From Actinomycetota bacterium (GTDB taxonomy: Bacteria; Actinomycetota; Aquicultoria; CAJVYJ01; JAUVQD01): a stretch of DNA of 37,062 nucleotides. Below, in pieces: positions 1 through 37,062 of the stretch (within the stretch, counting starts at the first letter, position 1; each line of letters starts with the position of its first letter). The stretch is taken from positions 1-37,062 of the forward strand of contig JAUXSL010000079.1 in NCBI GenBank assembly GCA_030679975.1, given 5' to 3'. The notes beneath the pieces were generated by a model that saw only the letters and a list, made by a program, of their open reading frames with translations, was not told the origin of the DNA and did not search any database. The translations under genes were made by a program, and so were the position numbers.

Positions 1-166
1 TGCCCGCCTCCGCGTCGCTCTCGATGAACGTGTGCGGTTTGCCCTCAGAATTAACCGGCGAGACATTAGTGTTGCCGTAGTTGCCGGGATCTGTAGCCAA
101 CGCCAACCCAGCCATCAGGCCAAGGGCCACGGTTACCATTACCGCTAGAACAATTACTTTTCTCAT
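1..166 (-). CDS. Secreted protein, N-terminal part only (runs off the left edge)
   Basis: Only about 55 codons are in the window. The ATG at 166-164 follows AGGAGG with 8 nt spacing. The product begins with a classic signal peptide: MRK, a hydrophobic stretch, and a probable cleavage after GLALA near residue 24. The mature part starts TDPGNYGNTNVSP and is rich in Asn, Gly and Ser. A second in-frame ATG lies 14 codons upstream at 208-206, behind its own AGGAGG (226-221), and would lengthen the basic n-region (MKKANTILNKEAKYMRK). I prefer the downstream start because it gives a normal signal-peptide length. A good sigma-70 promoter at 407-435 would transcribe it with a leader of about 190 nt. 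No family can be named from this fragment. Confidence 0.7.
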   Translation of the reverse strand, partial: MRKVIVLAVMVTVALGLMAGLALATDPGNYGNTNVSPVNSEGKPHTFIESDAEAG

Positions 167-406
167 ATACTTCGCCTCCTTGTTAAGAATCGTATTTGCT
201 TTTTTCATTAAATTTTTCACCTCCTTTTCCAGATATAACTCGCTACACCCTCATTGCTGGGAGTGAAAACTACTCTTGTTAGACAGGTCAGAGCGCATAT
301 TTTTCCATGCATAATCATTTTTTTAATCGTTTGTCGGCTGTGGGGAGTGTCCGTTTGGCCGGCCTATTGACCGCTAGTTCTACATATGCAGCCGTTCACT
401 GGTTAA

Positions 407-435
407 ATCTTAGCGAAAACCAAGGCCCTTGTCAA
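407..435 (-). promoter_or_regulatory. Sigma-70-type promoter for the left-edge secreted protein gene
   Basis: On the minus strand TTGACA (435-430) and TAAGAT (412-407) are separated by exactly 17 bp. The predicted start of transcription is near 400, giving an unusually long 5' leader of about 190-230 nt before either possible start codon. I saw no riboswitch class that I recognise in that leader. Confidence 0.6.
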
Positions 436-457
436 TAGAAACACCGCAGATAACTGA

Positions 458-496
458 GACAAGCCGGCGCGTCATTTGCGCGCCGGCTTGTCTTTT
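458..496. terminator. Strong intrinsic terminator hairpin
   Basis: A perfect 14-bp inverted repeat (458-471 and 479-492, GC-rich core AAGCCGGCGCG) encloses a 7-nt loop. TTTT follows on the plus strand and AAAA precedes it on the minus strand. It sits just past the end of the leftward NHL/TPR/GerMN operon, so its likely job is to end that transcript and insulate the promoter at 407-435. The U-tract is better on the plus strand, where I see no gene to terminate, so it may act in both directions. Confidence 0.7.
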
Positions 497-539
497 AGAA
501 TATGATCAGTAACGAACGCCAAAACGGGCGAGCCCGAGC

Positions 540-1697
540 TTATGAATCGTTCCTTGAACTTAAGTTAGCAAGCCCCGGGTTGAGGGGCGCCACCGACGGG
601 GACGCAACCGGACGTCTGCGATACCATTGCCAGACCAGCACCGCCATCAGAAGCATTAATAATATTATCAACACCATTGGGTTCAACGCATCCAGAAGAA
701 CCGAGGGGCCCTCCGTCACAGCAATCCGAAACACTTGCACCCGGTTGTTGAATTTGTCCGCAATAGCAAACTGTTGGTTACCTATATAGCTAATCCCCGA
801 CGGATAATAAAACTGGCCGTCGTCATGTCCCCAAGTGCCGATTTTCATCAGCTCACGGCCGTCCGGGTTGAGAACCACTATTTGCCCGGCAAACGCGTCC
901 ACCATAAAAATGTTGCCGTCCGCATCGGCGGCTAAGCCGGCCGGCAGACTATACTTGCGATAGAGGCTTCTGGGCCCTTTCCCGGCCGCCATTGGCTTGC
1001 CGCTAACCCAGACAGCCTCGCCGTCTTGATTAAAGGCCTGGACACGATAATTGCCTGAATCGGCTACCACTATGCGACCTTTGCTGACGGCAATTCCGGT
1101 AATGAAATCGAGCTTGCCTTTTGACCGGCCGCGCCCGCCAAAGGAGGTAATCAGCTTGCCGTCGGTTGTCCCGATCATGATCCTATCCGGCGTAGCCACA
1201 TAGAGCTTAGTGCCGACTACTGTCATTGCCTGGGGTGATGGGATGTTGATTTCCCAGACCACGCGCCCACGCTTATCAAAAAGGACTATTTTGTTCTTAG
1301 TTTTGTTGGCGACAAAAACAAAACCTCGTTTGTCGACCGCGATCGCGTTGGGGAAATCAAGATCGCCTCTGCCCGTGCCTCTTTTGCCGAACTTGGTGAC
1401 AAAAGTGCCGTTTTGACGGAAAACAACTACGCGGTGTTTAAAAGTATCCGCGACATAGATGTTGCCGTCGGGCCCCACCGCCGTTTCGACCGGCTTTGAC
1501 AGGCGGTCGGTACGATTACCGTAAATCGACAACAGGTGAGTGTAACCCTTTCCTTCGGATGCCGTGACCGGCCGCGGGGGGCGCGTGAGAAGATAATAGA
1601 TAGCCAATAAGCCAATAAGCGCGACTACTAAAACAATCGCTATCGCTATCTGTCTTCTGTTTCTAAGATCCTCCCGGGTTATTGCCTTAACGCTCAC
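540..1697 (-). CDS. Membrane-anchored NHL-repeat beta-propeller protein
   Basis: The product is 385 aa. A transmembrane helix lies at about residues 15-37. A beta-propeller of NHL-type repeats follows at about 50-330, with recurring units such as VDTFKHRVVVF, VADSGNYRVQAF and IADKFNNRVQVF. A second hydrophobic helix at about 338-360 is followed by a basic stretch (WYRRRP), so both ends are membrane-anchored. NHL propellers usually bind proteins, sugars or RNA and are rarely enzymes, so a scaffold or sensor role outside the membrane is an inference. The start is GTG, behind AGGAGG, and overlaps the TPR gene stop by 4 bp (GTGA), which points to translational coupling. It is the last gene of the operon, before the hairpin at 458-496. 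I cannot assign a pathway. Confidence 0.85.
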   Translation of the reverse strand: MSVKAITREDLRNRRQIAIAIVLVVALIGLLAIYYLLTRPPRPVTASEGKGYTHLLSIYGNRTDRLSKPVETAVGPDGNIYVADTFKHRVVVFRQNGTFVTKFGKRGTGRGDLDFPNAIAVDKRGFVFVANKTKNKIVLFDKRGRVVWEINIPSPQAMTVVGTKLYVATPDRIMIGTTDGKLITSFGGRGRSKGKLDFITGIAVSKGRIVVADSGNYRVQAFNQDGEAVWVSGKPMAAGKGPRSLYRKYSLPAGLAADADGNIFMVDAFAGQIVVLNPDGRELMKIGTWGHDDGQFYYPSGISYIGNQQFAIADKFNNRVQVFRIAVTEGPSVLLDALNPMVLIILLMLLMAVLVWQWYRRRPVASPSVAPLNPGLANLSSRNDS

Positions 1698-2437
1698 TGA
1701 AAACCTCCTGCTTTGCCTGTCGGTATATCCTTAGGTTGCACACCCAATCTGATCAAAGCCTGGCGGGCTTCTGCAAATTGCGGTTCATATGTCATAGCCT
1801 CTTTGTATCGAGAAATCGCTTCTTTTTTGTCTCCTAGGCCCTCGTAAGCGCGAGCCATTTCAAATATAACATCGCTATCCAACGGAAACGCTTCAATGGC
1901 CTTATTGTACACCGCGATCGCCTTTTTATATTCGCGATTGTCATAATATGCCTGACCAAGCTCAAAGTTGACGTCGGAATAATACACACCCAGCTGGTCT
2001 TTAGAGGCAGCCGCTTTTTTCAAATAAAGTATGGCGCTCGAATAATCGCCGCTCTTACGGTAGACACTCCCTAAAAGAAAGAGCGCATCGGCATTTTGCG
2101 GGTCAAGGTTCTCGGCTAAGCGCAGTTGTTTAATCGCATCGCTGTATCGACCGACAATCGCATAAGCGTTCCCCAACTTGATACGCGCATCGGCGGAGCG
2201 GGGATTCTTGCTCACCGCCGCTTCCGCGTCCGAGGTAGCCAGCTCAGCTGCCGACCGCGGCCCTCGATTTGGATCATTCTTTACAAGCGCGGCGCGGATT
2301 ACGAAAACGCCCGCAACCATTATCGCCAGCACCAAGACCAAGATTAGCGCCCTGTATATCGCCACAGAGGACCTCGTCGGTATGCCGCCCCTCATCGTTA
2401 TTTGGGATAACTCGCTCTCCGTCATGTTTTTAGTCAT
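1694..2437 (-). CDS. TPR-repeat protein with N-terminal membrane anchor
   Basis: The product is 247 aa. One transmembrane helix lies at about residues 27-49 after a short polar N-terminus. About four to five tetratricopeptide repeats follow from about residue 70 to 235; typical segments are NAYAIVGRYSDAIKQLRLAE, LGSVYRKSGDYSSAILYLKK and ARAYEGLGDKKEAISRYKEA. TPRs mediate protein-protein contact, so it probably serves as an assembly platform on the outer face of the membrane. The ATG start overlaps the GerMN gene stop by 4 bp (ATGA), and its own stop overlaps the NHL gene start in the same way. The three products are therefore likely made in fixed ratio and may form one complex. No specific system is recognisable. 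Confidence 0.88.
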   Translation of the reverse strand: MTKNMTESELSQITMRGGIPTRSSVAIYRALILVLVLAIMVAGVFVIRAALVKNDPNRGPRSAAELATSDAEAAVSKNPRSADARIKLGNAYAIVGRYSDAIKQLRLAENLDPQNADALFLLGSVYRKSGDYSSAILYLKKAAASKDQLGVYYSDVNFELGQAYYDNREYKKAIAVYNKAIEAFPLDSDVIFEMARAYEGLGDKKEAISRYKEAMTYEPQFAEARQALIRLGVQPKDIPTGKAGGFQ

Positions 2438-3066
2438 TGTTTACTCCCATTATTTTGCCCAGTCTCTTTCTCTTTGGAGCTTACGGAAAAGGGCTGCTTC
2501 TTCAAAAGACCGGAACCCCAAAGATCCTCTATGTCCTTGCCGCCCACTTTGCCGCTCGTCTTGCCCTCAACCGCAATCATGACCTCTTTGACCTTAGGAA
2601 ACTGGCTCAAGGTTTTAACAATCGCCGCGACCGCCAGGTCCGCCTGTCGATCATCGATAACCTTGGCGTCGAGAAAAACTCGATTGAAATCGACGGTCGC
2701 CAGACCCTTTCTTATGGTCAGATCAAGCACTTTGGTGTCGGGGTTGATCGAGCGCATATACGGACCGTGAGACCCCTTAGTGGGCTTCCCGGTAATAAGA
2801 TGCTCGATGGCGCTTTTAGGGATGTTCTTGGCCGACGACGGGACGCTCCGCGCCTCGCCAACCATATAGCCGCCGTCAGACCCGATAATCGGATAATATA
2901 CAAGCACTTCAACCTGTTGTTTTTGCGGTGCGCGCGGCTTCATAGCGTCAGCGGGTGGGTCAGGAACGCGACTGCAGGCAGTCAATATAAAAAGTGCCGC
3001 TAAGATCAGACAGAGAGAGAAACGATTTCGAGAAAATCGAAATGACATTTTGTTTATTTCGCCCAT
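2434..3066 (-). CDS. GerMN-domain lipoprotein
   Basis: The product is 210 aa. The signal peptide ends in a lipobox (LTAC, Cys at about residue 31), so the protein should be lipid-anchored outside the cytoplasmic membrane. Residues of about 50-190 match the GerMN domain (Sporulation and spore germination family): VLVYYP start, SAIEHLITGKP, then GLATVDFN and a VKEVMIAVEG end. GerMN proteins include spore germination GerM and actinobacterial lipoproteins such as LpqB. The open frame extends to 3150, but I chose the ATG at 3066 because AAGGAG lies 7 nt upstream and the signal peptide then has normal length. It is the first gene of the GerMN-TPR-NHL operon. Confidence 0.85.
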   Translation of the reverse strand: MGEINKMSFRFSRNRFSLCLILAALFILTACSRVPDPPADAMKPRAPQKQQVEVLVYYPIIGSDGGYMVGEARSVPSSAKNIPKSAIEHLITGKPTKGSHGPYMRSINPDTKVLDLTIRKGLATVDFNRVFLDAKVIDDRQADLAVAAIVKTLSQFPKVKEVMIAVEGKTSGKVGGKDIEDLWGSGLLKKQPFSVSSKEKETGQNNGSKQ

Positions 3067-3163
3067 CGAACAACTCCTTTGAGAGTCGAAGACACGGTTG
3101 AATTGTCGAGATTGTGGTTTGATGGCCTCATGAGGTCCAAATAGTAGCATAGAACCTTAGCGG

Positions 3164-3191
3164 CGTCTAGACTGCGAATTGCCTCTGTCAA
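3164..3191 (-). promoter_or_regulatory. Possible promoter of the GerMN-TPR-NHL operon
   Basis: A perfect minus-strand TTGACA (3191-3186) is followed after 16 bp by a weak TAGACG (3169-3164). It lies about 100 bp upstream of the GerMN start. The poor -10 makes this tentative. The -35 abuts the IS-end-like repeats at 3193-3241, so an element may have contributed part of the promoter. Confidence 0.3.
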
Positions 3192-3192
3192 G

Positions 3193-3241
3193 ACTCGATT
3201 AAAATGTCCTCTTCCTTAACTCGTTAAAAATGTCCTCTTTC
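3193..3241. repeat. Two direct repeats resembling transposon-end motifs
   Basis: Two copies of a sequence close to ACTCGNTTAAAATGTCCTCTT lie at 3193-3214 and 3219-3241, 26 bp apart, differing by one inserted A and a few substitutions. From general knowledge, closely spaced AAAATGTCC-like repeats are typical of IS21-family ends. No transposase gene or complete inverted repeat is present, so at most this is a remnant. The rest of the stretch 3245-3400 contains nothing else that I can name. Confidence 0.35.
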
Positions 3242-3401
3242 ATTTGGTTGCTCCAACGAGCTGTTTGCTCCACTTTGGGTGCCGCCAAGGGTGGTCCGGC
3301 GCCAAGCCCGGGAGTCTCTTAAAGCACCAGATACCGATTCGCACCTCCTTCTCTCTACTTTATTGTATCTACTATATAAAAGGTAGAACCTTACTTATAC
3401 G

Positions 3402-3430
3402 TTGTCAAGAAGGGGAATATGGTCTATTAT
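3402..3430 (+). promoter_or_regulatory. Promoter of the hxlR-ABC transporter operon
   Basis: TTGTCA (3402-3407), a 17-bp spacer and TATTAT (3425-3430) form a good sigma-70-type promoter. The predicted start is near 3437, leaving only about 13 nt before the ATG at 3450, with the GGAGG near the very 5' end. Just upstream, TCTAC (3368-3372) and GTAGA (3383-3387) form a short inverted repeat around an AT-rich core. It is a possible operator for the regulator itself. Confidence 0.5.
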
Positions 3431-3449
3431 TCTCTTGGAGGCTTTTATT

Positions 3450-3764
3450 ATGACTCTGGAGAAACACGCGGTAATTTGCCCCGTTCACAAGACGATGATG
3501 GTCATCGGCAAGAGATGGACGGCTTTAATAATCCGCGATCTTGTCTCCGGCACCAAACGTTTTTGCCAGCTCGAGCAATCCCTTGAGGGAATCAGCCCGA
3601 AGATGCTATCTCAGCGTCTACATGAGCTTGAGGCTCATGGGATTTTGAAGCGAGAGGTCTTTCCGGAGGTTCCGGTCAGGGTCGAGTATTCTCTGACCGC
3701 AAAAGGGCGAGACCTCAAGAAGGTCGTCGATAGTATGGCCGTCTGGGGAACCAAGTGGGATTGA
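3450..3764 (+). CDS. HxlR-family transcriptional regulator
   Basis: The product is 104 aa, the normal size for this winged-helix family. Recognisable blocks are CPVHKTMMVIGKRWT at the N-terminus, LVSGTKRFCQLEQSLEGISP, the recognition region KMLSQRLHELEAHGIL, and the wing around PVRVEYSLTAKGRDL. The N-terminal Cys is the position that senses reactive electrophiles or redox state in several HxlR proteins. The frame opens at 3402, but the ATG at 3450 is preceded by TTGGAGG at a good distance, and family members start there. The next gene overlaps its stop, so it very probably controls the ABC exporter encoded with it. The inducer is unknown. Confidence 0.88.
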   Translation: MTLEKHAVICPVHKTMMVIGKRWTALIIRDLVSGTKRFCQLEQSLEGISPKMLSQRLHELEAHGILKREVFPEVPVRVEYSLTAKGRDLKKVVDSMAVWGTKWD

Positions 3765-4501
3765 CTCCCATCCTTAAGGCCGTGGCTTTGAGCAAGACCT
3801 ACGGCGACGGCGGCGTCGAGGTTGCGGCCCTTAAAGAAGCGAACATTGAAGTCTTCGAGGGCGAGTTTATCGCCATTATGGGTCCGAGCGGTTCCGGCAA
3901 ATCCACCTTACTCCACCTTCTTGGCGGTCTTGATTACGCGACCGGCGGCCGGATATTCATCCGCGATATCGAGCTGACCGGGTTAAGCGACAAACGCCTC
4001 ACCTTGGTGCGCCGCGCCAATGTCGGTTTTGTTTTTCAATTCTATAACCTGCTGCCGACCCTGACGGCGGAGGAGAACGTTCTCGTGCCGATGGCCATCG
4101 GCGGGAAACCCGCCCCGGGCTGGCAAGATAAGCTGGACGGTCTTTTTAAGCTGATCGAACTGGAAGGGCGACGGCATCATCGGCCGGACCAACTCTCCGG
4201 AGGCGAACAACAACGGGTCGCGGTAGCGCGGGCCCTCATCACCGAGCCGGCGATAATTCTGGCGGATGAACCGACCGGCAACCTCGATCGCCGTCACGGC
4301 CGTGAGATACTTGAGCTGCTTAAGCGGTCGGCGGCGGAAATGCATCAGACTATTATCATGGTAACTCACGATCCGGGGGCCGCGGCCTATGCCGACCGGG
4401 TCATATTCTTAAGCGACGGCGCCGTAGTCAAGGAGCTTAAGCTTGGAGGTGATGACGACATTGAGGCTATCATCACTGGCCTTAAGGAACTTGGGGACTA
4501 G
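3755..4501 (+). CDS. ABC transporter ATP-binding protein (LolD/MacB type)
   Basis: The product is about 248 aa, with all nucleotide-binding motifs: Walker [10 protein letters not shown] at residues 43-51, Q-loop [10 protein letters not shown], signature LSGGEQQR, Walker [13 protein letters not shown], and H-loop MVTHD. The Q-loop and signature context is that of the LolD/MacB/FtsE class, which powers type VII (mechanotransmission) ABC systems. The partner permease follows and overlaps its 3' end. Two starts are possible: GTG at 3755, or TTG at 3761, which overlaps the hxlR stop as TTGA and matches the coupling pattern elsewhere in this window. The substrate (lipoprotein, peptide or drug) cannot be read from the sequence. 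Confidence 0.93.
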
Positions 4502-6986
4502 AAAAGCCCGGACAATTCTTACGACACTCGGCGTGGTGCTGGGTGTCGCCGTTATTTTAGCCGTCGCCATCACCAACCGAAGCACCATTGACGCTTTTCG
4601 CGCCATGATCGACTCCATCACGGGCAAGGCTGATTTCTGGGTGAACGGACCGTCAACGGCCGGGTTCAGTGAGGCTAAACTCGCTGAAGTTCGCCGGACC
4701 CCCGGCGTCGCCGTCGCCATTCCGGGAATAGCCAGAGATTCGACTCTTTACGCGGGCAAGCGCCGGGAATCGGTCCAGGTAGCCGGGATCGACCCCCGGG
4801 TTGATAGAAAGCTGCGCTACTTCAAGCTGGCTTCCGGTCGTTTTCTTAAATCCGATGAACCCGCCGCGCTGGTCCCGGCCGACCTGGCCGGGAAAAAGAA
4901 GTTTAAGCTGGGCGATAAAGTGAAGCTGACCGGCGCCGGCGTCAAGCACGAATTTAAAGTCATCGGCCTCTTAAGAGATGAAGGCGCCGGGCGCTTCATG
5001 GGCGGCAATGCCGTTTTCATCCCTCTAAAGCAGGCTCAAAGCATTTTCAAGTTAAAAGGCCGCTTGACCTACATCGACGCGAAAGTGAAGACCGGGGTGA
5101 GCGTAAAAGCGGCGGTCGGCAGAGTTTCGCGTCGTCTCGGCGAGAGTTTCATCGTCGAGCAGCCGGAAAAGCGGGCCGAAGCGGTCTCGCAGATGCTCAA
5201 AGGTCTTCAGGTCGGGCTGTCGTTCTTTGGGACGATCGCTATGTTTGTCGGGGGCTTTCTGGTCTATAACACGTTCACCATGGTCGTCGTGGAACAGACC
5301 CAGGAGATGGGGATGGTCCGGGCGCTTGGGGCGACCCGCGGACAGGTAGTCGCCCTGGTCTTAATTCAGGCCGTGGTCTTAGGGATAATCGGTTCGGTTC
5401 TCGGTGTCGGCGCGGGCGTCGCTTTGGCGAAGGTGCTGATGAGCTACGTCTCCAAAACGGTTGAATTGCCGGTCGAGTCGATATCCGTGCCGGTCCTCGG
5501 GCTAGCGGGGGCCGTGGGCGTCGGCCTGCTGGTGACTTTGCTCGCCGCGCTTCAGCCGGCCCTGGCCGCCGGCCGGGTCAGCCCGCTGGCCGCTATTCGC
5601 ATCCGGGCAAAAAAATCTTCCAAGGCCCTGGCCGTTCTGCGCGTGACAGTGGGCTGCCTGGGCGTAACCGCCGGCGTAGCCGCGTCGTTTCTGCCGGGTC
5701 CGGAAGGCCTGGGACGGTATGCCTACTTGTCGGTCTCCATCCATGAGGGCGGCACATTTTTACTGTTGCTCGGCGCGGCGCTCTTAAGTCCTTCTTTGGC
5801 CAAGCCGCTCGGTTACATTTTTGCCGCGCCCATCCGGTTACTTTTCGGTCAGACAGGCAAGCTGGCCGCCGCTAACTTGACCCGGAACCCGGGCCGGACC
5901 GCGGCGACGGCTTCGGCGGTGATGATAACCCTGGCCATGTTGATGAGCGTCGCGGGCATGACGACCAGTTTCAAGCGGAGTGTCGATCGGTGGGTGGACA
6001 AGTCCCTCGGCGCCGACGTCTTTGTCAGCGGGCGCTCGTCGGACGCGACCTACAGCAAGCGGTTCGCGGACAAATTGCGCCGCGTCAAGGGCGTCAAAGA
6101 CCTGACTATGATCCGATTTGTTCCCGTACGCGAGGGAGCGCGAGAGGTCCTCTTCCGGGCTATCGAGCCGACCAGTTACCGGCGTTTCGCGACGCTCCAA
6201 TTCGCTAAGGGCGATAAGCGGCGGGCCTGGCTTGATCTTGCCCGCGGCGACCATGTGTTCATCTCAACGGTCATGGCCAACAAGAGGGGCCTCAAGGTCG
6301 GGGATAAGATCACCCTGACAACCGTTAAGGGTCGCCGGAACTTTACGATTTCAGCGATTGCCGTTGATTTCGGCGGCGAGATGGGCGATATGATCGTCGG
6401 GAGCCGCAAAGACATGAAAAAATATTTTCATCTCGACGATGCCGGCGGTTTCAGGTTGAAGGTCGCCGCCGGGGTCAGGCCGAGGACGGTCGCCGACCGG
6501 ATCAAAAAGAAATACAAGAGTATGGACCTGGATGTTCAAGATATTCAGGAGTTCAAGACTATGGTCGACGGCCGGGTGACCAATTCATTCGCGGTCTTTA
6601 ATGTCCTGATAGTCTTGGCGGCGGTCGTGGCGATGATAAGCGTCTTCAATTCGCTGATGATGAATATCCTGGAAAGACGCCGCGAGCTCGGGATATTGCG
6701 GGCGGTCGGCGCGACAAGGGGACAGATCGGGCTGATGAACCTGCTTGAAGCTTTTATAACCGGGGGGATCGGGGGGATTTTAGGTCTGGCGGTTGGCGCT
6801 GTGTCGGCCAGGGATACGGTCAACGGCATGAATACGCTCACCGGCTATGATATAAGTTTTATCTTTCCGGGGAAGATAGCCGCGATCGCCCTGTTGATCG
6901 CCTTGGTCTTCTCGGTGCTGGCGGCGGCTTATCCGGCCCGCCGGGCCGCGACCCTGGAGATAGGCCGGGCGCTTCAGTATGAATGA
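4452..6986 (+). CDS. FtsX-like permease with duplicated MacB/FtsX halves
   Basis: The product is about 844 aa, made of two similar halves. Each half has an N-terminal helix ([34 protein letters not shown]), an extracellular MacB periplasmic core-like domain, then FtsX helices containing MGMVRALGATRGQ or LGILRAVGATRGQ. This doubled architecture fits a single-chain permease of the LolCDE/MacB or bacitracin-export type, working with the ATPase just upstream. The frame opens at a TTG at 4443. The ATG at 4452 is only 2 nt past GGAGG, so the TTG at 4461 ([11 protein letters not shown], 11 nt past GGAGG) is equally likely. The 3' end overlaps the convergent gene by 13 bp. Confidence 0.9.
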   Translation: MTTLRLSSLALRNLGTRKARTILTTLGVVLGVAVILAVAITNRSTIDAFRAMIDSITGKADFWVNGPSTAGFSEAKLAEVRRTPGVAVAIPGIARDSTLYAGKRRESVQVAGIDPRVDRKLRYFKLASGRFLKSDEPAALVPADLAGKKKFKLGDKVKLTGAGVKHEFKVIGLLRDEGAGRFMGGNAVFIPLKQAQSIFKLKGRLTYIDAKVKTGVSVKAAVGRVSRRLGESFIVEQPEKRAEAVSQMLKGLQVGLSFFGTIAMFVGGFLVYNTFTMVVVEQTQEMGMVRALGATRGQVVALVLIQAVVLGIIGSVLGVGAGVALAKVLMSYVSKTVELPVESISVPVLGLAGAVGVGLLVTLLAALQPALAAGRVSPLAAIRIRAKKSSKALAVLRVTVGCLGVTAGVAASFLPGPEGLGRYAYLSVSIHEGGTFLLLLGAALLSPSLAKPLGYIFAAPIRLLFGQTGKLAAANLTRNPGRTAATASAVMITLAMLMSVAGMTTSFKRSVDRWVDKSLGADVFVSGRSSDATYSKRFADKLRRVKGVKDLTMIRFVPVREGAREVLFRAIEPTSYRRFATLQFAKGDKRRAWLDLARGDHVFISTVMANKRGLKVGDKITLTTVKGRRNFTISAIAVDFGGEMGDMIVGSRKDMKKYFHLDDAGGFRLKVAAGVRPRTVADRIKKKYKSMDLDVQDIQEFKTMVDGRVTNSFAVFNVLIVLAAVVAMISVFNSLMMNILERRRELGILRAVGATRGQIGLMNLLEAFITGGIGGILGLAVGAVSARDTVNGMNTLTGYDISFIFPGKIAAIALLIALVFSVLAAAYPARRAATLEIGRALQYE

Positions 6987-7969
6987 GGCGCCAGAGCCAG
7001 TTGTTTAAGGTTGCGGTAGAGCATCCATGGGAAGATAGCGCTGAGCGGGGTCACGACAAAGCTACCTATCAACCAGCCTATCACCGGTATGGCGTTAAGA
7101 ACGGCTATGGCGGCGCCAAAGACAAAAAAGCGCCAGCAAACATTAGGCCATCTGGCGCCTATCAGCTCTTTGCTGGCAGCTAGAGCGGCAAGCCCGCGGG
7201 TATCCGTATCCAGGTAGACGAAAGCAGCCAGGGAAAACCACGTCCCGACCACGACAGCGACGGGTATCCCGATGATCATACCAATGACCGCCGGGGCCGC
7301 GCTCGCTCCTCTCAAAGCCGCCGTCAAGACGATGCCCGCTAAGATGGCGCCTCCGGCCAGGATAAACTGGAGCCCGGTTATCCAGATAAACGAGCCGGAC
7401 TTCTTGAGCGCCTCGAATATGACGGCAAAGACGCTCAGCTCATAGCCTTTTGACATCTCGGTGGTGGCAACCATAACGGAGAATTGGCCGAGCAAAGCCA
7501 GAAACCCGACCAAAGCGCCGAGCGCTAAAAAATTCCAGATGAAGCTCGAGCTTAGCCGGGCCATTGATTCAGGGGACGTTTGCCTGCCGGTGATGGCCGG
7601 CATGACGGATGAGACAGTGGCGCCGCCGATGGTAAAAGCAGTGAGTAGGATCAGGGCCGAGACGACGATCGACAGCAGTATGTAGAATTTCATGTTGTCC
7701 ATGAAAAAAGAGAAAGCGTTGCTTAAGAGATCGGTGGAGGAGAGCAGGATCGATTTCTGTTTGCCGGTAAAAAAAGATTCCGGCGCGACCTCCACGTAGC
7801 GCGCGTCATAGGGTTCGGCAGTCGGGCCCACTTGTCCGGGCGCCGCGCTGTCCGCCGGAGAAGCTGTTGAGGCTGTTTCCGCTCCGGTTTCCAGGAATTT
7901 CTCCAGACACAGACCGCAGAATCGGGCCGCGTCATCGTTGGCAGCGTTGCAATTATGGCAAGTTTTCAC
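6974..7969 (-). CDS. Zinc-ribbon-headed polytopic membrane protein
   Basis: The product is 331 aa. A zinc ribbon at the extreme N-terminus has four cysteines (C4, C7, C18, C21; CHNC then CGLC). A low-complexity Ala/Pro/Thr linker follows to about residue 65, then about five or six hydrophobic segments (about 90-115, 148-175, 190-220, 225-255, 275-310). The helical part resembles generic DUF-type membrane proteins with a glycerophosphodiesterase-membrane-domain look, but I cannot name the family. The start is GTG, with GGAGG only 4 nt upstream. It is separated from groEL by a terminator at 8042-8071 and appears to be a single gene. Its role is unknown. Confidence 0.75.
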   Translation of the reverse strand: MKTCHNCNAANDDAARFCGLCLEKFLETGAETASTASPADSAAPGQVGPTAEPYDARYVEVAPESFFTGKQKSILLSSTDLLSNAFSFFMDNMKFYILLSIVVSALILLTAFTIGGATVSSVMPAITGRQTSPESMARLSSSFIWNFLALGALVGFLALLGQFSVMVATTEMSKGYELSVFAVIFEALKKSGSFIWITGLQFILAGGAILAGIVLTAALRGASAAPAVIGMIIGIPVAVVVGTWFSLAAFVYLDTDTRGLAALAASKELIGARWPNVCWRFFVFGAAIAVLNAIPVIGWLIGSFVVTPLSAIFPWMLYRNLKQLALAPHSY

Positions 7970-8041
7970 ACGGCCTCCGCGGCTTTTGATTGCTGAAGCT
8001 TTTTATCGGCAGTTAAGCCCTTGCGATTGAGGAGAGGGCAC

Positions 8042-8071
8042 AAAAAAGCGGAGCCTTTCGGCCCCGCTTTT
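8042..8071 (-). terminator. Intrinsic terminator of groES-groEL
   Basis: Read on the minus strand, AGCGGGGCC-GAAA-GGCTCCGCT forms a stem with one G-U pair and a GNRA loop, followed at once by six T residues (plus-strand A-run 8042-8047). The plus-strand reading has an A-C mismatch, so the minus-strand direction fits better. It ends the groESL transcript after the repeat cluster at 8078-8184. Confidence 0.75.
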
Positions 8072-8077
8072 CTTTAG

Positions 8078-8184
8078 ATTCCTGCTTCCGCAGGAATGAC
8101 ATTTCAATGTGTCATTCCGCATCCCCGATCGTAGTCGAGGACATGCTTGATGCGGAATCCAGAGATTCCCGCTTGCGCGGGAAC
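8078..8184. repeat. Cluster of three dispersed-repeat hairpins in the groEL 3' untranslated region
   Basis: Three palindromic units lie between the groEL stop and its terminator. Unit 1 (8078-8097) is ATTCCTGC-ttcc-GCAGGAAT. Unit 2 has ATTCCGCATC (8114-8123) pairing with GATGCGGAAT (8149-8158) around a smaller internal hairpin. Unit 3 (8165-8184) is ATTCCCGC-ttgc-GCGGGAAC. Units 1 and 3, read on the minus strand (the groEL mRNA sense), have GGAA and GCAA loops. They belong to the same family as the copies at 10398, 20189 and 31931. Confidence 0.8.
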
Positions 8185-8194
8185 GACAACGAAA

Positions 8195-9847
<1,653 letters not shown>

Positions 9848-9859
9848 TTAATTAATGGT

Positions 9860-10156
<297 letters not shown>

Positions 10157-10175
10157 CTATCTGCCAACCTCTTGG

Positions 10176-10202
10176 TTGGCACTCTCGCCATGAGAGTGCC
10201 AA
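10176..10202. promoter_or_regulatory. CIRCE operator (HrcA binding site)
   Basis: TTGGCACTC, 9 nt, GAGTGCCAA is a perfect inverted repeat. It differs from the canonical TTAGCACTC-N9-GAGTGCTAA by a single compensated base pair. It overlaps the predicted groES transcription start, the usual position for HrcA repression. The hrcA gene itself is not in this window. Confidence 0.95.
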
Positions 10203-10207
10203 AACGT

Positions 10208-10236
10208 ATCCTACAGTAACGATTTTTATAAATCAA
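10208..10236 (-). promoter_or_regulatory. groESL promoter
   Basis: On the minus strand TTGATT (10236-10231) and TAGGAT (10213-10208) are separated by 17 bp. Transcription would start near 10201, at the edge of the CIRCE element. The layout is that of a vegetative promoter directly blocked by HrcA. Confidence 0.65.
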
Positions 10237-10338
10237 GCGCTGTGTTGAAAAAGAGAATCAGAGTGTTCGGGCGTTAAATCAACAGATTAGCTGAACAAAC
10301 TGTTCTTACCCAAACAGGGACATTCCTACATAATTTTC

Positions 10339-10361
10339 TTGAGTCGGCTTGCCCGACTCAA
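10339..10361. other. Perfect hairpin of unknown role
   Basis: TTGAGTCGG, a 5-nt loop and CCGACTCAA form a 9-bp perfect stem without a proper T-tract on either side. It lies in the roughly 270-bp gap between the groE promoter and the AAA-ATPase promoter. The neighbouring stretch 10300-10335 holds nothing else that I can assign with confidence. Confidence 0.5.
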
Positions 10362-10397
10362 TTAGGTTATAGGGGTGGCCCCACTTCCACATTGAAA

Positions 10398-10423
10398 TGT
10401 CATTCCTGCGAAAGCAGGAATCC
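10398..10423 (+). repeat. Dispersed GNRA-hairpin repeat, copy 4
   Basis: TGTCATTCCTGC, loop GAAA, GCAGGAATCC. The stem is perfect at 8 bp, and carries T-A where the copies at 20189 and 31931 carry C-G, a compensated change. It lies upstream of the AAA-ATPase promoter, outside any gene that I accept. Confidence 0.85.
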
Positions 10424-10467
10424 AAATAGAGCAAACACAGGGCGGTCGCGGGTTGGCGACGCGAATA

Positions 10468-10496
10468 TTGACGGGCTGCGCTCTTTGATATATTAT
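10468..10496 (+). promoter_or_regulatory. Predicted promoter giving a leaderless AAA-ATPase mRNA
   Basis: TTGACG (10468-10473), a 17-bp spacer and TATTAT (10491-10496). The expected start, 7-8 nt past the -10, is at 10503-10504, which is the A of the ATG at 10504. There is no Shine-Dalgarno sequence upstream of that ATG, which agrees with leaderless translation, a mode common in Actinobacteria. Confidence 0.6.
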
Positions 10497-10503
10497 TCAT
10501 TGC

Positions 10504-11760
10504 ATGAATGATAATCATTCAGATGATGCATTATATTATAAGCGGCGATGGCTTGCCGGGGGCTTAAGGGCCGCCGCTAAAACGAGTCCCGTCATAGTCT
10601 TATCCGGCGCCCGTCAGGTCGGCAAGAGCACGCTGCTCCGCTTTGAGCGCCCTTTTAACGATTGGGCCTATTTCACTCTCGACGATTTTGAAACTGCCGC
10701 CGTGGCGGCGACGAACCCCGAGGCTTTATGGTCTTCAGCTCGCCGCGTCGTCATTGACGAAGTGCAAAAAGCGCCGAATTTGCTCGGAGCCATCAAAAGC
10801 GCGGTTGATGCCGGGCGTGGAGATATCAATTTTGTTCTCTCGGGGTCCGCGAACCTGCTTTTAATGCAAAAAGTATCCGAATCCTTGGCCGGTCGGGCCG
10901 TCTATTTCACTTTGTTGCCGATGACCCGCGGCGAGGAAAATGAGCGGCGGGCGCCCGCCTGGTTGACATCTGCTTTTAGCGGGCGGCTGCCTGCGGCAAA
11001 AAGGCTGAACGCCGGTGAGCGGCCGGAGCCGCTTATTTTAAGAGGCATGATGCCGCCGTTGATCAGTATGCCCGGGCGCGCCGATCAGTTGCGTTGGTGG
11101 GAGGGGTATGTCGTCACTTATCTCGAACGGGACCTGCGCCAACTGAGTCAGGTGGATTCGCTGATCGATTTTCGGCGCGTTATGGAGGCGTTGGCTTTAA
11201 GAAGCGGACAGATTCTTAATCAGACGGAAGTGTCCAGAGACACGGCCGTCAGCCAGCCGACTATTTATAGATATATCAATCTGCTTGAGGCAAGCGTTGT
11301 CTTAACCCGCGTCCCGGCGTTCACCCGGAACAGGACAAAGCGGTTGATCAAGTCGCCCAAACCTTATTTTGTCGATCCGGGCTTGGCCGCGTTTCTCTGC
11401 GGCCATTTCGACCAAGAAAGTCTAAGCAACTCAAGGGAGCTGGGCGCGCTCTTTGAAACCTTGGTACTCCTTCATTTAAGGGCCGCCTGCCAGCTCATGG
11501 TCCCTTCCGCCCGTATCTATCATTGGCGCACGGTGACCGGCAATGAAGTGGATTTTATTCTGGAGTACGGGCGAAAACTGATAGCCGTTGAGGTAAAAAT
11601 GACGTCAAAGCCAAAGTTTTCCGATGCCCGGTCTTTAAGATTATTTTTAGATGAGCACCCTGAGGCGGCCGCGGCCTTTCTGGTTCATACCGGCGCGGAG
11701 ATCGTTTATCTGGACAAGAAGATAGTGGCTGTTCCCTGGCAGGTTATCGCCGGCAATTAA
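10504..11760 (+). CDS. AAA ATPase with DUF4143 domain
   Basis: The product is 418 aa. The N-terminal AAA domain has Walker A GARQVGKST at about residues 35-43, Walker B VVIDEVQKAP at about 82-91, and a sensor-like FVLSGSANLLL. The C-terminal half is the DUF4143 region, including a winged-helix-like NQTEVSRDTAVSQPTIYRYI and a PD-(D/E)XK-nuclease-like strand pattern, GNEVDFILEY then LIAVEVKM. These proteins are widespread and often laterally transferred. Their function is unclear; roles in stress or toxin-like systems have been suggested. It stands alone between divergent groES and convergent tsaD, whose 3' end it overlaps by 17 bp. A predicted leaderless promoter lies just upstream. Confidence 0.9.
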   Translation: MNDNHSDDALYYKRRWLAGGLRAAAKTSPVIVLSGARQVGKSTLLRFERPFNDWAYFTLDDFETAAVAATNPEALWSSARRVVIDEVQKAPNLLGAIKSAVDAGRGDINFVLSGSANLLLMQKVSESLAGRAVYFTLLPMTRGEENERRAPAWLTSAFSGRLPAAKRLNAGERPEPLILRGMMPPLISMPGRADQLRWWEGYVVTYLERDLRQLSQVDSLIDFRRVMEALALRSGQILNQTEVSRDTAVSQPTIYRYINLLEASVVLTRVPAFTRNRTKRLIKSPKPYFVDPGLAAFLCGHFDQESLSNSRELGALFETLVLLHLRAACQLMVPSARIYHWRTVTGNEVDFILEYGRKLIAVEVKMTSKPKFSDARSLRLFLDEHPEAAAAFLVHTGAEIVYLDKKIVAVPWQVIAGN

Positions 11761-12784
11761 GGCCGGCGCGATATCGTCCAAGCTTCATGTTCGGGTCGGG
11801 TTCGGCATCGAGGGCCAGGAAGTCCCGGCGCAGCCATTTCGGCCAGGCGGCGGCGGCGATCATGATGGCGTTATCGGTGCAGAGGCCCAGCGGCGGGGCA
11901 AAGAGCCGCCAACCGCGGGCGGCGACTTCAGCGCCGAGCCGGTCTTTTAAGGCCTGGTTGGCGGCGACGCCGCCGGCCAAAACCACGGTTTTCGCGCCTT
12001 TAGCCTCAGCGGCTTTGACCGTCTTATATACCTGTACGTCGATGACGGCGGCCTGGAAGCCGGCCGCCAGGTCCGGCAGGTTCAAATCTTCCCCGGCCGC
12101 TTGCTTTTTGGTCACGTAATAAAGTACGGCGGTTTTAAGGCCGCTTAAGCTGAAATCATAATCGGCAGTTTTTATCATCGCCCGCGGAAAGTTGATCGCC
12201 CCTGGGTCGCCTTCGGCCGCCAGCTTTTCCAGAATTGGCCCGCCCGGATAGCCAAGCTCCAAATAGCCGGCCACCTTGTCAAAGGCCTCGCCGGCGGCGT
12301 CATCAAGGGTCTGGCCGAGCACTTCGTAGGCTTCGGGGGTGGCGATGTAAGCCAATAACGTGTGTCCGCCCGAGACGACCAGGGCGACAAAAGGGGGCGC
12401 AAGGTCCGGAAAGGTAAAGAAATTGGCGAAGATATGGCCTTCAAGATGATTGATGCCGATGAGTGGTTTGCCGGCGCCGTAAGCGAGAGCTTTAGCGGCC
12501 GCTACACCGACGATCAGGGCTCCGGGCAGCCCCGGTCCCCGCGTGACGGCGACGGCGTCGACCTCAGAAAGTAACAGATTCGCCTGCGCCAACGCTTCAT
12601 CGATTATGAGGTTTACCACTTCCTGGTGGCTGCGGCTGGCGATCTCCGGCACGACACCGCCGAAGCGGGCATGCAGATCTATCTGGGAAGAGACGGCGGC
12701 GCCAAGGCAGTCACGCCCGTCCCGGACCACAGCCGCCGCGGTTTCATCGCAGGATGTCTCGATTGCCAGAATATCAGCACTCAT
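11744..12784 (-). CDS. tsaD: tRNA N6-threonylcarbamoyladenosine transferase TsaD
   Basis: This 346-aa protein transfers the threonylcarbamoyl group from TC-AMP to A37 of ANN-decoding tRNAs, working with TsaB and TsaE. It is full length. The start ILAIETSCDETAAAVV, the metal-binding HLEGH (in GINHLEGHIFANF), VSGGHTLL, and the late VVLAGGVAANQALK with CTDNAIMIA are all present. The ATG at 12784 overlaps the rimI stop by 11 bp. It is the last gene of the leftward run fmdB-udg-tsaE-tsaB-rimI-tsaD, a classic cluster. Its 3' end overlaps the convergent AAA-ATPase gene by 17 bp, and a 7-bp perfect hairpin (11748-11768) spans both stop codons. Confidence 0.97.
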   Translation of the reverse strand: MSADILAIETSCDETAAAVVRDGRDCLGAAVSSQIDLHARFGGVVPEIASRSHQEVVNLIIDEALAQANLLLSEVDAVAVTRGPGLPGALIVGVAAAKALAYGAGKPLIGINHLEGHIFANFFTFPDLAPPFVALVVSGGHTLLAYIATPEAYEVLGQTLDDAAGEAFDKVAGYLELGYPGGPILEKLAAEGDPGAINFPRAMIKTADYDFSLSGLKTAVLYYVTKKQAAGEDLNLPDLAAGFQAAVIDVQVYKTVKAAEAKGAKTVVLAGGVAANQALKDRLGAEVAARGWRLFAPPLGLCTDNAIMIAAAAWPKWLRRDFLALDAEPDPNMKLGRYRAGLNCRR

Positions 12785-13262
12785 ACAAGCCTAAATCCCG
12801 GCGGATTGAGTTTAATTTAGCAACTTCTTCCTGGTTGTCGAGGTTGAAAACGCACATAACATAGGCGTCTTCGCCGGTCTCCTGATAATAGCCCTTACGG
12901 CGCCCGACCTTAGCGAACCCGAACCGTTCATACAAGGTCTGGGCGTCTTCATTGGAGACCCTGACTTCCAGGCTTATCCCTTGCAGTCCGAGGACTATGC
13001 AGTAATCGATGCTGGCCAACAGCAGCCGGGAGCCGATGCCCTGGTGTCGGTAGTCGGGATGGGCCGCAAGGTTGGTTATCTGTCCCTGGCCGCCGCCGAA
13101 GAAGAGCCCCGTGTAGCCTATGACCTGCTCTCCCCGGACCGCCACTAAATATTTAGCGAATTCCGGATGTTGCAGGTGGCTGGCGAAGGCCGTCCGCGTC
13201 CAAGGGCTGGGGAACGAGTGACGCTCGATGGCTAAGACGCCGTCGAGGTGTTCCGGGCGCAT
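12774..13262 (-). CDS. rimI: Ribosomal protein bS18 alanine N-acetyltransferase RimI
   Basis: This 162-aa GNAT acetyltransferase has the acetyl-CoA loop HPDYRHQGIGSRLL and the RimI-typical LEVRVSNEDAQTLYERFGF and GRRKGYYQ. It is expected to acetylate the N-terminus of ribosomal protein bS18 and possibly other proteins. The ATG at 13262 gives MRPEHLDGVLAIE. The AGAAGGA upstream is about 15 nt away, and family members usually have a few more residues (IAITDM here), but no canonical start codon lies further upstream in frame. The location between tsaB and tsaD is typical for bacteria. Confidence 0.93.
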   Translation of the reverse strand: MRPEHLDGVLAIERHSFPSPWTRTAFASHLQHPEFAKYLVAVRGEQVIGYTGLFFGGGQGQITNLAAHPDYRHQGIGSRLLLASIDYCIVLGLQGISLEVRVSNEDAQTLYERFGFAKVGRRKGYYQETGEDAYVMCVFNLDNQEEVAKLNSIRRDLGLYEC

Positions 13263-13288
13263 GTCGGTTATGGCGATTCCTTCTAAGA

Positions 13289-13978
13289 TTACTTTTCCCG
13301 TTTTGCGGTCTCCTGCGCGTCGGGCGGTCTTATATAGATCGGCAGAACCTTAAAATATGGTCCTACCTCTCCCTTGTATATTTTATCCTCGGCCAGTCTA
13401 ATTAAAACCGATGCCCGTGGAGGCCACAGCGACGGGTCGGCTAACGTGACGCCCGAGCCTGGTTTATCGGTAAAGATCGATGAGTAGGCGGTCAGGCCGT
13501 CGCCCGCCATGAGAATAGGTTTGTGTAAAGCGGCCAAGTTTTCAGCCAGGGCTTTTGGATCAAAGACAAGGTATTCGGTGAGGCGATTACCGTCTCGGTC
13601 ATACCCGGCTGTATAGACTTCCCGGCGCTTGGCATCCAGGACCGGGTAGATATCCGTATCGCCTTGGCCGGCCAAAGCGGCGGCGATCGTATCCAAAGTA
13701 GCCACGCCGATGAGCGGCCTGTCGAGGCCGTGGGCCAGGCCTTGGGCGGTCGCCAACCCTATGCGCAGGCCCGTGAAGGAACCGGGGCCGATACCGACGG
13801 CGATCTGATCGATGTCGGATAATTTGATTTTCGCTGTTTTCACCAGGGTGTCGATGGCCGGCAATAGTCGACTCAGGTGCGCCCGGGGAGCGTCCTCGTT
13901 TATCTCGGCGATTATGGTATCGGCCGTACCGAGAGCCACTGTCAATCTATCGGTGGCCGTGTCAAAGGCGAGTATCAT
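13289..13978 (-). CDS. tsaB: t6A synthesis scaffold protein TsaB
   Basis: This 229-aa ASKHA-fold protein partners TsaD and TsaE in t6A37 formation. Diagnostic segments are the start MILAFDTATDRLTVAL, the central VGIGPGSFTGLRIGLATAQGLA, and VLDAKRREVYTAGYD. The ATG overlaps the tsaE stop by 4 bp (ATGA), and the stop lies 26 bp before the rimI start. All parts of the family appear intact. Confidence 0.96.
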   Translation of the reverse strand: MILAFDTATDRLTVALGTADTIIAEINEDAPRAHLSRLLPAIDTLVKTAKIKLSDIDQIAVGIGPGSFTGLRIGLATAQGLAHGLDRPLIGVATLDTIAAALAGQGDTDIYPVLDAKRREVYTAGYDRDGNRLTEYLVFDPKALAENLAALHKPILMAGDGLTAYSSIFTDKPGSGVTLADPSLWPPRASVLIRLAEDKIYKGEVGPYFKVLPIYIRPPDAQETAKREK

Positions 13979-14439
13979 TCTTCTTTTGCCAGTCCTTTTA
14001 GAAGTTTTTGGGACCGGGGGCCGCCGGCCGTGATCATCAGCCGCCGCCGGTCCGGCGATTCGACCGCCCGGTGCATTTCGATCGTCAGGCGGTCGTCCGG
14101 CAGCGCCTCGATTATTTTATCGCCCCATTCGATCACCGTGACGCCTTCGCCGTAAAAATACTCCTCATGACCGAGCGGGGCCAGCTCCGACGAGCTTGTC
14201 AGACGGTAGACATCAAAATGATAGAGGGGAAGGCGCCCTTGGTACTCTCTGATGATGATAAAAGTCGGGCTGGTGACCGCTTCCTTTATGCCAAGCCCTT
14301 CAGCCAGACCTTGAACGAACCGCGTCTTGCCGGCGCCGAGATCGCCGGTGAGCGAGATTATGTCGCCCGGTTGGAGATGAGGGGCCAGGGATTTGGCCAA
14401 ATGTTTGGTTTCAGATTCTGAGTTCGTTATGAGTTCAAT
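13975..14439 (-). CDS. tsaE: t6A synthesis ATPase TsaE, probably with an AUU start
   Basis: P-loop ATPase that drives the TsaB-TsaD complex. Walker A is GDLGAGKT, followed by TSPTFIIIREY, LYHFDVYRL and VIEWGDKI. The first canonical start (TTG at 14400) leaves only 12 residues before GDIISLTGDLGAGKT, whereas TsaE proteins usually have about 25. The frame continues upstream without a stop and encodes IELITNSESETKHLAKSLA, which matches the missing N-terminal helix. In that extension, up to an in-frame TAG near 14475, there is no ATG, GTG, TTG or CTG. The ATT at 14439, 2 nt after the udg stop, is the best candidate start (154 aa). If that is wrong, use 14400 (141 aa). Confidence 0.85.
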   Translation of the reverse strand: MELITNSESETKHLAKSLAPHLQPGDIISLTGDLGAGKTRFVQGLAEGLGIKEAVTSPTFIIIREYQGRLPLYHFDVYRLTSSSELAPLGHEEYFYGEGVTVIEWGDKIIEALPDDRLTIEMHRAVESPDRRRLMITAGGPRSQKLLKGLAKEE

Positions 14440-14441
14440 CT

Positions 14442-15074
14442 TTAAAATAGCCCCATCTGCTCGGTCCCGGCGCTATCGGCGCTTTTTTGGGGCGCGGTAT
14501 CCTCAGCCAGCAGCTCGCCGAGCTTCTTGAAATCCTCGATAAGCAGCTGCTTGATCGCCCCGGTGTAAAGGGCCGCCGCCGGGTGGTATGTGGGAAATAT
14601 CCAGCGGCCGCCGCTTTGGATCGGCCGGCCGTGGATGCGCGAGATGTTGATGTTTTGGTTCAATACGGCCCGCGTCGCGTGATTGCCGAGCGTGCAAATG
14701 ACTTTCGGGTCTATCAGCTCGATCTGCTTATCCAGGAACGGGCGGCAATGTTCTATCTCGTCGGGCTGCGGATCCCGGTTATTTGGTGGGCGGCATTTTA
14801 AGACGTTGGCGATATAGATGTCTTTGCGCGCCAGTCCGACCACCGTGATCAGCAACTCATCCAGGAGACGACCGGCGGCGCCGACAAACGGCTCGCCTTT
14901 CCGGTCTTCGTGAAACCCCGGCGCTTCGCCGATGAAGACCAGGTCGGAATGGGGGTTGCCGATGCCAAAGACGACGTGGGTGCGTGTCTGCCGCAACGGG
15001 CAATGGGAGCAGGTCTTGACGACCTGTTCCAGGGCCGCGAGGGAGTTGATTTGAGAGAGATCTTCTTCGGGCAT
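14442..15074 (-). CDS. udg: Uracil-DNA glycosylase, family 4 (Fe-S)
   Basis: The product is 210 aa. It removes uracil from DNA to start base-excision repair. The family-4 motifs are GEAPGFHEDRKGEPFVGAAG, NVLKCRPPNNRDPQPDE and the late TYHPAAAL. Cysteines C22 and C25 (TCSHC) and those in KCRPP and EHCRPF fit the 4Fe-4S ligands. The frame extends to 15122 inside fmdB, but the ATG at 15074 starts directly after the fmdB stop and gives the usual family length. Only a weak ribosome-binding site is visible, so translation is probably coupled to fmdB. It is encoded in the tsaE-tsaB-rimI-tsaD operon. Confidence 0.95.
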   Translation of the reverse strand: MPEEDLSQINSLAALEQVVKTCSHCPLRQTRTHVVFGIGNPHSDLVFIGEAPGFHEDRKGEPFVGAAGRLLDELLITVVGLARKDIYIANVLKCRPPNNRDPQPDEIEHCRPFLDKQIELIDPKVICTLGNHATRAVLNQNINISRIHGRPIQSGGRWIFPTYHPAAALYTGAIKQLLIEDFKKLGELLAEDTAPQKSADSAGTEQMGLF

Positions 15075-15076
15075 TT

Positions 15077-15316
15077 TTAAGTTCCGCACGTTCCGCAACT
15101 GCTCGAACTGCAACTGGAGCAACCGGAGGAACCGGCGACCGGAGTCGTCTGCCCGCCGCCGGTCGAACGGGCGGCAAAGCGAGAAAACCGCTTCTTTATG
15201 TTTTGGCTTTGGCAGGCAGGGCAGACGCGGCCGTTTTTCCCGGCGGGCTTTCCGACCCCGACCAGCAGCTCAAACTGCTTTTGACAGTCGAGACAATCAA
15301 ATTCAAAAATCGGCAT
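15077..15316 (-). CDS. FmdB-family zinc-ribbon protein
   Basis: This 79-aa protein starts MPIFEFDCLDCQKQFELLV and continues with CPACQSQNIKKRFSRF, the two CxxC knuckles of the FmdB/CxxC_CXXC_SSSS zinc ribbon. The C-terminal tail is Gly/Ser/Cys-rich (SSGCSSCSSSSCGTCGT), normal for the family. Founding members were linked to formamidase/amide gene regulation, but the general function is unknown. It is translated just ahead of udg, 31 bp after the 63-aa gene. Confidence 0.9.
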   Translation of the reverse strand: MPIFEFDCLDCQKQFELLVGVGKPAGKNGRVCPACQSQNIKKRFSRFAARSTGGGQTTPVAGSSGCSSCSSSSCGTCGT

Positions 15317-15347
15317 GATATAACACCTCTGACCTGATTTTACACCT

Positions 15348-15539
15348 TTAAATCTCGCCGCGGCGGAACTTTTGCCAGATTTCGCGTCGCCGGCCGGTTA
15401 AAGCTTTTGACAGGAAGTCATTGGTGTCGGCGAGCCAATTTAGCTTGGCTTCCGCCGGGACAGCCATGTAGTGGCGCACCTGCTCTTCCGTGACAGTATA
15501 AGTAAAGCCTCGTTTCGATCTGCGGCTATCAGCGGTCAT
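15348..15539 (-). CDS. 63-aa protein coupled to a nucleotidyltransferase
   Basis: A small basic protein, probably helical, containing EEQVRHYMAVPAEAKLNWL and ending REIWQKFRRGEI. Its ATG overlaps the stop of the nucleotidyltransferase gene by 4 bp (ATGA), so the two are co-translated. I have the impression that similar small proteins with a conserved WLxxxNxFL ... RRGEI pattern occur beside such nucleotidyltransferases, but I cannot name a family. A toxin-antitoxin partner role is an inference from size and coupling only. Confidence 0.75.
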   Translation of the reverse strand: MTADSRRSKRGFTYTVTEEQVRHYMAVPAEAKLNWLADTNDFLSKALTGRRREIWQKFRRGEI

Positions 15540-16069
15540 TGTCTTCCTTCTGTTTTAAGCTTCTTTACCAGCTCCAGCGCTTCGATATCCGCGTTGTCCT
15601 GAGCGCGACCCGTCCCCTGCTTAGTAGCTATCAGGTCGTCCAAAGAGGCCACGTGCACATTAAGAGAACCGGCGGTAATAATTTGCCGGCGTTCATAGGC
15701 TTCCATGAAATCAAAGGGCGTATCGAGCATAACATCGAGTTCTTCAAGCGGGTTCGCGCGATTTAAGAAACTGAAAGCGCGCATATGCTTATCGGTTTGC
15801 CATGTGGCCCGTGCGCTTGGGTCGCCAAGAAGCGCCGGATCTACAGGGACCCTTGGCTTGTAGCCAAGCTCCTCAAGCAAGCCCAACAGAGCATGGACGT
15901 TACTTGCGTCAAAAGCAATCGCGATATCGACATCAGCGGTCATACGGGGAACCCCATGTAAGTTGACCGCCAACCCGCCGACGACCAGATATTTGATGTG
16001 TTCTTCCTCAAGTTTGCTGAACAGGTTCTCGTAATACATATCGCTTGATTTTAACACACCGTCGTTCAT
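15536..16069 (-). CDS. Nucleotidyltransferase of the DUF6036/AbiEii-like group
   Basis: The product is 177 aa. The polymerase-beta-type nucleotidyltransferase core is visible: GG at residues 31-32 (VVGGLAVNLHG), paired acidic residues D46 and D48 (RMTADVDIAI), and a third Asp, D112 (LEELDVML). The rest (SLDDLIATKQGTGRAQDNADIEAL) is typical of DUF6036/AbiEii-like proteins, some of which are toxins that modify RNA or proteins. The ATG at 16069 lacks a Shine-Dalgarno sequence, and an ATG at 16039 (MYYENLFSKL) is an alternative. It lies 31 bp after the deacetylase-like gene and is coupled to the 63-aa gene. Confidence 0.85.
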   Translation of the reverse strand: MNDGVLKSSDMYYENLFSKLEEEHIKYLVVGGLAVNLHGVPRMTADVDIAIAFDASNVHALLGLLEELGYKPRVPVDPALLGDPSARATWQTDKHMRAFSFLNRANPLEELDVMLDTPFDFMEAYERRQIITAGSLNVHVASLDDLIATKQGTGRAQDNADIEALELVKKLKTEGRQ

Positions 16070-16100
16070 TCTTGGCTAGCTGGGAGGCCGGCTCCGGCGA

Positions 16101-16994
16101 CTACTCAGCTATCAATGTCTTCGCGGTATTCATATGTATATCGATCACATCGGCCGTGCGCTTGGCGTAGCCGCCGGCCAAAACCGCGAAGACCGGGATG
16201 CCGCGTTTTCCGGCTTCACCGATGACGATCTTGTCTCGCTGAAGCAGACCCTCTTTGGTTATCCCTAAATTCCCCAGTTGGTCGTCTTCATATGGGTCGG
16301 CGCCGGCAACATAGCAGACCAATTCGGGCCGGTGGTTGTCGTATATCTTAGGGACTTCACGACTCAAATGGTCTAAGTAAAGTTCATCGCCGGCCGGGTC
16401 GGGCAGGCCGATATCAAAATCGCTTTTTTGCTTTATCGGATAGAGATGCTCCTGGTGGATGGAGAAGGTGAAAACATCCGGGTCGCGGGCGAAACAGACG
16501 GCGGTGCCGTTGCCCTGATGCAGGTCGCAATCGATGACGGCGAACCTCTTGGCCGCGCCCCTCTCTTGTAGGCGGCGGATGGCAATGGCGATATCGTTCA
16601 AATAACAGAAGCCCTCGGCGTGGTCCGGGAAGGCGTGGTGCCAGCCGCCCCCGATGTTCAGCGCCCGCCCCCGCTCCAGCGCCAGTCGGCCGGCCAGAAT
16701 CGTCCCGCCGGTCGTCAACAAAAAGAAATCGCGGATGGCCTCGTTGATCGGTATCTCCGAGGTCATAATGGCTTCGGTATATTCGGAATTCATGAAGTCT
16801 TTGACATAATCCGGTAGGTGGACTAAGGCCAGGTCATCGGGCGTGGCCGGCTCCGGCTCGACGACATCCACCTGTGTCAGTAACCCCTCGGCTTGCAGCC
16901 GGGCGTCGAGCAGCCAATACTTGTCGCAAGGGAAGACATGCGGACCGAACGAGACTTTTAATTTTTCCGAATAAACGACAGCCGGTTTAGTCAT
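16101..16994 (-). CDS. Histone-deacetylase-superfamily amidohydrolase (AcuC-like)
   Basis: This 297-aa zinc hydrolase of the arginase/deacetylase fold has the family signature: paired catalytic histidines in GGGWHHAFPDHAEGFCYLND, zinc ligands in VIDCDLHQGNGTA, a third zinc Asp in AGADPYEDD, and the late Gly-Gly-Tyr in VLAGGYAKR. Bacterial members deacetylate proteins (AcuC with acetyl-CoA synthetase), polyamines or small molecules. No acs or acuA homologue is present here, so the substrate is open. The ATG at 16994 follows AAGGT. It is divergent from trkA and is the first gene of the leftward run that ends with tsaD. Confidence 0.92.
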   Translation of the reverse strand: MTKPAVVYSEKLKVSFGPHVFPCDKYWLLDARLQAEGLLTQVDVVEPEPATPDDLALVHLPDYVKDFMNSEYTEAIMTSEIPINEAIRDFFLLTTGGTILAGRLALERGRALNIGGGWHHAFPDHAEGFCYLNDIAIAIRRLQERGAAKRFAVIDCDLHQGNGTAVCFARDPDVFTFSIHQEHLYPIKQKSDFDIGLPDPAGDELYLDHLSREVPKIYDNHRPELVCYVAGADPYEDDQLGNLGITKEGLLQRDKIVIGEAGKRGIPVFAVLAGGYAKRTADVIDIHMNTAKTLIAE

Positions 16995-17096
16995 AATTTA
17001 ACCTTATCTCACCATCGCCCTTATACCCAAAAAACTCAACCGCCGCGAGCCGCACGATAGATTAAATAAGCAGCCGGCAGCCGATAAATAATATTA

Positions 17097-17125
17097 TTGA
17101 CAACCGCTGTTGGTGGGACTAACCT
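17097..17125 (+). promoter_or_regulatory. Promoter of the trk operon
   Basis: A perfect TTGACA (17097-17102) is followed after 17 bp by TAACCT (17120-17125). Transcription would begin near 17132, about 30 nt before the trkA ATG. This shows that the longer open frame beginning at 17097 is not coding, since its first codons are the -35 box. Confidence 0.5.
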
Positions 17126-17162
17126 AGCGGAAGTTTTAGACGGCATTGAAGGAGCGGATCGA

Positions 17163-17819
17163 ATGCACGTGATAGTCGTTGGTTGCGGACGGGTCGGTTC
17201 TCAGCTGGCGACTTTTCTGTCTGAAGAGGGCCACGATGTGGCCATCATCGACAAGACCGAGGATTCATTCCGCCGTCTCGGCTCCACTTTTAACGGCCTC
17301 ACTGTCGAGGGGCTCGGTTTTGACCAGGATATTTTGAAGGAAGCCGGCATAGAAAAGTGCAATGTCTTTGCCGCCGTCACCGACTTGGACAACACCAATA
17401 TGATGGCGGTCGAGGTCGCGACCAAACTATTTTATGTCCCCCGGGCCATCGCCCGTCTTTACAATCCTGAGCGCGCGGTCACATATGACCGGCTCAATAT
17501 CGAATATGTCTGCGGTACCACGATGCTGGCGGAGAAATTGGTCCAGGCGGTAACGGCGCCGGATGTCGATGTCGTTTCGGCGGCCGGCAACCTTTATATT
17601 GTGCGGGTGACGGCAAGCGATAAGCTGGCCGGTAGAACAGTTGGCGAAGTCGACAAAGAAGGCGGATTCAGAATCATCACCATCATCCGCCGGTTGCGAA
17701 ATATCTTTTGCGAGACCGATACCAAAATCAACCGGAACGATCATCTCGTTATTATCACCAAGAAAGACCTAATACCTCAGATAGAGCGCCTGGCCAGGGC
17801 TGAGGAGGCGACGGAATGA
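17163..17819 (+). CDS. trkA: Trk potassium-uptake regulatory protein TrkA (first copy)
   Basis: The product is 218 aa. The N-terminal Rossmann RCK_N domain begins MHVIVVGCGRVGSQLA, with the NAD-binding GxGxxG-like loop, and an acidic end of beta-2 (IIDKTEDS). The C-terminal RCK_C/TrkA_C domain lies at about residues 135-210. It should form the cytoplasmic gating ring for the TrkH channel, sensing NAD(H) or ATP/ADP. I chose the ATG at 17163 because GGAG lies 8 nt upstream and the protein starts directly at the Rossmann strand. Its stop overlaps the second trkA (ATGA). Confidence 0.93.
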   Translation: MHVIVVGCGRVGSQLATFLSEEGHDVAIIDKTEDSFRRLGSTFNGLTVEGLGFDQDILKEAGIEKCNVFAAVTDLDNTNMMAVEVATKLFYVPRAIARLYNPERAVTYDRLNIEYVCGTTMLAEKLVQAVTAPDVDVVSAAGNLYIVRVTASDKLAGRTVGEVDKEGGFRIITIIRRLRNIFCETDTKINRNDHLVIITKKDLIPQIERLARAEEATE

Positions 17820-18478
17820 GGATTGTCGTCAACGGCGGCGGAAAAGTCGGCTCATTCTTAGCCGGCGCCATGGTAAAAAACAATCATCAAGTGACGCTAA
17901 TAGAGCGGCGCGCGGACATTTCCGAGAAAGTCGCACTGGAAGTTCCCGGGGCCTTGATAATCCAAGGGGACGGTTGCGATGTCCGTTACCAGGAAGACGC
18001 CGGAGTACCCGATGCCCAAGTTTTTGTCTCGGTCACCGGCGACGACGATGATAACCTGGTTGCTTGCCAAATCGCCCAAGGCGTCTTTTCCGTCCCCCGG
18101 GTGATCGCCCGCGTCAATAACCCCAAGAATGAGGAGATATTTACCGCTCTCGGCATTGAGGCTGTCAGCTCGACCACGATAATCAGCCGCTTGATCGAAG
18201 AGGAAATATCCATCGGCGATATTGTTACCATACAGACTTTGAAAAAAGGAAAATTGGCCTTGGTCGAGGTTGCCTTGCCGATAACCGACGGAGTCAGCGC
18301 CGGTTCGCGGATTAAAGATCTTGATTTGCCGGACGATTGCGTACTGGTGGCGATCATCAGAAATGACGACGTCATGATCCCCAAAGGGGAGACCGTTTTG
18401 CAACCGGGGGATTCCGTTATTGCCCTGACCAGCGTGGCCAGAGAAAAAGCGCTGAAGCAAAGGTTGATCGGCAGGTGA
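17816..18478 (+). CDS. trkA: Trk potassium-uptake regulatory protein TrkA (second copy)
   Basis: The 220-aa product has an RCK_N domain (MRIVVNGGGKVGSFLAGAM) and an RCK_C domain (about 135-215), organised like the upstream copy. E. coli TrkA carries two such units in one chain, so here the two halves are separate genes and a mixed ring is possible. It starts with ATGA overlapping the first trkA and ends with GTGA overlapping the small membrane ORF. Confidence 0.93.
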   Translation: MRIVVNGGGKVGSFLAGAMVKNNHQVTLIERRADISEKVALEVPGALIIQGDGCDVRYQEDAGVPDAQVFVSVTGDDDDNLVACQIAQGVFSVPRVIARVNNPKNEEIFTALGIEAVSSTTIISRLIEEEISIGDIVTIQTLKKGKLALVEVALPITDGVSAGSRIKDLDLPDDCVLVAIIRNDDVMIPKGETVLQPGDSVIALTSVAREKALKQRLIGR

Positions 18479-18609
18479 AGGAACGGCGCCCGGAGAAAGC
18501 CCCCTATTTGGGTTATCTGGCCGGAATCGCCACCGAGGTTGCCCTGACTTTGGTCATATTTGGTGTCGCCTTTCTTATTATTTTTGTTCTGGAGCGGCTG
18601 GCCAAGTGA
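18475..18609 (+). CDS. 44-aa single-pass membrane protein inside the trk operon
   Basis: A short frame between trkA and trkH. Its GTG at 18475 overlaps the trkA stop as GTGA, the same coupling used by the neighbouring genes, and its stop is 22 bp before the trkH ATG. The product begins MKERRPEKAPYLGYLAG, continues with one long hydrophobic helix (about residues 17-39, including LTLVIFGVAFLIIFVL) and ends ERLAK. It has a basic cytosolic head and a single transmembrane span. Without it there would be an odd 153-bp gap in an otherwise overlapping operon. It is comparable in size with small accessory subunits such as KdpF, or with short AtpZ-like proteins, but I recognise no family. Confidence 0.7.
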   Translation: MKERRPEKAPYLGYLAGIATEVALTLVIFGVAFLIIFVLERLAK

Positions 18610-18631
18610 GCGAGCCGACCGGGAAGCCCCA

Positions 18632-20134
18632 ATGATCCGCAGGCCAAAACTCCACGATTGGCAGATAGTCGGCTTATATACCGGCAAGATAATCGTCGGC
18701 ATCGGGCTGTTAATGCTCGTACCTCTAGCCGTCGGTCTTCTGGCGCTCGAATGGAGCGCGGTCGTTGATTTTATCATCGGCATTCTCGTGGCGATGAGCG
18801 TCGGTTACGGCCTTCAAATGGTCTGCGAGACCAAGCATGAGATGAACTGGATGCACGGCATGGTCATCGCCGCCTTTTCCTGGCTTCTGGCTATGGGGGT
18901 CGGGGCGGTGCCGCACTATTTAAGCGGCCAGTTCGGCTCATTCTTGGACGCCTGCTTCGACTTGATGAGCGGTTACACGACCACCGGACTTTATCTACTC
19001 CAAGACCTTGACCATACGTCCAATGCTCTCAATATGTGGCGGCACCTGCTTACTTACGCCGGTGGCCAAGGCATCGTCGTCATCGCCCTGACCTTCCTGA
19101 TACGCGGCACTTCCGGCGCTTTTATGATGTATGTCGGCGAGGGCAAGGATGAGAAGCTCTTGCCCAATGTCGTTCAGACGGCCAGGGCTATATGGCTGGT
19201 AAGCTTGACTTATCTCGTCATTGGCACGGTCACTATCGGGGGAGCCAATTGGCTTGAAGGCATGAACCCCGTCCGGGCGTTTCTACACGGCGTCTGGGTT
19301 TTTATGGGGGCGTGGAGCACCGGCGGGTTCGCGCCTCAATCTTATAATATCGGCTACTATCACAGCTTGGCGGTTGAAGTGCTGACGATGATCATGTTTA
19401 TCATCGGCTCTTTTAATTTCGCGCTTCACTGGTCTGTCTGGACAGGCAATCGCCGGGAGATATACCGGAATATCGAAATCGTTTCGTTTATGGTCACTAT
19501 ATTTCTAACCGTCAGCCTCGGCACATACGCTTTAATGCAGGTGAACGCCCTACACGGCGTGGTGCCGTTTTTCCGAAAGGCTTTTTATCAGATTGCTTCC
19601 GGCCACACGACCACGGGTTTCATGACGATCTACAGCCGGCAATTCGTGCGCCAATGGGGCGTACTGGCCATGATAGCGACAACCATAGCGATGGCTATCG
19701 GCGGCAGCGCCGCATCGACGGCGGGCGGCTTTAAAGGCATGCGTATGGGGATTATCGCTAAGAGTTTTTTAGCCGATATCCGCCGGCTGATGCTGCCGGA
19801 ATCAAGTGTCATCGTAAAAAAGATACACCATGTCAAGGATACGGTCCTGAGCGACGATCAAGTCCGCGCGGCTATGGCCATCGTCCTGGCCTACATCTTT
19901 ATCTACCTGACGGGTGCGGTCTTGGGTGCTCTCTATCGCTATCCGTTTGTCGAGGCTCTGTTTGAAAGTGTCTCCGCCGGCAGCAACTCCGGCTTGTCGG
20001 TCGGCATTACGGCCCCGTCAATGCCGACAGCCTTAAAGGTTTATTATATTTTTGCTGAATGGGCCGGACGCCTGGAGTTTATGGCTGTCTTCGCCCTGAC
20101 GGGATTTATTATTAGGGTGGTGAAGGGGAAGTGA
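18632..20134 (+). CDS. trkH: Trk-type potassium channel/transporter subunit TrkH
   Basis: The 500-aa polytopic membrane protein has four pore-loop repeats of the TrkH/TrkG/KtrB superfamily, each with a filter-like segment: SGYTTTGLYL, GAWSTGGFAPQ, SGHTTTGFM and SAGSNSGLSVG. Long hydrophobic helices surround them, and the basic helix that interrupts repeat IV lies around the RRLMLPESS region. It takes up K+ under control of the TrkA rings encoded upstream. The open frame extends to 18560, but the ATG at 18632 (MIRRPKLHDWQIVG) behind GGGAAG is the sensible start. Its stop overlaps the next gene as GTGA. Confidence 0.95.
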   Translation: MIRRPKLHDWQIVGLYTGKIIVGIGLLMLVPLAVGLLALEWSAVVDFIIGILVAMSVGYGLQMVCETKHEMNWMHGMVIAAFSWLLAMGVGAVPHYLSGQFGSFLDACFDLMSGYTTTGLYLLQDLDHTSNALNMWRHLLTYAGGQGIVVIALTFLIRGTSGAFMMYVGEGKDEKLLPNVVQTARAIWLVSLTYLVIGTVTIGGANWLEGMNPVRAFLHGVWVFMGAWSTGGFAPQSYNIGYYHSLAVEVLTMIMFIIGSFNFALHWSVWTGNRREIYRNIEIVSFMVTIFLTVSLGTYALMQVNALHGVVPFFRKAFYQIASGHTTTGFMTIYSRQFVRQWGVLAMIATTIAMAIGGSAASTAGGFKGMRMGIIAKSFLADIRRLMLPESSVIVKKIHHVKDTVLSDDQVRAAMAIVLAYIFIYLTGAVLGALYRYPFVEALFESVSAGSNSGLSVGITAPSMPTALKVYYIFAEWAGRLEFMAVFALTGFIIRVVKGK

Positions 20135-20754
20135 ATGGCCCGGGGGGAATGAGGAGTGAGGAGTCAGGAGTGAGGCGGGCCGGTGGATTGTCATTCCCGC
20201 GGAAGCGGGAATCCATTGCGCTCACATGTGCTGCGGGCGCGATGCTTTTGCTGTCTGTATTCGCGCCGGCTGTGGCTGCAGCCGGGGCTCCACTTGTCGA
20301 CAGTGTCACTCTCATCGAGCATCCCGACCGCTATGACGGTAAGCAGGTTGTCTTCAGAGGCGAGGCCATCGGCGATGTGATGGAAAGGTCTGACGGGGCC
20401 TGGATAAATATTAACGATGACGCTTACAGCCGCCAGGGCCGCAAGCGCCGGCTGGCGGGCTATAACAGCGGGCAGAGCGTGCTGGTCTCCGATAAGAAAG
20501 CGGCCCGGGCCGTCAAGCGCCTCGGTGACTATAACAACCGGGGCGACATCGTGGAGGTCACAGGGATATTTCAGAAAGCCGACCCGGACCACGGCGGGGA
20601 CATGATGATAGCGGCGGATAGCCTAAGAATTGTTAAGCCCGGATTTGCTATTCCCCATCCAATATCGACCCGTAAGATATCTTTGGCGATAACTTGGTTG
20701 GCGATCAGCGGTGTGATGTTGGCTTTGTGGCGATGGCGAACGCTAAAGCACTAA
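20131..20754 (+). CDS. Membrane-anchored OB-fold protein with a repeat-derived N-terminus
   Basis: The product is 207 aa. A hydrophobic export signal (about residues 33-51) ends AAAGAPL. An OB-fold-like domain follows at about 55-165, with strands such as KQVVFRGEAIGDV, DIVEVTGIF and MMIAADSLRIV. A C-terminal transmembrane helix lies at about 183-200, followed by RWRTLKH. This is like single-domain tRNA-anti/OB proteins placed outside the membrane; the ligand is unknown. GTG at 20131 overlaps the trkH stop. The first 30 codons are unusual: they contain tandem GGAGTGAGG-like repeats and the dispersed repeat at 20189-20214, translated as SFPRKRES. The original 5' end was therefore probably replaced, and the start is uncertain. 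It ends 4 bp into the convergent rpsA. Confidence 0.75.
   Translation: MNGPGGMRSEESGVRRAGGLSFPRKRESIALTCAAGAMLLLSVFAPAVAAAGAPLVDSVTLIEHPDRYDGKQVVFRGEAIGDVMERSDGAWININDDAYSRQGRKRRLAGYNSGQSVLVSDKKAARAVKRLGDYNNRGDIVEVTGIFQKADPDHGGDMMIAADSLRIVKPGFAIPHPISTRKISLAITWLAISGVMLALWRWRTLKH
20189..20214 (+). repeat. Dispersed GNRA-hairpin repeat, copy 5, inside a coding region
   Basis: TGTCATTCCCGC, loop GGAA, GCGGGAATCC. It lies in the 5' part of the OB-fold gene and is read in frame as SFPRKRES, the same reading frame as the copy in uvrA. It is preceded by short GGAGTGAGG/GGAGTCAGG tandem repeats at about 20149-20174. Confidence 0.85.
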
Positions 20755-22211
20755 TCTTTGCTTCCGCGCGTCTCTTTCATCTTTTTAAGCACGTCTTCCA
20801 GCGACCCCGGGTCGCCTTCCGATTGCGCCACGACTACCTGAATGTCCTCGGCCAGCTCGTCATCGGCCGGGGGCACATCCAATTTGAGCGCTTCATCGAT
20901 GGCCTGGCTTGTCTTGGCATCCAGTGACGCGGAGGCCGCCAGGGCTTCGATGGCTGAAGCTGAATCCCCGGATTCAAGGATTGTGATGGCTGCGGTTTCC
21001 GGTGCTGTTTCCGCGACCTCGGATTTCTCCTCAACCGTTGTTTCATCCGCGCTAGCGTCGCCGGTGGTCGCCGGCTCCTCCCGGTCTTCGCCCTCGGGCT
21101 CAAAGCCGTCGACGGCCTGTCTGATGCTCAAGCTTACGCGTCGCCGATCGCTGTCGATATCGACCACCTTAGCGCAGATCACTTGACCGATACTAACAGC
21201 CTCTTCCGGGACTTCGACATGGCCTTCCGTCAGCTCGGAGATGTGTACTAGTCCCTCGACGCCGTCACCGATAGCGACAAACGCGCCAAACCCGACGAGC
21301 TTGGTCACTTTGCCCTCGATCTTATCGCCGACGTTGAGGTCTTTTACTTTTTGTTTCCACGGGTCGTCCTGGCATTGCTTGAGGCCAAGGGAGATACGCC
21401 CGCGGTCTTGGTCGATATCAAGGACTTTCACGTCGATTGTTTCTCCGAGATTAAGCACTTCGGACGGGTGGTCTACGTGAGTCCATGAAAGTTCTGAAAT
21501 GTGGATGAGGCCGTCTATGCCCCCGAGATCCACAAACGCCCCGAAATCGACGATGCTCGAAACCTTTCCTTCTAAGACATCGCCTTTCTTCAAGCCGGTA
21601 ATCACCTTGTCACGCTCTTGCTTACGGGCGTCGTCCAGGACCGACCGGCGAGACAGGACCACGTTATTACGGTTCCTGTCCATCTCGATCACTTTACATT
21701 CAAGTTCCTGGCCGATGAATTGATGGAGGTCTTTGACCCGGCGCACGTCGACTAACGAAGCCGGCAAGAAACCTCTTAAACCGATGTCAAGGATCAGGCC
21801 GCCTTTGACGACCTCAATGACCCGGCCGCTGATAATGGTCGCGCTCCGGCTCAGTTCTTCGATCCGAATCCAGGATTTTTCGTACTCCGCCCGCTTTTTG
21901 GATAGGATCAAGCGGCCGTCTTTATCTTCTTTTTGCAGAACCAAGGCGTCGATCTCGTCGCCGATGACGACAGCCTCGTGCGGGTCGATGTCTTTCCGGA
22001 TGGAAAGCTCTCGTATTGGGATTACGCCTTCTGACTTATAGCCGATGTCGACGAGGATCTCATCACGATCGATTCTTACAACTATACCGGTGACTACATC
22101 ACCATCATCAAAAACCTTGATTGTCTGGTCGTAATCCGGAACCAACCTACCTTCCGAATCAATTATATAACCAGCTTCTGTTTGATCACTCGTCTCTTCG
22201 ACGTTCGCCAT
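20751..22211 (-). CDS. rpsA: 30S ribosomal protein S1
   Basis: The 486-aa product has four S1 RNA-binding domains. The first two are the divergent pair (VVTGIVVRIDRDEILVDIGY; IISGRVIEVVKGGLILDIGL). The last two are canonical (VLEGKVSSIVDFGAFVDLGG with GLIHISELSW; IEGKVTKLVGFGAFVAIGDG with GLVHISELTEG). A long acidic low-complexity tail follows from about residue 365. Four domains plus a tail is the layout of actinobacterial S1 (about 480 aa), against six in E. coli. S1 helps mRNA binding on the 30S subunit. The ATG at 22211 follows a GGGGG tract. The leader of about 115 nt from the promoter at 22333-22362 is rich in repeats. The stop overlaps the convergent OB-fold gene. Confidence 0.95.
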   Translation of the reverse strand: MANVEETSDQTEAGYIIDSEGRLVPDYDQTIKVFDDGDVVTGIVVRIDRDEILVDIGYKSEGVIPIRELSIRKDIDPHEAVVIGDEIDALVLQKEDKDGRLILSKKRAEYEKSWIRIEELSRSATIISGRVIEVVKGGLILDIGLRGFLPASLVDVRRVKDLHQFIGQELECKVIEMDRNRNNVVLSRRSVLDDARKQERDKVITGLKKGDVLEGKVSSIVDFGAFVDLGGIDGLIHISELSWTHVDHPSEVLNLGETIDVKVLDIDQDRGRISLGLKQCQDDPWKQKVKDLNVGDKIEGKVTKLVGFGAFVAIGDGVEGLVHISELTEGHVEVPEEAVSIGQVICAKVVDIDSDRRRVSLSIRQAVDGFEPEGEDREEPATTGDASADETTVEEKSEVAETAPETAAITILESGDSASAIEALAASASLDAKTSQAIDEALKLDVPPADDELAEDIQVVVAQSEGDPGSLEDVLKKMKETRGSKD

Positions 22212-22332
22212 TGACTTGGCCCCCTAAACGTTAATTGGTTCCCAGGAAGCAGGTGATAAAAACACCGGCGCGTACCAATAAATGCGTACTATCACACCGG
22301 CTTAACCGGGCTTCGCGTGTGAACCGAGATGA

Positions 22333-22362
22333 AGTATACATGAAAATCGCCGATTACGACAA
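22333..22362 (-). promoter_or_regulatory. rpsA promoter
   Basis: On the minus strand TTGTCG (22362-22357), an 18-bp spacer and TATACT (22338-22333). Transcription would start near 22326, giving a leader of about 115 nt. The leader contains ACACCGGC twice (plus-strand 22262-22269 and 22294-22301) and GCGTAC twice (22270-22275 and 22284-22289), plus the small stem CCGG-CTTAA-CCGG. Confidence 0.5.
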
Positions 22363-22402
22363 TACCCCGGTGAATTAATGTCGCCGCGAGGGATCTTTTT
22401 GA

Positions 22403-22432
22403 TTGACCGGCAGGTGGTCCGTTCAATATAAT
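22403..22432 (+). promoter_or_regulatory. Promoter of the S8 protease gene
   Basis: TTGACC (22403-22408), an 18-bp spacer and a perfect TATAAT (22427-22432). The transcript would begin near 22439, giving a leader of about 38 nt with AAGGAAG before the ATG at 22477. It is divergent from the rpsA promoter; the 40 bp between the two -35 regions holds no other obvious site. Confidence 0.7.
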
Positions 22433-22476
22433 AAAAGCAATGTGTGTTCCACCATATTTTGTTGGAAGGAAGAGTT

Positions 22477-23670
22477 ATGAAGTACAGCAAATCCGTCGTT
22501 ATTTTACTCGCACTCCTTTTCGTGGTCTCTATTTTTTCGTCGGCTTCCGGCGCCGGGGCCGGTCCGTACCGGGCAATTGTAATTTATCAGGCCGGCATCG
22601 GACCAAGCAAGCGCGCCGAGCTTGTCGGCAGTGTCGGCGGGATAAGGCAGAAGGATCTTAGCTTGATAAAAGGCGAGGCGGTGGTGTTGCCCGACAAGGC
22701 GGCGGCGACCGAATTGGCCAAGCGTCCAGGGGTTCTCCGGGTGGATGAAGATATTATTTTAACCGCGACGGCGCGAAAAAGTTCGGTTAGCCAGCCGCCA
22801 CAGGTTTTGCCCTGGGGGGTCGATCGCATCGACGCCGACCTGGTTTGGTCGCCTCCTGCCAGCGCAAACGGGGCGGGAGTAAATGTGGCGGTCATCGATA
22901 CCGGCATCCAATTAAACCACCCGGATCTAAGCGCCAATATCAAAGGCGGGTTTAACGCCATCAATTCGCATAAATCGGCAAATGACGACAACGGCCACGG
23001 CACTCATGTCGCCGGCACTATCGCCGGCGCCGCCAACACTATCGGCGTGGTTGGCGTCGGGCCGAGCATCAATTTATATGCCGTCAAGGTCCTGGGCGCC
23101 GGCGGTTCGGGATGGCTGTCCGACGTTATCGAAGGCCTTCAGTGGGCCGCGAATACACACAACGATACGGATCCGCTCAACGATATTCAGGTCGCGAATA
23201 TGAGTTTTGGTTCAAGCGGGGCCAATGATTCAGAACATGACGCGATCATCGCTGCCAACAATGCCGGCGTCACCCTAGTAGCGGCGGCCGGCAATAGCAG
23301 CGGCGGTGCTGTCGGTTATCCAGCCGCATATGACGAAGTTATCGCGGTCTCGGCAACCACCGCCGGCGATACGCTGGCAAGTTTTTCAAGTGTCGGGCCC
23401 GAGGTCGATCTGGCGGCGCCCGGAAGTAATATCTTCTCTACTTATAAAAGGAGCGGGTATGCGTATCTAAGCGGCACCAGCATGGCGTCTCCCCATGTTA
23501 CCGGCTCGGCTGCTCTAGTTATCGGCGCCAAAGGGCCGTTGACTCCGGCGCGGGTAAAAGCTCTGTTGCAGTTGACCGCGGATCCGCTGCCGGGTCTCAC
23601 GGCCAATCAGCAGGGCGCCGGTCTGGTCGATGCCGAGGAAGCAGTTACAACGACGACAATTGTGCCTTAA
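22477..23670 (+). CDS. Secreted subtilisin-like serine protease (peptidase S8)
   Basis: The 397-aa product has a signal peptide at residues 1 to about 26 (MKYSKSVVILLALLFVV, then ASGAGA) and an inhibitor-I9-like propeptide at about 30-98. The catalytic domain has all residues present: Asp near 141 (VAVIDTGIQLNHPDL), His near 174 (DDNGHGTHVAGT), oxyanion Asn near 273 (AAAGNSSGG) and Ser near 335 (LSGTSMASPHVTGSAAL). It ends soon after the fold, with a short Thr-rich tail and no cell-wall anchor, so it is probably released. The start ATG at 22477 is preferred over the upstream frame opening at 22444 because AAGGAAG precedes it and the signal peptide is then ideal. It is a single gene with its own promoter and terminator. 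Confidence 0.94.
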   Translation: MKYSKSVVILLALLFVVSIFSSASGAGAGPYRAIVIYQAGIGPSKRAELVGSVGGIRQKDLSLIKGEAVVLPDKAAATELAKRPGVLRVDEDIILTATARKSSVSQPPQVLPWGVDRIDADLVWSPPASANGAGVNVAVIDTGIQLNHPDLSANIKGGFNAINSHKSANDDNGHGTHVAGTIAGAANTIGVVGVGPSINLYAVKVLGAGGSGWLSDVIEGLQWAANTHNDTDPLNDIQVANMSFGSSGANDSEHDAIIAANNAGVTLVAAAGNSSGGAVGYPAAYDEVIAVSATTAGDTLASFSSVGPEVDLAAPGSNIFSTYKRSGYAYLSGTSMASPHVTGSAALVIGAKGPLTPARVKALLQLTADPLPGLTANQQGAGLVDAEEAVTTTTIVP

Positions 23671-23696
23671 CGAAAGCCATCGAGACATAATAAATG

Positions 23697-23737
23697 AGCG
23701 GCTCTATAATAGGTATTATATGGGGCCGCTTTTTTTT
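23697..23737 (+). terminator. Intrinsic terminator after the S8 protease gene
   Basis: AGCGGC (23697-23702) pairs with GCCGCT (23725-23730), and an inner TATAAT/ATTATA pairing extends the stem. A run of eight T residues follows (23730-23737). It lies 26 bp past the protease stop and just before the coaE ribosome-binding site. Confidence 0.85.
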
Positions 23738-23751
23738 GCGAGGGGAAGACT

Positions 23752-24366
23752 TTGCTTACGGTAGGATTGACGGGCGGTATCGCCAGCGGGAAAAGCACCG
23801 TCGCCGGCTACCTGGTCGAACTGGGGGCCGTCGCGGTCGACGCCGATCTTATTGCCCGCGAGGTCATGTCTGTTGGAACAGATGTTTACAGCCGGCTGGC
23901 CGCGCATTTTGGCGGCGATATAATCGCGCCCGACGGTTCCATCGACCGCGGCCGTTTAGCCGCCGAGGTCTTTGACGATCCGGCGCAATTGGATGCTTTG
24001 AACCGGATCGTCCATCCGGCGACCATCGAGCGGATTCAAGCTCTCCTGGATGAGTGGCGGGCTGATGATAGTGACAGGATCGGCGTCGTCCAAGTGCCGT
24101 TATTAATCGAGGCCGGCCTAGAAGAGCTGTTTGATGTCGTACTCGTCGTGGTAACAACTCCGGAGCAACAGATAAGTCGTCTAATGGAGATGGGTTTGAC
24201 TGTCGAACAAGGACTGGCGCGGTTGCGGTCTCAAGCGAACGACGCGGAAAGGCTGGCCTTCGCTGATTTTACTCTCTTAAACAAGGGGGATATCGGCCGG
24301 CTAAAAGAGCAGGCGGCGGTGGTGTATGCGAGGCTGAAGGAATGCGTCGACGAGGGCCGGCTTTGA
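23752..24366 (+). CDS. coaE: Dephospho-CoA kinase
   Basis: The 204-aa enzyme phosphorylates the 3'-OH of dephospho-CoA with ATP, the last step of coenzyme A synthesis. It has the P-loop GLTGGIASGKST, the substrate segment VDADLIAREVM, the lid-region RIVHPATIERI and VVQVPLLIEAGLEELFD. The start is TTG at 23752, behind AGGGGAAG; there is no ATG option nearby. The 3' end overlaps the lytic transglycosylase gene, whose TTG start shares the coaE stop (TTGA). It is first in the coaE-transglycosylase-uvrB group. A uvrB-coaE neighbourhood is common in Gram-positive bacteria. Confidence 0.96.
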   Translation: MLTVGLTGGIASGKSTVAGYLVELGAVAVDADLIAREVMSVGTDVYSRLAAHFGGDIIAPDGSIDRGRLAAEVFDDPAQLDALNRIVHPATIERIQALLDEWRADDSDRIGVVQVPLLIEAGLEELFDVVLVVVTTPEQQISRLMEMGLTVEQGLARLRSQANDAERLAFADFTLLNKGDIGRLKEQAAVVYARLKECVDEGRL

Positions 24367-24923
24367 AGATCAGGCGGGGCATGATATTGGCGGCGGTTAT
24401 CGTTTTTTTGGCGGCCGCCTTTCTTCCGGCGGCCAGGTTTTTCTATCCCTTAGGATACGAAGGCCTTATCCTCGAGCAGGCGAAACGATATGAGCTCGAC
24501 CCGGCGCTCCTGGCGGCCATCGTTTACGAGGAAAGCAAGTTCAGCCCGATGTCGCGGTCGCCGGCCGGCGCTGTCGGTTTGATGCAACTGATGCCGGAGA
24601 CGGCCTCGTGGGCTTCCGCGGAGATAGGGCGGCCCCACCTGGCCGCGCGATTGACGGAGCCGGCGGCGAATTTAGCCATCGGCAGCTGGTACTTTCATTA
24701 CTTGCTGGCTAGATACCGCAACACGGCCTTCGCTCTGGCCGCTTACAACGGCGGCCAGCGTAACCTCGACAAGTGGCTGGCGCAAAATAACGGTCGCACG
24801 CAAAACCAGGTGATCGACCGGATACCGTTCGCTGAAACGCGCGCGTTTGTCCGCCGGGCGCAGAGGAGCCGCTGGATATACCGGTGGTTATATCCGGAAC
24901 TGAAGCAGGGGCATGGACTTTAA
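24363..24923 (+). CDS. Membrane-anchored lytic transglycosylase (SLT domain)
   Basis: The product is about 186 aa. A single N-terminal hydrophobic segment ([20 protein letters not shown]) serves as anchor or uncleaved signal. The SLT domain follows, with the catalytic Glu in [12 protein letters not shown], the [13 protein letters not shown] motif and ALAAYNGG. It should cleave peptidoglycan glycan strands outside the membrane. The frame opens at 24342, but I prefer TTG at 24363: GAGGG lies 6 nt upstream and it forms the TTGA overlap with the coaE stop. It overlaps the start of uvrB by 11 bp. The short size suggests a cell-wall remodelling enzyme rather than a large Slt70 type. Confidence 0.9.
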
Positions 24924-26925
24924 ATTAGTTTCCGCTTACGAACCTAAAGGGGACCAGCCCCGGGCGATAGCCGAACTTGTAGCGGGGACGCGCGCCGGCG
25001 AGCGGTATCAGACGCTGCTCGGCGTCACCGGCTCCGGCAAGACCTTCACCATGGCCAACCTCATCGCCGGCATCGGCAAACCGACTTTAGTGATGGCGCC
25101 GAATAAGACGCTTGCCGCCCAGCTTTGCAGCGAGTTCAAGCAGCTGTTTCCCCAGAACGCGGTCGAATACTTTGTCAGCTATTATGATTATTACCAGCCG
25201 GAAGCGTACATCCCGCACACGGACACATATATAGAAAAAGACGCGTCGATCAACGATGAAATAGATAAACTCCGCCACGCCACGACTTCGGCCGTGCTGT
25301 CGCGCCCCGATGTTGTAGTGGTGGCCAGCGTCTCCTGCATCTACGGGTTGGGGTCGCCGGAGGAATATCTCGGCCAGATGATCTGGTTGCGCAAAGAGGA
25401 ATCGCCCGGCCTTGATTCGACCTTGAGACTGCTTGTCCAGATACAGTACCAGCGCAACGATTATAGTTTAGTGCGCGGCACTTTTAAGGTGCGCGGCGAT
25501 GTTTTAGAGATATTTCCGCCTTACGAAGAAGCGCCGTTTCGGGTGGAATTTTTCGGCGATGCCGTCGAGCGGATACTAAGAGTGGACCCGATCACCGGCG
25601 AAATCTTGGCGGATTTGGACAAACTGGCGGTCTTTCCGGCCTCACACTATGTCGCTTCGCCGGAACGGTTGGAGCGGGCGGTTATCGGCATCGAAGCGGA
25701 GCTGAAAGTTCGCCTGGCTGAACTAGACAAGGACGGTAAGCTGCTTGAGTCACAGCGTCTGGCTATGCGGACCCGCTATGACCTGGAAATGATGCGCGAG
25801 ATAGGCTTTTGCTCCGGGATTGAAAACTATTCCCGCCATTTTGACGGGCGGGCGCCGGGAGAGCCGCCGTTCACGCTGATAGATTACTTCCCGGATGACT
25901 TCCTGGTGATGATCGATGAGTCGCATGTGACCATCCCGCAGGTACATGGGATGTATGGGGGCGATAAATCGCGTAAAGAAACCTTGATCGGCCATGGTTT
26001 CCGGTTGCCTTCGGCTCTGGACAACCGGCCGTTGCGATTCGAGGAATTCATCGCTAAGCTTCCGCAAGCCGTCTTTGTCAGTGCCACGCCGGGTCAATGG
26101 GAGTTGGAAGTTTCCGGCCAAGTGGTCGAGCAGATAATTCGCCCGACCGGCCTGGTCGATCCGGAGGTGAGCGTGCGGCCGATCGAAGGGCAGATAGACG
26201 ACTTGCTTCACGAGATCCGCGGCCGCGTCGCGGCCGGCGAGCGGGTCCTGGTGACAACCCTGACAAAGAAAATGGCTGAGGATTTGACCGACTATCTGCT
26301 CGAGGTCGGGGTGAAGGTGAGATATCTGCACTCGGACGTCGTCACCATGGAGCGGATTGAGATATTGCGAGACCTGCGGTTGGGCAGGTTCGATGTTCTG
26401 GTCGGCATCAATTTGCTGCGCGAGGGGCTGGATTTGCCGGAAGTATCGCTGGTAGCCATCTTGGACGCCGACAAAGAAGGGTTTCTCCGGTCGGACCGGT
26501 CGCTCATCCAGACTATCGGCCGGGCGGCCCGAAACGTCAGCGGCGAAGTCATCATGTATGCCGCCAAGATGACCGATTCGATGAAGCGGGCATTAGATGA
26601 AACCAACAGGCGCCGCGTTAAGCAGGTCGCTTACAACACGGCGAACGGTATCGAGCCGGAGTCTATCCGCAAAGTGGTTGCCGATATAATCCAAGCCACC
26701 GCGCGAGCCGAAGAACCGGGAGCCTACGGGAGCGAAGCCGATATCACCAGCAAGTTGGCGCGGATGCCGCGGGATGAAATAGACCGGCTGGTCCAGGGGC
26801 TGGAAGAAGAGATGCGGCAGGCGGCGGAAGAACTAAACTTCGAATACGCGGCCCAGGTGCGCGACCGGATACAAAGCTTGAGGGAAGATTTGGGGAGGGA
26901 TACCGGGAAGGGCCGGCTGAAATAG
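24913..26925 (+). CDS. uvrB: UvrABC excinuclease subunit B
   Basis: The 670-aa DNA-damage-verification helicase of nucleotide-excision repair has the P-loop GVTGSGKT, the beta-hairpin region [12 protein letters not shown], Walker B MIDESH, and helicase motifs [20 protein letters not shown] and QTIGRAARN. The C-terminal UVR domain (about residues 625-660, [20 protein letters not shown]) contacts UvrC. It is full length and intact. The ATG at 24913 lies inside the end of the transglycosylase gene, behind GCAGGGGC. I saw no clear LexA box. uvrA and uvrC follow within 10 kb. Confidence 0.98.
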
Positions 26926-26927
26926 AT

Positions 26928-26968
26928 TTAACACACATGAAACATTATAGTGTTACCATGCTGGAAAA
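26928..26968 (+). promoter_or_regulatory. Putative GlnR operator and -10 box upstream of glnA
   Basis: The streptomycete GlnR box is roughly gTnAC-N6-GaAAC repeated twice. Here TTAAC (26928-26932), 6 nt and GAAAC (26939-26943) match the first half, and GTTAC (26952-26956), 6-7 nt and GGAAAA (26963-26968) match the second. The half-sites are 24 bp apart instead of the usual 22. A TATAGT (26946-26951), a possible -10, lies between them, with no good -35, as expected for an activator-dependent promoter. The downstream operon encodes a GlnR homologue, which supports the call. Confidence 0.45.
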
Positions 26969-26988
26969 GACGATGTTAAGGAGAGTCG

Positions 26989-28320
26989 ATGGCGATCAGA
27001 AAAGATGAGGAATTCGTTTTAAAAACCGTGCGGGACCAGGACATTAAGTTTATCCGGTTTTGGTTTACCGATGTCCTTGGGTTCATGAAGAGCTTCGCGA
27101 TCACGCCGGCGGAACTGGAAGCCGCTTTTTCCGAAGGCATGGGCTTCGACGGCTCATCGATAGAGGGTTTTACACGGATAGAAGAGTCGGACATGATCGC
27201 CAAGCCGGACCCAAGCACTTTCGCGGTCTTGCCCTGGCGCCCATCGGAACAAGGCGTGGCCCGTATGTTCTGTGACGTCATGAACCCGGACGGCACTCCC
27301 TTTGACGGCGACCCGCGCTACGTTTTGCGGCGCAATCTGGAGCGGGCGGCCAAGCTCGGCTACACGATGTATGTCGGCCCCGAATTGGAGTTCTTCTATT
27401 TCGAGGACAGCAAAGGGACGGAAACTTTGGACGAAGGCGGATATTTCGACTTGACGCCGCTCGATCTGGCGACAGACCATCGGCGCAAGACGGTCTTCGC
27501 CCTGGAGGCAATGGGGATACCGGTCGAGTACAGTCATCACGAGGTGGCCCCGAGCCAGCACGAGATAGACCTTCGCTACGCGGATGCCCTCAGCATGGCC
27601 GACAATGTCATGACCTATCGGCTCGCGGTAAAAGAGATCGCTCAGGAAGCGGGAATATACGCCACTTTTATGCCGAAGCCGATCTTCGGTCAAAACGGCA
27701 GCGGCATGCATGTACATCAATCCCTGTTCAAGGGCGACAGCAATGCTTTCTTTGACGGCGACGACGAATACAATCTTTCAAAAGACGGCAAGGGGTATAT
27801 CGCCGGCGTCCTGAAGCACGCTCGCGAGATGACCGCCGTCTGCAACCAGTGGGTAAACTCCTATAAACGCCTGGTGCCCGGTTATGAAGCGCCGGTATAT
27901 ATCTGCTGGTCGCGCCGGAATCGCTCGGCTCTGGTCAGGATGCCTATGTATAAGCCGGGCAAAGAGCAGGCGACTCGCGTGGAGCTGCGCAGCCCCGACC
28001 CGGCCTGCAATCCGTATCTGGCTTTCTCCGTCATGCTCGCCGCCGGCTTGGAAGGAATCGAAAAAGGTTATGAGCTTCCGTCGGAAGCGACAAACAATAT
28101 CTATGAGATGACTCCGGCTGAACGGGCCAAAGCCGGCATAAACAGCCTTCCCGAAGACCTGCATGAAGCCATTAATCTGGCCGAGAAAAGCGAGTTATTG
28201 AAGAAAGCGCTTGGCGACCATGTCCATGAGTACTTCATCCGGAACAAAAGGGCCGAATGGGATGCGTACAAGGCTCAAGTAAGCCAGTTTGAGTTGGATA
28301 AGTATCTGTCTACGCTGTGA
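26989..28320 (+). CDS. glnA: Glutamine synthetase, type I
   Basis: The 443-aa enzyme makes glutamine from glutamate, ammonia and ATP, the main entry of nitrogen. Signature segments are FTDVLGFMKSFAI, GMGFDGSSIEGF, the metal and glutamate site SHHEVAPSQHEID, the ATP-loop FGQNGSGMHVHQSL and RVELRSPDPACNPYLAFS. The length, and the absence of the extra ~25-residue segment of the beta type, fit the GSI-alpha class, as in Bacillus and Thermotoga; I see no adenylylation-site context (NLYxLPP). The ATG follows AAGGAGAG. The stop overlaps the glnR-like gene (GTGA), so enzyme and regulator are coupled. Confidence 0.97.
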   Translation: MAIRKDEEFVLKTVRDQDIKFIRFWFTDVLGFMKSFAITPAELEAAFSEGMGFDGSSIEGFTRIEESDMIAKPDPSTFAVLPWRPSEQGVARMFCDVMNPDGTPFDGDPRYVLRRNLERAAKLGYTMYVGPELEFFYFEDSKGTETLDEGGYFDLTPLDLATDHRRKTVFALEAMGIPVEYSHHEVAPSQHEIDLRYADALSMADNVMTYRLAVKEIAQEAGIYATFMPKPIFGQNGSGMHVHQSLFKGDSNAFFDGDDEYNLSKDGKGYIAGVLKHAREMTAVCNQWVNSYKRLVPGYEAPVYICWSRRNRSALVRMPMYKPGKEQATRVELRSPDPACNPYLAFSVMLAAGLEGIEKGYELPSEATNNIYEMTPAERAKAGINSLPEDLHEAINLAEKSELLKKALGDHVHEYFIRNKRAEWDAYKAQVSQFELDKYLSTL

Positions 28321-28934
28321 CCAAAGTAGCGATTTTCAGCGCCAGTGCGGATAGGCAAGACGACCTGATCGCTAAAGTAAAGAGCGGTGGGTACGAGCCG
28401 ACGACCGGGAGCGGCGATATCCTTTTGGTCGACGCTCTTACAGACGAGGCGGCGGCGCTCGAGCGAGCCCGGTCGGTGAAAGACGGCGAAGGGGCGCCGG
28501 TCGTAATGGTCATGGGCGCGTCGCAGCAGCTCAACCCGGAGCTGATGGAGTGCGTTGACGATTTTGTCATCGAGCCGTTCAGCGCCGGCGAGCTTTGGCT
28601 GAGGCTGAAGCGGTTGACGGCGGCAGACGGCGAAACAAAAACAATACACATAGACGGCCTGGTAATCCACCCCGATACTTATGAGGCTTTACTCGACGGC
28701 ACGCCGCTCAATCTCACCTATAAAGAATACGAGTTGCTCAAGTTTTTGGCGAGCCGTCCCGGTCGTGTCTGGGACCGTCAGACTTTGCTTAACAAGATAT
28801 GGGAGTACGACTATTTCGGCGGCACCCGCACCGTCGATGTCCACATCCGCCGCCTCCGCTCCAAGCTCGGCCGTTACGCCGACCTGATTCAAACAGTGCG
28901 GCAGGTAGGCTATAAGTTCAGCAAGAACTTCTAG
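28317..28934 (+). CDS. glnR: Atypical OmpR-family regulator, GlnR-like
   Basis: The 205-aa product has a degenerate receiver domain (residues 1 to about 100). The acidic pocket after beta-1 is missing ([10 protein letters not shown]), the conserved Lys near beta-5 is Glu (DDFVIEPF), but an Asp remains in GDILLVDA (D39). The C-terminal winged helix (about 105-205) reads [19 protein letters not shown] and [18 protein letters not shown]. From memory this closely matches streptomycete GlnR, which also has an ILVDG remnant and the same [13 protein letters not shown] block, and controls nitrogen genes without phosphorylation by a partner kinase. No histidine kinase is adjacent. The GTG start overlaps the glnA stop by 4 bp. 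Confidence 0.85.
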
Positions 28935-28952
28935 AGCAGGGCGTTCGTCTGC

Positions 28953-28972
28953 CCCCGTATCGACGTACGGGG
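28953..28972. other. Hairpin between glnR and uvrA
   Basis: CCCCGTA, a 6-nt loop and TACGGGG form a perfect 7-bp stem 20 bp after the glnR stop. No T-tract follows, so it is at best a weak or factor-assisted terminator. The rest of the 166-bp gap contains the uvrA -10 region and otherwise nothing that I can assign. Confidence 0.4.
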
Positions 28973-29058
28973 CAAGCTTGCATCTGGGGCTTTGGGTCGC
29001 GTTCTCATATACACTGCTCTCATCCCGTCCATACCGCTTATGTCCGCTCCCCGCTTGA

Positions 29059-29067
29059 TGATATAAT
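29059..29067 (+). promoter_or_regulatory. Extended -10 promoter of uvrA
   Basis: TGATATAAT is a perfect extended -10 (TG, one base, TATAAT); no good -35 is seen. Transcription would start near 29074, about 27 nt before the GTG. Just downstream, TCTAAG (29067-29072) and CTTAGA (29085-29090) form an inverted repeat that could be an operator or a leader hairpin. It does not resemble a LexA site. Confidence 0.5.
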
Positions 29068-29100
29068 CTAAGTTTCCGAAAAATCTTAGAGGTAGGCTGT

Positions 29101-31980
29101 GTGACGCAAGACAAAATCGTCATCAAAGGCGCGCGCGAACATAATTTAAAGAATGTAAACCTGGAGCTGCCCCGGGACAAGCTGATCGTCATGACGGGGC
29201 TCTCCGGCTCAGGCAAATCGTCGCTTGCGTTCGACACCATCTACGCCGAGGGCCAGCGACGCTATGTCGAGTCGCTCTCGTCGTATGCCCGCCAATTCCT
29301 GGGCCAGATGGAAAAACCGGATGTCGATCACATCGACGGCCTGTCACCGGCGGTTTCCATCGACCAAAAAACGACCAGTCGCAACCCGCGCTCGACTGTC
29401 GGGACGGTGACGGAAGTCTATGACTATCTGCGCTTACTTTACGCCCGCGTCGGCATTCCCCATTGCGTCCAGTGCGGACGTCCCATCGCCAAGCAATCGG
29501 CACAGCAGATAATCGACCAGGTAATGGCGGTGCCCGAGGGGACGAAATTCCAGGTCATGGCGCCGTTGGTCAAGGGGCGCAAGGGCGAGTTTCGCAAGAT
29601 TTTCGATAATCTGCGCCGCGAGGGATTTGCCCGGGTCAAGGTTGACGGAGAGGTCCGTCTGCTCGAAGAAGCCATCAAACTGGACAAGAATTATAAACAC
29701 ACGATCGAAGTTATCATCGACCGCCTGGTGATGAAGGCCGACATCAAGAGGCGACTGGCCGACTCTATCGAGCTGGCGCTGAAGTTGGCTGAAGGGGCGG
29801 TCGATATAGAGTTGCTGGACGGCGACGCCACGCGTGTCATGTCTTTTTCGGAGCATTTCGCCTGTTTGGATTGCGGCATCAGCTTCGAGGAGTTGGCGCC
29901 CCGCCAGTTCTCCTTCAACAGTCCGTACGGGGCCTGTCCGGAATGTACCGGTCTCGGCAACCGTCCGGAAATCGATCCGGAGCTAATCATCGCAAGCTCC
30001 GATCTGACAATTGACGAAGGTGTCATCCACCCGTTTACCGGCAAGCACAACTATTATCCTAAATTGATGGCGGCCCTGGCCCGGGTGGCGGGCTTCAGCA
30101 CTAAAGTCCCCTGGGGGTCCTTAAGCCCGGAACACAGACACCTGGTCCTTTACGGCGAACCGCGGACCACTGTTCAGCTGCGCTATATCGACAGCGATGA
30201 TGCGAGCCACGCTTACCGCACCACCTACGAGGGAGTCATCCCCAATTTGATGCGTCGATTCAAGGAGACCGAATCCGATTACGCCCGGGACCGTCTCAGT
30301 CAGTATATGAGGGTGACGGAGTGCCCGGCTTGCCGTGGAACGAGGCTTAAGCCGGCCAGTCTGGCGGTGACGGTCAACGGCAAGAACATAAACGAACTCT
30401 GCCGGCTGCCGATAACGGCCTCGCTGGCCTTTACGGACGGCCTTCAAGCGGCGCTCTCCGAGCGCGAGTTGATGATCGCCGCCCGGATACTCAAAGAGAT
30501 CAAAGAACGGTTAAGGTTTCTCGTAGATGTCGGTTTAGACTACCTGACGCTGGAGCGGGCCGCCGCGACGCTCTCGGGCGGCGAAGCCCAACGCATTCGC
30601 TTGGCCACACAGATAGGTTCCGGCCTGATGGGCGTCTTGTACATCCTCGACGAACCTACGATCGGCTTACACCAGCGGGACAACGCCCGGTTGATAGCGA
30701 CCTTAAAGCGCCTGCGGGATTTGGGAAACACGCTGATAGTCGTCGAACACGATGAGGCGACCATCAGAGCGGCGGACTATGTCGTCGACATCGGTCCGGG
30801 CGCCGGGGAACACGGCGGTGCTATCATCGCTGTCGGCACGCCGGCCGAGATTATCAAAAACAAAGCTTCAATCACCGGTCAATACCTGGCGGGTAAAGTT
30901 TCTATTCCTGTTCCCGCGACGAGGCGGGCGGGCAATGGCAAGCGCTTGGTGATCAGAGGCGCCGCCGAGCATAATCTCAAAGAGATAGACGTTGAACTAC
31001 CGCTGGCCAAGCTGATCTGCGTCACCGGCGTCTCCGGTTCCGGCAAGAGCACCTTAGTCAGCGACATCCTGGCTAAAGCCTTGGCCGTCGCGGTCTATAA
31101 GTCGCGCGTCAAGCCCGGCCGCTTCGAGGCGCTGGAGGGGATTCAAAACATCGATAAGGTCGTGGAGATAGACCAGTCCCCGATCGGTCGCACCCCCAGG
31201 TCGAATCCGGCCACATACAGCGGGGTCTTTAGCGACATCAGAACGGTTTTTACCACCACAAAGGAAGCTAAGGTCCGGGGCTATAAGCCCGGCCGGTTCA
31301 GTTTCAACGTCAAGGGCGGGCGATGCGAGGCCTGCCGGGGCGACGGCACCATCAAGATAGAGATGCATTTTTTGCCGGATATCTTCGTCCCCTGCGAGGT
31401 TTGCAAGGGTAAGCGCTACAACGAGGAGACGCTGGAAGTCAAATTCAAGGCTAAGAACATCGCCGAGGTCCTGGATATGTCGGTCGAGGAAGCCGTCGGT
31501 TTCTTTGCCAATATCCCTACCATCAAGAGACGGTTGACGACTCTGTTCGATGTCGGTTTGGGCTATATTAAGCTGGGCCAACCGGCGCCGACTCTCTCCG
31601 GCGGGGAGGCCCAACGGGTAAAACTGGCCTCGGAATTAAGCCGGGTCGCTACCGGATGCACCTTCTATATCCTCGATGAACCGACCACCGGTCTGCACTT
31701 CGCCGATGCGGCCAAGCTTTTAAGTGTCTTGCAGCGTCTAGTGGATAGCGGCAACACAGTCCTTGTCATCGAGCACAATCTGGATATCATTAAGAGCGCG
31801 GACCATATTATCGACCTGGGCCCCGAGGGCGGGGACCGCGGCGGCCGGATCGTCGCCAGCGGCACGCCCGAGGAGATCGCGGCGCATAAGAAATCGTATA
31901 CGGGTCGGTATTTAAAGCCGCACTTAAACGTGTCATTCCCGCGAAAGCGGGAATCTGTGGAACGGGAGACCAAATGCTGA
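29101..31980 (+). CDS. uvrA: UvrABC excinuclease subunit A
   Basis: The 959-aa ATPase recognises DNA damage and loads UvrB. It has two ABC modules: Walker [13 protein letters not shown] and [10 protein letters not shown], signatures LSGGEAQRI and LSGGEAQRV, and Walker [13 protein letters not shown] and [12 protein letters not shown]. Zinc-finger cysteines lie in CLDC...CPEC and in CEACRGDG...CEVC. The GTG at 29101 has GAGGT upstream. The true family end is around TGRYLKPHL. The last 16 residues here (from [10 protein letters not shown]) are encoded by an inserted dispersed repeat and its flank, so the stop now overlaps the hisG start by 7 bp. The enzyme itself looks intact. Confidence 0.98.
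31931..31955 (+). repeat. Dispersed GNRA-hairpin repeat, copy 6, within the uvrA 3' end
   Basis: TGTCATTCCCGC, loop GAAA, GCGGGAATC. The stem is perfect. It is translated in the uvrA frame as SFPRKRES and lies about 20 bp before the hisG start codon, so it could also form a hairpin near the hisG ribosome-binding site (GGGAG at 31964-31968). Confidence 0.9.
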
Positions 31981-32846
31981 GCATAGCCATACCGAAAGGG
32001 AGCCTTGAAGAGCAGACCCTGCTGTTGTTTGCCCAAGCCGACCTGGAGATAAAGAAGAGCGCCCGGGAATATAATCCGGTCGTTAACGATCCGCGCATCA
32101 CCAAGGTCAAGATATTGAGGCCGCAGGAGATTCCGACTTATGTCGAAGAGGGTTATTTTGACATCGGTATATCCGGCCGCGATTGTATAACCGAAGGTGG
32201 CGCCGATGTCGTTGAAGTCGCCGATATGCCTTACGCCAAGACCGGCACCGGCAAATTAAAAATGGTCATCGCCGTCCCCGAGGGCTCAAAGGTAAACGAG
32301 CCGAAAGATATCGTCCCCGGCAGCCGCGTTTCGACGGAATTTCCCAAAACTACCCAGAAGTACTTCGATGAGCTGGGCATATCCGTGAACATCTTTTTTT
32401 CCTATGGCGCTACCGAGGCCAAAGTACCGGAGCTGATGGACGTCATAGTCGATCTGACGGAAACCGGTCAGACCTTGCGGCGCAACCACCTTAAAATAAT
32501 CGGGGTCATTCTTGAATCGACAACTAAGCTGATAGCCAACAAGGCCGCTTGGGCGGACCCGGTCAAACGCAATGCCATCGAGGAGATAAGGACCCTGTTG
32601 CTCGGGGTGATCGACGCCCGCGGAAAAGTCTTAATATCGATGAACGTGCCGGCCGGCCGTCTCGAGGCTGTCATCGCGGCGCTCCCGGCGATGAAAAATC
32701 CGACGGTTGCTCAACTGTATAATTCCGACTATCTGGAAGTAACCACAGTCGTTGAAAAAAGCCAGGTCAATCTGCTGGTCCCGGAGCTGAAAGCCCAAGG
32801 GGCCGAGGATATTCTGGAGCTGGCGATATCTAAGATAGTCAGGTAG
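31974..32846 (+). CDS. hisG: ATP phosphoribosyltransferase, long form (HisG)
   Basis: The 290-aa enzyme catalyses the first step of histidine synthesis, ATP plus PRPP to PR-ATP. The catalytic part opens [15 protein letters not shown] and contains [18 protein letters not shown] and the PRPP loop [15 protein letters not shown]. The C-terminal ~80 residues (from about [19 protein letters not shown]) form the ACT-like regulatory domain, so this is the HisZ-independent, histidine-inhibited long form. No other his gene is present. The ATG at 31974 follows GGGAG and overlaps the uvrA stop. The 3' end overlaps the convergent phosphatase gene by 8 bp. Confidence 0.95.
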
Positions 32847-34323
32847 ACTCGTCAGTCAGTTCGATTCCGAGCAACGTTATATCGTCGGCCAGCGGCCCAT
32901 TGCTAAAATCCACGGCTTTTTGGAGCAGCTCATTGGTGATGAGCTCAATCCCGAGTTCGGAGTGTTTATCCAACCAGTCGACAATTGTCTCTATTCTCAA
33001 AAACCGGCCTTCTTTATCCCGGACGTCATGCAAGCCGTCCGTATAAAGTATAAGTCTATCCCCGGGGCTTAACATCATTAATTGCGACGTCGGGTCGAAC
33101 AACTCGATACTGATGCCAAGCGGCAAATTTGCCGGGCTTGGCAGGATGGTCCAGCGGGCATTCTTGGCATTGAAATATAAAGGCGGCTCGTGCCCGCAAT
33201 TTATGTAGACAAAGCGTTTGCTCTTCAGCGATAGCTGTGCGGACAAGAGAGTAATAAAATCGGTGGCGCCGAAACGATTAGCCACCGTCTTGTTGGTCTT
33301 ACGCAGGATATTCTCGATAGTACTGGAAAACTTCGGTTCGGATCGGATAGTGCTCATCCCGACGGTGGCCAGCAAGGCGCCCGGCACGCCCTTGCCCGAA
33401 GCGTCGGCGATTAGCAACCTAATCTCATCTTTGAATTGATAGAAATCGAACCAATCGCCGCCAACCAGCTTGGCGTAGGCCTGTCTGGCGTAGATTCGCA
33501 CGCCGGGAGCCCGCAGTTCGTTTTGGGGTAACAGGCGCCGCTGTATTTCCGAGGCAGTCTCCTCCTCTTGGCGCAGTTTGGAAAAGAGTTGATTAAACGA
33601 AGTCGCTAGATCTTCGATCTCATCGCTTGTCTTAATCTCAAACTGATAATCCGTATCGCCGGCCGAGATCTTTTCGACGCCCCGGTGAAGCTCAATGATG
33701 GGTCTGGCCACAAACCTGGTGACTAAATAGGCGGTTCCCGTGCCGGCTATGAGAATAACCAGCGATCCGAGCAACAGTCCTGCCTCAACGTAACGAACGG
33801 CTGCGGATTCAAGCAAGATATGCCTGGCTTCTTGCTCATTAAAATAGCTCCAGTCAGCAATAAGACCATGTATTTCATTGAGTCGACGATTGATTTCCAC
33901 CGTGGCCGTTGACCGGGCCTTTAAGCTGATTTTAGAGCCCGGCGGGCCAAACTTGTCGACAAGCGCCTTTATTCCTTCATGATTTACCCGGATCACGTGC
34001 ACGTACCATTTGTCCCGCTCAAGCAAAGTGGGTATTTTGCTAAGAGTGGCTAAAGCTCCTTCCGTGATGCTTACTTCGTCGGAAAATTGATTAAGTTCTT
34101 GCTGATTACCGGAAGACAGCCATAACTTGGCTGTCGGACCTTCTTTTTCGAAGGCATTATTGACTTGGTTGAGCGCGTGAAACTCTAAGACAATATTGGC
34201 GCTTTCGTAGGTTAGACGGCGTAAGTTCACCAGGCTGACATATGCCAAGGCGATCATACTGAAAGTAATAGACAGAAGGATCACTGAAACGATCCTGACC
34301 TTTTGCTTGATCCCTAATCGCAT
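32839..34323 (-). CDS. Membrane sensor with HAMP and SpoIIE/PP2C-type phosphatase domain (RsbU-like)
   Basis: The 494-aa product has a transmembrane helix at about residues 11-32, an extracellular helical sensor region of about 33-178, and a second helix at about 179-202. A HAMP linker follows at about 203-256 (ARPIIELHRGVEKISAGDTD), then a SpoIIE-type phosphatase domain at about 290-490. The metal-binding motifs are present: VGGDWFDFY, ADASGKGVPGAL, LYTDGLHD and ADDITLL. Such proteins dephosphorylate anti-sigma-factor antagonists in partner-switching pathways (RsbV/RsbW type), but no antagonist, kinase or sigma gene is nearby. The ATG at 34323 has a near-ideal AGGAGGT upstream. It is divergent from uvrC. 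Confidence 0.93.
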   Translation of the reverse strand: MRLGIKQKVRIVSVILLSITFSMIALAYVSLVNLRRLTYESANIVLEFHALNQVNNAFEKEGPTAKLWLSSGNQQELNQFSDEVSITEGALATLSKIPTLLERDKWYVHVIRVNHEGIKALVDKFGPPGSKISLKARSTATVEINRRLNEIHGLIADWSYFNEQEARHILLESAAVRYVEAGLLLGSLVILIAGTGTAYLVTRFVARPIIELHRGVEKISAGDTDYQFEIKTSDEIEDLATSFNQLFSKLRQEEETASEIQRRLLPQNELRAPGVRIYARQAYAKLVGGDWFDFYQFKDEIRLLIADASGKGVPGALLATVGMSTIRSEPKFSSTIENILRKTNKTVANRFGATDFITLLSAQLSLKSKRFVYINCGHEPPLYFNAKNARWTILPSPANLPLGISIELFDPTSQLMMLSPGDRLILYTDGLHDVRDKEGRFLRIETIVDWLDKHSELGIELITNELLQKAVDFSNGPLADDITLLGIELTDEST

Positions 34324-34367
34324 CTCGGCTACCTCCTATCTAAACACCATGCTAAAATCTGGTGGTT

Positions 34368-36191
34368 ATGGCGAATACCGCGTTAGTCAACGAAGTCAAG
34401 AACCTGCCCGATAAGCCGGGCGTCTATCTGTTCAAAAACGAAGGAGGCTTAGTCCTATATATCGGCAAAGCAAAGTCACTTAAAAAACGCGTCCGATCAT
34501 ATTTTACCAAAAACACATCGCTTCCAAAAGTAAAGCTAATGGTGGCCCAAGCGGCTAAGCTTGATTACCATGTCACGGCCACGGAAGTGGAAGCGTTGGT
34601 TTTTGAAGCCAACCTGATCAAGCGGTACCGGCCGAAATACAACGTCAGCTATCGAGATGATAAAAGCTATCCATATTTGGCTGTTTGTTCGCGCGAGTCG
34701 TGGCCCCGCGTTAAGTATACTCGGGAGAAGCATCGGGCCGACACGCGTTACTTCGGCCCCTACACAGGAGCCCGGGCGTTGCGCGAAACGCTCGACACGC
34801 TGATGAAGATATTTCCTCTGCGGGCTTGTTCAAATACAGTCATGGCGCGGGCCGAGAAGACCGGACGGCCGTGTCTATATTTTCATATCGATCGTTGTCC
34901 CGGGCCGTGCGTCGGTCGTGCGGACGCGAAGGAATATGGGCGAACGCTGGAGCAGCTTTGCGCTTTTCTGGAGGGGCGCCAGGAGCAGGTGATCGCTGAT
35001 TTAAATCGCGAGATGGAAGCGGCCTCACGGCACCTGGCTTTTGAGCGGGCGGCCCTCTTTCGGGACCGGATACGAACGGCTGCTCAGATATTGGAAAAGC
35101 AAAGGGTAGCCGCCGATACCCGCTTAAATCAGGATATCTTTGGCCTGGAGGTAGAAGATGAGTTGGGCTGTATCCAGCTGCTAAAGGTTAGGGCCGGCAA
35201 GCTTATAGGCAGCGAGGATTTCATCGTCGATGAAGCCGGCGGGTGTGAAGCTAAAGAAGTGATAACCAGCTTTGTCAAGCAATATTACGAGGAGTTGACG
35301 GCGTTTCCGGATGAAGTTGTTCTCCCGCGCCGGCTCGATGAGCCGGGGGCTATCGCTGTCTGGCTGGGGACGATGAAGGGCCGGACCATCAAATTGACCG
35401 TGCCAAGCCGGGGGGCCAAGAAGCGGCTGGTAGAGATGGCGATGGAGAACGCCGTCCACTCACTGGCCCGCTTTAAATTGCGTTCCGGCCACGAGGCCAA
35501 GTCGATAAAGGCGGGCCTTGACGAATTGCAAAAAGCGCTGGGCTTGCCGCAAGTTCCGGCGGCGATAGAATGTTTCGATATCTCAACGATTAGCGGGGCG
35601 CATTCGGTTGGGTCGATGGTGGTCTTCTTAAGCGGCCGGCCGGCGCGCCAACATTACCGCCGGTTTAAAATCCGGTCGGCGGCGGGGGAACCCAATGATT
35701 TTGCCATGATGAAGGAAGTCGTTAGCCGTCGTCTTAAACACGCCGGTGGAGACGCGAAATTCGCGGCGTTGCCGGACCTGGTTCTAGTCGATGGCGGCAA
35801 ACCGCAACTGACGGCGGCATTGGAGGCGCTAGAGGCAGCCGGCGTGGCCGGCGTGCCGGCGGCGGCGCTGGCGAAAAAGCGGGAAGAGCTGTTTCTGCCC
35901 GGCCGGGATGAACCTGTTCTGCTGCCGGAAGGTTCGCAGGGCCTCTATTTGATCCAACGCATCCGCGATGAAGCCCACCGTTTCGCCATCGCCTACCACC
36001 GTCAACTCCGCGCCGACACGATGCGCGGATCGAGTCTCGACAGCCTACCGGGCATCGGCCCGAAACGCCGCCAAATGTTGCTGAAAAAATTCGGCAGCTT
36101 AAAGAAGGTCAAAGCCGCCGGCGAGGATGAGCTGGTGGCCGCCGGTCTCCCGCGGGCCTTGGCGAAGAGCTTGAGATACATGCTATCTTGA
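34368..36191 (+). CDS. uvrC: UvrABC excinuclease subunit C
   Basis: The product is about 607 aa and makes both incisions around damage held by UvrB. The order is GIY-YIG nuclease (KPGVYLFKNEGGLVLYIGKA, about residues 15-95), a UVR motif (LNREMEAASRHLAFERAALF, about 205-235), the RNase-H-like second nuclease (IECFDISTISGAHSVGSMVV; LVLVDGGKPQL), and tandem helix-hairpin-helix at the end (LPGIGPKRRQMLLKKFGSL). The start may be GTG at 34362 or ATG at 34368. A TAAAAT at 34353-34358 lies only 7-10 nt before them and there is no good Shine-Dalgarno sequence, so this may also be a leaderless transcript. Confidence 0.97.
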   Translation: MANTALVNEVKNLPDKPGVYLFKNEGGLVLYIGKAKSLKKRVRSYFTKNTSLPKVKLMVAQAAKLDYHVTATEVEALVFEANLIKRYRPKYNVSYRDDKSYPYLAVCSRESWPRVKYTREKHRADTRYFGPYTGARALRETLDTLMKIFPLRACSNTVMARAEKTGRPCLYFHIDRCPGPCVGRADAKEYGRTLEQLCAFLEGRQEQVIADLNREMEAASRHLAFERAALFRDRIRTAAQILEKQRVAADTRLNQDIFGLEVEDELGCIQLLKVRAGKLIGSEDFIVDEAGGCEAKEVITSFVKQYYEELTAFPDEVVLPRRLDEPGAIAVWLGTMKGRTIKLTVPSRGAKKRLVEMAMENAVHSLARFKLRSGHEAKSIKAGLDELQKALGLPQVPAAIECFDISTISGAHSVGSMVVFLSGRPARQHYRRFKIRSAAGEPNDFAMMKEVVSRRLKHAGGDAKFAALPDLVLVDGGKPQLTAALEALEAAGVAGVPAAALAKKREELFLPGRDEPVLLPEGSQGLYLIQRIRDEAHRFAIAYHRQLRADTMRGSSLDSLPGIGPKRRQMLLKKFGSLKKVKAAGEDELVAAGLPRALAKSLRYMLS

Positions 36192-36195
36192 CACT

Positions 36196-36687
36196 ATGTT
36201 GATAACGACCTATAGCTCGCCTTTTGGCTCCGGAGTTATAGTAATGAATTTGAGCAAGATAAAGTACCACCTCTGGGGCAAGCCGTTGGCTGAGTTGTCG
36301 GCGGCGGCCAAGCGACTGGAACCGGCGGCTGTGGAGGCCCGGATGCCGGTCGATTTGAGGGCGGCGCTTCATGATTATTTCAACGGCGTGCGGACGGATC
36401 TGGGTCGGTGGAATCCGGATAGCGGCGGCCTTTCCGCCTTTGCCGCCGGCGTCTACAAGGCGACAAGAAGTTTAAAATGGGGTGAAACGGCAAGTTACTC
36501 GGATATAGCCGCGGTCATCGGCAGTCCGGGCGCGACGCGGGCGGTGGGGGCGGCTCTCGGCCGGAATCCGACGCCGCTATTTGTGCCTTGCCACCGGGTG
36601 CTGGCTTCGAGCGGCGAGGGCGGCTGGAGCGGACCACCCGGCTTAAAAGCGAAGCTGTTGGCGCTGGAAGGGGGTGAGCGGTCCTGA
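36196..36687 (+). CDS. O6-alkylguanine-DNA alkyltransferase homologue (Ogt/MGMT type)
   Basis: The product is 163 aa. The C-terminal DNA-binding and active-site region is clear: TASYSDIAAVIGSPGATRAVGAAL, the arginine-finger helix, then NPTPLFVPCHRV with the alkyl-accepting Cys in PCHRV. The N-terminal part is the weakly conserved Ogt-type domain. It should transfer alkyl groups from O6-alkylguanine to itself in a suicide reaction. It begins 4 bp after the uvrC stop with no obvious ribosome-binding site, so it is probably co-translated with uvrC. Its stop overlaps the next gene (CTGA). Confidence 0.93.
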   Translation: MLITTYSSPFGSGVIVMNLSKIKYHLWGKPLAELSAAAKRLEPAAVEARMPVDLRAALHDYFNGVRTDLGRWNPDSGGLSAFAAGVYKATRSLKWGETASYSDIAAVIGSPGATRAVGAALGRNPTPLFVPCHRVLASSGEGGWSGPPGLKAKLLALEGGERS

Positions 36688-37028
36688 AATTTATTCTTAG
36701 AGTGGTTATCACCGGCGGCGTTATCTTCGGGGTCTCCTATTTTCTGCCCTCGCTGATACGCGTGGCTGATTTTCAAGCCGCGTTATTGGCGGCTTTAGTT
36801 CTCGCTATCGCCAACGCCGTCATCAGGCCTGTTGTCGTGGTGCTTTCCCTGCCGATCACCATCTTGACTTTGGGTCTCTTTGCTCTGGTCATCAACGCCC
36901 TTATGCTTTACCTGGTGGCCGCGGTCGTCGGCCCCGGCTTTCAGCTTCAGGGGTTCTGGCAGACCATCGTGGCGGCTGTGTTGATCAGCGTCGTCAGCGC
37001 CGCGGTCTCATCGCGGCTGGTCGATTAG
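36684..37028 (+). CDS. YvlD/phage-holin-4-superfamily membrane protein, probable CTG start
   Basis: The product is about 114 aa, with four hydrophobic helices and the family pattern ANAVIRPVVVVLSLPITILTLGLF...NALMLYLVA. Function is unknown; members occur across many phyla and are not necessarily phage-derived. The first standard start is GTG at 36702, but family members begin MKF..., and the frame upstream reads (CTG)KFILRVVITGG. CTG at 36684 is 4-bp coupled to the alkyltransferase stop, and GGGGGTGA lies 7-8 nt upstream. An in-frame TGA at 36675-36677 rules out anything longer. I therefore take CTG as the start. Confidence 0.85.
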   Translation: MKFILRVVITGGVIFGVSYFLPSLIRVADFQAALLAALVLAIANAVIRPVVVVLSLPITILTLGLFALVINALMLYLVAAVVGPGFQLQGFWQTIVAAVLISVVSAAVSSRLVD

Positions 37029-37062
37029 TCGGGGACATGATACTAATTCAGCGACTCCCGCG

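What the first reader, a model, noticed from the sequence alone, without database searches (positions are those of the whole stretch)
18475..18609. Unannotated 44-aa membrane protein between trkA and trkH
The frame uses the GTGA overlap typical of this operon, fills an otherwise odd gap, and encodes one strong transmembrane helix with a basic N-terminal head. It may be a small subunit or stabiliser of the Trk potassium channel, analogous to KdpF. Genes this short are usually missed.
Basis: partly seen in the sequence, partly recalled or inferred. Interest (0 to 1): 0.62.

Follow-up and report, generated by a model that had tools for sequence, protein, structure and literature searches.

The report
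Overlooked small partner of TrkH channel
The tiny gene is real: a 44-residue, single-helix membrane protein that accompanies one large branch of bacterial TrkH potassium channels across several phyla, and together with a second overlooked gene just after trkH it suggests that these channels have two subunits nobody has described.

Summary
Confirmed and extended. The 44-codon frame (18475-18609, GTG start in a GTGA overlap with trkA2) is a genuine, widely conserved gene. Homologues of 33-62 aa with one transmembrane helix and a G-x-x-x-E motif sit directly upstream of trkH in Actinomycetota, Caldisericota, Nitrospirota, Bacillota and a Spirochaetes MAG. In 297 Actinomycetota genomes, all 36 profile hits with E<=1.3e-5 lie immediately upstream of a trkH. 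Substitutions favour the protein (pN/pS 0.16-0.49 in frame in 7 of 8 groups). The peptide tracks trkH, not trkA: it stays with trkH where the trkAs have moved downstream, and it is duplicated with trkH in a tandem array. No Pfam, NCBIfam or PDB family covers it, and it is not KdpF. Unexpectedly, the gene after trkH (20131-20754) is a second unnamed partner: a predicted extracytoplasmic OB-fold protein with a C-terminal helix, found downstream of 95 of 100 clade TrkHs and nowhere else. Best reading: a TrkH subfamily with two extra subunits, the 44-aa peptide being an N-in single-pass accessory subunit that packs on TrkH. That it is a protein and linked to trkH is shown; physical binding and effect on gating or stability are inferred.

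The parts
18475..18609 (+). 44-aa single-pass membrane protein (the finding); GTG start in GTGA overlap with trkA2; conserved G17-x-x-x-E21 motif; helix residues 10-43
18460..18463 (+). AAGG, possible Shine-Dalgarno for the small gene (11 nt before GTG); weak, by eye only
   Evidence: sequence; inference
17163..17819 (+). trkA1: single RCK unit (TrkA_N + TrkA_C), 218 aa
   Evidence: PF02254 87.2 bits, PF02080 42.1 bits
17816..18478 (+). trkA2: single RCK unit (TrkA_N + TrkA_C), 220 aa
   Evidence: PF02254 83.2 bits, PF02080 47.7 bits
18632..20134 (+). trkH, 500 aa; 22 nt after the small gene's stop (in many relatives the two overlap by 4 nt)
   Evidence: (PF02386 131.9 bits)
20131..20754 (+). 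second unnamed partner gene: signal/anchor segment, five-stranded OB-fold domain, C-terminal membrane helix; overlaps the trkH stop as GTGA. The true start may be ATG 20242 (inference)

Best explanation
The frame is a translated gene for a dedicated single-pass accessory subunit of TrkH. SHOWN: it is conserved as protein, lies immediately upstream of trkH in every confident case, and follows trkH rather than trkA. INFERRED: the basic N-terminus stays in the cytoplasm and a helix of about 34 residues crosses once (N-in, C-out); one face of the helix (Tyr -7, Gly -4, Glu 0, small residue +4, Leu/Ile +7, Ala/Gly/Ser +11, Ile/Leu +14) packs on TrkH, with the near-invariant Gly allowing close contact and the near-invariant Glu, about eleven residues into the helix on the cytoplasmic side, making a polar contact near the inner gate or the loops that TrkA acts on. 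Most likely effect: it stabilises TrkH and tunes TrkA-controlled gating, much as KdpF is thought to stabilise KdpABC or AcrZ tunes AcrB. The membrane-anchored OB-fold protein encoded after trkH would be a further, outward-facing subunit of the same channel.
For: Motif G-x-x-x-E in alignments of 27-33 diverse members (Gly invariant, Glu in 90% or more). Profile search of 297 Actinomycetota genomes: 36 of 36 places with E<=1.3e-5 are directly upstream of TrkH; 8 of the 11 weaker hits are not and are chance-level matches (contig-end case G168 resolved). Caldisericota: 17 of 19 places next to trkH, the other two weak and inside long frames; Bacillota class: both hits next to trkH. pN/pS 0.16-0.49 in frame in 7 of 8 groups. 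G007: tandem small-trkH, small-trkH with no trkA between. G088 and G266: trkAs downstream of trkH, small gene still immediately upstream. N-tail more positive than C-tail in 46 of 54 (mean +2.9 against +0.9). Helix predicted with pLDDT 90.8.
Against: No complex could be predicted and no binding data exist. The helix-face pattern, once the two motif residues are left out, is only suggestive (shuffle p about 0.11). The Glu is lost in several TrkH lineages (18 of 79 sampled TrkHs keep a one-helix peptide without it, 6 have none), so neither Glu nor peptide is absolutely required. In the window's own family only three sequences could be compared, with synonymous sites near saturation.
Confidence: 0.8

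Rival explanations
1. Assembly or protection factor: the peptide binds TrkH transiently (membrane insertion, dimerisation, or shielding from FtsH as reported for MgtU with MgtB and MgtS with MgtA) and is not part of the working channel.
For: Same linkage and conservation data; small peptides that protect transporters are known (review PMC10710835).
Against: Near one-to-one pairing with trkH and 4-nt gene overlaps look like fixed stoichiometry, but do not exclude it.
Confidence: 0.25
2. Partner of TrkA rather than TrkH: it tethers or positions the RCK ring at the membrane.
For: Lies between trkA2 and trkH in most genomes; the conserved Glu is near the cytoplasmic side; some TrkH columns that track the Glu (165, 284, 400-403) fall in or beside cytoplasmic loops.
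Against: In G088 and G266 the trkAs are elsewhere in the operon, in G158, G063 and one G129 locus none was found just upstream, and the tandem copy in G007 has no trkA beside it, yet the peptide stays with trkH. The TrkH column signal is confounded by phylogeny.
Confidence: 0.08
3. Leader or coupling frame: translation of the frame matters only for ribosome delivery to trkH; the peptide is inert.
For: Short frame, GTGA overlap upstream, 22-nt gap or 4-nt overlap with trkH.
Against: Invariant Gly, near-invariant Glu, conserved helix over several phyla and low pN/pS require selection on the protein; length and spacing vary freely.
Confidence: 0.04
4. Spurious frame in a trkA-trkH gap.
For: 145 frames of similar size exist in the window.
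Against: Everything under best explanation; profile E-values down to 6e-20 in six-frame genome searches.
Confidence: 0.01

Closest known systems
KdpF (about 30 aa, KdpFABC potassium pump)
   Same: One-helix peptide encoded beside a K+-translocating subunit of the same superfamily (KdpA is related to TrkH/KtrB); first gene before the channel gene; proposed stabiliser (PMC3618439, PMC6255902).
   Different: No sequence match to any KdpF model; longer, with a basic head and a G-x-x-x-E motif; goes with TrkH/TrkA, not with a P-type ATPase.
AcrZ, CydX, MgtU/MgtS and similar one-helix partners of membrane proteins
   Same: Small single-pass proteins that bind a large membrane protein and tune or protect it (PMC10710835).
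   Different: Unrelated partner and no shared family model; no such partner of TrkH was found in the papers searched.
TrkH-TrkA of Vibrio parahaemolyticus (PDB 4J9U, 6V4J-L)
   Same: The window's TrkH and TrkAs belong to these families.
   Different: The solved complex has TrkH and a two-domain TrkA only (PMC6987127); the window's clade has two single-unit TrkAs, the one-helix peptide and an OB-fold membrane protein.

Membership tests
KdpF (KdpFABC subunit) | Sequence match to the curated KdpF model | tested here: not met
   No KdpF hit at E<=1 for any of 30 members in Pfam or NCBIfam
KdpF (KdpFABC subunit) | Encoded with kdpA/kdpB/kdpC | tested here: not met
   Neighbours are trkA, trkA, trkH and an OB-fold gene
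KdpF (KdpFABC subunit) | Physical part of the pump complex | not testable with these tools
   Needs purification
TrkH potassium channel (window neighbour) | PF02386 above curated cut-off | tested here: met
   131.9 bits against 27; PDB 4J9U at E 2e-33
TrkA RCK subunits (window neighbours) | TrkA_N plus TrkA_C above cut-off | tested here: met
   Both genes
New TrkH-associated GxxxE peptide family | One helix, G-x-x-x-E motif, immediately upstream of trkH | tested here: met
   Window member and 53 further sequences
New TrkH-associated GxxxE peptide family | Binds TrkH | not testable with these tools
   No complex prediction available; experiment needed
NCBIfam NF010229 (53-aa hypothetical protein, weak hit) | Score above curated cut-off | tested here: not met
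   16.6 bits against 52, and only 1 of 30 members

The most novel reading that the evidence does not exclude
A whole branch of TrkH channels (Actinomycetota, Caldisericota and relatives in other phyla) works as a multi-subunit complex not described before: two single-unit TrkAs below, a one-helix peptide whose in-membrane Glu takes part in gating, and an outward-facing OB-fold protein that caps or senses at the channel mouth.
Probability: 0.35. Interest if true: 0.85.

Novelty: new variant of a known kind. Interest (0 to 1): 0.68.

Why it matters
TrkH/TrkA is the textbook two-component bacterial K+ channel; gating models rest on a few proteobacterial and Bacillus proteins. A large, deep-branching subfamily carries two further conserved partners, neither named in Pfam, NCBIfam or the PDB. 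If they are subunits, the models do not cover this branch, and heterologous expression of its TrkHs without them may fail. The peptide gives a direct, testable handle: one residue (Glu21) and one short gene.

Tried and rejected
KdpF or another known family: no hit above cut-off. Homologue in solved structures: only chance matches to PsbH, E 0.14 or worse. TrkH residues co-varying with the Glu: K165, R284, H400-D403 and others track it, but the Glu follows clades of the TrkH tree, so this is not usable as contact evidence; a first automatic labelling had four errors, corrected (the tree used the uncorrected labels). Helix-face periodicity: p 0.02 with the motif residues, 0.11 without, so only suggestive. 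TrkH-peptide complex model: the structure tool predicts one chain and returns no coordinates; joining the two by reading through a stop was considered and dropped because the peptide's C-end and TrkH's N-end are expected on opposite sides of the membrane. The f5 pair in the selection test (7 changes, none synonymous) is uninformative. Plasmid records hold only distant TrkHs (about 30% identity or less among the best), so annotation practice could not be checked there.

Full report
What is there. The window (contig C44 of a 1.76-Mb draft genome, 95.8% complete) carries an operon: trkA1 (17163-17819), trkA2 (17816-18478), the 44-codon frame (18475-18609), trkH (18632-20134) and a further gene (20131-20754). 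The family assignments of trkA1, trkA2 and trkH are firm. The frame starts with GTG in a GTGA overlap with the trkA2 stop; translation VKERRPEKAPYLGYLAGIATEVALTLVIFGVAFLIIFVLERLAK.

Is it more than chance? Frames of this size are common: 145 of 40-70 aa on both strands of the window; only this one has a strongly hydrophobic 19-residue stretch. The real test is conservation. I took TrkH loci from relatives and read the gap upstream of trkH. Nearly all hold a short frame with the same build: basic head, then typically Y-x-x-G-x-x-x-E, then one hydrophobic helix. Gly is invariant and Glu present in 90% or more of 30 aligned members; adding Bacillota and Nitrospirota members does not change this.

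Genome-wide linkage. A profile of the peptide searched in six frames of 297 Actinomycetota genomes gave 36 places in 35 genomes with E<=1.3e-5. Comparing them with the TrkH places in the same genomes (with for G032), all 36 lie directly upstream of a trkH: in G009 and G020 a partial trkH copy stands between peptide and full trkH; in G168 the hit is near a contig end and is followed by the TrkH N-terminus (L077); G032 and G033 have TrkH cut by the contig end. Of 11 weaker places (E 5.8e-4 to 9e-3), three (G122, G178, G249) are also next to trkH and carry the motif; the other eight are not near a listed trkH and lie in longer frames. In Caldisericota 17 of 54 genomes have hits; 17 of 19 places are next to trkH, the remaining two are weak and inside long frames. 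In the Anaerocolumna class 2 of 196 genomes have hits, both next to trkH.

Selection. In eight groups of relatives pN/pS in the coding frame is 0.16-0.49 for seven; shifted frames give mostly about 0.7 to 2 and contain stops. The eighth group is one pair with seven changes and says nothing. In the window's own family (three sequences) the ratio is 0.49 with synonymous sites near saturation.

Partner. Three arrangements separate trkH from trkA. In G007 a tandem duplication reads small-trkH, small-trkH with no trkA between; the second trkH is frameshifted but its peptide is intact. In G088 and G266 the trkA genes come after trkH and the next gene, while the peptide remains immediately upstream of trkH. 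In G063, G158 and a G129 locus no trkA was found just upstream, yet the peptide is there. The peptide therefore goes with TrkH.

Anatomy. Among 54 motif-bearing members the length is 33-62 (median 45); the N-tail is more positive than the C-tail in 46 of 54, which by the positive-inside rule suggests N-in, C-out (inference). Conservation peaks at -7 (Tyr), -4 (Gly), 0 (Glu), +4, +7, +11, +14 and +17, close to the spacing of one helix face, but without the two motif residues a shuffle test gives p about 0.11. AlphaFold2 predicts one helix, residues 10-43 of the 44, pLDDT 90.8.

Where it is missing or altered. Among 79 sampled TrkHs of the clade, 55 have the motif peptide, 18 have a one-helix peptide in the same place without the Glu (often G-I-G-L-V-A-L type), and 6 have none. 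The labels follow the TrkH tree with several losses (made before four labels were corrected). TrkH columns that track the Glu are therefore not independent evidence of contact.

A second partner. The gene after trkH has no Pfam match, yet its product is conserved across these loci. A profile of it finds 96 listed places in 79 of 297 Actinomycetota genomes, every one within 1.2 kb downstream of a listed TrkH; 95 of the 100 TrkHs at least 34% identical to the window's have it, and the five without are first copies of tandem pairs (G007, G010), contig ends (G033, G217) and one in G125, where it lies between two TrkHs. The listed TrkHs below 34% identity have none apart from that G125 neighbour. 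All 15 genomes tested from other groups have it. AlphaFold2 (pLDDT 91.8) shows five main strands and a C-terminal helix, and Foldseek matches are OB-folds of aminoacyl-tRNA synthetases, RPA, CST and SSB (E 1e-5 to 2e-4, TM-scores by query length 0.37-0.53). With its hydrophobic N-terminus it is probably exported and anchored (inference). Nucleic-acid binding should not be inferred from the fold alone.

Mechanism and rivals. The simplest account is an accessory subunit. In Vibrio TrkH-TrkA, ADP-bound TrkA holds the channel shut through contacts with cytoplasmic parts of TrkH, and an intramembrane loop under the filter moves on opening (PMC6987127). A helix with a carboxylate near the cytoplasmic side of the membrane is well placed to stabilise or tune these parts; this step is inference. 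A transient assembly or protection role is the main rival (compare MgtU and MgtS, PMC10710835).

Known or new. Neither peptide nor OB protein matches a Pfam or NCBIfam family above cut-off as tested (two OB-protein members touch the OB-fold model PF01336 at E 6e-5) or a PDB sequence. Searches of open-access papers found no description of extra TrkH subunits; subscription papers are not covered, and annotation of these small frames in public genome records could not be checked. One-helix accessory subunits are a known kind of thing; a TrkH branch with two such partners is a new variant.

Noticed in passing
20131-20754 +: Gene directly after trkH encodes an unnamed OB-fold membrane protein found within 1.2 kb downstream of 95 of 100 clade TrkHs and nowhere else in 297 Actinomycetota genomes; likely a second extra Trk subunit.
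   Followed up: yes
20185-20216 +: Palindromic ATTCCCGCGGAAGCGGGAAT (REP-like) element lies inside the 5' part of the full-length OB frame, encoding FPRKRES; the true start is probably ATG 20242.
   Followed up: no
L094 (G007:C4:1800-6600): Tandem duplication small-trkH, small-trkH; the second trkH is frameshifted while its peptide is intact.
   Followed up: partly
L014, L016 (G009:C11, G020:C19): A degraded or partial trkH copy stands between the peptide gene and the intact trkH.
   Followed up: no
L119, L122-L128, L137: In a separate TrkH branch the peptide keeps position and helix but lacks the Glu (G-I-G-L-V-A-L type); possibly a different mode of contact.
   Followed up: partly
16101-16994 -: Histone-deacetylase-family protein (PF00850, 197 bits) divergently next to the trk operon.
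   Followed up: no
L033 (JAPLSM010000019.1): A contig labelled Spirochaetes MAG carries a TrkH locus that groups among Actinomycetota ones (58% identity); transfer or binning error.
   Followed up: no
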